64,000 nt of DNA from Acidimicrobiales bacterium (GTDB lineage Bacteria > Actinomycetota > Acidimicrobiia > Acidimicrobiales > SZUA-35), in the NCBI GenBank assembly GCA_020629155.1, contig JAHDDW010000001.1, positions 46,497 through 110,496 on the forward strand, in the 5' to 3' direction. Position 1 is the first letter of the stretch, and each line of letters starts with the position of its first letter. The notes under the pieces were generated by a model. That model searched no databases and had not been told where the DNA came from. It saw nothing but the letters and a program-made list of their open reading frames with translations. The position numbers were made by a program, and so were the translations under genes. Below, piece after piece: positions 1 to 64,000 of this stretch.

Positions 1-90
1 GAAGCAGCTACAACTGTTGAAGGCGAAGAAGCAGCTACAACTGTTGAAGGCGAAGCTATGGAAGACGGCGAAGCTATGGAAGACGGCGAA
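1..90 (+). repeat. In-frame tandem repeats, 27 bp x 2 and 18 bp x 2
   Basis: Bases 1-27 and 28-54 are identical 27-mers. Bases 55-72 and 73-90 are identical 18-mers. Both units are multiples of three, so copy-number change would lengthen or shorten the acidic tail without breaking the frame. The array may extend left of the window. Confidence 0.9.
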
Positions 91-99
91 GAAAAGTAA
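1..99 (+). CDS. C-terminal tail of an unidentified protein, cut by the window edge
   Basis: An open frame enters from the left edge and stops with TAA at 97-99. The 32 visible residues are Glu/Ala/Gly-rich and strongly acidic: EAATTVEGE occurs twice, then AMEDGE twice, then EK. No catalytic domain is visible, so the product cannot be named. Acidic repetitive tails of this kind are usually flexible and vary between strains. A strong hairpin terminator follows 32 bases downstream, so this is the last gene of its transcript. Confidence 0.6.
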   Translation, partial: EAATTVEGEEAATTVEGEAMEDGEAMEDGEEK

Positions 100-130
100 T
101 TCTTCTACCATCTAAACAAGTAATTACTAA

Positions 131-166
131 AGAAATGGGAGGCTTCGCCTCCCATTTCTTGTTTTT
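131..166 (+). terminator. Rho-independent terminator
   Basis: A perfect 13-bp stem (131-143 with 147-159) closes a TTC loop and is followed by a T-rich run (TTGTTTTT). It ends the transcript of the left-edge gene. It lies between that gene and the convergent galU, so it may also stop galU transcripts, although the T tract on the minus strand is poorer. Confidence 0.9.
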
Positions 167-206
167 AGTCATAATTTTTCGCAAAGACAGATTTAAATTT
201 TTTGAA

Positions 207-1079
207 CTAACGTTTACTAGCAGCATTACGAATTATTTCTTGAAACTCTTCACCGATGTCTGGCCTTTCTAACGCAAGTTCCACAACCGCGCGTAGGTAG
301 TCAATCTTCTTGCCAGTGTCAAAGCGCCCCTCAGAGAACTTGTATCCTAAAATTTTCTCTGACTTCAATAAGGTCAGCATGGCATCAGTGATTTGAATTT
401 CACCACCCACACCAGGTTTTGTGTGTTCTATCTCTTCAAAAATAGCTGGAGTAAAGAGGTATCGACCCATCACCGCTAAGTTAGATGGCGCGTCGGCCAC
501 TGCTGGCTTTTCTACGAGGTCAGAGATATCGACCAGGCTTTCGTTCATTTCTTCTACTGCTGCACAACCATATGAAGAGATTTCTTCTTGCGGTACTTCC
601 ATAAGAGCAACAACTGAACTCTCATGTTTTTCATACGCCTGGATCATACCTTTTAGGACACCAGTTTTTGGATGCATGATGTCATCGCCCAGAAGAACAA
701 CAAACGGCTCATCTCCAATATGTTCTTTTGCTATTCCTATTGCATGCCCTAAGCCTAAAGCTTGACCTTGACGAACAAAATGTAATTTCGCCAAGTTCGC
801 AATATCACGAATTTGTTTAAGTTCTTTGTTTCTCCCTTTTGCTTCTAAGGAAGCTTCGAGATCAAGCAAGCGATCAAAATGATCTTCAATGACCTTTTTG
901 TGTCGAGATGTTACAAGCAAAATATCTTCGATTCCTGCGTCCACAGCTTCTTCGATGATGTACTGCAAAACAGGTCGGTCCACAATTGGGAGCATTTCTT
1001 TAGGCACTGCTTTTGAGAACGGTAAGAACCTTGTACCTAAGCCAGCAGCTGGGATAACTGCTTTCGTTACTTTACCCAT
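207..1079 (-). CDS. galU: UTP--glucose-1-phosphate uridylyltransferase
   Basis: Makes UDP-glucose from UTP and glucose-1-phosphate in the cytoplasm, feeding cell-envelope polysaccharide and trehalose synthesis. The 290 residues match the usual family length. The N-terminus carries the nucleotide-binding signature AAGLGTRFLP with the K/E/M-rich PKEMLPIVDRP segment (about residues 11-35). LGDD (about residue 130) and a VEKP motif follow. The ATG at 1079 has an AAAGAGG Shine-Dalgarno about six bases upstream. It is transcribed divergently from the FmdB-like gene across a 242-bp gap in which I see nothing else. The window also holds a GT20 glycosyltransferase that could use the UDP-glucose; that link is inference. 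Confidence 0.95.
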   Translation of the reverse strand: MGKVTKAVIPAAGLGTRFLPFSKAVPKEMLPIVDRPVLQYIIEEAVDAGIEDILLVTSRHKKVIEDHFDRLLDLEASLEAKGRNKELKQIRDIANLAKLHFVRQGQALGLGHAIGIAKEHIGDEPFVVLLGDDIMHPKTGVLKGMIQAYEKHESSVVALMEVPQEEISSYGCAAVEEMNESLVDISDLVEKPAVADAPSNLAVMGRYLFTPAIFEEIEHTKPGVGGEIQITDAMLTLLKSEKILGYKFSEGRFDTGKKIDYLRAVVELALERPDIGEEFQEIIRNAASKR

Positions 1080-1321
1080 GTATAACCTCTTTCAATAGAA
1101 TATGAACAGATGCGATCACACTAGCAAAACATCGGCTGTCTCTGCGGTTAAGAAAGACAATTTCGTTAGCTCCTGCGTTAACACATCTTCTCCTTCAGAT
1201 GACTCGTTAAAACAATTTTTTGCTACATAAAGCGCTATAACGAGAAAAACAACAAAAAGACGTAGCTCTTCGAGATAGCCGCTAAAATGCAAGTTGCAAA
1301 TACACTAGCGGAGAAATACCC

Positions 1322-1642
1322 TTGCCTATTTATCAATACAAATGCCAAACCTGTTCTGAAGTTCTCGAAATTCGACAATCGTTCACTGAAGACTCTTTAA
1401 CTGAGGCTCCTGGATGCAAACATACAGATTCCAAGTGCGAGCTTAAAAAAGTATTTAGCGCTGTCAACATCTCTTTCAAAGGCGAAGGCTTCTACAAGAA
1501 CGACTCAGGCTCAAACAAAAAACCTTCAACAGCTCCTTCAGACAGCAATACTTCTTCAGATAACAGCTCTGATAGTTCAAGCTCTCCCTCAAAAGATGAC
1601 ACCAAAAAACCTGCTACAGAGAAAGCGACAAGTTCTAACTAA
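1322..1642 (+). CDS. FmdB-family zinc-ribbon protein
   Basis: A small FmdB-type protein (106 aa) of unknown precise role; family members are annotated as putative regulators. The N-terminus MPIYQYKCQTC is typical, with a CxxC pair at residues 8 and 11. The second knuckle, normally also CxxC, here has its cysteines at 32 and 39 (CX6C), so zinc binding may be altered. KKVFSA and GEGFYKND follow, as in the family, then a Ser/Asp/Lys-rich disordered tail from about residue 64. The start is TTG at 1322 with GGAG seven to eight bases upstream; TTG is chosen because the family motif begins directly there. It converges on tldE. Confidence 0.85.
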   Translation: MPIYQYKCQTCSEVLEIRQSFTEDSLTEAPGCKHTDSKCELKKVFSAVNISFKGEGFYKNDSGSNKKPSTAPSDSNTSSDNSSDSSSSPSKDDTKKPATEKATSSN

Positions 1643-1661
1643 TACGGTTCTCTTTAAGGCG

Positions 1662-3014
1662 TCAACTTGCGCCTGAAAGTGAAATATCAGTTATAGCCAG
1701 TGACGGAACGCTCGTACCATCAGGTAAGTCGATCACATCATCGCCCACCTGTGAAATGTTTAACAACATTTTTTGAAGTGTAGAACTAATTGTGCATTCA
1801 CTTACCGCCTCAGCGAGCTTACCATTTCGTATCATCACGCCTTCAACACCAACAGAGATATCTCCAGAAACAGGGTTAACGCCGCTGTGCAAACCAGCAA
1901 GCCCATAGACAAAGATGCCATTATCGACACCAGCGATGATCGAAGCAACGTCACCAGCACCGCCGGCTGAGACACGTAATGCTTGCGCTCCTGGAGAAGG
2001 CAGCGAACGAGCACCTCGAACAGCCGACCCAGTCGAACCTGAGCCATACCTAGCCCCTGTATAGGAATCAAAAAGGAACCCAGAAAGTTGCCCTTGTGAA
2101 ATAAGCGGCGTGGGACGACAAGCTAAACCTTCGCCATCATAGCTTGAAGCGCCAAATGATTTACCATCTGTTGGATCATCAAGAAGCGTGAAACCTTGGG
2201 CAGCAACAGTTTCACCAACACGATTCACAAACGGTGACCTCCCTTTAATAATCTGGTCGCCTGTCAACATTTGAGCTATCAAACCAACAAATGTTGCTGC
2301 GTTATATGGATCGAAAACAATTGTTACCTTTCCAGATGATGGTTTGCTTGCTTCAAGCATTTTTATGGCTTGGCTCACAGAACGGTCAACAATAAAATCA
2401 CTCGCAATTGCCGACGGCTCACGACCAGCGTCATAAGCAAATCCAAGCTGTGTTTTATCATCTTCGTTAACTAAAACCTGAATGCCTGCTCCAGCAAAGG
2501 TAGCCTGTGACGAATAAGCAATGCCGTTGCTGCTTGCTAAAGCAAACTGGCTAGCACTATCTTCATATGAGGACATACGCACGCCGCTCACTCGCGCATC
2601 TTTCGCTTTTGCGTTCGCTTCAAGCTGTGCAGCTATTTGTATTTTCTCTGCCGATGTTACGGAAGCAAGTTTTTCTGACCAGAGGTCAAGCTCTTTGACA
2701 GCCACGCCATCAGGTTTCGCAATAGCTAGTTCTGGGTCGGTCTGAGCAAAAGATGCGTTGTCTCGGGCTTCGCTTAGTGTTGTCGCGAGCACATCAGGTT
2801 CTAACGAACCTGCACTTGCGAAACCTTGCTTGCCGTCAATGATAACTCGGACACCAAGAGCCTTTGTTTCAGCAGTGGTGAACGATTCGACATCGCCTTC
2901 ATAGACATTTATTTTTGTCGACTTACTAGCTGAACAGGTAACTTCAAGTTGTTCACCAGCAGTAGCTTTTTCAACAATTTTTTGGGCTACTTCTACTAAT
3001 TCTGTATGTTTCAT
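1662..3014 (-). CDS. tldE: TldE/PmbA-family metalloprotease subunit
   Basis: The non-catalytic partner of the TldD/TldE heterodimeric metalloprotease, which in other bacteria degrades unfolded peptides and matures some ribosomally made peptides. The 450 residues match PmbA length. The N-terminal part reads KSTKINVYEGDVESF, as in the family, and the C-terminal Gly-rich half contains SVGVEGVMIRNGKL. It lacks the HEXXXH metal motif present in the partner, as expected for TldE. Its ATG overlaps the tldD stop codon by four bases (ATGA), so the two subunits are probably translationally coupled. Confidence 0.9.
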   Translation of the reverse strand: MKHTELVEVAQKIVEKATAGEQLEVTCSASKSTKINVYEGDVESFTTAETKALGVRVIIDGKQGFASAGSLEPDVLATTLSEARDNASFAQTDPELAIAKPDGVAVKELDLWSEKLASVTSAEKIQIAAQLEANAKAKDARVSGVRMSSYEDSASQFALASSNGIAYSSQATFAGAGIQVLVNEDDKTQLGFAYDAGREPSAIASDFIVDRSVSQAIKMLEASKPSSGKVTIVFDPYNAATFVGLIAQMLTGDQIIKGRSPFVNRVGETVAAQGFTLLDDPTDGKSFGASSYDGEGLACRPTPLISQGQLSGFLFDSYTGARYGSGSTGSAVRGARSLPSPGAQALRVSAGGAGDVASIIAGVDNGIFVYGLAGLHSGVNPVSGDISVGVEGVMIRNGKLAEAVSECTISSTLQKMLLNISQVGDDVIDLPDGTSVPSLAITDISLSGAS

Positions 3015-4474
3015 GCTGCTGTTCCTCCAATAGTCAGCTCGGCCACCTTAAGGGTTGGCACACCGTCTCCAACAGGAACACCTTGCCCATCTTTACCACA
3101 ACGACCAGGAGGCCCCATAGCAAAATCGTTGCCAACAGCCTCGATTTGTTGCAATACCTTTGGCCCATTGCCAATAAGTTGACCTTCACGCAAGGGCGAC
3201 GTTATTTTGCCGCCCTCTATCAAGAAAGCCTCGACCATACCAAAAACGAAATCGCCTGAAGCGGTGTCGACCTGGCCGCCTCCTAGCTTCGAAACATACA
3301 CGCCATAGTCAACGCTTGCGATAATGTCTTCTGGTGCTGAAGTGCCCGCTGCCAAATAGGTGTTTGTCATGCGAACCATTGGCAAATGTTTATAGCTTTG
3401 ACGCCGACCATTGCCTGAGCTTTGACGGTTATGTTCACGAGCTGTTTTGGCGTCCCAAAGATAGTCGACCAGTATGCCATTTTCGATGAGAAGGTTTCTG
3501 GAAGCAAACGCGCCTTCGTCGTCAATGCTGTAATGGCCCCATTCTTTACCCATCGTGCCATCGTCGATGAGAGTGACCAATGGTGACGCCACCTGTTCCC
3601 CAACTTTGCCAGCAAAAGCAGACGCACCTTTATGAACTAGGTCTGCCTCTAACCCGTGGCCGCATGCTTCATGGAATACCACACCGCCAGAGCCTGGCCC
3701 GATGACAACAGGCAATGTACCTGACGGAGCAGGTTTGGCGTCGAGTTTCATGACTGCACGATTCGCTGCGGTTTCAGCTAACTCTTCAACGTTATACAGA
3801 TCAAATAGTTCATAACCGACAGAAAGCCCTATCGACTCATAGCCTGTCTGCAATCCACTATCGCCAGAAGCTACAGCATTTATACTAAACAGCGTGCGTG
3901 TTTGCGAATCGCTACGCAACAGGCCATCAGAGTTGGCCACTTGAATGTGACGCTGCACATCGCCGTAACGAGCGTTTACCTGTGCAATCGCAGAGCCGAC
4001 AGACCGTGCTTTGTCGTTGGCTGCTTGCAACAAACCAACCTTGTTTTGTTTTTCTATAGACGCAGGGTCACGTTCGATTGAAAGCGGTGCAACAGATGAA
4101 TCGCTGACAACAACTTCCTGTGAGGTTTTCTCGGCTTGCCCTAACGCATCTAGCGCCGAACGAGTAGCTTTCTGCAATGCACCTGAGGAAAGATCTGCGA
4201 CGTGAGCGAAACCTGTTGTTGCGCCACGAGTTACTCGGATGCCGGCACCACGATCATGACTAGATGAAAGACTTTCGACTTTATTATCGTCGAAACTCAC
4301 CGACGTGTTGCGGACATCTTCAGCGAAAACTTCAGCGAATTCAGCGCCAGCTTGCACTGCTTCGGTGAGGATCGTATTGAGTGTTGCAGGCTCGATAAGA
4401 GCGCTTTGAGGTTCTGTTATAGCATTCACCCTGCCAGCATAACCGACAGGTGTGACATTACGTGAATTTCTCAT
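3011..4474 (-). CDS. tldD: TldD-family metalloprotease subunit
   Basis: The catalytic, zinc-bearing subunit of the TldD/TldE protease. The metal motif HEACGH lies at residues 268-273 and is followed by GLEADLVHKGASAF, characteristic of TldD. At 487 residues it is slightly long: the first 20-25 residues (MRNSRNVTPVG...) precede the normal family start near ALIEPATL, and no internal ATG offers a shorter form. First gene of the tldD-tldE operon. It is divergent from the GDPD-like gene with only 53 bp between the start codons, so the two promoters must overlap. I see no precursor peptide gene next to it. Confidence 0.92.
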   Translation of the reverse strand: MRNSRNVTPVGYAGRVNAITEPQSALIEPATLNTILTEAVQAGAEFAEVFAEDVRNTSVSFDDNKVESLSSSHDRGAGIRVTRGATTGFAHVADLSSGALQKATRSALDALGQAEKTSQEVVVSDSSVAPLSIERDPASIEKQNKVGLLQAANDKARSVGSAIAQVNARYGDVQRHIQVANSDGLLRSDSQTRTLFSINAVASGDSGLQTGYESIGLSVGYELFDLYNVEELAETAANRAVMKLDAKPAPSGTLPVVIGPGSGGVVFHEACGHGLEADLVHKGASAFAGKVGEQVASPLVTLIDDGTMGKEWGHYSIDDEGAFASRNLLIENGILVDYLWDAKTAREHNRQSSGNGRRQSYKHLPMVRMTNTYLAAGTSAPEDIIASVDYGVYVSKLGGGQVDTASGDFVFGMVEAFLIEGGKITSPLREGQLIGNGPKVLQQIEAVGNDFAMGPPGRCGKDGQGVPVGDGVPTLKVAELTIGGTAA

Positions 4475-4527
4475 AAACCGTCGCTTCAGGTTCGCTACAA
4501 ATCGACAACCTTGTTACAGTAGTAGTC

Positions 4528-5994
4528 ATGGCTCAAACAACCACAAACAGAACTACTGCAACAAAAGCATCTGAGCAAATCCGAAGTCTCAGATACGACA
4601 TTACGCATCGGCTACGGCTATCTCCAGACGAGCCTGGCAACACAATCGTTTCTATGGAAGAAACGCTACAAGCTATGGCCGATCAGCTACCCTCTGAGGC
4701 AACGATACTCATTGAGTTTGATATTCAAGCGACGCAGGATGGGGTTGTCGTAGTACATCATGACCCTAGCTTCACTAACGTGAACGGTGACCAGGTCACG
4801 ATAGAGAAAGTACGATACGCAGACCTTCAAGAAGACGCTAACTTGATCAAGGAGGTTCAGCAAAAAGTCCCCTCGCTAGAAGATTTTTTGAATGCCGCTG
4901 ACGAAAAAGCCAAAGAGCTGGATCTCCAGCTATTGTTTAACATAGATACCAAAAACGACGCAGTAGTAGATCCATTCATCACGTTTCTTGAAAAAGACTT
5001 TAGAAATAAACTTGCAGAAAAATTAGGAAAAGGCAACCAATCTCAAGAGGAACAAGATTTTCTGCATACCTACATTGGCAATGAAGCTGCTGCCTACTTC
5101 GAACAAGAGGTGCCTAAAGGATCACCACTAAATTTAGAAACGATACTTGAAAGTCTTTTAGAAAATGCTGATCTGGGTTACCTCGATCGAACAAACTTCG
5201 CCTCTTTCGACGGTCGCAGAACTCGAAAAATCAAAGAACACTTTGAGAAATGGAACATCGCCCTCTCTTCATCACCAGGAGAGAAAGAAGTTATCACGTT
5301 CCTTCGAAAGGCTATCATGTCAACCGAAAAAAGTCGCCTACGCTTTGCCGCATCGAACGACTTTACTTGCATCCAAATTCCAGGAACGTTACGGCATGCA
5401 CTACCTTCAGCAGTTAAGAACGCACCTATAATCCGAACACTTAAAAAAATTGTCCCTAACAAACTTAAAGACATTATTGTTGCACCCAAGTGGCTTACCG
5501 ACCGGTTTCAACAAATGGGATTTGGTGTCCATGTATGGACGATTAATAGGCCAGAAACTGAACATATGGCCCGTTTAATGGAAAACGGTTGTCTTGTTAT
5601 CACTGACAAAATTGAGACAGCTATTGAAACCCGAAAGAAAATCACACCTGACAAAGCTACACATTATCAAAACAATTCGCTATCCCCTATACCTTCTAGG
5701 ACAACCGCTGCTCCTGCGCCACAGTCAGGAACTAGCACGTATGGCTACGGAAGACTCGCATGGGCCGCCGTTCTGGCTCCTGTTGCCGTTATCGTCGAAC
5801 ATCTTGCTCCAATTGCCACTGCTGCCCGCGAGCTGAGAAAAGATCCAACTGGCACAACAGTTGCTGCTGCATACAGTCTAGGTGATACGGTAGTTGCTGG
5901 CGCTAAGCGAGCCCAAGACACATTCAGCTTAAGGGGAACAGCAAATATTGGCAAGCCAGACGGTCCTTCATCGGAGCCTGGCCCGCAACGTTGA
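4528..5994 (+). CDS. Glycerophosphodiester phosphodiesterase-like protein with a C-terminal extension
   Basis: GDPD enzymes hydrolyse glycerophosphodiesters to glycerol-3-phosphate and an alcohol. Recognisable parts are IEFDIQATQDGVVVVHHDPS (about residues 70-90), PSLEDFL, FASFDGRR and the C-terminal HVWTINRPE...GCLVITDKIE near residue 330. The usual N-terminal HRG...PENT signature appears as THRLRLSPDEPGNT, with the glycine and the metal-binding glutamate changed. Activity is therefore uncertain. About 120 residues follow the domain, including a hydrophobic AWAAVLAPVAVIVEHLAPIA segment that may contact the membrane. At 488 residues it is much longer than the roughly 250 of the core family. 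It could be a divergent member with another substrate. Confidence 0.75.
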   Translation: MAQTTTNRTTATKASEQIRSLRYDITHRLRLSPDEPGNTIVSMEETLQAMADQLPSEATILIEFDIQATQDGVVVVHHDPSFTNVNGDQVTIEKVRYADLQEDANLIKEVQQKVPSLEDFLNAADEKAKELDLQLLFNIDTKNDAVVDPFITFLEKDFRNKLAEKLGKGNQSQEEQDFLHTYIGNEAAAYFEQEVPKGSPLNLETILESLLENADLGYLDRTNFASFDGRRTRKIKEHFEKWNIALSSSPGEKEVITFLRKAIMSTEKSRLRFAASNDFTCIQIPGTLRHALPSAVKNAPIIRTLKKIVPNKLKDIIVAPKWLTDRFQQMGFGVHVWTINRPETEHMARLMENGCLVITDKIETAIETRKKITPDKATHYQNNSLSPIPSRTTAAPAPQSGTSTYGYGRLAWAAVLAPVAVIVEHLAPIATAARELRKDPTGTTVAAAYSLGDTVVAGAKRAQDTFSLRGTANIGKPDGPSSEPGPQR

Positions 5995-6143
5995 AACCCA
6001 TTGGTTGTTTAACAGTACTACGACTCAACGTGTTATCCGACAAGCGCCTTACTTGTCATTGGAAATAGAACAGAGCGGAATCGGTGCTTGGCAGCTACAA
6101 TCTCTTGAGAGCTGCCTCAACACTTGACGACGAAGGGTCCGAG

Positions 6144-7964
6144 ATGATTCTCGAACAAATCTCACAACCAGAAGATCTGCGTGGACTTTCGCAGAAACAA
6201 CTCACCGTATTATGTGAAGAGATACGCACATTTCTTGTCGATACAGTGCAGAAAAACGGTGGCCATCTTGGCTCTAACCTTGGCATAGTCGAGCTCACTA
6301 TCGCTCTTCACCGCGTACTCGATTCGCCCAACGACGCCATTTTGTTTGATACAGGCCACCAGGCATATGTTCACAAAATTTTGACTGGGCGGCGTAAAGA
6401 ATTCGACAACCTGCGTAAAGCAGGACACCTTGCTGGCTATCCAAGTCGGGCAGAATCTAACCATGATTGGATAGAAAACAGTCACGCCTCAACAGCGTTA
6501 GCCTATGCACATGGCTTAGCCACAGCTGATGCTGCACAAAACAAAAATAAACTATCGCGTCGCATTGTTGCTGTTATCGGCGATGGTTCACTCACAGGCG
6601 GCATGGCGTTTGAAGGGCTCAACAACCTAGGGCACGCCAAATCAAAAGTAACTATTATTTATAACGACAACGGTCGATCGTATGCCCCCACCGTTTCGTT
6701 ACTGTCAGAAAGCCTCGTTAAAATTCGTTCTAACCCGACGTACATGAAACGCCAGCAACGGCTAGAGCGATTCGCTAGCCGCATCCCACTTGTCGGTGGG
6801 CTTTGGCTCAAGTCGATAGAGGCGTCAAAAGCAGCTGTGCGTGAAACTTTAGAACCAGAAAACTTTTTTGAACCACTTGGTGTCCGCTATATGGGGCCTT
6901 TTGACGGCCACGACATTGTGTCGCTTGAAGCTGCCATAAAAAATGCAGACCAGTTCGATGGACCCGTTGTGCTACATGTCCAAACTAAAAAAGGTTTAGG
7001 CTACGAACCTGCCGAAAACGACGAAGTCAAAAATATGCATGACCTTTCGGCGATGAAACCTGGCAGCTACACCGAAGCCTTCAGCAAATCAATCGTCGAG
7101 TTGGCTGCTAAGCACAACAACGTTGTCGCTATAACTGCTGCAATGCCCGACTCGACAGGGCTGCTTCCCTTTGGTGAAAAGTTTGGCGATCGACTTATCG
7201 ACGTTGGCATTGCAGAACAACATGGTGTGACCGCAGCAGCCGGGATGGCTATGGGAGGGCTTCGCCCAGTCGTCGCAGTCTATTCGACCTTTTTAAGTAG
7301 AGCCTTTGATCAAACGAACCTTGATGTTGGCCTTCACGGCCAGCCAGTTATTTTTTGTTTAGACAGAGCAGGAATCACTGGCGACGACGGCCCTTCACAT
7401 CACGGCATAGTTGACCTTGTCCTGCTCTCTAAAATTCCAGGGATGACAATTTTTTGTCCTTCGTCCTATCAAGAGCTTCAGAAGATGCTTCACGATGCAT
7501 ACGATATCAGTACGGGCCCTGTTGCTATTCGATGGCCGAAAACACCTGCACCGCATATTTCGCCAGATGAAACAGGCACAGGGATCAAAGCAAAACAGAT
7601 ACGCAAAGGGTCGAATATTTGCCTTATTGGCATCGGCAAGATGCTTGGCGCAGCGCAAGAAGCAGCTAGTTTGCTAGCAGCTGACGGCATCGAAGCTACC
7701 GTGTGGGACCCTCGCTGTGTGAAACCTTTAGATGCTGCATTGTTAGAAGACGCCAGCCGCCACAAGCTTGTTTTCACGATAGAAGATGGTCTCGCCAATG
7801 GCGGTATCGGCTCAGTTATTGCACAAAAATTAACGGGCAAGAGCGAAACACATGTACTGGGTATCCCAACAGAATTTATACCACACGGTAAAGCTGACGC
7901 CATCTTGGCTGACCTTGGTTTAGACGGCGCTGGTGTAGCTGCAACCGTTAAATCTTTACTGTAA
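6144..7964 (+). CDS. dxs: 1-deoxy-D-xylulose-5-phosphate synthase
   Basis: Condenses pyruvate and glyceraldehyde-3-phosphate using thiamine diphosphate; first step of the non-mevalonate isoprenoid pathway. The N-terminal GHLGSNLG and the TPP-binding GDGSLTGGMAFEGLNNLG...YNDN stretch are clear. The transketolase pyrimidine domain (DVGIAEQHGVTAAAGMA, DRAGITGDDGPSHHG) and the C-terminal transketolase domain complete it. I choose ATG at 6144 (MILEQISQPEDL) because family members begin there and AAGGG lies six bases upstream. A GTG at 6084 would add 20 residues without homology. The length from 6144 is 606 aa, normal for DXS. The protease lipoprotein gene begins within a few bases of its stop. Confidence 0.95.
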   Translation: MILEQISQPEDLRGLSQKQLTVLCEEIRTFLVDTVQKNGGHLGSNLGIVELTIALHRVLDSPNDAILFDTGHQAYVHKILTGRRKEFDNLRKAGHLAGYPSRAESNHDWIENSHASTALAYAHGLATADAAQNKNKLSRRIVAVIGDGSLTGGMAFEGLNNLGHAKSKVTIIYNDNGRSYAPTVSLLSESLVKIRSNPTYMKRQQRLERFASRIPLVGGLWLKSIEASKAAVRETLEPENFFEPLGVRYMGPFDGHDIVSLEAAIKNADQFDGPVVLHVQTKKGLGYEPAENDEVKNMHDLSAMKPGSYTEAFSKSIVELAAKHNNVVAITAAMPDSTGLLPFGEKFGDRLIDVGIAEQHGVTAAAGMAMGGLRPVVAVYSTFLSRAFDQTNLDVGLHGQPVIFCLDRAGITGDDGPSHHGIVDLVLLSKIPGMTIFCPSSYQELQKMLHDAYDISTGPVAIRWPKTPAPHISPDETGTGIKAKQIRKGSNICLIGIGKMLGAAQEAASLLAADGIEATVWDPRCVKPLDAALLEDASRHKLVFTIEDGLANGGIGSVIAQKLTGKSETHVLGIPTEFIPHGKADAILADLGLDGAGVAATVKSLL

Positions 7965-7968
7965 GGAG

Positions 7969-8672
7969 ATGTCATTTATTCTACATCCCCTCTGTCTATC
8001 CGCTCCGCTCAAGCCGTTGCTACCATAGCACTCGCTATTTTGCTTGCAAGCTGCAGCTCAGACAGCATTACGGCAGCAGCCAATGCTAGCGACATAGAAC
8101 CAGCGATTTTTGCGGTTACCACAGTGAGCTGCTCTGGAGCCGAAACACAGACAGCTATCGCCTTTGCGATTGATGACACACGACTTGTAACTGTTGCTCA
8201 CAGTTTCAACGAAGCCCGCTCATTCCAACTAGTCGGGCCTGATGGAAAGGTTCACCAGGCCTCACTCACTTTTCTAGATGAGGTGAAAGATATTGCTCTT
8301 ATCGAGCTGCAAGAACGTGCCAAAGAGTCGCTTAGACTTTCTGAAGATGTATCTGGCGATTCAGTATCGTTTGTGCGTTTCGAAGGGGCTTCTGTAAACC
8401 TACAGCAAGCTTCGTTACTAAGACAGGTCACTGTCTCTGTTGATGATGGCCCAGGACGTCTGATGCTTGAACTTGATGCTTCGGTACAGCAAGGCGACTC
8501 TGGCAGCCCTGTGCTCAATGCAAATGGCGAAGCAGTCGGCATGGTTTTTGGGATAAGCAAACAAGAGCAAGGAAAAAGTTGGGCCCTTGCTAGCGAAGAA
8601 ATTCTGGCTGCTGCCGACGCCACACCAGACGAGGGCGCTAGACTCGCCTGCAATGACTCAAGAAGCCTATAA
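7969..8672 (+). CDS. Trypsin-like serine protease lipoprotein with a problematic start
   Basis: The mature part is a small chymotrypsin-fold protease: TVAHS supplies the catalytic His, VKDIALIEL the Asp and QQGDSGSP the Ser nucleophile. Upstream in the same frame lies a lipoprotein signal (SIRSAQAVATIALAILLASC), so the enzyme should sit on the outer face of the membrane. No ATG, GTG or TTG precedes the signal in that frame. The TTG at 8040 would remove the signal entirely. Two options remain. One is an ATT start at 7974, five bases after GGAG. The other is the ATG at 7969, which reads into the frame if one C is added to the C4 run at 7987-7990. The first seven bases after dxs hold the Shine-Dalgarno. 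Confidence 0.75.
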
Positions 8673-9222
8673 TTTCTTTTTTGCAACGCTTGGTCTTGCT
8701 CTCGCTGTTTTTGTTTGTTTGCTGGCGCTACTGCTTATTGTTGATCGACATGACAAGCTACAAGTTATGCGCCATGTTCGGCCGCTTGCTATTGAATTCG
8801 CTGCTTTAGCGGCCATCGGCTCAATGATTGGGTCACTCATGCTTTCAGAAGTTGTGGGCTATGTTCCGTGTCGATTCTGCTGGTATCAGCGAGCCTTTAT
8901 GTACCCTGCTGCCATTGTACTTCTGGTGCAACTCGTGGGTAGGAATTCTTTTCTTGCGGAACTTCGTCGGCCTTATCTATTGTATACTGCTGCTGCTTTA
9001 GCACTTGGAGGCTTACCCATTTCGATCTATCATCGTTATGTCCAAGCAAGAGGCACGACAGGTTCTTGCGACCCGAACAATCCTTGTTCCACAAAATATA
9101 TTCGAGACGAATACGGCTTTATTACCGTTCCTGTTATCGCGGGAATAGCTTTTGTCGCCATAGTGTTTTTTATTGCAGTACACATTGCAGATTCTCGAAA
9201 GAACACCGCAAAACAAAAATAG
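8653..9222 (+). CDS. dsbB: Disulfide bond formation protein B
   Basis: DsbB is a four-helix membrane protein that reoxidises a periplasmic-type thiol oxidase and passes electrons to quinone. The family signature CRFCWYQR, the first redox pair, lies near residue 78. A second external pair, CDPNNPC, is near residue 145, and four hydrophobic segments are visible. The ATG at 8653 (MTQEAYNFFF) fits the family. It overlaps the end of the protease gene by 20 bases, implying coupled translation. The thioredoxin-fold protein encoded 58 bp downstream is its likely partner. Many actinobacteria use VKOR for this task, so a DsbB is worth noting. Confidence 0.92.
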   Translation: MTQEAYNFFFATLGLALAVFVCLLALLLIVDRHDKLQVMRHVRPLAIEFAALAAIGSMIGSLMLSEVVGYVPCRFCWYQRAFMYPAAIVLLVQLVGRNSFLAELRRPYLLYTAAALALGGLPISIYHRYVQARGTTGSCDPNNPCSTKYIRDEYGFITVPVIAGIAFVAIVFFIAVHIADSRKNTAKQK

Positions 9223-9280
9223 TTAACTAGTATAACCAGCGAAGAAATAACTACGTCCCCCTTTCTCTGTTAGGTGAAGT

Positions 9281-10171
9281 ATGAAAAACCCAGATGACTC
9301 ATCCTCAAAAATGTTTGTTCTTGCCATAGTCGCCATTGTTGTTGTTGGCATCGGCGCTATCGCTTTTTTCGCTGTGCAGCGTAACTCGGCCGCTGTTGCT
9401 GAGGATCAAAAAGTCGGCGCTTTCACTGCCGATGGTGTTGAGTTCCCCGCTCAAGTTTCTGAAGAAGAATTTATCAACACAGTGCAACCTCAAGCACTAG
9501 AAATTGCTCTCCCGCCTTATCAGCAGGGTGTACCTGACGCTGCGATAGGCGAAGTAGCACCAGAGCTAAGCGGTACAGATTTCGCAGGTAACGTCGTCGA
9601 AATTAAAGCAGACGGCAAGCCAAAGGTACTCTACTTTTTGGCTCACTGGTGTGGAGCATGTGTCTCAGAAATCCCAGAAATACAAGAAATGCTTGATGAA
9701 GGACTCCTCCCAGAAGGCCTCGATATCTATTCAATTTCCTCTCGATATCAAGCAGGAGCAGGAAACTCGCCAGAGATCTGGCTAGACAGAGAAGAGTGGA
9801 CGCCACCAGTATTGCGAGACAATCAAACATCGACAGCCTTTAACCTCTATGGCGACGGCGGCACACCATACTTTGTCTACCTCGACGGGGAGAACAAAGT
9901 AGTCTATCGAAGCTCAGGAGCAATCGGACGCGAGCGAACACTTGCGCTATGGCAGCAAGCAGCAGAAGGCACGCTACGTGCGGCCTCTGTCCAGCCGACG
10001 CCGCAAGCCGAGTCATCGCCGAACCCTAACGCGACGACCAGCACCGACGATTCGACAGCAACGAGTGCAGAATCCACAGCAAGCACTGCTGATTCTGACG
10101 AAGGAGCCACGAGCACTACAGAAGAAACAACCGACACAAGTGTGGCTGCTTCTTCGTCGACGATTGGTTAG
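9281..10171 (+). CDS. Membrane-anchored thioredoxin-fold (TlpA-like) protein
   Basis: One N-terminal membrane helix (about residues 11-31) is followed by an extracytoplasmic thioredoxin-like domain. Its active site is FLAHWCGACVSEIPE (about residues 117-131), with the cis-Pro region as GGTPYFVYLDG near residue 195. CGAC differs from the CPHC of DsbA and resembles the TlpA/ResA class, so reductase, isomerase or oxidase function cannot be decided. From about residue 235 the tail is low-complexity Ser/Thr/Glu, a probable flexible wall-spanning region. Its position after dsbB suggests both act on extracytoplasmic cysteines. Confidence 0.85.
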   Translation: MKNPDDSSSKMFVLAIVAIVVVGIGAIAFFAVQRNSAAVAEDQKVGAFTADGVEFPAQVSEEEFINTVQPQALEIALPPYQQGVPDAAIGEVAPELSGTDFAGNVVEIKADGKPKVLYFLAHWCGACVSEIPEIQEMLDEGLLPEGLDIYSISSRYQAGAGNSPEIWLDREEWTPPVLRDNQTSTAFNLYGDGGTPYFVYLDGENKVVYRSSGAIGRERTLALWQQAAEGTLRAASVQPTPQAESSPNPNATTSTDDSTATSAESTASTADSDEGATSTTEETTDTSVAASSSTIG

Positions 10172-10343
10172 CAGCTGATAGGCTATCGTCCTGCGAAATC
10201 ATGAACTTTCTTAGAGGGGAAATACCTGGTTCTGTGTGTATCACCCTTCAAGATAAGACACGTCCGTAAACGTACAAGGTTCTCATGTAGCAAGGAACTA
10301 GACTTAGCCAAGATATTCCATACAACCCAGGAGAGGGACTATC

Positions 10344-12365
10344 TTGGTAAGCAAAACCACAGATGATTATAAGCAATTTTTCCCTGGCTGCTTTGAAGAC
10401 TTTAGGCCGCTAACCCAGCATGAAGCCAATAGACCAATATATATTGTGGGTGAAGGAATAGCCGGCTTTCTAATTGCACTAGCTTTACTTGCACAGGGCT
10501 ATGAAAATATTTCGATAATTTCTTCTAAAGATCGTACAATTTCTTCTTTGGCAGCGTTAGGACTGGCACCTGTAGGCCAGTCTCAAGACTCACTTCCTGA
10601 AGCAGTCAGCCAGGCTGACGTTTTCGAAACAGCAAAGAATCATTTACCTCTTTTTGAAGAAAACGAAACAGTAGAACCAACGCTAAGTTACGAAAGAGAT
10701 GCTCCTCAGCACCTTATAGACATGCCTGAGGCACGCCAGGAAGGCGTCTTTACAATATCTGATTCCTATAAAATTAATGTTGCAGCTCATCTGCAACTGA
10801 TAAAAACCATTCTTCAAAATTCTAGTAAAGTTACTTTTATCTCTGGAAATTGCTCAGTCGAGAATAACCGTTTCTGGGTAGATGGAGTAGAAATCTCAAC
10901 TGCTGATCATACCATTTTTGTAGATGCCTCTGGAGGAGGCCTCAAGCACACTGCTGCTGAACAAGTGCAGTCTTCGTTCTATCGTTCTGGATTAACGTTA
11001 ATAGTTCCAACTAAATCTTCAGTTAAGCTGCCAGGCGTCTTTGGAGATAACCGACCAGGAGGACATTACGTCGGTTTGTCTGACAGAAGAATCCGCATAA
11101 ATCATGGAGTCCCGAACCTGAACTCTGGGTCTCTGTGTTATGTTTTTTCAAGCGCTGCAAATTCTCCTGATCCCTACTCCTTACATAATTTGCTGCCAGA
11201 AATTAAGGATCTAGTCGACGACGCGCTACCCTACATCCCGAAATCAGCTGAACCGCTACGTACCGCTTTAGAAAAGATTTCGCCGATAACAGACCACCAG
11301 CTTCTCAATGGCAAACCGCAACTTTTTGACTTAAAAAATCAACGCTCCAACTCAAGAAATCCTAAAATTATTATACTCGCTGGCCAACGTAAGCTGCGTT
11401 CTGATACACCTACGATACAAGAGTTAGACAATGGTCTTTTATTTACCTGCCCCTCATGCGAAGGCGATGCCTACACCCGAATGCCTTTCCTCGCAAGTTG
11501 GTTAGCAAAAAAAGTTCGAGGCTTTATAGAAGACCACCCTACATTTTCTCATCAGTCACTCAAAAACCAAACGCACCCGACTTTAGAAGACTTATTCCTG
11601 GGTGGCCAACATGATATTGGAGATTTAACAGACAAATGCATAATCAAGCGTTCAAGTGCTACAGATTTTTTGCTTGCTCTTTTCCTCAAAGCACATGGGC
11701 ACGATCCTTCTATTCACTACTCCCCGGGTGCAGAAAATGTCGGCTATCATAAACTTAACGTCGTTATCGACACTCAGTTCCTTTCTCAACACGCCGAAAA
11801 AATCTTTAGCGATGCAGAAAAAGTCACGTCTGAATCAATTCGGCTGTTGCATCTATTTGCGACTTACTCTACAAGTGGAGTTGCTCACACAGAAAATCCC
11901 GATACAGGATCTACTTTCACAGTCAACGTACACAGATATAAACAATTTTTACTTCAAACAGCTATAAGAAATGGAGTTGAAGTTCAATTCAACCAAGATC
12001 GGCAGCCTATTATTTATGATACTCTAACTTCTTCTTATCTAGCTAATCGACATCTTAACGCTGAGAGAATCCTCAATTTCAGCATGGAGACTTTAACAGA
12101 TCGACCTCCAGAAATTGTAATCACGGCTATGGGTTTTGATTTAGTTTTTACAAAGAGATGGCAAAAAAACAAGGAAATTATCGCTTGCGACGAACCAGGT
12201 TTTCCAAATATTCTTTGGCTTCCAGGAGCGGTGACAGCTTTCACTACCGAACTCCCTGGCCTCAAGTTAAAACGTGCTAGCCCACGAGAACTTCCACCTA
12301 ATACTCACCCGTCTAAGGTTACTTCGACCACACTGCCAAGTCCTGGATTATCTTCTACGCCCTAA
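10344..12365 (+). CDS. FAD-dependent oxidoreductase-like protein with two related halves
   Basis: The N-terminal half opens with a dinucleotide-binding fold (IYIVGEGIAGFLIALALLAQ, about residues 31-50) followed by ISIISSKD. Later come a SYKINVAAHLQLIKTIL segment and IFVDASGGG, as in DAO/GMC-type FAD proteins. From about residue 425 the order seems to repeat: IIKRSSATDFLLALFLKAHG, then NVHRYKQFLLQTAIRNG, then IVITAMGFD. The second half has lost its glycine motif. TTG at 10344 is preceded by GGAGAGG. The substrate is unknown. The gene looks more AT-rich than its neighbours, which may mark acquisition. The 171-bp gap upstream holds no recognisable feature. It ends overlapping nfuA by four bases, tail to tail. 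Confidence 0.65.
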   Translation: MVSKTTDDYKQFFPGCFEDFRPLTQHEANRPIYIVGEGIAGFLIALALLAQGYENISIISSKDRTISSLAALGLAPVGQSQDSLPEAVSQADVFETAKNHLPLFEENETVEPTLSYERDAPQHLIDMPEARQEGVFTISDSYKINVAAHLQLIKTILQNSSKVTFISGNCSVENNRFWVDGVEISTADHTIFVDASGGGLKHTAAEQVQSSFYRSGLTLIVPTKSSVKLPGVFGDNRPGGHYVGLSDRRIRINHGVPNLNSGSLCYVFSSAANSPDPYSLHNLLPEIKDLVDDALPYIPKSAEPLRTALEKISPITDHQLLNGKPQLFDLKNQRSNSRNPKIIILAGQRKLRSDTPTIQELDNGLLFTCPSCEGDAYTRMPFLASWLAKKVRGFIEDHPTFSHQSLKNQTHPTLEDLFLGGQHDIGDLTDKCIIKRSSATDFLLALFLKAHGHDPSIHYSPGAENVGYHKLNVVIDTQFLSQHAEKIFSDAEKVTSESIRLLHLFATYSTSGVAHTENPDTGSTFTVNVHRYKQFLLQTAIRNGVEVQFNQDRQPIIYDTLTSSYLANRHLNAERILNFSMETLTDRPPEIVITAMGFDLVFTKRWQKNKEIIACDEPGFPNILWLPGAVTAFTTELPGLKLKRASPRELPPNTHPSKVTSTTLPSPGLSSTP

Positions 12366-13000
12366 GTATAAAAAGGGTTTTCGCCTGCTGAGTGGTCAGT
12401 TGCGTCGACGATGTCTGTTATCTCTGGCAGCGCGTCCATGATGATTGTTCGGATACCATCTTTCAGCGTCATCGCACTCGCTGCACAACCTTGACAACCG
12501 CCGCCCATTGTTACATACACTTTGTTATCATCAACGCCGAGAAGCGTTACATAGCCGCCATGCGACGCCAACGACGGGTTCACTGCCTGGTCGATGACAT
12601 GGCGAACTTTATCGGGCAGCTCGCCATGGGCTTCAAGGTCTAGCCCCGCTAAAGGATCAGGCGTATTCGGGTTGCGTATCACGAGGCCGCCAGCGTTAGA
12701 GCCAGCGACATCTAGCGTCGCGCCCTTCATAGCCGCAATTGAATCAGCAGGAACCACGACGGTTAGCTCGTCATGTTCACCTTGTGAATACGTCACATCG
12801 TTTTCTTCGACCTCTGCTAACGGCAAAAGCTCTAATGCATAGGTATAGTCGTTCATTGTCGACCCTGTGATCGCCACTTTTAAACCAGTTTGACTTGGAT
12901 CGTCTTCCAGCGCACGTGATTCAAGCACAACTGTTAACGCTTCAGCAGTTACGATTAATGGGAGTTCTTCTGTGTTTACAGCACTCTTGTTTTTAGACAC
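12362..13000 (-). CDS. nfuA: NfuA-type iron-sulfur cluster carrier
   Basis: Carries assembled Fe-S clusters to target proteins. The C-terminal NifU-like domain holds the cluster-binding CxxC in GGGCQGCAASAMTLKDG (about residues 165-181), preceded by ASHGGYVTLLGVDD. The N-terminal half resembles a degenerate A-type scaffold domain without conserved cysteines, the same arrangement as E. coli NfuA. The length of 212 aa agrees with that two-domain form. The start is GTG at 13000; an ATG eight bases further upstream is out of frame. I see no other Fe-S assembly gene in the window. Confidence 0.85.
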   Translation of the reverse strand: MSKNKSAVNTEELPLIVTAEALTVVLESRALEDDPSQTGLKVAITGSTMNDYTYALELLPLAEVEENDVTYSQGEHDELTVVVPADSIAAMKGATLDVAGSNAGGLVIRNPNTPDPLAGLDLEAHGELPDKVRHVIDQAVNPSLASHGGYVTLLGVDDNKVYVTMGGGCQGCAASAMTLKDGIRTIIMDALPEITDIVDATDHSAGENPFYT

Positions 13001-13058
13001 TGTGGCATTTTACTGAAATGTTCCGCTGAACATACAATAGGAGCACTAGAATCTAGCG

Positions 13059-13880
13059 ATGTCTGGAATTTTAAGCAACCCAAATGACATGATGGAGCCT
13101 CGCAAGAAACGCAAGCGCACCTGGCCGACGATAGAAGCCCGACCTGGTGTTGTGCTGCGCCACCGCACCACTGGCCATGTAGGTTCTATTGTTAGCTTTG
13201 CTGGCCATCAGGTCACAATTCGCGACAAGAATAATCGTGAACACCGCTTACCTGTAGCTGCTGGCGCTTTTTCTTATAAAGGCCAGACTGTCACGCTTGT
13301 CCGCCCAGCCGCCTCGGCCGCAGCCACCCAATTTACTGCTTCTGGGTCGATCAAAGAGGAAAAGACCAAAGCTCGACAAGCTATCGGAAGCCGTATCCTT
13401 GTCGAAGGCCTCCATGATGCTGAACTTGTTGAAAAAGTATGGGGTGCCGATTTGCGAGGCGAAGGCGTTGTTGTTTTGCCTTTGCACGGTGCAGATGACT
13501 TAGCTGCCGAAGTCGCTAGCTTCTCCCCTAGCGACAACCGTCGCCTCGGCATCTTGCTTGACCATCTTGTTTCCAACACAAAAGAAAGCTACATAGCAGC
13601 AACAGTAAACAACCCACACGTACTTATCACTGGGCATGAATACGTCGACGTATGGCAAGCTATCAGACCGCAGGTGATAGGCATCAAGGCCTGGCCGCAA
13701 ATTCCCAAAGGCACCGATTGGAAGACAGGGATCAAAGAATTTCTTGGATTCAAAGGCGAAACGGGAGTTCTTTGGAAACATTTACTAAGCCAAGTCTCAT
13801 CGTATCGAGACCTAGAACCTTCACTTGTCGGAGCTGTTGAACAACTTATCGACTTTGTTGCTCCACCTCCGCAAGAGTAA
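13059..13880 (+). CDS. DUF3097-family protein
   Basis: A conserved protein found mainly in actinobacteria, without established function. The basic N-terminus (RKKRKRTWP) is followed by a small beta-rich region (VVLRHRTTGHVGSIVSF). A core with RILVEGLHDAELVEKVWG...GVVVLPLHGADDLAAEV (from about residue 110) and LLDHLV follows. The VEG and acidic segments recall a Toprim-like fold, which is my inference. At 273 residues it is of usual size. It is divergent from nfuA and converges on the PASTA kinase gene. Confidence 0.75.
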   Translation: MSGILSNPNDMMEPRKKRKRTWPTIEARPGVVLRHRTTGHVGSIVSFAGHQVTIRDKNNREHRLPVAAGAFSYKGQTVTLVRPAASAAATQFTASGSIKEEKTKARQAIGSRILVEGLHDAELVEKVWGADLRGEGVVVLPLHGADDLAAEVASFSPSDNRRLGILLDHLVSNTKESYIAATVNNPHVLITGHEYVDVWQAIRPQVIGIKAWPQIPKGTDWKTGIKEFLGFKGETGVLWKHLLSQVSSYRDLEPSLVGAVEQLIDFVAPPPQE

Positions 13881-13929
13881 CAACCAACATTTTTCAAAAA
13901 TACGACGACAGAGAGAACCTCATCAGAAT

Positions 13930-15839
13930 TTACTGAGGGATTGTGTAGATCTTTACCACAGAGCCTTTGCGGACCTGCTCACCAGCTTTAGGGAGAACAG
14001 CAACCACTGTCACAGGCTTATCGTCATACGCTAATTCAGTTTTTAAACCAAGGTCAGTCAGTTTCTTTAACGCTTGCTCATATTTTAGGTCGTTAACACT
14101 AGGGACCTTGACGAAAGGCTTTCCTTTAGAAACAATCACTTTCACAGGCGTACCCTTTTCAAGCTCGGTACCTGCGACAGGTTCACTACGAGCTACTTTC
14201 CCCTCTGCTGTAGTTTCTGAGAACTCGCTGCCAGGTTCATAAAGCAGCGACAATCCTTTGAGCTTTTCAGCTGCCTCTTCAGGCGTCAAACCGACCAAAG
14301 AAGGAACTTCAGCTTTCGCAGGACCTGAGCTTACTTCGATATCGACTTTCGTTCCGCTCTCTACTTGCACACGCTCGCCGAGTGTCTCGCCACCAGCTGC
14401 TGCTGCCATAACTTCGCCAACCGCTACTGTTTCTGAAGCAACTTTCTTGACAGATCCAGGTCTAAAACCAGCTGAGCTAAGAGCCTCCAACGCCTCATTT
14501 TCAGAAATGCCTACAAGTTGCGGAAGCGTTTTTAACGGCTTCCCAGCAGAAATCACCACAGCCATCTTTGCTTGCGATTTTATGGGAGTCCCCGAAGCAA
14601 CACTCTGTTCAAGAATTTCTCCTTTCACAGTATCATCTGCCCTTTTCTCACTTATAACAAGCTGCCAGCCATAGTCATCGGCTGCTTGCTGTAGCAAATC
14701 TATATCCTCACCAATGTAATCATCTGCACGTGGGGCTTGCGGCAAGTTTGCGCTTAATGATTCGAGCCGAATTGTGTCTTGTTGCATAAACTGTTTGAAA
14801 CCGTACACACCTACAATAGCTACGCTTGCGGCTATGAAGAATCCCACCAGAAGCCTCTTTTTTATAGAAACCTCGCTATGAATCGCTGTCAAGTCATTCT
14901 CGCTACTTGTCTTTATAGCCTGCCTATCTGCTTCAAAGGAAAATTTCGGTTTTTCACTGCCGTTAAGCATTGTAAGGTCAAGCGACAGTTCTGCTTCAGA
15001 CAGCCTGCATAACGGCAAAGGTTCGGCTGGCGGCAAGCTCTTTTCTACATCGATTAAAGCTCCAATAAATTCTTCAGATGTAATTCGTTCTTGCGGGTCA
15101 GACCGACAAATAGCACCGACAACTTCAGCAAGTGGGCCGTACGTTTCGGTTGTCGCTTCCAGATTTTCTTCTTGACGATGCAATAAACTCGCAAAACCTG
15201 TTGGGCCACGCAAAGGGACTTCGCCTGTCACCATTTCACAGATACAAAGACCTAGCGAATAAAAATCTGCTTTATAATCAACATGTTTAGCGTCGACTTG
15301 CTCGGGGGCGGCATACCGTGCCGTACCTATAAACGCACCTGTTTGCTCGGTCCACGAAGCTTCGGCTACGGCTCTAGCGACACCAAAGTCGGCGATGCGA
15401 AGACGCGACGCTGAATCAAAGATGATATTTGCTGGCTTGATATCTCTATGAATAAGCCCTTGCGCATGCGCAGCTGCTAAACCTTTCGCCGCCTGCAAAC
15501 CAACATGGGTTGCCTGGGCGATAGAAAGCGAACCTACGCTTTTTAGCATCTGTTGCAACGTGCCACCAGAAAGCAGTTCAGTCACCAGATAGAGACCATC
15601 GTCTTCAGCCCAATCATACACACTAAGAATATGTGGATGGTTAAGCTGGGCTGCCACTTTCGCTTCAGATCGAAACAGTTTAAGAAACCGAGCATCTTCG
15701 ACAAGACCTGGACGAAGACGTTTAACTGCAACTTTACGCTCCAAGATGCTATCTTCAGCAAGGAAAACGTCGGCCGAAGCACCAGACCCTATAGACGAAA
15801 GGAGTTTATACCTTCCTCCCAGAAGGAATTCTATCCCAT
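13930..15839 (-). CDS. Ser/Thr protein kinase with four PASTA repeats; 5' end disrupted
   Basis: A PknB-type membrane kinase. Catalytic motifs include VAVKRLRP (ATP lysine), HRDIKPANI and DFGVAR. A transmembrane helix (LLVGFFIAASVAIVGVYGF) is followed by four extracellular PASTA repeats that, in the family, sense muropeptides. The longest frame with a standard start begins at TTG 15744, but it would omit the glycine-rich loop. That loop is encoded just upstream in the same frame (YKLLSSIGSGASADVFLAED, 15751-15810). No ATG, GTG or TTG lies between the loop and the upstream stop at 15919. An ATG at 15839 would read straight in if the adjacent GGG had one more G. It is divergent from a small secreted protein and has no FtsW/PBP neighbours. 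Confidence 0.85.
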
Positions 15840-16064
15840 CGCTTTTGTGCGGTAGTTGCTCTTGAACTGTGATCTGTCTAATACTAGTGGCAAAGTTGCT
15901 GCAAGAAAATATTGGTACCTAGAAATTGTTCCCGTCAGAATTTTTTCTGATTTTTCGTTGATTATTTAGATAAAGATATTCCAAAAGTTGTATGACAATG
16001 CGCCGAATGCAACCGAAATAGTAAAGGAAGTAGAAAAAACTTTTTGTAGAGATACGCTGTGCGT

Positions 16065-16544
16065 ATGTCTCGATTTCAAATGCGTTTGCTTATAGGAGCT
16101 ATGTTGACTGCAGCGTTAGGCATGATCATTTTAGCTGCGGTGTACCAAGAAGATAATCGAACGCCAAATATACGTTCCATAGATACAGCAAGCGGACCTG
16201 ACTCGCAGGAATCTGATAGTTCAACGTCGTTACGCAACCAAGATCTGATTCTTACGAAATATCCTTTCGGCGGTTCAGGTGGTGCGTGTCGAGAAAAAAT
16301 TGGCGTAGACCTGGAAACAGGCTATGGAGCAACGTTTGTTCTTAATGGTGAACCAATTCCTGCTGAAATACTTCAGGTAGCCCAACGGCCGTCAACGAGC
16401 TACACGTTTAAGCCGCAAGATGCTTGCCCTAATGGCGAATACGTCAGACCGACAAGCAACAAACTTGAGATCTGCGTTTATAAATTGTCAGACCCTTCTC
16501 AAGCATGCATTTTTAACGATACTCACACTTTCGATGCGGCTTAG
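16065..16544 (+). CDS. Unidentified membrane-anchored or secreted protein
   Basis: 159 residues from ATG 16065; a GTG six bases upstream is also in frame. One hydrophobic N-terminal helix (LLIGAMLTAALGMIILAAVY) precedes a Ser/Asp-rich linker and a small domain with four cysteines (GGACREKIG, DACPNGE, LEICVY, QACIF). These could form two disulfides, which fits the presence of a Dsb system in the window. I recognise no family. It ends six bases from the convergent vapC. Confidence 0.55.
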   Translation: MSRFQMRLLIGAMLTAALGMIILAAVYQEDNRTPNIRSIDTASGPDSQESDSSTSLRNQDLILTKYPFGGSGGACREKIGVDLETGYGATFVLNGEPIPAEILQVAQRPSTSYTFKPQDACPNGEYVRPTSNKLEICVYKLSDPSQACIFNDTHTFDAA

Positions 16545-16550
16545 GTTTGC

Positions 16551-16931
16551 TCAAGCCTGCAAAAGGTCGACGTCATATTTTAAGATTTGACGATCCGCAG
16601 TCACGAGTGTCATCGCATTTGTTATAGCTTGCGCAAGCAATAACCTATCAAAAGGATCTTTATGGATGTTCGGCAACAATCTCAGACTTGCTGCCTGTCT
16701 AGCATCAAGATCTAGCCACTGCGCATTGAGTGAGCCAAGCAAATCATCGTACTCTGCGTCTATCTTCAACTTACCTAAGTTTCGCTTAATCTCAATTTCA
16801 GCTACTGAAACCGACGACACAAAAATCGGATTCTCGTTGTCTTCGATAGTATTTCTTGCCTGCGTTTCTAAACGGTCAGGATCAGAAACAGCCCAAAGAA
16901 AAACGTGAGTATCTAGAAGTAATAACTTCAC
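16551..16931 (-). CDS. vapC: PIN-domain toxin (VapC family)
   Basis: A predicted PIN-fold RNase, the toxic half of a type II pair. The N-terminal LLLDTHVFLWAV supplies the first metal-binding Asp, VSVAEIEIKRNLG the acidic residue in the middle, and KDPFDRLLLAQA plus LVTADRQI the distal acidic residues. At 126 residues it is of usual length. Its ATG overlaps the antitoxin stop by four bases, so toxin translation depends on antitoxin translation. The RNA target cannot be inferred. Confidence 0.9.
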   Translation of the reverse strand: MKLLLLDTHVFLWAVSDPDRLETQARNTIEDNENPIFVSSVSVAEIEIKRNLGKLKIDAEYDDLLGSLNAQWLDLDARQAASLRLLPNIHKDPFDRLLLAQAITNAMTLVTADRQILKYDVDLLQA

Positions 16932-17158
16932 AATGGGTCGCTAATCGAGTCGATCACTTCTGAAGGCGTCTCATCGAAATCTTCAGCAATCCAAATCTTT
17001 TTTTCATACGCACCCAAAACACGAGCAGTAGGTTGAGACGATCTTAGACCCGCTCTGAGCAACGTGTTGATAACTTCACCCAGTGTTTTTCTAGACTCGA
17101 AGGCCATTGTTCGAGCTTTCTCATACAGGTCGTCGTCTAAAGAAATCGTTGTCCGCAT
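16928..17158 (-). CDS. vapB: Ribbon-helix-helix antitoxin (VapB family)
   Basis: The N-terminus MRTTISLDDDLYEKARTMA is a typical ribbon-helix-helix DNA-binding domain. The acidic C-terminal stretch (WIAEDFDETPSEV) should wrap the cognate PIN toxin. 76 residues, first gene of the pair. Antitoxins of this type generally repress their own operon. ligA follows on the same strand, upstream in transcription, with 32 bp between them. Confidence 0.85.
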   Translation of the reverse strand: MRTTISLDDDLYEKARTMAFESRKTLGEVINTLLRAGLRSSQPTARVLGAYEKKIWIAEDFDETPSEVIDSISDPL

Positions 17159-17190
17159 ACAGACATCATAGCATCAAATCATCTTGATGT

Positions 17191-19221
<2,031 letters not shown>

Positions 19222-19280
19222 CTAACAACTAGGTGTGACACTCAGGAAACTGAGTAACATCTTTGACCTGCTCACTCTAT

Positions 19281-19406
19281 TTAAGGCTATTTCTGTTTAT
19301 TGCTTCTCCGCTGGATTGCTTTATCCAAAAACCGCTAAAAGCTGCGTGAAAACGCCCCGAGCGGAGCGGAAATACCGAGACATCTACAATAAGCAGAGAT
19401 GCCCTT
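19281..19406. mobile_element. MITE-like element, copy 1
   Basis: A non-coding block of about 125 bp that recurs at 27339-27464. The ends form imperfect terminal inverted repeats: TTAAGGCTATTTCTG on the left and, read inward from the right, TTAAGGGCATCTCTG. In this copy both ends carry TTAA. The inside shares GCTAAAA, GAGCGGAAAT and GAGATGCCCTT with copy 2. It contains no transposase, so it would need one supplied in trans. Its right end overlaps the last bases of the adjacent PIN gene. Confidence 0.6.
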
Positions 19407-19818
19407 AAACAAATTCAAACTTTACGCCGATGCTTGAGTACACACGTTGCGCACGTTTATCACGAGTAAGCAACACACATTCAGCCACACGAGCTGCCTC
19501 CCCAACGAGAGCGTCATAAACCATACCGCCAGCTATCTGATGCTGCGGAAATCTATGCAATAGATCTTGCTGTTGGTCACTATCTAGCCAACACCGCTGA
19601 GGAAAAGCTCTATCCAAAAGGTTTATGACTAGAGACGGATCCACCAGGGCGCTACCAGGTAAACGAGTCAGCACTGAATACGTTTCAAAGACGGCATGGC
19701 CTGACAACATCGGCCTTTCGGCAACAGCGATTTTCCTACAAGGCTCGTGAAACTCATGACTTTCATCAAGCATCGCAACAGCTACGCTAGTATCCACCGC
19801 ATACTTAACGCTGCCCAT
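19405..19818 (-). CDS. PIN-domain toxin
   Basis: A second predicted PIN RNase, 137 residues from ATG 19818. The N-terminus VKYAVDTSVAVAML holds the first catalytic Asp, HAVFETYSVLTR the middle Glu, and VYDALVGEAARV plus LLTRDKRAQ the C-terminal acidic residues. The start is placed at 19818 because the PIN strand begins there; an upstream in-frame codon adds only six residues. It overlaps the AbrB-type antitoxin gene by 14 bases. The 3' end abuts the MITE-like element, which supplies its final bases. Confidence 0.85.
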   Translation of the reverse strand: MGSVKYAVDTSVAVAMLDESHEFHEPCRKIAVAERPMLSGHAVFETYSVLTRLPGSALVDPSLVINLLDRAFPQRCWLDSDQQQDLLHRFPQHQIAGGMVYDALVGEAARVAECVLLTRDKRAQRVYSSIGVKFEFV

Positions 19819-20053
19819 CACGGACCCTCTGAACATCTACATCAGTAGTCTTCATACCTTCGACAGCGCTTAGAACTGGCCAACCATCAACTTCTTTTAC
19901 TTGACGGCGGAGATCTTTCTTAACATCAAACCGTATTGCCGTCCCGTCTAAGGAAACGTCAAAATCAGCTGTGTCTTGGATACCGAGATATTGCCTAAGC
20001 AGCTTTGGCAAGACGACTCTTCCTGAACTATCCATAGAAACTTTAAATACCAT
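19805..20053 (-). CDS. SpoVT/AbrB-type antitoxin
   Basis: 82 residues with a swapped-hairpin DNA-binding fold: FKVSMDSSGRVVLPKLLRQYLGI is the standard AbrB/MazE signature. The C-terminal region (EVDGWPVLSAVEG, TTDVDVQRVRDGQR) is likely the toxin-binding part. Probably represses its own promoter in the 118 bp before hslR. A decayed copy of the junction between this gene and its toxin lies at 20,604-20,765, on the other side of hslR. Confidence 0.85.
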   Translation of the reverse strand: MVFKVSMDSSGRVVLPKLLRQYLGIQDTADFDVSLDGTAIRFDVKKDLRRQVKEVDGWPVLSAVEGMKTTDVDVQRVRDGQR

Positions 20054-20171
20054 AAAAAGATTATACCACTTAGATGGGAAATACCATAAAATGGTTCACC
20101 CTAGCAAGACCTAAGAACTTAGATTGATCTAATCACGAGTGCGCAATACTGCATCGCGTTAGTATTGAACA

Positions 20172-20597
20172 ATGGCTAATGCTATGCAAAATAAACAAAA
20201 TAAAAAAGGTGTCAGAGTAGACGCCTGGCTTTGGTCGGTGAGGGTATACAAGACGCGTAACGCTGCCAAAAGTGCTTGCATCAAAGGCAACGTGAAAATA
20301 AATGGTGAGCCAGCTAAACCAGCAAGCAAATTGCAGCTCAATGATATGGTTGAAGCCAGAACAGCTAGCCGAACAATAAAATATGAGGTAAAACAGTTTC
20401 TCAAAAAACGTGTCGGAGCACAAAAAGTAGCAGACTATGTTGTTGACCACTCACCGCCGCCGCAAGAAAACCAGAAATATAAGCACACCCAGCATGAACC
20501 ACTGCCGCTAGGAGCCGAACGTGATCGAGGCATGGGGCGGCCGACAAAGAAAGAACGAAGAATAATAGATAAACTTCGTGGCCACCGCAAACACTGA
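20172..20597 (+). CDS. hslR: S4-domain RNA-binding protein, Hsp15-like
   Basis: Hsp15 binds stalled 50S subunits carrying nascent chains in E. coli. The S4 RNA-binding domain is clear (VRVDAWLWSVRVYKTRNAAKSACIKGNVKINGEPAKP, about residues 13-50). A basic C-terminal tail with GRPTKKERR follows. The ATG at 20172 gives a natural N-terminus. It stands alone, between an intact AbrB/PIN pair and a truncated copy of that pair, a setting that suggests it was inserted or copied together with a toxin-antitoxin fragment. Confidence 0.85.
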   Translation: MANAMQNKQNKKGVRVDAWLWSVRVYKTRNAAKSACIKGNVKINGEPAKPASKLQLNDMVEARTASRTIKYEVKQFLKKRVGAQKVADYVVDHSPPPQENQKYKHTQHEPLPLGAERDRGMGRPTKKERRIIDKLRGHRKH

Positions 20598-20603
20598 AAC
20601 TAT

Positions 20604-20765
20604 CTATGAATCGATTCTCGCCAGATCGCTTGACCAAGAAACGCCAGAACCTGATGAAATGTCCAGACGAAGCGGATAGTCAGGGCGTAAAATCGTATCT
20701 GCCACGCTCGTATCAACTGCATAGTAAACGCTGCTCATCACAGACTCCCTGAACATCGATATCAG
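20604..20765 (-). pseudogene. Remnant of an AbrB/PIN toxin-antitoxin locus
   Basis: Translated on the minus strand from ATG 20738 the region starts MSSVYYAVDTSVA, matching MGSVKYAVDTSVA of the intact PIN toxin, then loses homology and stops at 20604. Upstream, another frame reads SDIDVQGVCDEQR, matching TDVDVQRVRDGQR at the end of the intact antitoxin. About 65 bp align (roughly 20,703-20,767 with 19,786-19,850), with about a dozen mismatches by eye. The antitoxin stop is mutated (TAA to TTA). This is an old, broken paralogue in the same orientation as the intact pair. Confidence 0.75.
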
Positions 20766-20854
20766 ACAACACTACTTTGTGCCTATGACAACTACCAAGT
20801 ACTGAGCCAAACAACGAAGGGTATAGAATACGAGTCATTATCTTTAAGGGTTTT

Positions 20855-21811
20855 ATGACAATTACTATTGGCATTATCGGCACAGGCAGCATCGCTGAAA
20901 CGCATGCGCAAGCAATCGAATCAAGTAAAGAAGTTACTCTTGTTGCCGTACTTTCGCGCAGCGAAGAAGCTGCTAAAGCTTTCGCTTCACAAAGAGACTC
21001 ATCGGGTATTGCTGAATACACAACACTCGAATCATTCACTGCTGACGAAACAATCGACCTTGTCGTTATTGCTTCGCCTGATAAACTTCACGCTTCGCAG
21101 GCAAAGCATTGCCTAGAAGCTGGCAAACATGTTCTCTGTGAGAAGCCACTTACCACAGATAGCAAACAAGGTGAACAACTTCTCACACTAGCAACATCTA
21201 AAAATCTACTTCTGGCTACAGGATTTCACCTTCGCTCACACACTGGACATATCGAGTTGCATAAAAAGATAGTGGAAGAGAACTGCCTTGGAATACTGCG
21301 ACATATTCGTGCTTTCTGGACTTTCAAAGGCTCTCCTGACAACTGGCGGGCACATAGCAAAGTCGGCAAATGGTGGTCACTTGCAGCTGTCGGCTCGCAC
21401 TGCATCGATCAAGCACGCTGGTTCGCCGACGATCAAGAGGAATGGCAACAGTTTCGCACTGTCATTAGCAACAACAAATGGAACAGCCCACATGATGAGA
21501 CAGCTACGTTGGCAGCACAGTTTTCTACAGGACCAACCGTGGAAATTACCAGCTCAGCTCAATTTGCATCACCTAGCCGTTTAGAAATCTATGGCGAGTA
21601 CGGTTATGCAATTTGCGAAGACACCTTTGGCAGGCATGGAGGAGGCACAATCATGCTCAACGGCAAGCCACTTGCATTTACTCCACAAAATCCGTTTCTA
21701 AACCAGATTGAACATATCGCAGACTGCATACATTCAGGCGAACAGCCACGAAACAGCGGACCTATAGGCCTACGAAGCGTTAGAGACCTATTACTAGCCA
21801 ATAACGTCTAG
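20855..21811 (+). CDS. Gfo/Idh/MocA-family NAD(P)-dependent oxidoreductase
   Basis: The Rossmann motif GIIGTGSIAETHAQAI (about residues 6-21) and the family's LCEKPLTTD (about residue 93) are clear. The C-terminal dimerisation/substrate half contains WWSLAAVGSHCIDQARWF. At 318 residues it fits the family of sugar and inositol dehydrogenases. The substrate cannot be told: no sugar transporter or kinase lies nearby. It may be transcribed alone; the lipoprotein gene converges on it. Confidence 0.88.
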   Translation: MTITIGIIGTGSIAETHAQAIESSKEVTLVAVLSRSEEAAKAFASQRDSSGIAEYTTLESFTADETIDLVVIASPDKLHASQAKHCLEAGKHVLCEKPLTTDSKQGEQLLTLATSKNLLLATGFHLRSHTGHIELHKKIVEENCLGILRHIRAFWTFKGSPDNWRAHSKVGKWWSLAAVGSHCIDQARWFADDQEEWQQFRTVISNNKWNSPHDETATLAAQFSTGPTVEITSSAQFASPSRLEIYGEYGYAICEDTFGRHGGGTIMLNGKPLAFTPQNPFLNQIEHIADCIHSGEQPRNSGPIGLRSVRDLLLANNV

Positions 21812-21863
21812 CCCAAAAAATGAAAGCTACGTTACCTATTGTCACGATAAACAAACTGGTAAG

Positions 21864-22877
21864 CTACCCAGCGAGCACTTGTTGAGCGACTTTTTCTAAC
21901 TGCGTTGCATCATAAAACTCAATCGCTTCATCACCCATTGCAGAAACATGCACTAACGTATCGCCTGAAATGGCGTACAGTTCATTAGCCACTCTCGATT
22001 TTTTCGCTAGAGGATTCACCTGAACTTCTTGTATGAAATACACAGAATCAAAAGAATCGGAAGAAATACTTTCAGGAACTGGCCTCGAAGCAGAAAAATC
22101 ATAGTATTCCTCCAACTCATCAAAGATTTGCTTAGCATCATCGCGCTTGCTGACTGACGCATGCAACCTGTTATCATTTTCAGCTACTGCGACACACGCA
22201 GGTGCGCCCCAAAAAACAAATTCATGCACTTTATCGCTTGCAGCAGACGCTACGTTTTTAAACAGTTCAGCGTCGCAATCAACCGCAACTTGCACTTCTG
22301 GCACATCATAAGAAGAGAGATTCTCAGAAATTTGCGTACTAGCAGTGATTAGATCATCACGATCTGCTGCTTTATACCCTCCTCCGAAAGAATCATCATC
22401 GGTTCTATCTCGTAAACGACCAGCAATATGGAATGCATACTCACCATCAACAAACTTTCCGCTTAGGAAACCTAAGCCATCAGCTTCTGGAGCAAAAAAG
22501 ACGTTTTCTTTTTCTCCAACTGGTAGAAACTCTTCTTCTTTACCCCATGCAGAATAGCTTTCTTGCTCCCAAGAAACAGGAACAGCTTTAATGTAGAGCA
22601 TCGCACCACCCTCGGCATCATAGGCTGTGCAGCTGCGAGAAGGCGAAACAGGGAAACTATCAGGAATAGGAATTTGAAAATCGCCGTCGTCAACCGACAA
22701 CTCAATACCAAAAATCTCGCTTAACGCATCAAAATCTATAAGGTCACAAGACCCTAGCACTTCAGATGAACCACTCGATGATGAAGCACCAGAAGCACCT
22801 TCTGGGGCACCTTCGCTGCTACCTCCACATGCTGCCAGCACCATCCCAAAAGCTATCAAGATACATATTTTTTTCAC
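21864..22877 (-). CDS. Lipoprotein of unknown function
   Basis: The N-terminus MKKICILIAFGMVLAACGG is a type II signal with lipobox LAAC, so the protein should be anchored outside the membrane. A Gly/Ser-rich linker is followed by a folded domain containing CDLIDFDALSEIFG and VSPSRSCTAYD. In actinobacteria this cysteine-bearing pattern resembles DUF3558-like secreted proteins, a loose similarity only. A second half repeats a similar layout (VDCDAELFKNVASA, FWGAPACVAV). 337 residues. Confidence 0.7.
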   Translation of the reverse strand: MKKICILIAFGMVLAACGGSSEGAPEGASGASSSSGSSEVLGSCDLIDFDALSEIFGIELSVDDGDFQIPIPDSFPVSPSRSCTAYDAEGGAMLYIKAVPVSWEQESYSAWGKEEEFLPVGEKENVFFAPEADGLGFLSGKFVDGEYAFHIAGRLRDRTDDDSFGGGYKAADRDDLITASTQISENLSSYDVPEVQVAVDCDAELFKNVASAASDKVHEFVFWGAPACVAVAENDNRLHASVSKRDDAKQIFDELEEYYDFSASRPVPESISSDSFDSVYFIQEVQVNPLAKKSRVANELYAISGDTLVHVSAMGDEAIEFYDATQLEKVAQQVLAG

Positions 22878-22951
22878 TACATTTCCTCGCCTCTATACCA
22901 ATACAGTAGTATACAGACGCTTTTTGACAACGAACACGCAGCGGCAAGCAC

Positions 22952-22986
22952 CTTCTAAAGGCACTCACAGATGACGCCTTTAGAAG
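22952..22986 (-). terminator. Inverted repeat, probable terminator
   Basis: Perfect 11-bp arms (22952-22962 and 22976-22986) flank a 13-base spacer. The structure overlaps the stop codon of the small membrane-protein gene at 22980. No U-run follows on the minus strand, so termination or 3'-end protection is inferred from position only. Confidence 0.5.
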
Positions 22987-23069
22987 ATAAACGCTCGCAG
23001 CTGAATCAAGATAGCGCCGAACATTAAAAACACAAGCGTTACAAGTGTGATGACCGTAGCTGGCCTCAT
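22980..23069 (-). CDS. Small membrane protein coupled to the SAM hydroxide adenosyltransferase
   Basis: A 29-residue frame, starting MRPATVITLVTLVFLMFGA, consisting almost entirely of one hydrophobic helix with a positive N-terminus and Arg near the end. Its ATG at 23069 overlaps the stop codon of the upstream gene as ATGA, the usual arrangement for translational coupling. A perfect inverted repeat closes the transcript at its stop. Coupling plus a clean transmembrane helix argue that it is real, although too short for homology-based naming. Confidence 0.55.
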   Translation of the reverse strand: MRPATVITLVTLVFLMFGAILIQLRAFIF

Positions 23070-23932
23070 AGGTCATCTCCAGATCGAGTTTTACCTAGTG
23101 TTACTGGCACTGACACGCCACCGTCTTCTTTGCCCTTTCGGAGCACCACTGCTGCATCTTCGTCTACCTCCAGAATTTCTGCGGCAGACATTCGGTTTGA
23201 CACAATCGAAAGCAGACCATAGCTATCGGCGAGCATTGCTAGACCTGTCGTTGGCAACTCGCTAACATCAGCAACCCGGGTCACCGAATGTTCTTTCCCA
23301 CCGACAGTCAACAACGCCTGTTCTGGCCAATCTGCAACCTGTTGAGGGTCAACATTGAGCTGCACATTACCATAACGATCGATCCATAAAACTTGCGTGG
23401 AAAGCGAACCATCTTCGCTGAGCTCGCTAACAGGCATGACCGCAGGGAAAAGCTTCGCAACATCTAAAGCGCTACCTAACGAAGCGAGCGGCGTGCCTAA
23501 ACAAAGTTGGGCTGCTGCAGGCGCTAAAATATCTCGCCCTGGCGACACAGACCCAATAGATGCAAGATGATATTTTTCTGCATCGAGCGTGACCGCTGCT
23601 GTCGCACCGCCTACCATCGCAACAGCTGGCGCTAGCAAACCATTATTAGGGCCAACCAGGTACGATTCGCCATCAGCTACTTCGATAGCAACAGGCTTGC
23701 CAGCAACCTTAGCCGCTGGGTTAACGTTAGCGAGTACGACACCAGGTGCTAAATGCGCAACCGAGCGAGCCAACGCTAGACCGCCGCCTTTCACGTCATA
23801 CGGCGCTATCTGATGAGTGATATCGATCACAGTGACATCAGGCGCTAACGACCGAACAACTGAATGAATCGCTCCGACATAGCCATCGCGCAAACCATAG
23901 TCGGAAAGGAAAGAAAGAGTAGAAAATCGCAC
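23066..23932 (-). CDS. S-adenosyl-L-methionine hydroxide adenosyltransferase (DUF62)
   Basis: The family hydrolyses SAM to adenosine and methionine and is related to fluorinase/chlorinase. The N-terminus reads FLSDYGLRDGYVGAIHSVVRSLAP, with the conserved Asp-rich SAM site. DITHQIAPYDVKGG, NVNPAAK and GPNNGLLAP follow; the C-terminal domain has WIDRYGNVQLNV. 288 residues, normal length. The start is GTG at 23932 because an in-frame TAG lies just upstream; GAGAAG directly precedes it. An intergenic hairpin stands 44-73 bases upstream of the start. Divergent from a deoxyribonucleotidase gene. Confidence 0.88.
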   Translation of the reverse strand: MRFSTLSFLSDYGLRDGYVGAIHSVVRSLAPDVTVIDITHQIAPYDVKGGGLALARSVAHLAPGVVLANVNPAAKVAGKPVAIEVADGESYLVGPNNGLLAPAVAMVGGATAAVTLDAEKYHLASIGSVSPGRDILAPAAAQLCLGTPLASLGSALDVAKLFPAVMPVSELSEDGSLSTQVLWIDRYGNVQLNVDPQQVADWPEQALLTVGGKEHSVTRVADVSELPTTGLAMLADSYGLLSIVSNRMSAAEILEVDEDAAVVLRKGKEDGGVSVPVTLGKTRSGDDL

Positions 23933-23975
23933 CTTCTCATGCTAGCAGGCCGCCACCAGACCGAGGCGAAAACAA

Positions 23976-24005
23976 AGTGAGGAGCACATCGTTGTGCTCC
24001 TCACT
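23976..24005 (-). promoter_or_regulatory. Perfect hairpin with T-rich tail in the leader of the SAM hydroxide adenosyltransferase gene
   Basis: Arms 23976-23987 and 23994-24005 (AGTGAGGAGCAC and its complement) pair perfectly around a six-base loop. On the minus strand the stem is followed by TTGTTTTC, as in an intrinsic terminator. No minus-strand gene precedes it within the window's divergent gap, so it may act as an attenuator for the downstream gene. I could not recognise a known SAM riboswitch fold next to it. Confidence 0.5.
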
Positions 24006-24174
24006 CAGACCTACATAACCAGCATCGCACAAGAAACCATTGCGTTCTTCTATGGGGTGACCATTTACGAATCTTTGGCTACATGTAAGTAGTAAAGGCA
24101 TCGACAAGCATCGGAAAAATCTTTAGCCACCATTTGAAAACGTCGATGCTAGTCCTACATAGAAGGAGCCAAGG

Positions 24175-24804
24175 TTGGTAGATAACTTTATAGTCGGAGT
24201 CGATCTAGACGGCGTTTGTGCTGATTATGTGACAGGTTTTCGTCGTTGTGTTGCGAAAGAATTATCTATCGACCCTTTGTCGCTACCTCCGATTACGCAA
24301 TGGGGTTACGATCAATGGGGTCTCAGCTTCGATGACTACAAAGAGCTGCATCGCAAAGCTGTCCAGGAGTACCATTTGTTCAGAGATCTCCCGTTGTTGG
24401 AAAATTGCGAAAAGGTGTTGTGGAGACTTTCAGATGCAGGCATCTGGATCAGACTTATAACGCATCGTCTTTACACAAATTGGACTCATCAGGTAGCGGC
24501 AAAAGATACTGTGGACTGGCTAGACAAAAACAATATTCCATACAGAGATATTTGCTTCATGGGTGCTAAATCGGAGGTTCAAGCTGACCTTTATATCGAA
24601 GATGCCCCTCACAACGTAGACGCACTACGAGAAGCAGGCAATCAAGTCATCGTCTTCGACCAACCCTACAACCAGGATCTTTCAGGTTTGCGGGCAAAAA
24701 ACTGGCTAGAAGCCGAAGAAATTATTCTTGCCAAAGCCGCAGAACATAACCCTGTACAAACGAAATTGCCTGGACTAGATGTCGCCTCGACAAGACTACA
24801 ATAG
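24175..24804 (+). CDS. 5'(3')-deoxyribonucleotidase-like HAD phosphatase
   Basis: A HAD-superfamily phosphatase of the NT5C type, which dephosphorylates (deoxy)nucleoside monophosphates. Motif I is GVDLDGVCADY (nucleophile Asp and proton-donor Asp, about residues 8-18). Motif II is LITHRLY, and the C-terminal acidic motif is LYIEDAPHNVDAL. 209 residues. TTG at 24175 is used, with AGAAGGAG seven or eight bases upstream. Divergent from the SAM hydroxide adenosyltransferase gene; an adenosine-salvage link between them is speculation. Confidence 0.82.
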   Translation: MVDNFIVGVDLDGVCADYVTGFRRCVAKELSIDPLSLPPITQWGYDQWGLSFDDYKELHRKAVQEYHLFRDLPLLENCEKVLWRLSDAGIWIRLITHRLYTNWTHQVAAKDTVDWLDKNNIPYRDICFMGAKSEVQADLYIEDAPHNVDALREAGNQVIVFDQPYNQDLSGLRAKNWLEAEEIILAKAAEHNPVQTKLPGLDVASTRLQ

Positions 24805-24915
24805 CCTAGCTACAACAAGCGTGCCCCATTCAAATCCATAACTGTCACAGATGCGTCTTGGTTTCTTACCCACCAAACAACTAGCTAATCTGTAAAAACT
24901 GCTACTGCTTCTGCG

Positions 24916-25818
24916 CTATTCGATTCGTATAACTACTAAATCTGTCGCTGACGCCATTTCGGCCTGCGGCAACGTCGTTATTGACTGACGATTGCCTACA
25001 ACATGCACCAGCTGCATACCAGCATCTTCGGTCTCTATAATTCCTTTTACACGTACAACGTTTTTATCTGCGGTCAAATCAGCAACTATCTTGTTCAAAG
25101 CAGCAACCGTGAAAGACTCGCCAGTAGGTACTGTTTCTACTTCTACACTGTGTGAATCAAAAAGCGACATCGCTGGAACATCAGCGTCGCTACCATGTTG
25201 GCGACCGCCCAGCTCCAAAATTGCGGCGAAAGCAGACGGCGTCGAAGAATGAACAACTTTTCGTCCTGGAACTAACTGCTCAACACGATTTTCAACCTCA
25301 ACAAGCATCTCGCCAGAAACAAGATCCGTTTTGGTTAATACTAGTAGATCTGCAGCTTCCAACTGGCGTTGAATCTTATAGCCAGTCAGCTCTGAATCGA
25401 TCTGTTCTAAAAACTGTTCGCTATCAACAAGAATTACTACGCCATCGAGTTTGAAACCAGCTGTTGAGGCCCACGGACGCATACGATCGGGCTGCGCGAC
25501 TCCGCTAAGTTCAACGACAATATGGTCTGGCGGTTCTTCACGAGCACGGATTTGGTCAAAGGCTACCTGAAACCCTTCACTAAGGCTGCAACAAACACAC
25601 CCATCGGTAAGCTCGATTGCGTTACCAGAAGATGATTTAATGAGCTTCACATCGATGTTCACAGAACCTACGTCGTTGACAAGAACAGCCAGCTTCAGAT
25701 TGGTTCGGGCAAGCAGTTCATTGAGCAACGTAGTTTTCCCTGATCCAAGATAGCCACCTAGAAAAGTTACTGGCACACGTCTGCCATCCCACGGAGCAAA
25801 ATCGGGTACATATTCCAT
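24916..25818 (-). CDS. CobW/G3E-family GTPase
   Basis: A metal-chaperone-type GTPase. The Walker A motif is FLGGYLGSGKTTLLNELL (about residues 19-36). The metal-binding CxCC motif appears as DGCVCCSLSEG (about residues 73-83). VELSGVAQPDRM and LTKTDLV (G4) follow. The C-terminal domain is short, giving 300 residues. Family members deliver Zn or Co to target enzymes; no zinc transporter or cobalamin gene is nearby, so the client is unknown. Confidence 0.88.
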   Translation of the reverse strand: MEYVPDFAPWDGRRVPVTFLGGYLGSGKTTLLNELLARTNLKLAVLVNDVGSVNIDVKLIKSSSGNAIELTDGCVCCSLSEGFQVAFDQIRAREEPPDHIVVELSGVAQPDRMRPWASTAGFKLDGVVILVDSEQFLEQIDSELTGYKIQRQLEAADLLVLTKTDLVSGEMLVEVENRVEQLVPGRKVVHSSTPSAFAAILELGGRQHGSDADVPAMSLFDSHSVEVETVPTGESFTVAALNKIVADLTADKNVVRVKGIIETEDAGMQLVHVVGNRQSITTLPQAEMASATDLVVIRIE

Positions 25819-25850
25819 GCCTCTACCCTACTGTCGAGAGCATCTTTTTG

Positions 25851-25941
25851 TTGAGCCATTTGGATAGGCGAGACATGCCAGTTTCGTATCGAACGTTAAT
25901 CGACACAGGCATCAAATATGATCTGTCTACGAAGCATCTCT
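25851..25941 (+). pseudogene. Remnant copy of the PAP2 phosphatase gene
   Basis: Bases 25851-25893 are identical to 27497-27539, the start region of the PAP2 gene, over 43 bp including its ATG. After a junction, 25899-25940 resembles 28073-28117 inside that gene (shared ATCGACACAGGC and TACGAAGC). The roughly 530 bases between those two parts are missing. The remnant is in the same orientation as the intact gene, and fic lies between the two. Confidence 0.8.
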
Positions 25942-25948
25942 ATGTACG

Positions 25949-27334
25949 TTACAGTAATTTTTCATGTAAAATATTTCGCATGGATAGCAACATTTCATCA
26001 ATCCATGTCTCAAGTTGAACTTTCAACATCTGTTTAGGGCGCGGATATACTCGATCAGGAGATACGGCTAACCCAGGCTGCGATTTAGACTGTAGCAAGA
26101 TCTGCAATGCATCGTCACTATCAGCGATGTTGACCTGAATATTGTTTACAATCGTGCTGGCAGATACACCATCTAAAAACATCTGGACAGTGAACCCTTG
26201 ACCAGACGGTCTATACCCTGCCAAAGATACTCTCACAACTGAAGAGTTTAGTAGAGTAACGACAACCGAAGTATCCGCATTAAACTGCTCACACTTTTTT
26301 GCCAATGTAGCGGCTAGAAGCGAATCAAGGCGAGTAGCAGCCGTTTCTATTTCTGTTGCTGCATCCTTATAACTATTTACCAAGTCTGAGGCATTAGCTG
26401 TGCTCATTGTGCTTGCATCTTCGGCAGCAGTGAGACGTAGCCTTCCGACAATGATGCTTAAAAGGTCAAAGGTGATCGTATTTAAGAAAGCAACAAAGGG
26501 TTGATTATCGCCTTTATCTGCCTTGTTTTGCACTGCAAAATAATCGGAAGCATCGTCAGAAAAAATAACTAAAGGCACTGACCATTTGGCTAGCAAAGGA
26601 ATGCTCGCAACGAGACGTGCTGTTCTGCCGTTACCATCTGCAAAAGGGTGGATATGCGTAAGACAGTGATGTATGTAGGCCGACTGTAGAATCGCAGGTG
26701 ATTGCCTGAAATCTTCTTTTTGAAGTTCAGATACAAAACGTTGCATCTCGTTAGGTGTTTCTAAGACAGGTGCATAGTTATGAACAGAACCATCAGCTAG
26801 CATTACATGGTTTGATTGACTTTTATAGACTCCTTTAGGCAATTTCTGTTGCTGGCTAACAATTTGGCCGTCTAGTTCGGTGTGTACTGTGTAGAAGTCT
26901 TGGAAACTGCATACTTTAGCGTGCAACTCACGTAACAGTGCCTCAGAAAACGGTTGCTGTCTTGCCATAACGTCAAGTGCTAGGTCATAGGCAAGGCGTT
27001 GCCCTTGAATAAGTCTTTGCTGCGTTTCATCCTCAATTTTTCGCTTTACTGCTTCAAAGTTGATAACACCATTTAAAACGCTCAGTGTTAGACCTACCGT
27101 CGGTGGATACAAACCTTCCATCGCCCCAGTTTCTAACGCTGCTGCGTCTAGTGTGTTTGCTAGCGCTTCTTGAATACGAGACTCGCCAAGAGTTGTACGC
27201 AAAGAAGTTATTGTTTGAGAGACTTGTTCTATGTTTTGCTCGTCGCTAGCAATGCCAGTAGACCATTGCTCAAATGTTTGGATCGGCGTATATCTATCAT
27301 CTAGATCTGCATCATTTGTAAACAGCGGAGCCAT
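25949..27334 (-). CDS. Fic-domain protein
   Basis: Fic proteins transfer AMP or other phosphate-containing groups to target proteins. The active-site motif HPFADGNGRTARL (about residue 225) is intact, including catalytic His and the anion-binding loop. An N-terminal region (EGLYPPTVGLTLSVLNG) resembles the Fic N-terminal helical domain. Its inhibitory motif is not obvious, and no separate antitoxin gene is adjacent. 461 residues; the C-terminal third is unassigned. It sits between a truncated and an intact PAP2 gene, with a MITE-like element just upstream of its start, so it looks acquired. Confidence 0.88.
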   Translation of the reverse strand: MAPLFTNDADLDDRYTPIQTFEQWSTGIASDEQNIEQVSQTITSLRTTLGESRIQEALANTLDAAALETGAMEGLYPPTVGLTLSVLNGVINFEAVKRKIEDETQQRLIQGQRLAYDLALDVMARQQPFSEALLRELHAKVCSFQDFYTVHTELDGQIVSQQQKLPKGVYKSQSNHVMLADGSVHNYAPVLETPNEMQRFVSELQKEDFRQSPAILQSAYIHHCLTHIHPFADGNGRTARLVASIPLLAKWSVPLVIFSDDASDYFAVQNKADKGDNQPFVAFLNTITFDLLSIIVGRLRLTAAEDASTMSTANASDLVNSYKDAATEIETAATRLDSLLAATLAKKCEQFNADTSVVVTLLNSSVVRVSLAGYRPSGQGFTVQMFLDGVSASTIVNNIQVNIADSDDALQILLQSKSQPGLAVSPDRVYPRPKQMLKVQLETWIDEMLLSMRNILHEKLL

Positions 27335-27338
27335 GTTC

Positions 27339-27464
27339 TTAAGGCTATCTCTGTTTATTCATTTTGTATCGAATCGTTTTACTAGCGAACTGCTAAAACC
27401 TGCGCGGAAACGCCCGAGCGAGCGGAAATATCGAGGGCCATCCACAATTTTTCGAGATGCCCTT
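27339..27464. mobile_element. MITE-like element, copy 2
   Basis: Second copy of the non-coding element at 19281-19406. It shares TTAAGGCTAT.TCTGTTTATT at the left end and GAGATGCCCTT at the right, with a more diverged middle and two one-base gaps. It begins five bases upstream of the fic start codon, so it probably provides or has replaced the fic promoter. The left end has TTAA; the right end reads CTTCAG, so no clean target duplication is visible here. Confidence 0.6.
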
Positions 27465-27520
27465 CAGTATGCCACGCCATACTAAGAACAACGGGTTTGA
27501 GCCATTTGGATAGGCGAGAC

Positions 27521-28417
27521 ATGCCAGTTTCGTATCGAATAACAACGAAGACCATCGCTAAACTGCTGCTACCCATTAGCGTAACTCTTATGGGTTGGTT
27601 GCCATGGAAATATGGAGTTCTGCTAGGGATTATTTGCGTCCTTTTTTCACTATTTTTAAGCAAACACAAAAATCCACACGTCCAACTGATTCGTTCTTTT
27701 CTCAATGAAGCTTCAATTCTTGCTTTTTTATATGCACTTTGGGTATTCGCTGGGAAATTTTCGGTGCTTCGAATTGACAGCGCTATTGCTCGGGGCGAAT
27801 GGCTCTGGCAGCTAGAACGACAGCTCTCTATGCCAAGCGAAAAATGGTTGCAAGAACAGCTCATTGCGCATTCAATTCTTACGCAAAGTGTCAATATCTA
27901 CTATTTTGCTGTGCATGTCCCAGCGATGGGGGTGTTCCTTGTTTGGCTATTTCTGCGTTACCGCAACGACTTTGCCACTTGGCGCAACACGCTGGCAGGT
28001 TTAACTGGCTCTTGCCTTGCTATTCAGTTATTGCCAGTAGCGCCGCCGAGACTTGTCCCCTCACTCGGAGTGATCGACACAGGCGTCGAATATGGCCAGT
28101 CTGTGTACGAAGCACTGAGCTATTCTGCTGCTGGACAATACCAAGCGATGCCTTCAATTCATGTTGGCTGGGCAGCATTAATTGGGTGGGCTGTCTGGAA
28201 ACAGAGTGAAAGTCATTGGCGCTGGCTAGCCGTTGGCCATGCGTTCATCACTTTCTATATTGTCGCTGCAACAGGAAACCATTATTGGCTAGACGGCATC
28301 GCGGCAATTGCACTTATGATTATGATTCATCCTGCCGCTACATGGCTAGCAACGTTCACAGACGAAAACAAAAAAGCGCTAGTTACACGCTTTAGCTTTA
28401 TTCCCAAGAACCTATGA
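27521..28417 (+). CDS. PAP2-superfamily membrane phosphatase/phosphotransferase
   Basis: A polytopic membrane protein of the inositolphosphotransferase-like PAP2 branch. Several hydrophobic helices precede the catalytic motifs QYQAMPSIHVGWAALIGW (second motif, with catalytic His) and GNHYWLDGIAA (third motif). Substrates in this branch are lipid phosphates or prenyl diphosphates. I place the start at ATG 27521; a TTG at 27497 is in frame but has no Shine-Dalgarno. 298 residues. A broken copy of its 5' end lies beyond fic at 25,851. Confidence 0.82.
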   Translation: MPVSYRITTKTIAKLLLPISVTLMGWLPWKYGVLLGIICVLFSLFLSKHKNPHVQLIRSFLNEASILAFLYALWVFAGKFSVLRIDSAIARGEWLWQLERQLSMPSEKWLQEQLIAHSILTQSVNIYYFAVHVPAMGVFLVWLFLRYRNDFATWRNTLAGLTGSCLAIQLLPVAPPRLVPSLGVIDTGVEYGQSVYEALSYSAAGQYQAMPSIHVGWAALIGWAVWKQSESHWRWLAVGHAFITFYIVAATGNHYWLDGIAAIALMIMIHPAATWLATFTDENKKALVTRFSFIPKNL

Positions 28418-28499
28418 TACGACAAACATATCAAGCATGCAGGAATGGACCATATTCTTTTGCGATTAAAGTTACGTTGAAAATCGGTTCTTAGCTGTG

Positions 28500-29222
28500 T
28501 TAGCCCTTTATTGCTGGGGTGGTTTGAACAGCGCGTTGCAGGGCAAGCACTTCTTTGGGTTGCAGCAGGCGATAGCCGCCTGGAGCAAGGTTCGGATCTT
28601 TTAACGGGCCGATCTGTGTCCGCACTAGACGAGTCACTTTGTGACCAACTGCATCACACATCCGTCGCACTTGACGATTCTTGCCTTCATGGATAGTTAT
28701 CCGCAATGCTTCAGGAGCTAACAACGCAACTTTAGCAGGCGCTGTCATGCCATCATCAAGTTCTACCCCTTCACGCAATTGACGCAACGCCGCCCGACTT
28801 GGCGTGCCTTGCACCTGCACCACATACTCTTTTTCGACACCAAACGACGGGTGTGTCAACCGATGCGCTAACGCTCCATCATTTGTCAACAAAAGCAGCC
28901 CTTCTGAGTCCATATCTAACCTGCCGACAGGAAATATGCGCACCTCATCAGGCACAAGAGAAGTAACGACTTTACGCCCATGCGTATCAGAAGCAGTAGT
29001 TACAACACCTGTTGGTTTGTTTAACAAATAGGTAACGGCATCAGGTTTGGCCGACAAGACGCTACCATCGACAGTGATCTCGTCATCTTCACTTGCTTTA
29101 TCGCCGAGCGTAGCGACTTTCTGATTCAGAAGGACTCGCCCTTCGGCAATCATTTCTTCACATACTCGACGGCTCGCAACGCCAATACGCGCCATCACTT
29201 TTTGCAAACGCTCTTGTGTCAT
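28500..29222 (-). CDS. rluB: Ribosomal large-subunit pseudouridine synthase B
   Basis: An RsuA/RluB-type pseudouridine synthase that modifies 23S rRNA. The N-terminal S4 domain (LQKVMARIGVASRRVCEEMIAEGRVLLNQ) precedes the catalytic PVGRLDMDSEGLLLLTNDG (catalytic Asp) and GKNRQVRRMCDAVGHKVTRLVRTQIG. 240 residues. The ATG overlaps the scpB stop by four bases (ATGA). The order scpA-scpB-rluB is common in Gram-positive bacteria. Confidence 0.93.
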   Translation of the reverse strand: MTQERLQKVMARIGVASRRVCEEMIAEGRVLLNQKVATLGDKASEDDEITVDGSVLSAKPDAVTYLLNKPTGVVTTASDTHGRKVVTSLVPDEVRIFPVGRLDMDSEGLLLLTNDGALAHRLTHPSFGVEKEYVVQVQGTPSRAALRQLREGVELDDGMTAPAKVALLAPEALRITIHEGKNRQVRRMCDAVGHKVTRLVRTQIGPLKDPNLAPGGYRLLQPKEVLALQRAVQTTPAIKG

Positions 29223-29995
29223 GCTGCTGCGTTGTCCTCAGGTTGCCCAAGCTCCGATTGTTCTGACTCTGATTGTTCTGACCCAGCACCCTCGACAACC
29301 GCTATATCTTCTTTGCTTTGCGCTTCAGCAGATGGCTCTGATTCATCACCAACGAGAAGCGTCTGTTCTAATGCTTCAACCATTTGCGCAGACGGAACGA
29401 AATCACCTAACGGCGGCAACGACGCAAGCGACGGCAAACCAAGCTGTTCTAAGAAAAACTGGCTTGTTCCTAAAAGTGTTGCCTGTCCAGGGCCATCATC
29501 TTGACCTTTTTCTTCGATATAGCCGCGCTGCAACAACGTACGCAGCACACCATCGGCATTTACGCCTCTTATAGCGCTCACTTGCGAACGAGACAACGGC
29601 TGTTTGTAAGCGACGATTGAAAGGGTTTCAAGCGCAGCAGATGACAGTCTCGTAGCAGACCCTTCCATAGCAAACCGCTCAACATATTCAGCTAAATCTT
29701 CCCTGGTCTGATAACGCCAGCCACCTGCTACATGAGCAAACGAAAAACCAGACCGACGAGCATCGTAATCATCTGCTAACTCTTGACAGTGTTTAGCAAT
29801 AACGTTGACAGACAACTCTAGAAGTTGTGCAAGTAACTGCTCGGGCACAGGACTAGCAGAAACTAAAACAATAGCTTCAATAGCTCTTTTCGCTTCCGAA
29901 AAGTCATGCGGAACAGCCACTTTTTCTCGCAAATCGATCGCTGCGTCAGCCGATACCACTTCTTCTAGCTTTTCTTCAGTTTGCATCTCTGCCAT
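29219..29995 (-). CDS. scpB: Segregation and condensation protein B
   Basis: Kleisin-associated winged-helix subunit of the SMC condensin, needed for chromosome compaction and segregation. The core reads AIEAIVLVSASPVPEQLLAQLL, GWRYQTREDLAEYVERF and LSIVAYKQPLSRSQVSAIRGVN, typical of ScpB. I use ATG 29995, four bases beyond the scpA stop and preceded by AAGGG; a further in-frame ATG at 30010 would overlap scpA. The C-terminal 40 residues are Ser/Glu/Gln-rich and likely disordered. Confidence 0.93.
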   Translation of the reverse strand: MAEMQTEEKLEEVVSADAAIDLREKVAVPHDFSEAKRAIEAIVLVSASPVPEQLLAQLLELSVNVIAKHCQELADDYDARRSGFSFAHVAGGWRYQTREDLAEYVERFAMEGSATRLSSAALETLSIVAYKQPLSRSQVSAIRGVNADGVLRTLLQRGYIEEKGQDDGPGQATLLGTSQFFLEQLGLPSLASLPPLGDFVPSAQMVEALEQTLLVGDESEPSAEAQSKEDIAVVEGAGSEQSESEQSELGQPEDNAAA

Positions 29996-29999
29996 TTCT

Positions 30000-30779
30000 T
30001 TACCCTTCATAACTATCTACGCCTGCTAATGCCATTTCACCTGAGGCATTGTCGCCAGCCCAGCTGATCGACAGATCGCCGAAACATTCTTGCTGCTCAA
30101 GCACAACAAGACCCTGTTTAAATAGTTCTAACACGGCGAGAAAACGTACAACAACTTCGAGGCGTTCCATATCTTCATCGATAAACGATCGAAATGTTTG
30201 CTTGCCTGCGTCAGGCAACACGGCAGCAAACTCGCTGATAGCGTCAGCGACACTCACCTTGATTTTTGCGACATGGTGCAACGATACTTGCGGACGAGGT
30301 TTTTCAGATGCGACCCGCAGGAACGCTCGCCGCAATTTAGCTGTTGTCATCCCCGCAAGCGGATCAGGCGAAAGATCAAGAAACTGCTCTTCCAAACCAC
30401 TGGTTCTAGGCACGACAAGCTGCGCTTGTTCAAAAAGAGCAACAAGCACTTTGGAAGCGTCTTTAAACGTTTTACATTCCAAAAGACGAGATAGCAATAA
30501 ATCTCGTTCTTCCCAAAGACCAAGCTCTTCGTCTAAGTCGTGCTCTTTATCGCTTGGCAATAAACGACGACATTTAAGCTCGATGAGTGTCGAGGCAATC
30601 AGAAGAAACTCTGTAGATATTTCTAAATCATACGTTTCCATTTTGGCGAGCTCGGCCAGATAGGCATCAACAATTTCACCAAGTTTAATCTCGTAAAGGT
30701 CGACATCGTTTTTCAAAATAAGATGCAACAGCAGGTCAAACGGACCTTGGAATACTTCTGTTTCGACCTTATACGACAC
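30000..30779 (-). CDS. scpA: Segregation and condensation protein A
   Basis: The kleisin subunit that bridges SMC heads. The N-terminus FQGPFDLLLHLILKNDVDLYEI and the following ISTEFLLIASTLIELKCRRLLP are diagnostic. A C-terminal winged-helix part (FLAVLELFKQGLVVLEQQECFGDL) is present. GTG start at 30779, 259 residues. First gene of the scpA-scpB-rluB operon. No parA or smc gene is in the window. Confidence 0.93.
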   Translation of the reverse strand: MSYKVETEVFQGPFDLLLHLILKNDVDLYEIKLGEIVDAYLAELAKMETYDLEISTEFLLIASTLIELKCRRLLPSDKEHDLDEELGLWEERDLLLSRLLECKTFKDASKVLVALFEQAQLVVPRTSGLEEQFLDLSPDPLAGMTTAKLRRAFLRVASEKPRPQVSLHHVAKIKVSVADAISEFAAVLPDAGKQTFRSFIDEDMERLEVVVRFLAVLELFKQGLVVLEQQECFGDLSISWAGDNASGEMALAGVDSYEG

Positions 30780-30846
30780 CTGTCCATTCTAGCAGACTGC
30801 CAGCATGAACGAACGTTTAGCAACGTTAGAAGCGTTCCCAACAACT

Positions 30847-30881
30847 TCTGTAGCGAAAGCAGCATGTGCCTTCGCTACAGA
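30847..30881 (-). terminator. Inverted repeat downstream of rtcB
   Basis: Perfect 11-bp arms TCTGTAGCGAA (30847-30857) and its complement (30871-30881), with further pairing (GCA/TGC) inside the spacer. It lies 20 bases beyond the rtcB stop and upstream of scpA. No T-run follows, so it may act with Rho or as a 3' stabiliser. Confidence 0.55.
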
Positions 30882-30900
30882 GCAACTATCTGAACCGATG

Positions 30901-32166
30901 CTATGTACCTTTGTAGTTCAAAATAGTTTCTAGTCGATGTTCAATGTCAACAAGGTCACGCTGGTTTGCCATAACTTCACTGATGTCTTTATAGGCATCT
31001 GGATGTTCGTCAAGTAAGGCATCGGCGTTGTCGTTCCAGGCAATATTTTCCATGCGTGTTTGCAACGACTCGGTGCTTAACTGCTTGCGCGCCGCACGAC
31101 GCGACAATCTACGTCCAGCACCATGGGAAGCTGAACGATACGATGCGGCGTTGCCCAAACCAGACACAATAAACGACCCTGTCGCCATTGAACCGGGGAT
31201 CACACCCCAGTTACCGAGCGACGCATCGATAGCGCCTTTGCGAGTAACCCACACTTGCTGGCCACCGTGGGATTCACATGACGCATAGTTATGGTGACAC
31301 TGAATCTGTTTGCCCTCAGCCACGAAACCTACCTTCATTCCAGCAGCTTCCATAACCTTGCCGACAACACCAAGCACTGCTTTCATCATCTGCGCACGGT
31401 TTTCAAACGCATAATCTTGCGCCCATAACATGCCATCGATATAGCGAGCAAACTCGTCGGTGCCTTGCACAAACGAAGCCAAATCAGGATCTTCAAGCGG
31501 TGTGTCTAACGCTTTTTTCATCATGTTTCGAGCACGTCCGATATGTTCTTGTGCAAACAAGTTTCCAGGGCCACGCGAACCTGAATGAAGCACTATCCAT
31601 ACCTGGTCTGTTTCGTCGGTTGCCAACTCGATGAAGTGGTTACCTCCACCAAGTGTTCCGAACTGACCCGATATTTTCTTTGCGTTAAACTTCTCGCTTC
31701 GCACATCAGGAGCATCGCGAATCAGCTGTTCAAGCTTTTTAGAACGCACCGCACGGTCGTGTGACCCAGCAGTTCGTTTCCCTTTGCGAGGTTGGCCAGC
31801 TGGCACCGCTTTCGCAATCTGTGCATGCATTTTTGGCAGCTGCGCATCGACCTGATCACGAGTAAACACCGTTTTTTGGGCGATCATACCGCAACCAATA
31901 TCGACACCAACCGCTGCTGGAATGATCGCATCTTTTGTTGCAACGACCGAACCGATTGTTGCGCCCATGCCAACATGCGCATCAGCCATCAACGCTAGAG
32001 GTTTCTCAACGATAGATAACGCTGCTGTTCGCTGCGCCTGCGCTAACGTGCCACCGTCAAGGTCACTCGCCCAGCTCAGCACGTTACCTTGCTGCATTGG
32101 AAGCTCTCGCGATTTCTCGTTCTGCACGTTTTGTTCGTTTACTGAAGTATCTTGTGAATCTATCAT
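30901..32166 (-). CDS. rtcB: RtcB-family RNA ligase
   Basis: Joins 2',3'-cyclic phosphate (or 3'-phosphate) and 5'-OH RNA ends using GTP and Mn. Metal and guanylylation motifs are visible: VGVDIGCGM (metal Cys), GTLGGGNHFIEL, VLHSGSRGPGN, and near the C-terminus SYRSASHGAGR with GRRLSRRAAR. I choose ATG 32166 because GGAGGTGCC precedes it at ideal spacing; an upstream in-frame start at 32193 lies beyond that ribosome site. 421 residues. No archease or RtcA/RtcR gene is nearby. A truncated copy of its 5' end lies at 33,345-33,640. Confidence 0.92.
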   Translation of the reverse strand: MIDSQDTSVNEQNVQNEKSRELPMQQGNVLSWASDLDGGTLAQAQRTAALSIVEKPLALMADAHVGMGATIGSVVATKDAIIPAAVGVDIGCGMIAQKTVFTRDQVDAQLPKMHAQIAKAVPAGQPRKGKRTAGSHDRAVRSKKLEQLIRDAPDVRSEKFNAKKISGQFGTLGGGNHFIELATDETDQVWIVLHSGSRGPGNLFAQEHIGRARNMMKKALDTPLEDPDLASFVQGTDEFARYIDGMLWAQDYAFENRAQMMKAVLGVVGKVMEAAGMKVGFVAEGKQIQCHHNYASCESHGGQQVWVTRKGAIDASLGNWGVIPGSMATGSFIVSGLGNAASYRSASHGAGRRLSRRAARKQLSTESLQTRMENIAWNDNADALLDEHPDAYKDISEVMANQRDLVDIEHRLETILNYKGT

Positions 32167-32230
32167 TGTTGGCACCTCCTTACGGGCCGACACACCAACA
32201 TAGACCTAGTTCAAAACTTGAGCAAACGAA

Positions 32231-33217
32231 TTAACTAAGGCGACGCCGCAAAGGTATAGCCCAGCGAGCAAAACGCATTTTTTGATAAAATGTGTTTCTA
32301 ATTTGCTTCCGCTCTTTCCAAACCTGAGCAAAGACGATCCCAACCATTATTGCCACTGCTAAAGAAAGAAAAGGGTTCGGGTTAGTGATAAGTTTGCTCA
32401 AAAAACTTTTCGCCTGAAAATGACACAAATAAATAAACAACGAGCTCAACGCAATCTTCGTTACAAGACCTACCAATAGTTCTGGGAACTTAATCGTTGA
32501 GGTCCACAACGCAGCAAAACCACCAATTAATAGCAACGGAGCAATCGTTGACTGTTCAAATAACAGAGGCGATGACACCAAAATAATTGATGTGCTAGCA
32601 AGCAGCTTTTGTTTCATAGAATCGCTATATGCGATCAATCCACCTAGGACGAAAATGGGAAAGTAAAGATGCGGCAAACGATTAAGCAGATCTGATGTAT
32701 CAAAGAAATACATAGAAGCTGTTCTCACCATAAATGAAATCAGTACAGCTCCTAAGAAAAAGTTAAAAGGTTGAGCAAATAGGTACCGCCGAGTTGGCCC
32801 ATACGCTAGTAAGACGCCGAGAAGAACAAACATTTGCACGAGCACGTCAATGAACCAATACGTTAACCCTCCTGCATAGCCAGGACCCACAAAATTGCTT
32901 ACAAAAAATATGCTATAGACATGAAATTCGCGTACAAGAATGAACACAAAACCTATATAAAGAACGCTAGGAACTAAAAGTTTTCGCATATAACGCCCGT
33001 ATGGTTGCAGATACTGTGTCGTTTTTGTGTTGGCAGAAGTGTTAATTTTAGGCATCATAAACTGCACAAAATTATACCCAGAAAGAAGAAAAAGATATCC
33101 CGATCCTCCTGGCAAGTTCAACGCACCAAAATGGCTAGCCACTATTGAAATAATTGCGAATGCACGAAACAAAATGGAAACATCAAGCTCGACCAAAGAC
33201 AGTCTTTCTAGCTTCAT
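32231..33217 (-). CDS. Acyltransferase 3-family membrane protein
   Basis: An integral membrane O-acyltransferase of the OafA/NodX type, about ten hydrophobic segments in 328 residues. The N-terminal RAFAIISIVASHFGALNLPGGSG places the conserved Arg and His, followed by LFLLSGYNFVQFMMP. Such enzymes acetylate cell-surface sugars. The gene looks AT-rich compared with rtcB. It is flanked by intact rtcB on one side and a truncated rtcB copy on the other, so it is probably an insertion. A run of eight G residues lies just before the ATG. Confidence 0.8.
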   Translation of the reverse strand: MKLERLSLVELDVSILFRAFAIISIVASHFGALNLPGGSGYLFLLSGYNFVQFMMPKINTSANTKTTQYLQPYGRYMRKLLVPSVLYIGFVFILVREFHVYSIFFVSNFVGPGYAGGLTYWFIDVLVQMFVLLGVLLAYGPTRRYLFAQPFNFFLGAVLISFMVRTASMYFFDTSDLLNRLPHLYFPIFVLGGLIAYSDSMKQKLLASTSIILVSSPLLFEQSTIAPLLLIGGFAALWTSTIKFPELLVGLVTKIALSSLFIYLCHFQAKSFLSKLITNPNPFLSLAVAIMVGIVFAQVWKERKQIRNTFYQKMRFARWAIPLRRRLS

Positions 33218-33221
33218 ACAT

Positions 33222-33229
33222 CCCCCCCC
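33222..33229 (-). promoter_or_regulatory. G8 tract in the ribosome-binding region of the acyltransferase gene
   Basis: On the minus strand the sequence before ATG 33217 is AGGGGGGGGATGT, so the Shine-Dalgarno itself is a homopolymer of eight G (plus strand C8). Slippage would change the strength and spacing of the ribosome site without touching the coding frame. Confidence 0.6.
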
Positions 33230-33344
33230 TGAAACGGCTAACAGACACTATTTCAACACAGTATAGTTTCGATAAGGGGGACCCCACTAACTTTGGATGC
33301 TACAGCTACTTTATATCTTCTTGAGAAAAAATTGTCTGTATCGT

Positions 33345-33640
33345 CTGCGCCCATGCCAACGTGCGTATCAGCCATCAACGCTAGAGGTTTCTCAACGATA
33401 GATAACGCTGCTGTTCGCTGCGCCTGCGCTAACGTGCCACCATCAAGGTCACTCGCCCAGCTGAGCACGTTGCCTTGCAACATCGGAAGCTCTTACTTCT
33501 CGCTTTGTTTTTTCTGTTCATCTGCTGTGTGCTGTGGATCTATCATCGGTGGCACCTCATCATAGCTCAGACGCCGCTAGGGCTAACAGCCGACACAAAA
33601 ACAAACATAGACCTTGTTCAAAACCTGAGCAAGTTAAATT
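33345..33640 (-). pseudogene. Truncated copy of the rtcB 5' region
   Basis: This stretch matches rtcB codons 1 to about 75 plus its leader (31,960-32,232). The inner part (33,346-33,478) differs at only about five positions by eye; the 5' coding part is more diverged. The start ATG (33547) persists, but a TAA stops translation after 17 codons, and the Shine-Dalgarno is lost. Homology ends after ...THVGMGA. It is in the same orientation as rtcB and occupies most of the 420-bp gap between the acyltransferase and OtsA-like genes; nothing else is seen there. Confidence 0.85.
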
Positions 33641-35441
33641 AGGCAGCCCGAGATGAACTTGTAGAATTTTGATCGTGATTACCTGCAATACCAAGGGATA
33701 TAGCAGGGGCTTTAAAGTCTCGAGTACCTTTACTTCCGGAACATGAAACTCTCTTAACAATTCTTTGCGCCCAGTCCTTAACTGTATGACTCCTCAGAGC
33801 CTTTCTCATAGCGACCATTCGGGCTTTTGCAGCTGGACTTCCAGATATCTGAACTGCTTGTTTAATGCCCTTTGCTACATCTTCGGCTGTTGGCAACACT
33901 TGGATCGCTTTTTGCAGCACTTGCGCAGCACCTATAGTATTCGTCATAACAACGACTCCTACGTTGTCATAACACATAGAGACGAACTCTTGAACCGCCA
34001 TATTCATGCCGTCTTTGTAGGGAGTGAATAAGCCGATGACCTTTTTATGTGAACGGACTAATGCCGCTAGTTGTCGTGTGTCATGAGACTCTTTGCGGAA
34101 TTCGAATGTTAAGCCTTTAGAACACCAATTATCTTGTATTTCTTTCACACGCCCTTCAACGCCAGGAATAAATTCGTCATATCCACTTAGCTCATCGCGA
34201 CCTGTTGAAGCAGCTACCATTGTGATATGCACCTTGTTGGGATCCAGTTCTCCTGCTTCCAACATTTTTTTGATAGCTTTCAGACGAATTTCAAAACCTT
34301 TTGTATATTCAAGACGCTCCCAAGAAACCAGATGCACACTATCATCTGCCCAATCGTTAACCTCTCTAATACAGGCTGGGGAAAGACTGATGCGATAGTC
34401 AAGTTCTTCTACCAAATTTTTGATTTCAACTTCGTCCCCGTTTTGCTCACGGAGAGCATCGATTTTTTCTTTCAGTTGTGGAATTTCACTAATTTCTTTA
34501 ACAAGTTTCTTTATTGCGTCAGATAAAGTTTCATCATTCTCAATTTCTACAAGAGTTCGTCTTCCATCTTTAATTTCTTGGATAATACCGTCTGCCGCAT
34601 CTGCATTCCGAGCAAGCTTCTCCCAGCCATCTACATCAACGCCTATTGGATTAGCATCTACGAATATCTCTCTGCCATCTAGATTTAGGGTCGCATTGTT
34701 ATCAGCGCCGACAACATGATTCTCTCCGATACCTAACCATTTGAGAACATCAATTAAATTTTGAACGTATTCAGGGCTATGACAGCCAACATAGTCTGCT
34801 CCAAGTTTACCCAGGATCTCTTCTTTATACGCCTTTCGAGCGTCTTCAGGCCAGGTAGCCCACTCATCTTGCAGGTGTTTCAAACTAGGAAACCTTGAAT
34901 GTTGGAAATATCCGACACGAACGTCAGGTCGAAGAAATCTTAAGAACTTCGGGACTAAAGAAACTTGGTAGTCGTGAACTTCCACCGTTGCACCCTCAGC
35001 CAATTCTTTACTTAGCTCCTTGGCCATACGCATTTGTATTTGCAGAGACTGAATATATGATACTCCACTCCATAAGTACTTAACATATTTCAAGAAGCTG
35101 TTTATCTCATGGTCTAACGGCCAGTTCCTTCCATTTGCATGTTCATTATAATGCCCTTTATTTTCAGCTTCGCTGATTCCAACCTTATGGAGTGCAATAT
35201 TATCGATAGTAATTTCTTTTTTTTCAACTGGGTCGTATAAACCTAAATCATCATCCATTACCTCGAAACAGAACCAATGAATTACTGCTTCATCAGGTTG
35301 TCCTGCCATTACTCCACGAACCAAGCCTCCAGTAGCAACTTTGCCCTTTTTAATTGGCGAACCGTTAGAAACTACGGCATGTTCAACTTCGCCAAATTTT
35401 TGTGGACTTGACCAGAAGGTTCCCATTCGATGATTATACAT
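33639..35441 (-). CDS. otsA: GT20 glycosyltransferase, trehalose-6-phosphate synthase-like
   Basis: OtsA joins UDP-glucose and glucose-6-phosphate. Family features: TGGLVRGV near the start, VEVHDYQVSLVPKFLRFLRPD, GYFQHSRFPS, NPIGVDVDGW, SWERLEYTKGFEIRLKA and LFTPYKDGMNMAVQEFV. Between NPIGVDVDGW and SWERLEY lies an insertion of roughly 85 residues, helical and charged (EIPQLKEKIDALREQN), absent from ordinary OtsA. I place the start at ATG 35441; ATG 35426 or TTG 35474 are possible. No otsB phosphatase is adjacent. It might be a related GT20 enzyme such as glucosylglycerol-phosphate synthase, so the symbol is tentative. Confidence 0.75.
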   Translation of the reverse strand: MYNHRMGTFWSSPQKFGEVEHAVVSNGSPIKKGKVATGGLVRGVMAGQPDEAVIHWFCFEVMDDDLGLYDPVEKKEITIDNIALHKVGISEAENKGHYNEHANGRNWPLDHEINSFLKYVKYLWSGVSYIQSLQIQMRMAKELSKELAEGATVEVHDYQVSLVPKFLRFLRPDVRVGYFQHSRFPSLKHLQDEWATWPEDARKAYKEEILGKLGADYVGCHSPEYVQNLIDVLKWLGIGENHVVGADNNATLNLDGREIFVDANPIGVDVDGWEKLARNADAADGIIQEIKDGRRTLVEIENDETLSDAIKKLVKEISEIPQLKEKIDALREQNGDEVEIKNLVEELDYRISLSPACIREVNDWADDSVHLVSWERLEYTKGFEIRLKAIKKMLEAGELDPNKVHITMVAASTGRDELSGYDEFIPGVEGRVKEIQDNWCSKGLTFEFRKESHDTRQLAALVRSHKKVIGLFTPYKDGMNMAVQEFVSMCYDNVGVVVMTNTIGAAQVLQKAIQVLPTAEDVAKGIKQAVQISGSPAAKARMVAMRKALRSHTVKDWAQRIVKRVSCSGSKGTRDFKAPAISLGIAGNHDQNSTSSSRAA

Positions 35442-35528
35442 AAACAAGCAACCACACCCTACAGTTATTATCAATTAGGAAGATTTACTTGCGATCACCC
35501 ATCACTATTTATGATTGCAGGAAGCCCA

Positions 35529-35882
35529 CTATTGTGTGCCACAGGTGGTGATTTCTGCCTTGATGTCTGAAACGGCTCTAACATCAAGCATAAGAAACTC
35601 TAAATCTTTGCCAGCACATGCAGCATCATCCCAGACTTCGATAAGCTCTATTTCGGAACATCCTCGACCTTCGAGAATTTCAGAAGAACCGCTGTAATAG
35701 ATGCCGTTACCTTCGAAAGACAGCTCTGAGATGTCTTCTGGGACTTCGCACGTTTTTACAAACGCTAGCTCGTTAATGCTGACAGAAGCAATCGTATCGG
35801 AAGCCTCACTTTTTTCAGAACCGCCACAGGCGGCAGCCAACAAAACAAACCCTACGATGAGACACTTACTGAATATCGACAT
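35529..35882 (-). CDS. Small lipoprotein of unknown function
   Basis: 117 residues. MSIFSKCLIVGFVLLAAACGG is a type II signal peptide with lipobox AAAC. The mature part has four cysteines (VKTCEV, GRGCSE, DAACAG, ITTCGT) that could form two disulfides outside the cell. No family recognised. It lies between the OtsA-like gene and a PIN module on the same strand. Confidence 0.65.
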   Translation of the reverse strand: MSIFSKCLIVGFVLLAAACGGSEKSEASDTIASVSINELAFVKTCEVPEDISELSFEGNGIYYSGSSEILEGRGCSEIELIEVWDDAACAGKDLEFLMLDVRAVSDIKAEITTCGTQ

Positions 35883-35947
35883 ACTGGCAACCTACAACAA
35901 AAATCTATCAAAACAACTTATTCAAACAGTCAAGCGCTCGCTTTATC

Positions 35948-36307
35948 TTACGATTGATACGTCTCGAACCGAGCACCCAGTTTTGCCATGTCGTCAGGGT
36001 CAGAAGTTACGATAAAAGTACCTACTTTTTCAGCGACGACAGCTAGATGAGCCTCGACGACATCAGAGGTCGAACTTTCAGCCAACCTTCGACCAACTTC
36101 CACAGAGTTATCAAGCGGACAGACTTCAAAGCAGCGGACAGCTCGTGCAAGATTTGCTTGTCGGACTGGCTGACGCCAAACCTGAGCAAGTACAGGATGC
36201 GTTGTGTATATTTCTTCACCCCGCTCGACTGCTCTTTCTAGTAAAGCCCAAAGAGGAGAGTTTAAATTTTCACCGTCAACAATAAACGGACCAGCGTCCA
36301 CTATCAA
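35948..36307 (-). CDS. PIN-domain toxin
   Basis: A third predicted PIN RNase, 119 residues. MIVDAGPFIVDG holds the first Asp, TTHPVLAQVWRQPVRQ occupies the middle region and SSTSDVVEAHLAVVAE plus FIVTSDPDDMAKLG the C-terminal acidic residues. It overlaps the antitoxin gene by four bases. It lies at the 3' end of the tsa gene run and may be co-transcribed with tsaD. Confidence 0.82.
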   Translation of the reverse strand: MIVDAGPFIVDGENLNSPLWALLERAVERGEEIYTTHPVLAQVWRQPVRQANLARAVRCFEVCPLDNSVEVGRRLAESSTSDVVEAHLAVVAEKVGTFIVTSDPDDMAKLGARFETYQS

Positions 36308-36477
36308 CGCTTCACCCCTTGCCTATCCAAAACTGAATCAGCCCACTCCAAATAACTGTTATCAATAGGACCTTCATCGGCCTCCCAAGAACTAACAAGA
36401 TCAAGCAATGCACGGCTGCGGCGCCTCCGTTTAACCTCAGCAAGCAACGATCTTTTGATCGTCCATCGGCACGGCAA
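36304..36477 (-). CDS. Probable antitoxin of the adjacent PIN toxin
   Basis: The frame reads RWTIKRSLLAEVKRRRRSRALLDLVSSWEADEG..., a plausible short ribbon-helix-helix followed by an acidic toxin-binding tail, as in antitoxins upstream of this toxin class. The start is uncertain. TTG 36477 gives 57 residues; the same frame is open to 36558 but would overlap tsaD by 56 bases with residues unlike an antitoxin. A GTG at 36506 overlaps the tsaD stop (GTGA) but is in another frame. Confidence 0.55.
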   Translation of the reverse strand: MPCRWTIKRSLLAEVKRRRRSRALLDLVSSWEADEGPIDNSYLEWADSVLDRQGVKR

Positions 36478-36502
36478 ATATCGTCTAATGAAACGCAAGA
36501 CT

Positions 36503-37495
36503 TCACACAAGAGCAAGCGATGGGTATGCGCCACCATCAAGTTCGTCAGCACCATCAAGAGCTAAGCGCCAGCTTGCTGCCGCAGCGATCATCGCTGCGT
36601 TGTCGGTACAAAACGCTCGACTAGGCACAAGATAATCAAGCCCTGCCTCGCTGCAATCTTGCGCAATGCGATCACGCAGACGAGAGTTCGCGGCCACTCC
36701 TCCCCCGATACACACCGCATTAGCATTAACCTTTGTAGCTGCTGCCAATGTTTTCTTCACAAGGACATCAACCACAGCTTCTTGAAACGACGCCGCAATA
36801 TCAGCGTTAGCAGCATCAGGGAATTTACGGACATAATTAACAACTGACGTTTTCATGCCACTAAACGAAAAATCGAACGATCCATTCATCAAACCACGTG
36901 GGAACGCGATAGCTTCACGATCACCCTCGATCGAGAGTTTATCGATAATAGGCCCTCCTGGATAACCAAGCCCCAAATAACGAGCCACCTTGTCGAACGC
37001 CTCACCAGCAGCATCATCTATTGTTGAACCTAAAATCTCATAGTTACCCAACGACTTCACATGCACAATCTGGGTATGGCCGCCAGCGACGAGCAACACG
37101 ACTAACGGCGGTTCAAGTTCAGGACGCTCTAGGAACGTAGCAAACAAATGGCCTTCAACATGGTTAACCCCGATATAAGGTACATCCCACGCCAAAGACA
37201 AAGCCTTCGCACTACTCACACCAATAAGCAATGCGCCAATAAGTCCAGGCCCATGCGTCGCGGCCACAGCATCAAGTTCATCGCTTGACAGCTCTGCTTG
37301 TTCTAAAGCTTGCGTGAGTACTGGATAGAGCATTTCTAGATGCATCCGTGAGGCAACCTCAGGAACAACGCCACCAAACACGGCATGCATATCTATCTGT
37401 GTCGCTACTACATTCGACAAAACTTCAGTACCGTTTTTGACAACGGCAACTGAAGTTTCATCACAACTTGTTTCTATGGCTAGAACAACACTCAT
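36503..37495 (-). CDS. tsaD: tRNA N6-adenosine threonylcarbamoyltransferase
   Basis: Transfers the threonylcarbamoyl group to A37 of ANN-decoding tRNAs, with TsaB and TsaE. Motifs: LAIETSCDETSVAVV at the N-terminus, GPGLIGALLIG, the metal-binding HVEGHLFATF (about residues 109-118), LVAGGHTQIV and VCIGGGVAANSRLR. 330 residues, normal length. Its ATG directly follows the stop of the Asp-rich lipoprotein gene (TAAATG). The partners tsaB and tsaE are 1.3-2.4 kb upstream on the same strand. Confidence 0.95.
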   Translation of the reverse strand: MSVVLAIETSCDETSVAVVKNGTEVLSNVVATQIDMHAVFGGVVPEVASRMHLEMLYPVLTQALEQAELSSDELDAVAATHGPGLIGALLIGVSSAKALSLAWDVPYIGVNHVEGHLFATFLERPELEPPLVVLLVAGGHTQIVHVKSLGNYEILGSTIDDAAGEAFDKVARYLGLGYPGGPIIDKLSIEGDREAIAFPRGLMNGSFDFSFSGMKTSVVNYVRKFPDAANADIAASFQEAVVDVLVKKTLAAATKVNANAVCIGGGVAANSRLRDRIAQDCSEAGLDYLVPSRAFCTDNAAMIAAAASWRLALDGADELDGGAYPSLALV

Positions 37496-38236
37496 TTATT
37501 GAAGCTGAAACGATTCTTCAACAAGATCAGCCAGCTCTGCTGTTGTGTCAGGGTCTTCTGAAGTAGATGTAACCTGATAGACTTTCTTGCCATCTAAGAA
37601 CGCTAAGATTTTTCCGTTAAACACGGCACCACCAGCTGGAAGGTCATAGGTGATTACGGCAATCTCGCCGCCATCCCAAGACTCTGTTGAAGTATCAACG
37701 TTTTCAGCTCCGATGCTGCCGAAACTTCTTTCGTTAGCTTGCAAATACTGGTCAGCTGACATGTTTCCTACAGGTTGAATGAGAACATTAATATTTGAAC
37801 CTGTATCAGTGTCAATAGCCACAAGATCTACTTGCTGCAGCTGAGCCGCCAACGACTCAGGCGTTAAACCACCAGGCAGGTCTCCTAAAGCATCTGCGCC
37901 TAGTGAGAACAAGCGATCGATATCGTCAGCGTCTTCAAGAATTGAAAGCTCTTCAGGCGCTTCAAAAGCAAAATCGTCAGTTTCAATTATCTGGTTACCA
38001 GAAGCTGCTTCAAGCTCTTTAGGCTCGTCCTTCTCATCATCAGAATCTTTGTCGTCATCTTTATCAGAATCTTTGTCATCGTTGTCATCAGAATCGTTTT
38101 TATCAGAGTCAGAGTCTGAAGCTTCTTTGCCGTCATCTGTCCCTTCATCAGGGTCATCAGCGGTTTGAGATCCGCAGGCAGCAACCATCGTTGCAGCGAA
38201 CAATAAAAACAGTAACTTTTTCAATAAATGGTTCAT
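37496..38236 (-). CDS. Lipoprotein with an Asp/Ser/Lys-rich linker
   Basis: 246 residues. The signal LLKKLLFLLFAATMVAACGS has lipobox VAAC. Residues about 26-75 are a low-complexity linker built from DSDK/DDKDSDK-like units, encoded by imperfect short repeats at 38,030-38,130. A folded C-terminal domain follows (FAFEAPEELSILEDADD, TDTGSNINVLIQPVG, ITYDLPAGGAVFNGKILAFLDGKKVYQVTS) with no family I recognise. It interrupts the otherwise tight tsa operon and abuts tsaD without a gap. Confidence 0.7.
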   Translation of the reverse strand: MNHLLKKLLFLLFAATMVAACGSQTADDPDEGTDDGKEASDSDSDKNDSDDNDDKDSDKDDDKDSDDEKDEPKELEAASGNQIIETDDFAFEAPEELSILEDADDIDRLFSLGADALGDLPGGLTPESLAAQLQQVDLVAIDTDTGSNINVLIQPVGNMSADQYLQANERSFGSIGAENVDTSTESWDGGEIAVITYDLPAGGAVFNGKILAFLDGKKVYQVTSTSEDPDTTAELADLVEESFQLQ

Positions 38237-38304
38237 AGCATTACAGGCTAACAGAGTTGCCGCACTGATATGGGTTCGAGTAAAAAATCCACACGAAAAT
38301 GCAA

Positions 38305-38757
38305 CTAGACAGATAGACCCATTACAACAGCGTCTTCGCCGTCGCTATAATATTTTTTTCGGACTGCTACGTCTTCAAACCCTAGTTTGACATAAAGCCC
38401 TCTTGCTTTACTGTTAGAAACTCTTACCTCTAGAAAAACTTTACGCACAGATAGGGAAACGACATCGTCTAAAAGTTGCAGTACTAGCTGATGTGCTACA
38501 CCACGGCGCTGCCATCGCGGTGCGATGCCAACGTTTAGAAGTGTAGCCTCATCGACTGCGACCATCGCACCAGCGAACCCAACAATAACCTCTTGCACTT
38601 GAGCGACAAGCCAGCGGCGAGATTCTGCGGGCAAAGAAAACTCGCCCATAAATAGATCAGAAGGCCAAGGAGACACCGCACATTCTTTTTCAATAGCCGC
38701 TACCGCCACAACATCGATAGGTGCCATTTCTCGAATTGTGATGTCTGGCAAAGACAC
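38305..38757 (-). CDS. rimI: Ribosomal protein S18 alanine N-acetyltransferase-like GNAT enzyme
   Basis: GNAT acetyltransferase of 150 residues. The acetyl-CoA-binding motif A is LLNVGIAPRWQRRGVAHQLVLQLL (about residues 73-96), followed by FLEVRVSNSKARGLYVKLGFEDVAVRKKYY, typical of RimI. The GTG start shares one base with the tsaB stop (TAGTG). Location after tsaB is a standard arrangement for rimI; the substrate in actinobacteria may not be S18. Confidence 0.88.
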   Translation of the reverse strand: MSLPDITIREMAPIDVVAVAAIEKECAVSPWPSDLFMGEFSLPAESRRWLVAQVQEVIVGFAGAMVAVDEATLLNVGIAPRWQRRGVAHQLVLQLLDDVVSLSVRKVFLEVRVSNSKARGLYVKLGFEDVAVRKKYYSDGEDAVVMGLSV

Positions 38758-39407
38758 TACGAATTCTGACGGGTTTTTATGTTTGGAACAGCATCTGGGT
38801 CGCGTAAATATAATGGCTGCACGAAATCAAACTCGATGACAGACCTCACCTCGGCTAGTTTCAGCATCGCTTCAGCCGATGGATGACATCCGCTAATCAA
38901 AAACTCGCCGTAAGTTTCGCTATAGGTTTCAGCACCATCGCCAACATAGACAACATCGGTTTGTTCTACTAAGTGAGGCGACCCGACAGAAGGCTCCTGC
39001 TGGGCCACTCCGTCACTGAAAAGCTGCTGAAAAACTTCACCTCGTCGAGCATCAACAACCGCTGCAATATGCCGTGTATCTTCAGAAACGCCACTTGCCA
39101 AAGCTTGCAAGCTTGTTATCGGCACAAGAGGAATCTTGGCAGCAAACGCAAGCGTTTTTGCTGTTGCCACGCCAACACGCAAACCTGTGAAACGGCCTGG
39201 GCCGATATCAATTGCTATTCGCTCAAGTTGACTCACTGATTTGCTTGCTTCGTGCATTGTTAACTCAATAAGCGGTGTTAATTCTTCGCAATGGCGGCGA
39301 TCGGTCACAATCTCATTACAGGCAAAAACCTGTGAAGACGTCCCAATTGCGACACCGACCATAGTTGTTGATGTTGTTATAGCAAGCGTCAACATGACAC
39401 AATCCAT
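38757..39407 (-). CDS. tsaB: tRNA threonylcarbamoyladenosine biosynthesis protein
   Basis: A pseudo-ASKHA partner of Tsa[18 protein letters not shown] at the N-terminus, IDIGPGRFTGLRVGVATAKTLAFA in the middle and VVDARRGEVFQQLF later are diagnostic. 216 residues from ATG 39407; ATG 39395 (MLTLAITTS) is an equally good start that reduces overlap with tsaE. The C-terminus contains YLRDPDAV, as in TsaB. Confidence 0.92.
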   Translation of the reverse strand: MDCVMLTLAITTSTTMVGVAIGTSSQVFACNEIVTDRRHCEELTPLIELTMHEASKSVSQLERIAIDIGPGRFTGLRVGVATAKTLAFAAKIPLVPITSLQALASGVSEDTRHIAAVVDARRGEVFQQLFSDGVAQQEPSVGSPHLVEQTDVVYVGDGAETYSETYGEFLISGCHPSAEAMLKLAEVRSVIEFDFVQPLYLRDPDAVPNIKTRQNS

Positions 39408-39910
39408 TCTGCCAAAGCTTCGTCAAACAGGTTTGCACGACCTCGCCATAACGAACCAACAAAATCTAACTGCAGAATTCGGACAGGTTCAGCAAAAAAG
39501 TCACTCTCGCTGTCAGACAGTTCTGACGTATCGGCTTTATAACTCATAGTGATCACAAGGCGTTCATCTGGCAAAGCAGCATCGATTCGTTCTCCCCATT
39601 CAACAAGCACGACCCCTGATTCACAAAGCTCAGGCAGGTCAAGGTCTAACGCTGCGCCAGCGCCTTCAAGACGATACACATCGAGGTGGTGCAATAAAAG
39701 ACGGCCCTCGTATTGATTAGCCAAAGCAAATGTTGGGCTTGTCACGCGCTGCTCGACGCCAAGGCCTAAAGCAACACCTTGCGAAAAACATGTTTTGCCA
39801 GCACCAAGTTCACCAGCAAGAAGCACTACATCTCCGATTTGCAGAAGCGGCGCTATTTTTTGTGCAACATCCTGCGTCTGTTCAGGTGAAGTTGTACGAA
39901 GACACAACAT
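39389..39910 (-). CDS. tsaE: tRNA threonylcarbamoyladenosine biosynthesis ATPase
   Basis: The ATPase subunit that resets the TsaB-TsaD complex. Walker A is [21 protein letters not shown] (about residues 33-53), followed by [24 protein letters not shown] and [11 protein letters not shown]. 173 residues. It overlaps tsaB by up to 19 bases and starts two bases after the terC stop, so it belongs to a terC-tsaE-tsaB-rimI transcription unit. Confidence 0.93.
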
Positions 39911-39911
39911 G

Positions 39912-40889
39912 CTAGTTTTTAACGAGCTCTTGCGCTTTGTTATAGCGGATACTCATGACTATAGCGATCAAAAGAATAGCAAAAATTACTGACAAAGAAA
40001 CCGCAATGCTCATGTGATACCAAGGCGTAAGTAGCAGCTTTATGCCGACGAAAAGCAAGATGCCACCCAAAGCAAGCGACAAATATTTGAACTTCTCTTT
40101 CGCCCCTGCAAGCAAGAAATACATCGCACGCAATCCCATAATTGCAAACGCATTTGCCGAAACAATTGTGTAGGCCTCATTAGCAACACCAAATGACGCT
40201 GGCACTGAGTCAAACGCAAAGATAACATCGGTGAGTTCGACGACAACAAGCGCAGCAAACAGAGGCGTAGCATGGCGCACCCCGTCAATAATCGTGAAAA
40301 ACCGCTGGCCATCATAGGTATCTGTCACAGGCATCACTTTTTTCAGCCACGAAAGAGCAGCAGGCGTGCCATGTTCTTCTTCCTCACCATTTTCTCTAAC
40401 TATTTTGATCGCTGTCCAAATCAAAATTAGACCGAAAATAACAAGCGTAAATTTAAACCTCTGCACAAGCTCAGCGCCGGCAAAAATAAACGCCGCACGC
40501 ATAACTAACGCACCAAATATGCCCCAGAACAGAACTCTATGCTGATATTTCAATGGAATAGCCATCGAACTAAAAAGCAGGCTCCACACAAAAACATTAT
40601 CAACGCTAAGCGCTTTCTCAGTGACGTACACGCCCACATATTCAGCTGCTGCTTCACCGCCGAACTGCCACAAGAAAAACCCTGCGAAACTTACACCACA
40701 AAAAACCCAGAACGCTGATTCTTTCGCAGCTTCTGAAAGTGTTGGTTCATGCGCTTTGCGGTGACGCCACAGGTCTAACGCGAGAAGCGCTATGACCACG
40801 ACGACCAACACAGCCCAAGCCCAAGTCGGCACATCCAACTCAACAAACTTACTTTTATCTGACTCTGCAGCGAATAACATCACCGACAT
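39912..40889 (-). CDS. TerC-family integral membrane protein
   Basis: TerC/Alx-type transporter of 325 residues with about nine membrane helices. The signature [20 protein letters not shown] (with the membrane-embedded acidic/Asn residues) and the later [18 protein letters not shown] are clear. Family members export Mn2+ or are linked to tellurite resistance; in several bacteria they load metal onto exoenzymes. The first gene of the tsa unit; a functional link with tRNA modification is not expected. Confidence 0.9.
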
Positions 40890-40972
40890 ATGCTACCAGT
40901 ATCATCAGGATTCCCCATAAATAGTGTGCCTAATAATTATGCATACCTTTCAGTTTCAGCTACGCTGACCAG

Positions 40973-41350
40973 ATGACCGATGTTGCAATTTTTTATACTT
41001 CTAAATGTTCGAAGTGTCGAACTGGCTTAGAGCTTCTTGAGACTACTGGTGTTACACCTGAGGTAGTCCACTATCTCAAAGAAAACCCTGACCGCAAAAC
41101 TTTAGAGGACTTACTAGCCAAACTTGAAGATCCAACTTCTGACATCATCCGCCGCGACAGCTTTTTTAAAGCAAACATCGCCTCACAAGACGGATTTGAT
41201 GAATCTACACTCGATGACCCGAAAGTGGCTCTCGAACTCTTACTCGAATATCCTCGCCTGCTACAAAGACCAGTTATCATCAAAGGAAACACTGCGATAA
41301 TTGGACGGGAAACACAAAAGATTGAAGAGTTTCTTGCTAGAGATATCTAG
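40973..41350 (+). CDS. ArsC/Spx-family thioredoxin-fold protein
   Basis: 125 residues with the ArsC fold. IFYTSKCSKCRTGLELLE holds a CSKC pair (residues 13 and 16), and VHYLKENPDRKTLEDLLAKL follows. The C-terminal LLQRPVIIKGNTAIIGRE has the family Arg and cis-Pro. Glutaredoxin-coupled arsenate reductases carry this fold, but no ars operon is present, so the role may be different. ATG 40973. The last 14 bases overlap the convergent VOC gene. Confidence 0.8.
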   Translation: MTDVAIFYTSKCSKCRTGLELLETTGVTPEVVHYLKENPDRKTLEDLLAKLEDPTSDIIRRDSFFKANIASQDGFDESTLDDPKVALELLLEYPRLLQRPVIIKGNTAIIGRETQKIEEFLARDI

Positions 41351-41774
41351 CAGGTTTGTTGTAATCAAGAACATCATAGTGTTCAGTGATTCGTAGATAA
41401 TACCCGAAAGGGTCTGCTATTCGAAAATCCCACGCACCCCAAGGTTTACGTTCTAGCTCGTTCACAACAGTTACGTCAGCGTTAACCTGATCATAGAATC
41501 CATGGACATCTTCAACAGCAACAACAATCTCAACGCCATAGCCTCTCGGCGTTCCCGCTGGAAACATATTAGCGTCACCAAAATAACTATGTGAGGCAAG
41601 ACGTTCGACATTACCTGGCCAAAAGTTAAGCACTACTCCATCACGTTCCATAATTAAATACTGCGGGTCCTGCTCAATCGCGCGAAAGCCCAAGATGTCG
41701 CCGTAGAACGACCTGACAAGGTCAAAATCTGCCACATGCAGTTCTAGCTGTAAACGATTTATTGTTCTGCCCAT
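41337..41774 (-). CDS. VOC-superfamily (glyoxalase/bleomycin-resistance-like) protein
   Basis: 145 residues with one VOC module repeat pair: QLELHVADFDLVRSFYGDILGFRAIE at the N-terminus and YGVEIVVAVEDVHGFYDQV plus WGAWDFRIADPFGYYLRITEH at the C-terminus. Metal-binding candidates are His near residue 13, Glu in GVEIVVA and Glu in RITEH. The substrate cannot be named. Overlaps the ArsC-like gene tail to tail. Confidence 0.82.
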   Translation of the reverse strand: MGRTINRLQLELHVADFDLVRSFYGDILGFRAIEQDPQYLIMERDGVVLNFWPGNVERLASHSYFGDANMFPAGTPRGYGVEIVVAVEDVHGFYDQVNADVTVVNELERKPWGAWDFRIADPFGYYLRITEHYDVLDYNKPARYL

Positions 41775-41852
41775 ACCATCCTCTTGTTCTTTTTGGTCGA
41801 ATGTTGAATGTAACTTTTCTCGGTCATGTCTAACATTTGTTAAACCAGATTC

Positions 41853-42884
41853 TTACCTATTGGGCGTGAGATCAAGAATCGTTTTAATCTCTTCTTCACT
41901 CTCAGTTTTCCCACTCTCAATGACAGAAGTTACTTCTGTAGCAATTATTTTCTTAAAACTTTTTGTACCTGCATCATATTGACCTACGATGTTTCTGTCT
42001 AAGTTCATTGTTTGAAACATTTCTTCTAGCTCAGCTATATCAGACTCAGAGTGCTCTGTTCCATTTAGCTCTGCTGTCTCTCTCATAACTTCCACCATGG
42101 AATTAACAAATAACTCTCGATCTGCAATTTCTGTTTTCATTTCTACTTCGATACAACCATCATCATCAACTAGTTGAGTAATTTCATACTGAGAAATCAT
42201 CGGGATCACAAAACCTCCGAAGGGGTGAGGTATATCTTCAGTTACTTCTAGAGTTTCACCAACCGTAAGCTCTACATTCTCGAAATGGTGATATAGCTCT
42301 AAGTCTTGGGTGAGAAGAACACCTAAAGCTTCCTCGTCTAGCAAATCCCAAAATTCATTTGTCTCGCCCAGAATTTCAACCAACTGGGTTTGGATATCTG
42401 AAATATTTTCGACACCAGATATAACGCGATCAGCATCCAAACTATACAGAAGATCTTGAAAGGAAAATCCCCCTTCGAACAACTCGCCATTCAGAAGTGC
42501 CTGTTCAGCAGTTAAAGCAAAACCTATTTTTTCAGCAGTTACTTCCTCGACTTCAAGAATGAAATTAGTCACAACAGCATCATTTGAAACGCCAGAAGAC
42601 TGCTTTTCAACAGTAACCTCTAGCTTTCGTTTATCCCCCACCTGCCAAGTAGGTAAAAAATGTACTGTCGACACCTCTTCTACCATTGAGCACTGAGAAA
42701 TAGTTGCAGATGCAGTATCTTCAGTGGTGATAGAAGTTTCTTGTAGATCTGTCGTAGGTACTGAACTGGCGTCTTCTTTCTTTTCATCAGACCCACAGGC
42801 TGCAAAAGTCAAGAGAAGTATCGCAAAACAACCACTTAGAAACCTTTTTGCAAAACTTTCCTCTTTACACACACGTTTGCCCAT
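41853..42884 (-). CDS. Lipoprotein of unknown function
   Basis: 343 residues. Signal RFLSGCFAILLLTFAACGS with lipobox FAAC, then a Ser/Thr/Glu-rich linker. The mature domain contains HFLPTWQVGDKRKLEVTVEKQ and long beta-strand-like stretches (TNFILEVEEVTAEKIGFALTAEQ, GCIEVEMKTEIADRELFV). I recognise no family. ATG 42884. Monocistronic by position. Confidence 0.65.
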   Translation of the reverse strand: MGKRVCKEESFAKRFLSGCFAILLLTFAACGSDEKKEDASSVPTTDLQETSITTEDTASATISQCSMVEEVSTVHFLPTWQVGDKRKLEVTVEKQSSGVSNDAVVTNFILEVEEVTAEKIGFALTAEQALLNGELFEGGFSFQDLLYSLDADRVISGVENISDIQTQLVEILGETNEFWDLLDEEALGVLLTQDLELYHHFENVELTVGETLEVTEDIPHPFGGFVIPMISQYEITQLVDDDGCIEVEMKTEIADRELFVNSMVEVMRETAELNGTEHSESDIAELEEMFQTMNLDRNIVGQYDAGTKSFKKIIATEVTSVIESGKTESEEEIKTILDLTPNR

Positions 42885-43021
42885 AAAAGCATTGTACCTT
42901 TCCGTTTTAGAACGATTTGAAAGCCTCTTAGAACAGGCAGAATAGAACTAGTCTACATGGCAGTTAGACAAGCAGAATCAGAAAGTATTGGCTTTTATCC
43001 ATCAATTCATGAATGTTTTTG

Positions 43022-44965
43022 CTACGCCACAGGCAATAACGGTGGAACGGGTTGGCCGACGGCGTCAGCAACAACACGGATTAGCTCTGCTTCTTCTGCT
43101 GTGGTTTTGCCGTCTTGCAAGATTGCAGCCATCGCAGCTTTCACAAATTTTTGCTTCTCAGGCACAGCAAGATTCGCGAGCTGCGTCAATGCATCATCTA
43201 TGTGAACAAAAGTTATTTGATGTGCAGGCGGCAGCATATGATTTTTTAGCCCAGCGACGTTCAACGCATGCGTGAACGTTTTCTGTGTTTCGTCGGCTTC
43301 AGTGTCGTTAAAGCTTGACATAATCGCCAGTACAACTGATGCTGCATCTTCGACTCGATCGAGTGTCAAACGCAGCTTTGGCGCACCATAATATTGCTCT
43401 TCTTGCAGGTGGCGGATCACGACCCGACGCAGCACCCAACGAAACAAGTCCTGGTCGTCACGAGATGCTTCGATAGCTTCAATCGATTCACGCAAACGCA
43501 TCTTTGATTCATAGGGCAATTGGCGAATAGCTTGCAGGGCAATATCGACCGCAGGCAGATGTAACACACGATCCAGGTTAGACACGCTACGACTCGCCTG
43601 ATCTAGCTGCGACGCTTCAAGGCCAGTTAACTGCGACGCGAACTGTAATTGCTGCACACGCTGCGGACCTTCAGGCGAAGCTAACAAACCGATAATAGCA
43701 AGCGTCGCCCCATAGGTTGTATGTAACGAGTTTTGAATATCGACAGGAATAGCAGCGATAAGATTATGGGCATGATCAATGTGCGCTTGCGTTGGCCCAT
43801 CGCTTGTCGGAGCCTCAAACTGTTGGAACCCTGTAGCAGCAGCTTCAGCCCCAATCAAAATAGATGGATCAATCGGCAAATCTGCTGGAACACCCGGGAT
43901 GTGAGGCATACCACCGATACCAAAACCTGAAGGGCGAGCAGTTTGCTGCGACGCTGGTCGCTGCTTTGCTTTCGCTGGTTGTGGTGTAATAAACTCACCA
44001 TTCCACGCCGGGAGTAAACGCTTTATTCGTTTTTTAAGTGGCGGATGTGTGTTCATACCGCCAAGAAACGACGAAGCAAAAAACAGGTGACTCGCTTCAG
44101 TCGCATGCGCAGAATGAACTTTATTTTCGCGACCCATACCACCTATTTTGGCGAGAGCATTACCGATCCCATCAGGGTCACGTGTGTATTGCACCGCTGA
44201 AGCATCCGCCAAATATTCTCGCTGTCGAGACACCGCTGCTTGCACAAGTCGCGCGAAATATGCCCCGCCGTAGCCGACGATCATAAGGCCCGCACCCACC
44301 GCAAGCAGCGCCATCCCAATCTGATTTTTATCTTTACTCCGATAGGAAGCCCAACGAGCTTGTTCGAACACAAGCCTGCCGACAAAAGTGATAGCTAGAA
44401 TGCCGAAGACCCAGCCGATGACTCGGGTGTTCATCTTTGTGTCACCATTGCGAATGTGCGAAAATTCGTGTGCAATAACACCTTGCAGCTCACGACGGTT
44501 CAGCTGGGTTAACGCTCCACGGGTTATTCCAATTGCTGCGTTGTCAGCTGTCCACCCAGCGGCGAAGGCATTAATGCCAGGCTCTTTATCTAGAATAAAA
44601 ACGTTCGGCACTGGCATACCAGAAGCAATAGCGATCTCTTCAACGATATTGCTTAGCTGCCGTTCATCGGCATCAAGGGTGTTAAAATCGATCGGCCTGC
44701 CACCGAGCGAAGCAGCAACATAGGAGCCTCCGCCGCTACGCAACTGGCTTGTTTTGACAAGCGATGTGCCGCCGATGCCAATTGTTGTCAACGGTGCTGC
44801 GATTGAAACAGCAGAAAGAGGCTCAAGCGAACCGCTTGAATACCAAAACAGGGCGATCAGAAGTGCTGTTGTGACAGCAACAATGACAAGCAGACCAAGC
44901 AGAAGCAGCACCATCAATTTGAAGGTGTTCTGCTTTGCCTGATCTTGATGGGTTTGAAAATCCAT
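43022..44965 (-). CDS. htpX: M48-family membrane metalloprotease, HtpX-like, with a long C-terminal region
   Basis: A zinc metalloprotease of the inner membrane. Two N-terminal helices, then LQGVIAHEFSHIRNGDTKMN (HExxH, about residues 162-166) and two more helices with QAAVSRQREYLADASAVQY, where the third zinc ligand Glu lies. HtpX is normally about 290 residues; this protein has 647. The extra C-terminal 300 residues are helical and resemble a cytoplasmic co-chaperone-like region (YESKMRLRESIEAIEASRDDQDLFRWVLRRVVIRHL). This long form occurs next to lemA in other bacteria. lemA lies 20 bp upstream. Confidence 0.88.
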   Translation of the reverse strand: MDFQTHQDQAKQNTFKLMVLLLLGLLVIVAVTTALLIALFWYSSGSLEPLSAVSIAAPLTTIGIGGTSLVKTSQLRSGGGSYVAASLGGRPIDFNTLDADERQLSNIVEEIAIASGMPVPNVFILDKEPGINAFAAGWTADNAAIGITRGALTQLNRRELQGVIAHEFSHIRNGDTKMNTRVIGWVFGILAITFVGRLVFEQARWASYRSKDKNQIGMALLAVGAGLMIVGYGGAYFARLVQAAVSRQREYLADASAVQYTRDPDGIGNALAKIGGMGRENKVHSAHATEASHLFFASSFLGGMNTHPPLKKRIKRLLPAWNGEFITPQPAKAKQRPASQQTARPSGFGIGGMPHIPGVPADLPIDPSILIGAEAAATGFQQFEAPTSDGPTQAHIDHAHNLIAAIPVDIQNSLHTTYGATLAIIGLLASPEGPQRVQQLQFASQLTGLEASQLDQASRSVSNLDRVLHLPAVDIALQAIRQLPYESKMRLRESIEAIEASRDDQDLFRWVLRRVVIRHLQEEQYYGAPKLRLTLDRVEDAASVVLAIMSSFNDTEADETQKTFTHALNVAGLKNHMLPPAHQITFVHIDDALTQLANLAVPEKQKFVKAAMAAILQDGKTTAEEAELIRVVADAVGQPVPPLLPVA

Positions 44966-44985
44966 ACGAACTACGATTCTAGAAC

Positions 44986-45603
44986 TTAGCTGGTGGCCTC
45001 GTTGTTAGTATCGTCGAACGATACTGTAATGTTTTCGCGTTTTTCTGGAGTCTCATCCAAGTCGAGGTATGCGCTATCGGCAAAGCCAAATGAGTTAGCA
45101 ATAAACACAGGAGGGAACGTTGTTTTATACGTCTGATAGGTGGTGACCTGATCGTTATAGTTTTGACGAGCGAACGCTATTTTGTTCTCTGTCGTTGTTA
45201 GCTCTTCGCTAAGTTGCGACATGTTTTCGTTTGCTTTCAAGTCTGGGTATGCCTCAGAAACCGCTAACAATTTACCAAGCGCACTCGTTAAACCAGCTTC
45301 AGCTCCAGCAAGCTTGCCCATCGCAGCGATGTTTGCAGGGTCGCCATTAACTTCGATACGAGCCTGTGTCGCAGACGCTCGCGCAGAAATAACACCTTCA
45401 AGTGTTTCTTTCTCATGGCTCATATAGCCTTTTGCTGTTTCAACAAGGTTAGGGATTAAATCATGACGGCGCTCTAACTGCACATCAATCTGTGAAAATG
45501 CGTTACGGACACGTTCACGCAACTTGACCAGTTTGTTATAGATCGAAACAACAAACACAATAATCAAGACAATAACGACTAAGGCGATAATGAAATAAAG
45601 CAT
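44986..45603 (-). CDS. lemA: LemA-family membrane protein
   Basis: 205 residues: one N-terminal membrane helix (YFIIALVVIVLIIVFVVSIY), then a long helical bundle with LRERVRNAFSQIDVQLERRHDLIPNLVETAKGYM, diagnostic of LemA. FARQNYNDQVTTYQTYKTTFPP follows near the end. LemA and an HtpX-type protease are commonly encoded together; the biochemical role of LemA is unclear. Both genes form one operon here. Confidence 0.92.
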   Translation of the reverse strand: MLYFIIALVVIVLIIVFVVSIYNKLVKLRERVRNAFSQIDVQLERRHDLIPNLVETAKGYMSHEKETLEGVISARASATQARIEVNGDPANIAAMGKLAGAEAGLTSALGKLLAVSEAYPDLKANENMSQLSEELTTTENKIAFARQNYNDQVTTYQTYKTTFPPVFIANSFGFADSAYLDLDETPEKRENITVSFDDTNNEATS

Positions 45604-45698
45604 GAGAACTCCTCACTCAGCTAACAAGTCAAACAACTCGACTTGCTTTGATTCAGCCTAGCGCCTAGAACAACCATCGCCATGGCAGGAAACAGCCG

Positions 45699-46100
45699 CT
45701 ACCAAACGACCTCGACATTTCCTTGATATTCTTGAATTTTTCTATCTTTCGATAGAAGTGTGCAATCATGAAGCAACGCAGTGGCATACAGCAAACGATC
45801 AGCTGGATCGCCGTGAAAATCGGTTAACTGACCAGCACATCCCGCAACTTTCGAATCAACATCTATGCTTTGCACTTCAAGCTGGCTGGTGACGGCATAG
45901 GACCACTCATCGAATTCTCGATCTAGAACAATCCGCTTTTTCTGTACAAGCATGGCTATCTCCCAGAAACTACTAGCACTCACAACAAGTTTTTCAGCAG
46001 ACTCGATTCGTTGCAGAACAGACGCAGAAATTCTAGAGTCGTTCCCAACCCACCACAACAACGCATGTGTATCTAGAAGTAGTGTCCTAGACTTCGACAT
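45699..46100 (-). CDS. PIN-domain toxin
   Basis: A fourth predicted PIN RNase, 133 residues from ATG 46100. SRTLLLDTHALLWWVG gives the first Asp, VVSASSFWEIAMLVQKKRI the middle Glu, and FHGDPADRLLYATALLHDCTLLSKDRKI the remaining acidic residues. The upstream in-frame start at 46175 lies inside the antitoxin gene and adds no PIN sequence. Overlaps the Phd antitoxin by 14 bases. Confidence 0.87.
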   Translation of the reverse strand: MSKSRTLLLDTHALLWWVGNDSRISASVLQRIESAEKLVVSASSFWEIAMLVQKKRIVLDREFDEWSYAVTSQLEVQSIDVDSKVAGCAGQLTDFHGDPADRLLYATALLHDCTLLSKDRKIQEYQGNVEVVW

Positions 46101-46308
46101 CCCAAGCCTCTCCAGTTGAAAAGACATCTTGCTCTTCTTTAGTCGCAAACGTGACCGAGCCCATAATCGGTTCACCAGTGTCTATAGGAGTCAACTTTGC
46201 CACTGGCTTCCCACGTTTTGTTATAACAATAGATTCTTTTGTCTCTGCTACTTGGTCTAAGAGCGCTAAACACTTTGCTTTAAATAAACTGGCTTGAATT
46301 GTAGACAT
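46087..46308 (-). CDS. Phd/YefM-type antitoxin
   Basis: 73 residues from ATG 46308. TIQASLFKAKCLALLDQVAETKESIVITKRGKPVAKLTP is the complete Phd/YefM N-terminal DNA-binding fold; the acidic tail (EEQDVFSTGEAWDVEV) should bind the toxin. An in-frame ATG at 46356 adds 16 residues without homology. Divergent from the DUF234-type ATPase gene; the shared gap contains a repeated operator-like sequence. Confidence 0.85.
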   Translation of the reverse strand: MSTIQASLFKAKCLALLDQVAETKESIVITKRGKPVAKLTPIDTGEPIMGSVTFATKEEQDVFSTGEAWDVEV

Positions 46309-46397
46309 AGGAACAGCGCACACCTCAAAGTGACTATAGTCAATGGACATAGACAAACAAAGCCTTTATTGACTCTACATTGTAGCAACTCGCCTAT

Positions 46398-46464
46398 CGA
46401 TTAGCTTTCCAAAACTTGCTAGGATAACTGGAAAGTTAATCGCTATTTGTCGATTAACTTTCCA
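46398..46464. promoter_or_regulatory. Operator-like repeats between the Phd/PIN module and the ATPase gene
   Basis: The 14-mer CGATTAACTTTCCA occurs at 46451-46464, its exact inverted complement at 46429-46442 and a one-mismatch direct copy (CGATTAGCTTTCCA) at 46398-46411. The inner pair forms a perfect 14-bp palindrome with an eight-base spacer, ending 20 bases before the ATPase ATG. No T-run follows, so protein binding is more likely than termination. Confidence 0.65.
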
Positions 46465-46483
46465 AGACCATTTGTGAGGTGCC

Positions 46484-47902
46484 ATGTTCCACGGAAGAGA
46501 CACGGAGATCCATGATCTTCTGCAATTAAAGAAAACGCCTATTGCCAAACTCGTCGCATTCAAAGGAAGACGACGCGTTGGCAAAAGCACCCTCGCTTTT
46601 GAATACGCAAAACATTTTAAAAATTTCTATCATTTTGCGGGCATCGCTCCTGAACACGGCGTCACCAGCAACGACCAACGCAAAGAATTTGCCTACCAAC
46701 TCGAAAACTATCTCCAAGTAGAAAATCTTGCGACCGACAACTGGACAAGTCTTTTCAGAAATCTCGCACACCTTGCCAAAGGGGAAACTCTGATTCTGCT
46801 TGACGAGGTCTCATGGATGGCCCATGACGACCCTACATTTCTACCGAAGTTCAAAACCGTGTGGGACACACAATTTAAACAAAACCAAGAGCTTGTCATC
46901 ATCGTATGCAGTTCAATTTCTTCTTGGATAGACAAAAATCTTCTCAGCAGCACTGGTTTCGTTGGCAGAATCTCACTAGAAAAAACAGTCAAACCATTAA
47001 AGCTGACAGATAGTTTAAAATTTTGGGGCAACCAGCAAGTCAGCCCCTACAAAACATTTGAATTCTTGTCAACTGTTGGCTGCATACCCAGATATTTAGA
47101 AGAACTTGACCCACGAGCAACCAGTGAACAAAATATTCGACGACTTTTCTTCCAACCAGGTGCCTTTCTTCATACTGAATTCGACAAAATATTCTCTGAC
47201 CTTTTCACAACAAAACAAGCTAATTATAAAAATATTATTGAAACAGTAAGCACGCAGAACAAAACCCAGGCAGCTATTTCTCAAGAACTTCCAAAACTAT
47301 CAGCGTCGGAAATTTCAAAACTATCTTCAGACTTAGTAACGGCAGGCTTTCTGCAACGAGATTACACCTGGCAGATTGGCAAAGCGACACCCTCTAGACT
47401 CAGCAAATACAGAATCTCCGATAATTACATACGTTTCTATATGAGATACATATGGAAGAACCACAAAAAAATTGCCGATAATCTCATGAGCGAAATCAAC
47501 CTCCACAACTTACCTGGCTGGAATAGCTCATTAGGGTACGCACTCGAAAACCTGGTTTTAGACAATCGAGAGATGATACGTGAGGCGCTTGAAATATCAC
47601 CGCACCATATCATCAACGACGGTCCGTTCTATCAACCTGCAAATCAAAAGCAGGCAGGCTGCCAAGTTGACTACATGATTGAGCTAGATGGGACCTTATA
47701 TCTTTGCGAAATAAAGTATTCAAAAAATACAATTGGCAGCGCAGCGTTGCAGCAAACGCAGCAGCAACTCAAAAACATAAAAATACCAAAACGCTACAGC
47801 CTCAAACCTGTCCTCATCCACTTCGGCGATATAACTGACCAGGTAGAAGACAGTGCAACGTACACAAAAATTATAGACTTCCGAGACTTTCTCGTAGTCT
47901 AA
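46484..47902 (+). CDS. AAA-type ATPase with a C-terminal DUF234-like domain
   Basis: 472 residues. Walker A is AFKGRRRVGKSTLAFEYAKHF (about residues 24-44), Walker B LILLDEVSWMA (about residue 105), sensor-like VIIVCSSISSW follows. After a winged-helix-like region the C-terminal part (CQVDYMIELDGTLYLCEIKYSK) has the PD-(D/E)xK-like core typical of the archaeal-type ATPase/DUF234 family. Function in the family is undetermined; many members sit in accessory DNA. The ATG follows GAGGTGCC. The gene looks AT-rich and is preceded by palindromic repeats. Confidence 0.8.
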   Translation: MFHGRDTEIHDLLQLKKTPIAKLVAFKGRRRVGKSTLAFEYAKHFKNFYHFAGIAPEHGVTSNDQRKEFAYQLENYLQVENLATDNWTSLFRNLAHLAKGETLILLDEVSWMAHDDPTFLPKFKTVWDTQFKQNQELVIIVCSSISSWIDKNLLSSTGFVGRISLEKTVKPLKLTDSLKFWGNQQVSPYKTFEFLSTVGCIPRYLEELDPRATSEQNIRRLFFQPGAFLHTEFDKIFSDLFTTKQANYKNIIETVSTQNKTQAAISQELPKLSASEISKLSSDLVTAGFLQRDYTWQIGKATPSRLSKYRISDNYIRFYMRYIWKNHKKIADNLMSEINLHNLPGWNSSLGYALENLVLDNREMIREALEISPHHIINDGPFYQPANQKQAGCQVDYMIELDGTLYLCEIKYSKNTIGSAALQQTQQQLKNIKIPKRYSLKPVLIHFGDITDQVEDSATYTKIIDFRDFLVV

Positions 47903-47908
47903 AAACAA

Positions 47909-47945
47909 CGATGGGGGGTCGTCCCTAGGAACGACCCCCCCATCG
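47909..47945 (-). terminator. Terminator of the sucCD operon
   Basis: A GC-rich hairpin (CGATGGGGGGTCGT pairing with ACGACCCCCCCATCG, one bulged C) is followed on the minus strand by TTGTTTTT. It lies 20 bases beyond the sucD stop and also separates the convergent ATPase gene. Confidence 0.88.
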
Positions 47946-47965
47946 GCAAAACTATTGTGCGTGCC

Positions 47966-48850
47966 TTATAAAGAAGCCACGATTTTAGCCATAAGCTCAC
48001 CAGCTTCGGTAGGATTCTCCCCCACCTGTACGCCAGCGTCAGCTAAAGCTTCCATCTTTGCTTTCGCGGTGCCTTTGCCGCCAGAAACGATAGCGCCAGC
48101 GTGGCCCATCTTTTTCCCAGGAGGAGCCGTTACACCAGCGATATAGCTAGCAACAGGTTTTGTCATCTTGTTTTTGATGAACTCGGCAGCCTCTTCTTCT
48201 GCAGAACCGCCGATTTCGCCAATCATCATGACCGCTTTAGTGTCAGGGTCAGCTTCAAATGCTTCAAGGCAGTCAATAAAGCTTGTCCCTGGAACAGGAT
48301 CGCCACCGATGCCAACACAGGTTGTTACACCAATATCTTTCTGCTTCAACTCATAAAGCGCCTGATAGGTCAACGTGCCTGAACGGCTCACAATACCAAC
48401 AGGGCCACCTTCTTTAGCGATATGACCAGCAGTGATACCAATGTTAGATTTTCCTGGGCTTATAAGACCTGGACAGTTTGGCCCAAGCACACGAGTGTTA
48501 GGAAAGTCTTGCTTCAACTTGTTGAAAAAGTATGCTTCGTCGTGTGCAGGAACACCTTCGGTGATCGCTACAACAAGCTCTAGACCAGCCTCAGCCGCTT
48601 CTAGCACTGCGCCTCGCACACCAGGAGCTGGAATGAAAATACAGCTAGCCGTTGCGCCAGTTGCTTCTTTCGCTTCAGCGACAGTGGCATAAATAGGAAT
48701 GCCTTCAACGTCGGTACCAGCTTTTTTAGGGTTGGTTCCTGCAACAACTTGTGTGCCATACTCTTTATTCAACAGGCCGTAATAACGCCCTTGTGACCCA
48801 GTGAGGCCTTGATAGATAACTTTTGTGTTTTCGTCAATAAATATGCTCAT
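47966..48850 (-). CDS. sucD: Succinate--CoA ligase, alpha subunit
   Basis: Substrate-level phosphorylation step of the TCA cycle. [45 protein letters not shown] is the CoA-binding N-terminus. GPNCPGLI and [11 protein letters not shown] follow, and the phosphorylated His lies in [21 protein letters not shown] (about residue 247). 294 residues. Twelve bases separate it from sucC. Confidence 0.96.
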
Positions 48851-48862
48851 GATTTCGACCCC

Positions 48863-50005
48863 TTATACTTTCGCCAGTTCGACAGCTGTACGTGCTGCAT
48901 CCAACATTGTTTCTTGCATCTGTAGTTTCTCATCTAGATGAGGTTGCAGAATTTCTCGACCTTCGACAGCGTTTGTGCCGTCAAGACGGATCACGATAGG
49001 TGAATCGATTTGCACACGCCCCATCGCTTCGATAATACCGTTTGCTACTTCTTCACCTCGTGTGATGCCACCGAAGATATTGATAAAGATTGACTTCACC
49101 GCAGGGTCGTTATTGATAACTTCCAACGCGCCAGCCATAACGTCTGCATTAGCGCCGCCACCAATATCTAGGAAATTTGCGGGGCTGCCACCAACCTGAT
49201 TGACAACATCAACAGTGCTCATCGCAAGACCAGCACCGTTCGCAATAACGCCAACAGAACCGTCAAGGCCAACATATTGCAGACCTTTTTCGTTTGCCGC
49301 TTCTTCACGATCATCACGAGGCTGTGTCGCATCGTATTGCTCATATTCAGGGTGCTCATAGATAGCGTTCGCGTCAAGGCTAACCTTGGCATCAAGTGCA
49401 TGCACTTCGCCTGTTGGCTTCAAAATAAGCGGATTAATTTCGACCAAATCGGCATCGCCATCAACATAGGCGGTGTAGAGCTTCATCAAAATGTCGACCG
49501 CACCGTCGGTAGCTTGCGGGTTCAACTTGGCAGCTTCAACCCATGCACGACACGATTCCTCCGTCAAACCAGCGACAGGGTCAACATGGATTTTTGCAAT
49601 AGCGTCAGGGTTTTCTTCGGCGACGGTTTCAATCTCGACGCCACCTTCAGCACTTAACATACCAAGATGTAATTTCGCCGAACGGTCAAGCGTGAAACTT
49701 GCATAGTATTCTTCGGCAATGTCAGAGGCATGTTCAACCCAGATGGTTTTTACGATATGGCCTTTAATGTCGAGACCTAAAATGTTTGATGCGTGTGTGC
49801 GAGCTTCCTCAGCGTTCGCGGCTAGCTTCACACCGCCAGCTTTCCCACGTCCACCTGTATGCACCTGTGCTTTAACAACAACGGGGTAGCCAACTTTATC
49901 GGCGATAGCAACTGCTTCGTCGACATCAGTCGTCGCTTCACCGTCTGACACGGGTATGCCAAATTTTGCAAAAAATTGTTTACCTTGAAATTCAAGTAGA
50001 TCCAC
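48863..50005 (-). CDS. sucC: Succinate--CoA ligase, beta subunit
   Basis: ATP-grasp subunit. VDLLEFQGKQFFAKFGIPV is the usual N-terminus, VVVKAQVHTGGRGKAGGVK the nucleotide-binding loop and LVEINPLILKPTGEVHALDAKVSLD the metal site; FINIFGGITRGEEVANG follows. I use GTG 50005 because GGAGG lies six bases upstream and the protein family starts there. The in-frame extension to 50053 is spurious. 380 residues. Confidence 0.95.
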   Translation of the reverse strand: MDLLEFQGKQFFAKFGIPVSDGEATTDVDEAVAIADKVGYPVVVKAQVHTGGRGKAGGVKLAANAEEARTHASNILGLDIKGHIVKTIWVEHASDIAEEYYASFTLDRSAKLHLGMLSAEGGVEIETVAEENPDAIAKIHVDPVAGLTEESCRAWVEAAKLNPQATDGAVDILMKLYTAYVDGDADLVEINPLILKPTGEVHALDAKVSLDANAIYEHPEYEQYDATQPRDDREEAANEKGLQYVGLDGSVGVIANGAGLAMSTVDVVNQVGGSPANFLDIGGGANADVMAGALEVINNDPAVKSIFINIFGGITRGEEVANGIIEAMGRVQIDSPIVIRLDGTNAVEGREILQPHLDEKLQMQETMLDAARTAVELAKV

Positions 50006-50154
50006 TTGCAGCCTCCGCTGAGTTGTAGTAACGAGACGCCTCGATGCGCCCACCTCATCTTAGACACAACGTCGCGCAATAACGACCTAGTTTCAGCGAT
50101 AGGCCATGCCTTGCAGCTATAGCACATCACAGGCCACGTCGCTATGCTTTCACT

Positions 50155-50316
50155 ATGGGCAGCGATAAAGATGATAGCGACGACCCAAAGACAGAGTATG
50201 TAGACCTTGCGTTGCTTCAGTCTTCGCTTCGACGAAGCGTCGAAGCTCGCTTACGAACAAATATGTCAGCGGTGAACGCTGCGATCGAACTACGCAACGC
50301 TTTTAATGCCAAGTAA
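50155..50316 (+). CDS. Small protein upstream of a nucleotidyltransferase-like remnant
   Basis: 53 residues, MGSDKDDSDDPKTEYVDLAL..., mostly helical and charged, with LLQSSLRRSVEARLRTN. The downstream frame begins inside its last codons (ATG 50306, stop 50314-50316), an overlap typical of a coupled pair. No Shine-Dalgarno is seen before ATG 50155, so it could be leaderless. The layout, a short helical protein followed by a nucleotidyltransferase, is known from small two-gene modules; assignment is tentative. Confidence 0.4.
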   Translation: MGSDKDDSDDPKTEYVDLALLQSSLRRSVEARLRTNMSAVNAAIELRNAFNAK

Positions 50317-50491
50317 AAACATAGACAGCCATCTCGGCAATCCGTTAGATGTGGAAACACTGGTTCAGACCCTGCAACGCTTTAACGTTACCTACAGCTA
50401 TGTCAAGAGCAAGTCGGCGATGAGAGGTAGATGGTCTGAAGCAGGTCTACCTGGAGAGTCGACGGCTTCAATCGTCTCGACTGACCAATGA
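50306..50491 (+). pseudogene. Truncated nucleotidyltransferase-like fragment
   Basis: 61 residues. The first part (NPLDVETLVQTLQRFNVTYSYVKSKSAMRG) resembles the opening of small NTase-fold proteins, where a similar helix leads into a strand ending V(G)G. Here the glycine motif reads VKSKSAM and no catalytic GSxxRG...DxD follows. The frame then runs into the convergent nuclease gene, which it overlaps by 94 bases. It therefore appears cut off by that gene. Confidence 0.4.
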
Positions 50492-51132
50492 CAGCTAGAG
50501 ACAATGTGGTCGATCTGTGGTCGCCCTTTTTGCGGACGGCGAGCAAACCCAGGGCTTGTATCAACCCCAACGCTATGGGCTTCAAACCCACTAGCGGCGA
50601 ATAGATCAAAAACGGCTAACTCTTCAAAACCGCAGTTAAGATCGCCGATTATGAGTGCCGGCAGATCTTCGACCCATGAAAGAAGCTTCTCAACCGAACG
50701 CAAACGCAACACTGGGTTCTTCGCGTCGAGGTGTGTGTTTATAATCTGAAACTGCTGTCCAGTTTCTTGATCAAGATACTTTTGTGCTGTGGCAATTCGA
50801 GGAAACTGCGCCTCACGATATTTCGACCCAGGTGTTCCTGATTCGCTGAGCCACCGAGTCCACCCGTCTTGCGCAACGAAACGTGGGCGTGACAGAATCG
50901 GACAGCCTTCACCACGCACGCCGCCTGATCGACCTTCGCCAAAGAAACGATACTCGGGAAGTTTGCGGGCTAAAAATTTTCGTTGGAAATGAAACCCTTC
51001 TTGCAAACCAACGATGTCAGCATCAAAAGACTCGATCGTTTGCACAACCGCTTTGCGCCGAAACGGCCACGAATGAGACCCATCCAACGCCCGACCATTG
51101 CGGATATTAAACGTTGCGATGCGAAGCTTCAT
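50398..51132 (-). CDS. Endonuclease/exonuclease/phosphatase-family protein
   Basis: 244 residues of the EEP fold. MKLRIATFNIRNG (metal Asn), DIVGLQEGFHFQ (catalytic Glu), IINTHLDAKNP (His-Asp), LIIGDLNCGFEE (Asp-Asn) and RPQIDHIVSS...SDHLPLIADL (final Asp-His) are all present. Substrate could be nucleic acid, phosphoinositide-like or other phosphodiester. I prefer ATG 51132 as it begins the fold; an in-frame ATG at 51156 would overlap xthA by 14 bases. Confidence 0.85.
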   Translation of the reverse strand: MKLRIATFNIRNGRALDGSHSWPFRRKAVVQTIESFDADIVGLQEGFHFQRKFLARKLPEYRFFGEGRSGGVRGEGCPILSRPRFVAQDGWTRWLSESGTPGSKYREAQFPRIATAQKYLDQETGQQFQIINTHLDAKNPVLRLRSVEKLLSWVEDLPALIIGDLNCGFEELAVFDLFAASGFEAHSVGVDTSPGFARRPQKGRPQIDHIVSSCHWSVETIEAVDSPGRPASDHLPLIADLLLT

Positions 51133-51142
51133 AACACCAGTA

Positions 51143-51919
51143 TCAGGCGAGCTCATAGCGGGTCAGCACAGGACAATGGTCACTCGGCTTTTTACCTTTT
51201 CGAGCGTTTCGGTCAACCAAATCTTGTGTCGCCACCTTTGCTAAGTCTGCCGAGCAAAGCAAATAGTCGATGCGGATACCTTCACGTTTATGGAACCTGC
51301 CAGCTTGGTAATCATAATAGCTATACAGCCCTGCTTCATCGCCATAGCGTTCTCGAAATGTGTCTGTCAAACCCCACTGTTTCACGTTTTCTAACGCAGC
51401 TCGTTCTTTGTTAGTTACGTGTGTCATCCCTTCAAAAAAAGCTGGATCCCACACGTCGAGACTAGTTGGGGCGATATTCCAGTCACCAGCGACAACAACC
51501 GATGCGTCAACACACGTTATATCCAAATGACTTCGCAAGCGCTCTAGCCACGAAAGTTTATAGTGATAGTGGTCATGATCAACAGCGCGACCATTTGGCA
51601 CATAGACGCTATGAATACGGACGCCGCCACAATCGGCAGCGACCAGACGAGAATCGGGGTCGGCCTCTAACGAAGAGTCGAAACCGTAGGTGGGGTTTTC
51701 TAGACCCACTTTCGACAAAATAGCAACGCCATTCCATCGACCTTGTCCGTTATGAACGCTTTCATAGCCAAGCTCTCTAAAATGAAGCGATGGAAACGCG
51801 TCATCTGCCATTTTTGTTTCTTGCAGACATACAACGTCGGGGGCGACATCGGCAAGCCACGCTTCGACACGCTCCATCCGAGCTTTCAACGAGTTCACAT
51901 TCCAGGTAGCTACAAGCAT
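51143..51919 (-). CDS. xthA: Exodeoxyribonuclease III (AP endonuclease)
   Basis: Repairs abasic sites and 3'-blocked ends. MLVATWNVNSLKARMERVEAWL, DVVCLQETKMADDAFP (catalytic Glu), GDWNIAPTSLDVWDP and RIDYLLCSADL...SDHCPVLTRY are characteristic of ExoIII. 258 residues. It forms a two-gene unit with the second EEP protein downstream. Confidence 0.93.
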   Translation of the reverse strand: MLVATWNVNSLKARMERVEAWLADVAPDVVCLQETKMADDAFPSLHFRELGYESVHNGQGRWNGVAILSKVGLENPTYGFDSSLEADPDSRLVAADCGGVRIHSVYVPNGRAVDHDHYHYKLSWLERLRSHLDITCVDASVVVAGDWNIAPTSLDVWDPAFFEGMTHVTNKERAALENVKQWGLTDTFRERYGDEAGLYSYYDYQAGRFHKREGIRIDYLLCSADLAKVATQDLVDRNARKGKKPSDHCPVLTRYELA

Positions 51920-52195
51920 CTTTAAACCCTAGCAGGCTGTCATGAAACTCTGACGCTATTGGCGCCTTGGGTTATTCTGTTACTGTTAAAGAACTTTGAA
52001 GAAGTACATCTCATGTACCGATACATTAAGAATAGATCGATTGGAGTTTCACATGATAGGTATCATAGGTGTGTTCTAGGTTTGAGCGTTTTTGCATTTT
52101 TTGGGTTTGCGTTCTAGACCTCAAACATCTACTTCCCTGATGATCAGATCTACCTAAATGCTAATTGCTGCGCTGCATGACCCGATACATACTAT

Positions 52196-52696
52196 ATGGA
52201 ACATGCAAACTCCTCTACAGCTTTCTACGAAGAACTAACCAAAGCAATTAGCGAACCTGAACCTATGTGTTTAGTGATCGTGCGGGTTGCTATCGACGAG
52301 AACTTCCACAATACCGCAGAGGTAGCGATGGGCGCTAGCCAGCAAGCGATCGAACAGTTGCCAGAACAGATCGTTCATTCGGTACACCAACGACTTGTCA
52401 AAAATTTACGACAGTACGATTTGCTATCACGAGTTGAGCTTGAAGCTTTCGTGGTTGTCATGAAAACACTTGCTGATGAAAAAGATTTGAGTGGACGCCT
52501 ACACAATATGGGCAAAATGTTACGCAAGCCATACTCTATTAATAACAATCAAATCATGGTCCGAATCGAAATAGGGTCTGCAGTCAGACAAGTTGGCGAA
52601 AAACCTAGCTCTCTTCTGCGCAGAGCCGACCAAGATATGAACGATGGCGAGCTAGCTTCTAAACCAATGAGCGTTGATGCCCTACCTGCGTATTAG
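52196..52696 (+). CDS. Degenerate GGDEF-domain protein
   Basis: 166 residues that follow a GGDEF diguanylate-cyclase domain from start to end (QRLVKNLRQYDLLSRVELEAFVVVMKTL..., LLRRADQDMND). The signature GGDEF reads ELEAF, so the metal- and GTP-binding residues are gone and cyclase activity is not expected. No sensor, EAL or membrane segment is attached. ATG 52196. The 276 bp upstream contain no gene; an eight-codon frame after GGAG at 52,054 is too short to call. Confidence 0.65.
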   Translation: MEHANSSTAFYEELTKAISEPEPMCLVIVRVAIDENFHNTAEVAMGASQQAIEQLPEQIVHSVHQRLVKNLRQYDLLSRVELEAFVVVMKTLADEKDLSGRLHNMGKMLRKPYSINNNQIMVRIEIGSAVRQVGEKPSSLLRRADQDMNDGELASKPMSVDALPAY

Positions 52697-52752
52697 ACAG
52701 TAAGTACAAGACGACGGTTAACGTTTCAGCCTATCTTTTGGGTCCGATTTTA

Positions 52753-53637
52753 TTAAGCAAGTCGGTATATGCCATCTTCATGTGAAACAAGTTGATCAGC
52801 AACCACTTTTGCGGCTACGTCAGCAGCGCGTTGTGGGGCTTGAGGCCAACCCATTACAGAAGCGAGGGTCTCATCGGTGACTTCCACTTCTGCTGCTAAC
52901 GCTTTAAGCAGCTTGCCTCGTCCTTGACGGTCAGAACCTTCAAACGTTGACTGTGGTGTTGAAACGCCAGCAGACCGCAACGCTGGGTCTAGGGCCGCTA
53001 CGCCTTCCTTCTGGCGCTGTTCATACCAAACACATACGTTGCGGAAAGGACATGTTTCACAAATAGGCGACTTCGCTTTGCAATGAAGCGTACCGATATC
53101 TAAAATAGCCTGATTCCACTCCCAGCTTGATCCTGCTGGAACAAGATCCAGCGCTTTTTGCTGCGCCACTGTAGGAGACAGAGAGCTGTTATAGACACGG
53201 GCAAGTATCCGACCAACATTAGTGTCCAAAACTGCGTCGTCCAGCTCGAAAGCGAACACTCGAACTGCACGGGCAGTGTACTCGCCTATGCCAGGCAACG
53301 CCAGCAAGAGCTTACGCTCGGAAGGAACCATCCCACCATGTTGGGTTGTAATACGTTGAGCGGTCTGATGCAGATTACGTGCCCGCCGATTAAACCCTAA
53401 CCCACTCCATTGCGCCACGATCGACGCTTGCGAGGCTTCAGCACATGCCTCAGGTGTTGGAAACAGCTGCAAAAAGCTGGTCCATTTGGGCACAACACGG
53501 TCTACCTGGGTTTGTTGTGACATAACTTCTGCAACAAGAATTTTCCATGGATCACGAAGCTGACGCCACGGCAGATCTCGACCGTTTGCGGTGAACCAAT
53601 CCAATATTTTTTGTTGAACGCCTTTAAGATCATCCAT
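52753..53637 (-). CDS. mutY: A/G-specific adenine glycosylase
   Basis: Removes A opposite 8-oxoG. FTANGRDLPWRQLRDPWKILVAEVMSQQTQVDRV is the MutY N-terminus with catalytic Glu, then LPGIGEYTARAVRVFAFELDDAVLDTNVGRILAR (helix-hairpin-helix plus catalytic Asp). The iron-sulfur site is CKAKSPICETCPFRNVC. I choose ATG 53637 (MDDLKGVQQK); the longer frame to 53772 overlaps trmO and has no homology. The C-terminal NUDIX-like domain of E. coli MutY is missing, leaving 294 residues, as in many actinobacteria. Confidence 0.92.
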   Translation of the reverse strand: MDDLKGVQQKILDWFTANGRDLPWRQLRDPWKILVAEVMSQQTQVDRVVPKWTSFLQLFPTPEACAEASQASIVAQWSGLGFNRRARNLHQTAQRITTQHGGMVPSERKLLLALPGIGEYTARAVRVFAFELDDAVLDTNVGRILARVYNSSLSPTVAQQKALDLVPAGSSWEWNQAILDIGTLHCKAKSPICETCPFRNVCVWYEQRQKEGVAALDPALRSAGVSTPQSTFEGSDRQGRGKLLKALAAEVEVTDETLASVMGWPQAPQRAADVAAKVVADQLVSHEDGIYRLA

Positions 53638-53744
53638 TACTAAACACTCTAGCGAAAGTAAAGAACCGCAAGATTTGGATAGCCCCTTTCCCCAGCGCAC
53701 CTTATTGTTAGAAGTAGCCCCTACCAACGCAAAGAAGGAACGAA

Positions 53745-54215
53745 ATGTCATCGACAAACAATACTTTTTCAATCAAACAATTAGGAACCATCACAACAAC
53801 TAACGGTTTTTCTCTGACGCTCGACGAACGCTACATAGAAGGGCTCGTCGCTCTAGAAGGTTTCAGCCATATCGTAGTGCTTTGGGTAGCCCACGCCGCA
53901 AACGAAGGTGCTCTCACAATCTCGAAACCTTATACTGACGGACCAGACGAAGTGGGAGTCTTCTCTACCAGATCAGAGTTTCGCCCGAACCAGCTTGGCC
54001 TCAGCATCGCCCCAGTTGTCGCTATTGATCGGGATAAAGGGGTTATACAGCTTGCGTGGATCGACACATTACATGACACACCCGTAGTCGATATTAAACC
54101 ATATTTTCCAGCGAGTGACAGAGTAGCAAGCGCTCAGACACCGCAGTGGTGCTCGCATTGGCCACAGAACCTTGAAGAATCAGCCACCTTCGATTGGGAA
54201 TCGGTATTCACCTAG
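53745..54215 (+). CDS. trmO: tRNA (N6-threonylcarbamoyladenosine37-N6)-methyltransferase-like protein
   Basis: TrmO/YaeB (UPF0066) methylates t6A37 of tRNA using SAM. The core GFSHIVVLWVAHAA, GVFSTRSEFRPNQLGLSIAPV (SAM-site loop) and DIKPYFPASD are conserved. 156 residues is shorter than E. coli TrmO, the C-terminal domain being absent, which is common in this family. It uses the product of the tsa pathway encoded elsewhere in this window. ATG 53745, preceded by AAGGA. Confidence 0.85.
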   Translation: MSSTNNTFSIKQLGTITTTNGFSLTLDERYIEGLVALEGFSHIVVLWVAHAANEGALTISKPYTDGPDEVGVFSTRSEFRPNQLGLSIAPVVAIDRDKGVIQLAWIDTLHDTPVVDIKPYFPASDRVASAQTPQWCSHWPQNLEESATFDWESVFT

Positions 54216-54302
54216 ATGGTTGATTCCAAGGAACGTCGAACGTTAAAGTATTTTTACACGCAAGGAGCGCTACCGTTTTTGCTCTATCTTGATTCCAGGG
54301 TG

Positions 54303-54363
54303 GTCATCCCCGAGCAATCGTGGGATCTTGCCCAGCAGAGATTCCCACTTTCGTGGGAATGAC
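54303..54363. repeat. REP-like double hairpin, copy 1
   Basis: Two short palindromes back to back: GTCATCCCC...TGGGATCT (54304-54328) and, 10 bases on, ATTCCCACTTTCGTGGGAAT (54341-54360) followed by GAC. The second is an ATTCCC-N8-GGGAAT unit like the dRS3 repeats known from Neisseria. The same two-hairpin layout recurs at 58,616-58,677. Located between convergent trmO and the AraC-type gene; may stop transcription from both sides. Confidence 0.7.
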
Positions 54364-54400
54364 AATCTATGCAAAACACCCCAAGCTACATGGCAGTCCC

Positions 54401-55342
54401 TTACATCTTGCACGGGCGCACAGGGATACACAGTTCAACCTCTGTGCGCTCGGCTTTTTCTAGCGGTTTTATATATCGCTCAAAGGCGTAGCCATCATCT
54501 GGTTCATAGCCACTTTCAGGAAGCCAACCGCTCCACATCGAATGCCAAGCATCGCTATATTCGTGAGCGGCAAGCGTGAACAGCCCGACAGCATAGAGCC
54601 CTTCGCTACGCTGCATACGTCCAACCTCGCCATCTGTTTTGGTCGCTTCGGGCACTTCAATACAAGCGCTTACACGAAGCTTGCTTTCTTCGGTCAAGGT
54701 TGGGTTGTCGTGAGAGATAACGGTCACTTGTGCTTTCTCGTGGAAATACCCCAAAGGTTCTGCCCAGCCATAGAGACGCGAAAATAGATCAGCAAAAACA
54801 TTTTCAGCACCTTCAAACGGGCCGATATAGCGAACATATGCTAGTTCGCAACTAGGTTCTTTTTGAAGCTGTACAGCTGATGCAGTGTCATTTGGTTGAA
54901 CAACTAGCCACTTCTCGCCTGTTTTAGTTACTTCATAGTCTGCATTGAGGTGTCGCAGGCTACTCTTTCTTTTTTCCGAATCTTGACTAGTATAACGCTG
55001 GAAACGCCATACTGTAGGCGTTACCCCGTATTCTTCTTTGAAAGAACGTGCAAACGCTGAAGGCGTCACAAAACCACAAGCAAACGCCACTTCTGTGATA
55101 GGACGACGATTTTGCTGCCGTAAAAGCGCGGCTGCTCTTTCGAGACGAACTCTTTTGATAAAAGTGTTTAACGTCTCACTTGTCACACCAAGAAAAATCC
55201 TATGGAAATGATAGGGAGAAAATTGTGCGATATCAGCTAGTTGTTTTAAAGTCAGACGCTGATCTAAGTGAGATTCGATGAAATCCATCACAGCGTAAAC
55301 TCGCTGCCTATACATTTGAGAACTAGCATTTTGTAGTACCAC
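54401..55342 (-). CDS. AraC-family regulator with a GyrI-like effector domain
   Basis: 313 residues. The N-terminal AraC DNA-binding domain is clear: YAVMDFIESHLDQRLTLKQLADIAQFSPYHFHRIF and ITEVAFACGFVTPSAFARSFKEEYGVTPTVWR. The C-terminal part (LAYVRYIGPFEGAENVFADLF..., ELCIPVRP) matches the GyrI/SOUL-like small-molecule-binding module of Rob/SbmC type. Such regulators often respond to lipophilic compounds. No efflux pump is adjacent; the divergent discoidin lipoprotein gene is a possible target. Confidence 0.88.
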   Translation of the reverse strand: MVLQNASSQMYRQRVYAVMDFIESHLDQRLTLKQLADIAQFSPYHFHRIFLGVTSETLNTFIKRVRLERAAALLRQQNRRPITEVAFACGFVTPSAFARSFKEEYGVTPTVWRFQRYTSQDSEKRKSSLRHLNADYEVTKTGEKWLVVQPNDTASAVQLQKEPSCELAYVRYIGPFEGAENVFADLFSRLYGWAEPLGYFHEKAQVTVISHDNPTLTEESKLRVSACIEVPEATKTDGEVGRMQRSEGLYAVGLFTLAAHEYSDAWHSMWSGWLPESGYEPDDGYAFERYIKPLEKAERTEVELCIPVRPCKM

Positions 55343-55390
55343 AAGTAGATCTTACTGGGCTAAGATTTGTGTAACCCTATGGAGAACTTG

Positions 55391-56254
55391 ATGAATAAAA
55401 AACTTTTTACGCTTCTCGCCGTTCTAACTATTTTTGCGGCTGCTTGCAGCTCAGCAACTGACCCCAAAGACAGCGAGGCTTCGCAATCTGATTCGCTAGG
55501 AGAACTTCTCCCCTTCTCACAGGTTCAAGCAAATGACATAGTTTTTGAGGCAGACCCTACCGACCCTAATCGCGGCATTTTTCGCGTCAAAACCACCGAA
55601 CCTATGATCTGCGCCATAGTTTGGGGAGAAACAGAAGAATTAGGAAACTTCAACAACAGCTTAGCTATGAACGGCACTGGCATTATCGACCATGATGTAG
55701 TACTTCCTGGCGCGCAAGCAGGTAAAACATATTATTACCGAGTCCAGGGCACCACAGCCAACGGCAACCAGTACCGATCTGAGCTGGCGACATTCACTTT
55801 TGAAGCTGACGAATCAGCACAATCTGCTGTAATAGATTCACCTGCACGAGGAACAAATCTTGCTCTTGATGCAACAGTTACCGAAGCAAGCTCATCATTT
55901 GGCAACGGTTGGGAAGCCGAGAACGCTATCGACGATGACACAAACACAGAATGGTCAACATCGGGCGATGGTGACGACGGCTTCATCATAGTAGACCTCG
56001 GATCTGCTAAGAAAGTAAGCGGCGTAGAGTTCTTAACACGTTCGATGCTCAACGGTACTGCGATCACAGAAACATACACGGTCACGACCGATAATGGCAC
56101 AACGTTTGGCCCCTACCCCGCAGGGAACCCAGCAAACTTCAAGTTTCAAGAAGTAGATTTCGAAAGCCAAAAAGTCCGCTTCGACGTGGAAACCTCAACA
56201 GGTGGAAACGTAGGGGCAATAGAGATTCGCGTCTTTGAATCTACAACGAAGTAG
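55391..56254 (+). CDS. Lipoprotein with fibronectin-III-like and discoidin (F5/8 type C) domains
   Basis: 287 residues. MNKKLFTLLAVLTIFAAACSS is a type II signal with lipobox AAAC. Residues about 50-145 form an FN3-like beta domain (GKTYYYRVQGTTANGNQYRSE). Residues about 160-287 form a discoidin/carbohydrate-binding domain (NLALDATVTEASSSFGNGWEAENAIDDDTNTEWSTSG...FIIVDLG...VEFLTR). Likely binds surface or environmental glycans. ATG 55391 has GGAGA six bases upstream; the in-frame ATGs at 55379 and 55367/70 are less suited. Divergent from the AraC-type regulator, only 48 bp apart. Confidence 0.82.
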   Translation: MNKKLFTLLAVLTIFAAACSSATDPKDSEASQSDSLGELLPFSQVQANDIVFEADPTDPNRGIFRVKTTEPMICAIVWGETEELGNFNNSLAMNGTGIIDHDVVLPGAQAGKTYYYRVQGTTANGNQYRSELATFTFEADESAQSAVIDSPARGTNLALDATVTEASSSFGNGWEAENAIDDDTNTEWSTSGDGDDGFIIVDLGSAKKVSGVEFLTRSMLNGTAITETYTVTTDNGTTFGPYPAGNPANFKFQEVDFESQKVRFDVETSTGGNVGAIEIRVFESTTK

Positions 56255-56366
56255 ATACTCTATCGCTGGCTATTAACGTCAAGTCATATACCTAAAAAGA
56301 AACAAAGTGCCGGTAACAGCTTAACCTATTACTAGTGCTTGAGCGAGGGTAAGGTATCTCACTCCG

Positions 56367-56570
56367 CTAGGCGATCCAAATATCTTTATCACGTTCGGTC
56401 AACGTTTGCAGGTGAGACATAAACTCATCGTCGCCTTTAACACGATCAAGCTCAGCCGACAATGCAGTCAAAATCAACGAATTAACACTAACCCCTCGAC
56501 CCCGAGCTACCATCTCAGCTTCCTCAGCTATTTCTTCTGACAACCTTATTGTCGTAGCGCGTTTAACCAT
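56367..56570 (-). CDS. Orphan ribbon-helix-helix protein
   Basis: 67 residues. VKRATTIRLSEEIAEEAEMVARGRGVSVNSLILTALSAEL is a complete Arc/CopG-type DNA-binding domain. The tail (DDEFMSHLQTLTERDKDIWIA) could bind a partner. No toxin gene follows within the 110 bp to the discoidin gene end, so it may be an orphan antitoxin or a stand-alone regulator. Confidence 0.7.
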   Translation of the reverse strand: MVKRATTIRLSEEIAEEAEMVARGRGVSVNSLILTALSAELDRVKGDDEFMSHLQTLTERDKDIWIA

Positions 56571-56698
56571 GACATCATGACACCATGCATCGATTTGTCA
56601 CGCAAGCTTCCTAAAATGAACGAGTCAACCAAACCCACTGCAGAACAAACTAGGAAAATGAAAATGTAGGGAAACTATGTCCCTACACATCACAATAG

Positions 56699-56782
56699 TG
56701 TCGGAGGGGGGACTTGAACCCCCACGGGATTTCTCCCACTAGCCCCTCAAGCTAGCGCGTCTGCCAATTCCGCCACTCCGAC
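56699..56782 (-). tRNA. tRNA-Leu (anticodon GAG)
   Basis: The minus strand begins GTCGGAGTGGCGGAATTGGC and ends CCCCTCCGAC + A. The acceptor stem (56776-56782 with 56700-56706) pairs fully. The anticodon stem CTAGC/GCTAG encloses loop TTGAGGG with GAG at 56746-56748 (plus-strand CTC). A long variable arm (TGGGAGAAATCCC) and T-loop GGTTCAAGTCC confirm a class II leucine tRNA. CCA is not encoded. Confidence 0.95.
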
Positions 56783-56871
56783 GTGGCTACGCACCTTTAA
56801 GCGCACATGCTACTGTACCCGAGAGCCAGAGGATAGAAAACCCGATGAAGCTGATCTCTTACGTATTTAGA

Positions 56872-57927
56872 TCAAATGTCGACTCTGTTATCACTTTCCT
56901 CAAATGAACCCAACAGATCTAGCGTTTCGCTAGCTTCAGGAGCATCGATAGCAATATCGTTGTTAAGGTCAGAGAAGACGATCTCGGCGTCAACGTTTAT
57001 GCTTTCGCCTTCAAATTCTGGCGAGCCAGCAAACGAAATTTTTCTCATCAGACCATCGTCATCAATATTGATATCAATTGTTATTTCTCCATCGACAGCT
57101 GGCAAATCGCTTTGCTTGATACTAGCGCTTTCGCCTCCGAGTACTGTCGACAAACCTGACTGCTGGTTCAAAAGGAAGTTAAGGCTATCAACATCGATAT
57201 CCGCAAGAGCGACAACCGAACGGTAATGATCAGTTTCAACACCTGCAATTTCTTGTTTCCCGACAGTTTCAACGTCTGAAATAACATCAACAACATCAAG
57301 CACTGTTGTTGGGTTAAGCATCTCTGTCATAGCTTTGGAAGCCTCAGAGGCAAGGAAATCAGGCAGTTCAACACTTTGCCATTGCTCGCCTTCTTTCAGA
57401 TAGCTCACACCGTCGATTAGACGCACTTCGAACTCATCCAAACCTAACTCTTGGTTGGGTAATGGTTTCACAGCAATATCTTGGCCATTAAAAAGAATTT
57501 CGACTTCGACCGCTTCACTAAACTCACCGTCGCTCACTTCAAGCGTGGTTATGACTTTGCCAGATTCAGCGCCTTGCACCTCGGCAGCGGCAGATTGCAC
57601 TGCTGCTAAAGCAGGTTCGGTAGAATTTGGCCAAAATAGCACAGCCGATGTTACCAGCAACAATACAAGCGAGGCGGCAGCGGCCATAAACCAAGGTGAA
57701 CGGCTCGGTTGACGGTAAGCAACTTTTTGTCTATCTTTCAAATCGTGATGGTTGTCTGGGTATGCACCGATGTTGATCGGTTCGTTACGGCTTGACATTA
57801 GAATCTCCTCTAGCTGAGCTTGAGCAGCAGAATCATGCGCTGAACGCACCGAAACATCAGAAACTGGGTTAGCTTGCAACAACTTCGCAAGCAACACGTC
57901 TTCATTTTCACCGTTTTGATTGTTCAT
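56872..57927 (-). CDS. Membrane-anchored anti-sigma-like protein
   Basis: 351 residues: a cytoplasmic N-terminal part (LLAKLLQANPVSD...LEEIL), one membrane helix (WFMAAAASLVLLLVTSAVLFW, about residues 79-99) and a large outside domain. That domain resembles LppX/LprG-type lipid- or peptide-binding folds (VKPLPNQELGLDEFEVRLIDGVSYLKEGEQWQSVELP). It overlaps the sigma factor stop by four bases (ATGA region), so it is the probable anti-sigma factor of the pair. The zinc HxxxCxxC motif of ZAS anti-sigmas is absent, so sigma binding is inferred from context. Confidence 0.72.
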   Translation of the reverse strand: MNNQNGENEDVLLAKLLQANPVSDVSVRSAHDSAAQAQLEEILMSSRNEPINIGAYPDNHHDLKDRQKVAYRQPSRSPWFMAAAASLVLLLVTSAVLFWPNSTEPALAAVQSAAAEVQGAESGKVITTLEVSDGEFSEAVEVEILFNGQDIAVKPLPNQELGLDEFEVRLIDGVSYLKEGEQWQSVELPDFLASEASKAMTEMLNPTTVLDVVDVISDVETVGKQEIAGVETDHYRSVVALADIDVDSLNFLLNQQSGLSTVLGGESASIKQSDLPAVDGEITIDINIDDDGLMRKISFAGSPEFEGESINVDAEIVFSDLNNDIAIDAPEASETLDLLGSFEESDNRVDI

Positions 57928-58460
57928 GACAACCCTGCTTTCTTCTCTTCTATGTCTATCTGAGGGCGCAATTTGTCAGATTTTAACAAATTTCTTAATT
58001 TTGCTTTCGCTCTATGTATTCGTAACCCCACAGCGTTTGAAGAACATTCCAACACAACTGCTATTTCTTTGTGGCTGAGAGACTCCCACGTGCACAAACG
58101 CAAAATCTCTTGATCGTCAAAAGGAAGCTGCGACAAGGCCTCCATAAGTTCGCTTGTGTCTAGCTCATCATCGACGAAAGATGGCTCGGAAACAATGTTT
58201 TGACGCATCTTCGCTTTAACGTTTAGCTGTCTGACGTTTGAGCGCCGCTGATTGCGCAATACGTTGCCTGCAACACCATAGAGCCATGGCAAAGGGTTCT
58301 CAATAGCTCGAACATCATCGATTCGCCGCCATGCGGTAAGAAAAACATCTCCAACAAGGTCATCAGCAGCGTCTGGAGAAGAACAACGCCGCAAGGCATA
58401 AGACAAGATCTTCTGGTAGTTATCGGCAAAAAGCTGCCGCAGCTCTTCTTGTGGATCCAT
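57924..58460 (-). CDS. ECF-type RNA polymerase sigma factor
   Basis: 178 residues. Region 2: LRQLFADNYQKILSYALRRCSSPDAADDLVGDVFLTAWRRIDDV, then PWLYGVAGNVLRNQRRS. Region 4: LPFDDQEILRLCTWESLSHKEIAVVLECSSNAVGLRIHRAKAKL. The length and spacing are standard for sigma-70 family group 4. Its partner is the membrane protein encoded immediately downstream. The regulon is unknown. Confidence 0.92.
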   Translation of the reverse strand: MDPQEELRQLFADNYQKILSYALRRCSSPDAADDLVGDVFLTAWRRIDDVRAIENPLPWLYGVAGNVLRNQRRSNVRQLNVKAKMRQNIVSEPSFVDDELDTSELMEALSQLPFDDQEILRLCTWESLSHKEIAVVLECSSNAVGLRIHRAKAKLRNLLKSDKLRPQIDIEEKKAGLS

Positions 58461-58615
58461 CTAACTACCCTCTTACGCTCGATTAGTTAGCAGTATAGGA
58501 CGACTAGACTTAAGCCACCTCTTCAGGCTTGAACATACCAACGAAGAAGAAGGAAAAAGACCAGCAGCACTCAACCAGTTCCCATAAACACGTGTCACTC
58601 TCAGCCACCACCAAT

Positions 58616-58677
58616 GTCATTCCCAGCTACGACTGGGAATCTAACCAAGGAGAGATCCCCAATCAAGTTGGGGATGA
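58616..58677. repeat. REP-like double hairpin, copy 2
   Basis: Same layout as at 54303-54363: GTCATTCCC...GGGAATCT (58616-58642) and, 10 bases on, AGATCCCC...GGGGATGAC (58653-58678). The two hairpins have complementary outer ends (GTCAT / ATGAC), making a composite palindrome. With the tandem repeat behind it, this fills the 300-bp gap between the ECF sigma gene and ahcY; 58,461-58,610 shows nothing recognisable. Confidence 0.7.
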
Positions 58678-58697
58678 CGAGACCAACGTTGGGGGTT

Positions 58698-58757
58698 ACG
58701 GCAGCAACGTTTGGGGGACGGCAGCAACGTTTGGGTGACGGCAGCAACGTTTGGGAG
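58698..58757. repeat. 20-bp tandem repeat, three copies
   Basis: ACGGCAGCAACGTTTGGG plus two variable bases (GG, TG, AG) occurs three times at 58698, 58718 and 58738. A degenerate partial fourth copy (CCAACGTTGGGGG) precedes it. The array ends three bases before the ahcY stop codon. Confidence 0.88.
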
Positions 58758-58760
58758 CTC

Positions 58761-60218
58761 TCAATATCTGTAGTGCTCTGGCTTGTACGGCCCCTCGACA
58801 GGCACCCCGATATAGTCAGCTTGACTCTTGCTAAGCTCGGTGAGCTCAACACCAAGAGCGTCAAGATGCAAACGAGCTACTTTCTCGTCTAAGAACTTCG
58901 GCAAGGTAACTACGTCAGTGCCGTATGCCTCAGCGTTTTTGTGCAGCTCAATTTGCGCCAAAACCTGGTTGGTGAAACTTGCCGACATCACGAAACTTGG
59001 GTGACCTGTTGCATTGCCAAGGTTAAGCAGCCGCCCTTCACTCAACACGATAATGCTGTGTCCATCAGGGAAAACAAACTCGTCAACTTGTGGTTTAATG
59101 TTCACCCGCTGAATATCGCTTTGACCGAAGAGGCCTGCCATATCAATCTCATTATCGAAATGACCGATGTTGCCAACTATCGCGCCGTGCTTCATCTTGC
59201 CCATCATCTCGGCGGTTATAATATTTTTGTTGCCTGTTGTTGTGATGAAAATATCTGCACTTGCAATCACGCTTTCGATACGTGCTACTTGATAGCCGTC
59301 CATAGCAGCTTGTAACGCACAAATCGGATCAATTTCAGTAACAATAACCCGAGCTCCTTGCCCTCGCAACGCCTCAGCAGAGCCTTTGCCAACATCGCCG
59401 TAGCCGAAGACAACACAGGTCTTGCCGCCAATCATCACGTCGGTGCCACGATTGATACCATCCAACAAACTATGACGGGTGCCGTATTTATTATCGAACT
59501 TTGATTTTGTCACCGCATCGTTCACGTTGATTGCTGGAAACTGCAGAGATCCGTTCTCTTTCATCTCATAGAGACGATGCACACCTGTAGTTGTTTCTTC
59601 AGAAACACCACGAATCTGTTGCACCATCTTGCTGAAAATAGTGTCGTCTTCCTGCTGAATCTTTGCGAGTAGGTCCAGAACAATACCCCATTCTTCTGAA
59701 TCATCTTCGCTGGCTTCTGGAACGCTCCCCTGCTGCTCATACTCAGCACCTTTATGAACCAGCACTGTCGCATCGCCACCGTCGTCTAGAATCAGGTTTG
59801 CGCTACCATTTTCGTCAGGCCAGCGAAGCGCTTGCTGCGTACACCACCAGTATTCTTCAAGCGTTTCACCTTTCCACGCAAAAACAGGCACACCAGCAGG
59901 TGACTCGACGCTACCGTCAGGGCCAACAGCCACGGCAGCAGCGGCTTCGTCCTGCGTTGAGAAAATATTGCACGAAGCCCAACGCACCTGCGCGCCAAGC
60001 GCCGTCAACGTTTCGATCAACACAGCCGTCTGTACTGTCATATGCAAACTGCCAGTAATCCGAGCACCCTGCAACGGTTGGCTATCAAAAAATTCTGCAC
60101 GCAATGCCATAAGACCAGGCATTTCTTGCTCAGCTAACTCAATTTGTTTGCGGCCAAGCGGCGCTAAAGAAAGATCGGCAACTTTAAAATCGTTTTTTTC
60201 TTGTGTTTGAACAGACAT
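58761..60218 (-). CDS. ahcY: Adenosylhomocysteinase
   Basis: Splits S-adenosylhomocysteine into adenosine and homocysteine, removing the product of SAM-dependent methylation. [31 protein letters not shown]..., [28 protein letters not shown] and the NAD-binding [18 protein letters not shown] are diagnostic; the C-terminus PYKPEHYRY carries the conserved Lys-Tyr end. I use ATG 60218, preceded by AGGGGAACC; the open frame to 60266 lacks homology. 485 residues. The 156-bp leader shows no SAH riboswitch that I can recognise. Confidence 0.96.
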
Positions 60219-60374
60219 GGTTCCCCTGAAAGTAGAGACAAAGCTGGGATCAGCTGACCCACACAAACAGCCTTGAAATGAAATAGCACAATGCTACATC
60301 TGTGATGCTAACGCACTAGCTAGATGATTAAAACTAGAAGCAGAAATCTAGACCTCCACTCCCACTAGAGATAC

Positions 60375-61074
60375 CTAACCAGACAGCTCGAACGTCATCA
60401 GGTTTTTCGTCAAAACTGGAGACAAAACAAAGTCTGTAAGTATCAATTCGATCGCCTTAATACGAATCGTTTTAGATGCCCATGCACCACGCACATTTTC
60501 GACTGCAGCGGCTAACTCTTTAGTGGCGCAGTCAGGGTACACCCGACCCAGATTAAGGTGGACTGGCCGTGTGTCTTCATAAGCAATTGGTTCGAACCCT
60601 TCTTTCTTCAACGCACAACCCAGCTTTTCGCGCATTCTGCTCCAACCATCAGTTTGTGGATAGACCTCTGCAAACAAGGCTGGCCACAAACGTTAGGTTG
60701 TCCGATACGAAACTCTAAAGCTCACAACCGTTGAGCGTTTCCTTAACTACATCGACTATCCGCCTAGAGGATTCTGCCACTTGCTCATCTGTCCAGTTTG
60801 ACTTCCTTGGAGCGCAACCAAGCAGCGACAGATGCAATGATTCTTGCGGATAGACATAAAGGCTCGCTTCGCCAGCTTCTGCAATAGCAGTTATGACTTC
60901 TTCAAGCTGACGGGCTAAGTTCGAATCAGTGTTGCAGATTCGGGCAACAGTCGAGATGCACAAACCTTGCGTCTTCCAGTCAGCAGAGTGCACTTGTGAA
61001 GCCTGCCATTGCGGAAGCCATTCCTTCCAGAGAGAAGAAAAACGACCTGAATAATAGTTTTCGTCTCTAACCAT
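60375..61074 (-). pseudogene. 2H phosphoesterase (2'-5' RNA ligase-like), broken into two frames
   Basis: The 5' half (61074-60715, 119 residues) ends its domain with YVYPQESLHLSLLG, the first HxS motif. The 3' half (60689-60375) contains PVHLNLGRV, the second Hx(T/S/N)-type motif, so together they make one protein of about 230 residues. The junction carries a TAG in the first frame and a TAA in the second. Adding one G near 60,717 and one T near 60,691 restores a continuous frame (...GCEALEFRIGQPNVLWPALFAEV...). Real decay and sequencing deletions are both possible. Lone gene, same strand as ahcY. Confidence 0.65.
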
Positions 61075-61161
61075 TGGGACATACTAGCCTATCCAGTTAA
61101 AGACAATAAAAGTTCAGCTAGGCTATCAACAGTAGCCTTAACTGAATTGCGAGGACCTTCT

Positions 61162-61344
61162 ATGCAAGAAAAACGAATTTCAGAAGATAAAACTTCCAGA
61201 AACCATCAGAAGTCTGGCTTACAGAAAATCAAAGGTATTGGGAAAAGTAATTCGGCCATGATTGGCAGAAATCACGATGACGTGATCTATGCCAATAGAT
61301 CAGACCCGTTAACTGTCAAGATTAATCCCAGCGGTTTTTGCTAG
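61162..61344 (+). CDS. Small basic protein of unknown function
   Basis: 60 residues from ATG 61162 with GAGG about seven bases upstream. Lys/Ser/Asn-rich (EKRISEDKTSRNHQKSGLQKIKGIGKSN...). No family recognised. It overlaps the last 36 bases of the convergent SIS-domain gene, which lowers confidence, but the ribosome site supports translation. Confidence 0.4.
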   Translation: MQEKRISEDKTSRNHQKSGLQKIKGIGKSNSAMIGRNHDDVIYANRSDPLTVKINPSGFC

Positions 61345-62265
61345 TTCTAGACTCATCGACTCCCCCAGCAAAATCAAATCGAATAGTCGCGCGACGGGGC
61401 TTGAACCATTTGCGGTAACAACAACCGAATCGCCAGCAAGGTCACGCGCAGGAAACAACGCAGTAGCTGCTGATTCATAGCGATTTGAAAGACGAATCTG
61501 AGTGTATGACTGAGCTGCGTCTTTCCCAATGAGATATTCGGTGATACCTTCTTGCAGAGGTGCCCAATACGCACGCGTTTGCAGAAGATTCTGCACAGCA
61601 TACTTCCACTGCTTCGCAGCAGCCAATCCAACGCTATCGGTGCCATAGATAACAGGTGTTGAACCTTCTATCATTGTCGCAAGGTTTCTAGCTTCGCTTC
61701 TTTCTCGGAGGTCTATAGAGTCACGGCGTTGATGCAAAACCTCTATAGCTTCTGACAAATACTCAGTTAAACAGTTGCCTATTCCAACCTCGACAAGACC
61801 CCGTAAACAAAACCCAGTTAACGGCAACAGAGACGACCTATCGACGCCAACATTCTCAGGCAACACGACAACAGACTCGCCATGGCTACGTACGAGCGAA
61901 ATGAGCTCTTCCTCTGCGCTAACAGCAAGCACAGACGCCTCAGATTGCAATGCTAATGACAGTATCTGCAAAGATTCGTCGCTAGAACCTGCCACGGAAA
62001 CAACTAACAACAAGGTTTTTGGCCCCACCCATGCAGGCGGCAAAACACCGCGATGCACAATAACAGGACATTCAAGAACAGGCTGCAAACACGCTGCGAT
62101 AAGATCTTCGCTAAAAAGCTCAGCGTCAAGCCCCACAATAAGAATATCTTCGATATCGTCGTCGAGTAGCTCAAATGAAGCTTCAAAGTCAGCAATAGCA
62201 GCTTCGACTTGCTCAGGTACTGTGAGCAAAGCTTCCCACGGGCCAACTACATTCGCAGAGCTCAT
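61309..62265 (-). CDS. SIS-domain protein, bifunctional phosphoglucose/phosphomannose isomerase-like
   Basis: 318 residues. In other actinobacteria the gene between manB and ahcY encodes a PGI/PMI-type isomerase. Matching parts are VIVHRGVLPPAWVGPKTLLLVVS and LALQSEASVLAVSAEEEL, and in the C-terminal half GTDSVGLAAAKQWKYAVQ, then AVTEYL-like KVITEYLIG. The sugar-phosphate loop, normally S-G-[NS]-T-E-E, reads VAGSSDESL, so affinity or activity may differ. It overlaps the Trm112-like gene by four bases. Confidence 0.7.
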   Translation of the reverse strand: MSSANVVGPWEALLTVPEQVEAAIADFEASFELLDDDIEDILIVGLDAELFSEDLIAACLQPVLECPVIVHRGVLPPAWVGPKTLLLVVSVAGSSDESLQILSLALQSEASVLAVSAEEELISLVRSHGESVVVLPENVGVDRSSLLPLTGFCLRGLVEVGIGNCLTEYLSEAIEVLHQRRDSIDLRERSEARNLATMIEGSTPVIYGTDSVGLAAAKQWKYAVQNLLQTRAYWAPLQEGITEYLIGKDAAQSYTQIRLSNRYESAATALFPARDLAGDSVVVTANGSSPVARLFDLILLGESMSLELAKTAGINLDS

Positions 62266-62501
62266 AGAGCAGTCGTTGAACTAGTACCCTCTTGCGTCTC
62301 TATTCGCGACATCAACTTGTCATGAGCTTCTTGCGTTAATGTGACAGCTTCCTCCGGAAGCATCACTGGAATCCCATCCACAATTTTGTATTGCTTCTTC
62401 AAACGAGGGTTATAGAACAGCGCGTCTTGCTGTGAATACAACAACGGCCCTTGGTCCTCAGGACAAGCCAAAATCTTTACTAATGAATCTTTTATAGCCA
62501 T
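62262..62501 (-). CDS. Trm112-family protein
   Basis: 79 residues. LVKILACPEDQGPLLYSQQDALFYNPRLKKQYKIVDGIPVMLPEEAV is the small zinc-ribbon Trm112p domain, here with only one cysteine (ACPED), so zinc is probably not bound. Eukaryotic relatives activate methyltransferases; the bacterial role is unknown. ATG 62501 follows AAGGAG; the stop overlaps the SIS gene start as ATGA, inside the manB operon. Confidence 0.82.
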   Translation of the reverse strand: MAIKDSLVKILACPEDQGPLLYSQQDALFYNPRLKKQYKIVDGIPVMLPEEAVTLTQEAHDKLMSRIETQEGTSSTTAL

Positions 62502-62526
62502 ATGATCTCCTTACTACAACATCGTC

Positions 62527-63891
62527 TTATGCAGAGGCCATGACTTCTTGCACTTCAGCAACTCTACGGTCAACATCATCTTGAGAGGCAGCTTCCAAGT
62601 TAAGACGCAACAAAGGCTCGGTATTTGACGGGCGTAAGTTAAACCACCAATCACCATAGTCGACAGTTAAACCGTCAAGACGATCGCTATCTGCATCGCT
62701 ATAGTGTTGCGCCACTTTTTCTAACACAGCGTCTGTGTCAGTTACCTTTGTGTTGATTTCACCTGAAGCTTCATAGCGTTGCAGCGGCGCTAGCAGCTCT
62801 GACAGCGGCACATTTGCACGCGATAACTGCTCTAAAACAATAACCGCAGCAATCAGACCAGAGTCAGCGCGCCAGTTATCTTTGAAATAGTAATGCGCGC
62901 TATGCTCGCCACCAAACGCTGCGCCTGTTTCAGCCATAATCTGTTTGATAAATGAATGCCCGACACGCGAGCGAATTGGGCGGCCGCCATTTTCTTTCAC
63001 AACTTCAGCCACTGTTTTTGAACAGATCAGGTTATGAATAATGCTCGCACCTGGGGAGTCTTCCAAAATCTTTTTTGCAAGCAGCGCCGTGGTTAATGAG
63101 CCAGAAACAGGTTCTGCCTTTTCGTTAACAAGAAACACCCTGTCTGCATCGCCGTCGAATGCCAAACCAATGTCAGCTCCAGTCTCAAGCACACGAGCTT
63201 GCAAATCCTTAAGGTTTTCGACAACCAATGGATTCGCCTCATGATTCGGGAAGGTACCATCAAGCTCTTCATACATTATTTCGACATCGAACGGCAACTG
63301 ATCAAACACGGCTGGCAGAACAAAACCGCCCATACCGTTAGCGGTATCGGCAATAACTTTAAGCGGCCTGAGGCCTTCTTCATTTATGAAACCTAGAACA
63401 TGGGTAGCGAACCCACTGAGAAGATCTTGCGAGCTTTTGGCCCCTGGGTTTTCAACTGGGGCCAAGCCACTTTTTGCCTGCTCTTTGATAAATGACAGCC
63501 CTGTTTCTTGCCCAATTGGAACAGCATCACTTAAACACAATTTGATGCCGTTATAGCCCGCTGGGTTGTGAGAAGCAGTAAACATAACACCGGGAAGAGA
63601 TAAGCTTCCTGACGCGTAATACACCATATCTGTCGAACATAAACCAAGCTCTATCACATCAAGCCCTTGGCTCATCACACCGTCAGCGAAGGCGTTTACA
63701 AGTTCTTCAGCCGAAGGGCGCATATCGTGGCCAATAGCTACCGATGTCACATCAGGTTCAGTTTTGCGAACAAATGCAGCAAATCCTTGCCCTAGCGCTT
63801 CACAAACAGTTGCGTTGATCTGATCGGGGTACGTGCCTCGCACATCATACGCTTTTACGATTTCGTCTAATGAAAGAAGATTAATTGTCAT
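62527..63891 (-). CDS. manB: Phosphomannomutase/phosphoglucomutase
   Basis: Interconverts mannose-6- and mannose-1-phosphate (or glucose forms), feeding GDP-mannose and cell-wall glycans. IVKAYDVRGTYPDQIN at the N-terminus, MFTASHNPAGYNGIKL with the phosphorylated Ser (about residue 99), AFDGDADRVFLV as metal loop and GGEHSAHYYFKDNW as sugar loop; RPSNTEPLLRLNLEA at the C-terminus binds phosphate. I use ATG 63891 (MTINLLSL). 454 residues. First gene of manB - Trm112-like - SIS. Upstream to the window end (63,892-64,000) I see no supportable gene. Confidence 0.95.
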   Translation of the reverse strand: MTINLLSLDEIVKAYDVRGTYPDQINATVCEALGQGFAAFVRKTEPDVTSVAIGHDMRPSAEELVNAFADGVMSQGLDVIELGLCSTDMVYYASGSLSLPGVMFTASHNPAGYNGIKLCLSDAVPIGQETGLSFIKEQAKSGLAPVENPGAKSSQDLLSGFATHVLGFINEEGLRPLKVIADTANGMGGFVLPAVFDQLPFDVEIMYEELDGTFPNHEANPLVVENLKDLQARVLETGADIGLAFDGDADRVFLVNEKAEPVSGSLTTALLAKKILEDSPGASIIHNLICSKTVAEVVKENGGRPIRSRVGHSFIKQIMAETGAAFGGEHSAHYYFKDNWRADSGLIAAVIVLEQLSRANVPLSELLAPLQRYEASGEINTKVTDTDAVLEKVAQHYSDADSDRLDGLTVDYGDWWFNLRPSNTEPLLRLNLEAASQDDVDRRVAEVQEVMASA

Positions 63892-64000
63892 AGTGTAGAC
63901 AACACTACAACAACTAAACACAAAGCAGCTCATTCAAAGTTGAAATTTAACGAAAGGTGATCTCCACCAGCTAGTTACCGCTCTTACCTGCTTGCAAAAC

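What the first reader, a model, noticed from the sequence alone, without database searches (positions are those of the whole stretch)
25851..28417. fic gene bracketed by a remnant and the intact PAP2 gene
A perfect 43-bp direct repeat (25851-25893 = 27497-27539) covers the PAP2 start codon region. The left copy then jumps to sequence like PAP2 position 28,073-28,117, so it is an internally deleted PAP2 copy. The fic gene and a MITE-like element sit between them. The design equals that at rtcB.
Basis: seen in the sequence. Interest (0 to 1): 0.62.

Follow-up and report, generated by a model that had tools for sequence, protein, structure and literature searches.

The report
Gene insertion scar beside PAP2 gene
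A fic gene was dropped in next to a membrane phosphatase gene, leaving a 43-base duplicate of that gene's start and a small broken piece of it behind; this is a scar of one-sided DNA integration of a known kind, and this genome carries several more like it.

Summary
A perfect 43-bp direct repeat (25851-25893 = 27497-27539) brackets a complete fic gene and occurs nowhere else in the genome. Five bases after the left copy comes a block matching PAP2-internal sequence 28073-28114, in frame (0 of 3000 shuffles score as high). The "MITE-like" sequence at about 27342-27464 is a dispersed repeat with about 40 matches in this genome and none in 40 relatives searched. The rtcB parallel is also real.

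Interpretation is partly supported. The two blocks do not look equally old (0 events in 43 columns versus 5 in 39; MaxChi p = 0.016), so one duplication plus one deletion is not enough. Better: one-sided (single-crossover) integration. The identical block marks the crossover or duplicated host segment, the diverged block came with the donor, and fic is cargo. rtcB is also mosaic (p = 0.003).

In 1.07 Mb of this genome I count about eight such bracketed accessory genes; close repeats are 14 direct to 1 inverted. Closest known kinds: homology-facilitated illegitimate recombination and "insertion with long target duplication". No empty site was found in relatives. Ordinary mechanism, mildly notable density.

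The parts
24916..25818 (-). CobW-family GTPase gene, the outer neighbour of the remnant
   Evidence: Pfam cobW E 5e-44
25851..25893 (+). left copy of the exact 43-bp direct repeat (PAP2 translation-start region)
25894..25898 (+). 5-base filler CGTTA between the two blocks of the remnant
25899..25936 (+). diverged PAP2-internal block, similar to 28073-28114, in frame with the 43-bp block
   Evidence: 0 of 3000 shuffles reach its score; E 2.6e-4 genome-wide
25949..27334 (-). fic cargo gene, 461 aa, motif HPFADGNGRTAR, TGAMEG inhibitory-type motif upstream
   Evidence: Pfam Fic; full-length 30% homologue in Mycobacterium phage WST1; motifs read from the translation
27342..27464 (.). dispersed repeat of about 120-130 bp with imperfect terminal inverted repeats (GGCTATCTCT / AGAGATGCCCT); now lies between the fic and PAP2 starts
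27497..27539 (+). right copy of the 43-bp repeat
27497..28417 (+). intact PAP2_3 gene (start probably ATG 27521)
   Evidence: Pfam PAP2_3 E 1e-35; homologue core begins at about 27590
28073..28114 (+). PAP2-internal stretch matched by the diverged block of the remnant
30901..32193 (-). intact rtcB, parallel case
   Evidence: Pfam RtcB E 5e-103
32231..33217 (-). cargo of the rtcB case: acyltransferase-3-like gene (just under the Pfam cut-off)
33346..33632 (-). rtcB remnant: leader and codons 1-78; codons 1-34 and leader diverged with 3-base gaps, codons 36-78 about 96% identical

Best explanation
The locus is a scar of the acquisition of fic by one-sided recombination. A donor DNA carrying fic and a piece of a related PAP2 gene recombined with the resident chromosome at PAP2 on one side only. 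The other side was closed by an illegitimate join (or the donor was a circle), so a short stretch of resident sequence is now present on both sides of the cargo. The identical 43 bp is the crossover or duplicated host segment. The diverged 38-bp block next to fic is what is left of the donor's PAP2. Because the duplicated stretch contains the ribosome-binding site and start codon, the right-hand PAP2 gene stayed complete, but its upstream region is now the dispersed repeat next to fic. Shown here: the anatomy, the non-chance second block, the mosaic at rtcB, the recurrence and the direct-repeat bias. Inferred: the crossover, the donor, the order of events and the effect on expression.
For: Exact 43-bp repeat unique to this locus. 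Significant, in-frame second block. Identical block followed by diverged block: 0 events in 43 columns versus 5 in 39, MaxChi p = 0.016; rtcB p = 0.003, with 3-base gaps that suggest the remnant diverged while coding. About eight similar loci in 1.07 Mb, among them clpS with DUF4160+DUF2442, SulP with a lipoprotein-like gene, a glycosyltransferase with a cluster of further genes, and an M48 peptidase. Close repeats 14 direct versus 1 inverted, and few beyond 6 kb. A comEC-type DNA uptake gene is present. fic has no close homologue in 60 relatives.
Against: No empty site and no donor found. The mosaic at PAP2 rests on five events only, and at clpS the test is not significant (p = 0.30). The internal gap in the remnant needs an extra deletion. 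Conservation of the left 43 bp as a cobW upstream region could also explain its identity; the promoter scan was uninformative.
Confidence: 0.55

Rival explanations
1. Insertion with long target duplication: fic was inserted into the PAP2 start by an unknown recombination process that duplicated 43 bp of target, with no donor copy of PAP2 involved.
For: A clean 43-bp direct repeat flanks 1603 bp. The pattern is described for restriction-modification genes in Helicobacter pylori (PMC1643837, PMC3031569).
Against: It does not explain the PAP2-internal block inside the insert, nor the two divergence levels at rtcB.
Confidence: 0.2
2. Tandem duplication of PAP2 followed by insertion of fic between the copies and decay of the left copy; the 43 bp was kept identical by gene conversion or by selection as cobW upstream DNA.
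For: Both blocks are collinear and in frame with PAP2.
Against: Different divergence of the two blocks. The same outcome at several unrelated genes with unrelated cargo makes separate duplications less likely.
Confidence: 0.17
3. The dispersed repeat or another transposable element carried fic in.
For: The repeat abuts the fic start.
Against: Only one copy is at the locus, none on the fic 3' side, no transposase in the insert, and the rtcB copy of the design has none among the genome-wide matches.
Confidence: 0.04
4. Assembly artefact of a draft genome.
For: The genome is a draft in 59 contigs.
Against: Diverged blocks cannot come from misjoining one sequence; repeats of 26-219 bp with differing identity recur in one orientation.
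Confidence: 0.04

Closest known systems
Homology-facilitated illegitimate recombination (described for Acinetobacter, Streptococcus pneumoniae, Pseudomonas stutzeri; invoked for Vibrio cholerae T6SS effector-immunity arrays, PMC5361080)
   Same: Foreign gene joined by homology on one side and without it on the other, with an old gene fragment left behind.
   Different: Here the host stretch is duplicated rather than deleted, only one state of the site is known, and no transformation experiment exists.
Insertion with long target duplication (Nobusato et al. 2000, cited in PMC1643837 and PMC3031569)
   Same: Accessory gene flanked by a direct repeat of tens of bases or more copied from a resident gene.
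   Different: Cargo is fic rather than a restriction-modification system, and a diverged piece of the target gene lies inside the insert.
Transformation-made merodiploids by bridging of sister chromatids (PMC3784515)
   Same: Incoming DNA pairing on two sides yields a duplication of resident sequence.
   Different: Those duplications span about 100-900 kb; here it is 43 bp.

Membership tests
Homology-facilitated illegitimate recombination | one junction inside a homologous segment | tested here: inconclusive
   Identical block beside diverged block at PAP2 (p = 0.016) and rtcB (p = 0.003), not at clpS (p = 0.30)
Homology-facilitated illegitimate recombination | other junction without extended homology | not testable with these tools
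   needs the donor or an empty site; none found
Insertion with long target duplication | insert flanked by a direct repeat of a resident sequence | tested here: met
   43 of 43 bp, unique in the genome
[quoted passage not shown]
   not found among 39 family genomes; only three genomes in the genus are held
Fic/Doc family, Fic proteins | HPFx(D/E)GNGRxxR catalytic motif and Fic domain | tested here: met
   HPFADGNGRTAR; Pfam Fic 55 bits against cut-off 24
MITE (for 27342-27464) | short, dispersed, non-coding, terminal inverted repeats, target duplication, matching autonomous element | tested here: inconclusive
   about 40 places and imperfect terminal inverted repeats; no clear target duplication; autonomous partner not sought

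The most novel reading that the evidence does not exclude
This lineage gains single accessory genes unusually often by one-sided recombination that duplicates the edge of a neighbouring core gene, at about eight readable scars per Mb, so the genome keeps a record of gene-by-gene acquisition with crossover points still legible.
Probability: 0.2. Interest if true: 0.5.

Novelty: new member of a known kind. Interest (0 to 1): 0.3.

Why it matters
Single-gene acquisition without any mobile element is hard to see in genomes. Scars such as this show where foreign DNA joined, which gene served as anchor, and how a core gene survives because its start or end was duplicated. If the density holds against fair controls, this genome would be a useful place to measure that process.

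Tried and rejected
Looked for the fic-free single-PAP2 site in 61 relatives and then in 39 family genomes (36 of them already among the 61): none; G001 lacks this PAP2 and the G007 homologue lies in other surroundings. Neighbourhoods of cobW and rluB in relatives are separate, so no ancestral order could be read. mfd flanking repeats (C5 378823/382585) rejected as a dispersed repeat. Hits inside repetitive or paralogous genes (C5 6778, C5 405601, C20 146512) not counted; C1 53628 left unclassified. MaxChi at clpS not significant; at SulP the best break fell at the end of the homology and is not used. No promoter-like site above chance in the repeat region. RNA folding of the dispersed repeat is no better than shuffles, z = 0.54. 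Rfam: only one tRNA in the window. fic in plasmids: only partial, weak matches.

Full report
Observation. The 43-bp direct repeat is exact and, in a whole-genome search, found only at this locus. The left copy is followed by CGTTA and then by 38 bases that align to 28073-28114 with four substitutions and one 4-base gap. This block scores 47; the best of 3000 dinucleotide shuffles and of 1486 random windows scores 27. Both blocks sit in the PAP2 reading frame.

Genes. The window lies in G000, a 3.17-Mb draft genome in 59 contigs; the nearest named relative met is an Acidimicrobiales MAG. fic (25949-27334, -) is complete: Fic domain, canonical motif, and a phage homologue aligning over residues 12-459 of 461. 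Its best hits in relatives are 33% or weaker partial matches, and this genome has eight places matching Fic. PADLOC's best match is SoFic; solved relatives include 3cuc and human FICD. The upstream TGAMEG fits the inhibitory-motif pattern of self-inhibited Fic enzymes (established knowledge; not tested).

The repeat between fic and PAP2. Searching 27335-27500 finds 41 places in this genome, most at 73-86% identity. The copies align over about 120-130 bp, with GGCTATCTCT at one end and AGAGATGCCCT at the other. It was not found in 40 relatives, two of the same genus included. It is MITE-like, but no target duplication was established.

rtcB parallel. Leader and codons 1-78 of rtcB recur at 33346-33632, beyond an acyltransferase-like gene. 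Codons 36-78 differ at 5 of 129 positions; codons 9-35 differ at 21 of 75 (Fisher p = 1e-6), with 3-base gaps. MaxChi p = 0.003. Part of this could reflect a fast-evolving N-terminus; third positions alone still differ (4 of 43 versus 9 of 25, p = 0.011).

Mosaic at PAP2. 0 events in 43 columns against 5 in 39 gives MaxChi p = 0.016. This disfavours, but does not exclude, one duplicate decaying evenly. At PAP2 the diverged block touches the cargo; at rtcB the identical block does. Both are allowed by one-sided crossover, depending on which side the homologous junction lay.

Recurrence. In 1.074 Mb of this genome, unique repeats at 78% identity or more and spaced 450-6000 bp are 14 direct and 1 inverted; at 6-20 kb 2 and 0. 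After reading the loci I count about eight bracketed accessory genes: fic/PAP2, acyltransferase/rtcB, DUF4160+DUF2442/clpS, a gene cluster/GT2 glycosyltransferase, lipoprotein-like gene/SulP, M48 peptidase/bactofilin-like gene, AAA-DUF4143 gene (56-bp repeats, 82%), and a pentapeptide-like gene (26-bp repeats). This count is a judgement made after seeing the hits. Direct repeats in coding DNA also arise from paralogues, so the 14:1 ratio (sign test p = 0.001) is not specific to insertion. Control stretches gave 2:0 in 400 kb (G042), 0:0 in 300 kb (G007) and 3:1 in 400 kb (G038); two of these are far richer in GC, so the comparison is weak.

Mechanism. One-sided integration accounts for the duplicated host stretch, the foreign piece of PAP2 and the cargo together. 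Homology-facilitated illegitimate recombination is documented and was invoked for leftover gene arrays in Vibrio cholerae (PMC5361080). Insertion with long target duplication was described in Helicobacter (PMC1643837, PMC3031569). Merodiploid formation by bridging shows how incoming DNA can duplicate resident sequence (PMC3784515). A comEC-type gene is present, which permits but does not show DNA uptake.

Limits. No empty site, donor or close strain is available, and the genus has only three genomes held. The order of events, the role of the repeat and the effect on PAP2 expression are inferred.

Noticed in passing
G000 contig C5 170323-175276 (outside the window; window start = C5 46497): CRISPR-like array: about 48 copies of a 37-38-bp repeat at about 72-bp spacing (171836-175276), with one lone repeat about 1.5 kb before it.
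   Followed up: no
27342-27464 and about 40 places in G000: Dispersed repeat of about 120-130 bp seen only in this genome among 41 searched.
   Followed up: partly
G000 contig C5 403412-408995: Patchwork beside a glycosyltransferase: a 151-bp exact copy from the right flank joined to 78- and 59-bp copies (97-100%) from the left flank with 190 bp between them left out.
   Followed up: partly
G000 contig C5 413687-414678: clpS preceded by a diverged copy of its own 5' end, with a DUF4160+DUF2442 pair between.
   Followed up: partly
G000 contig C5 378823-378970 and 382585-382733: Another dispersed repeat (CATCCCCAACTCGATCCCGT...) flanking mfd.
   Followed up: no
28500-30779: rluB-scpB-scpA is conserved in relatives, but what follows rluB there (chorismate mutase, then a dehydrogenase) is replaced here by PAP2.
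   Followed up: partly
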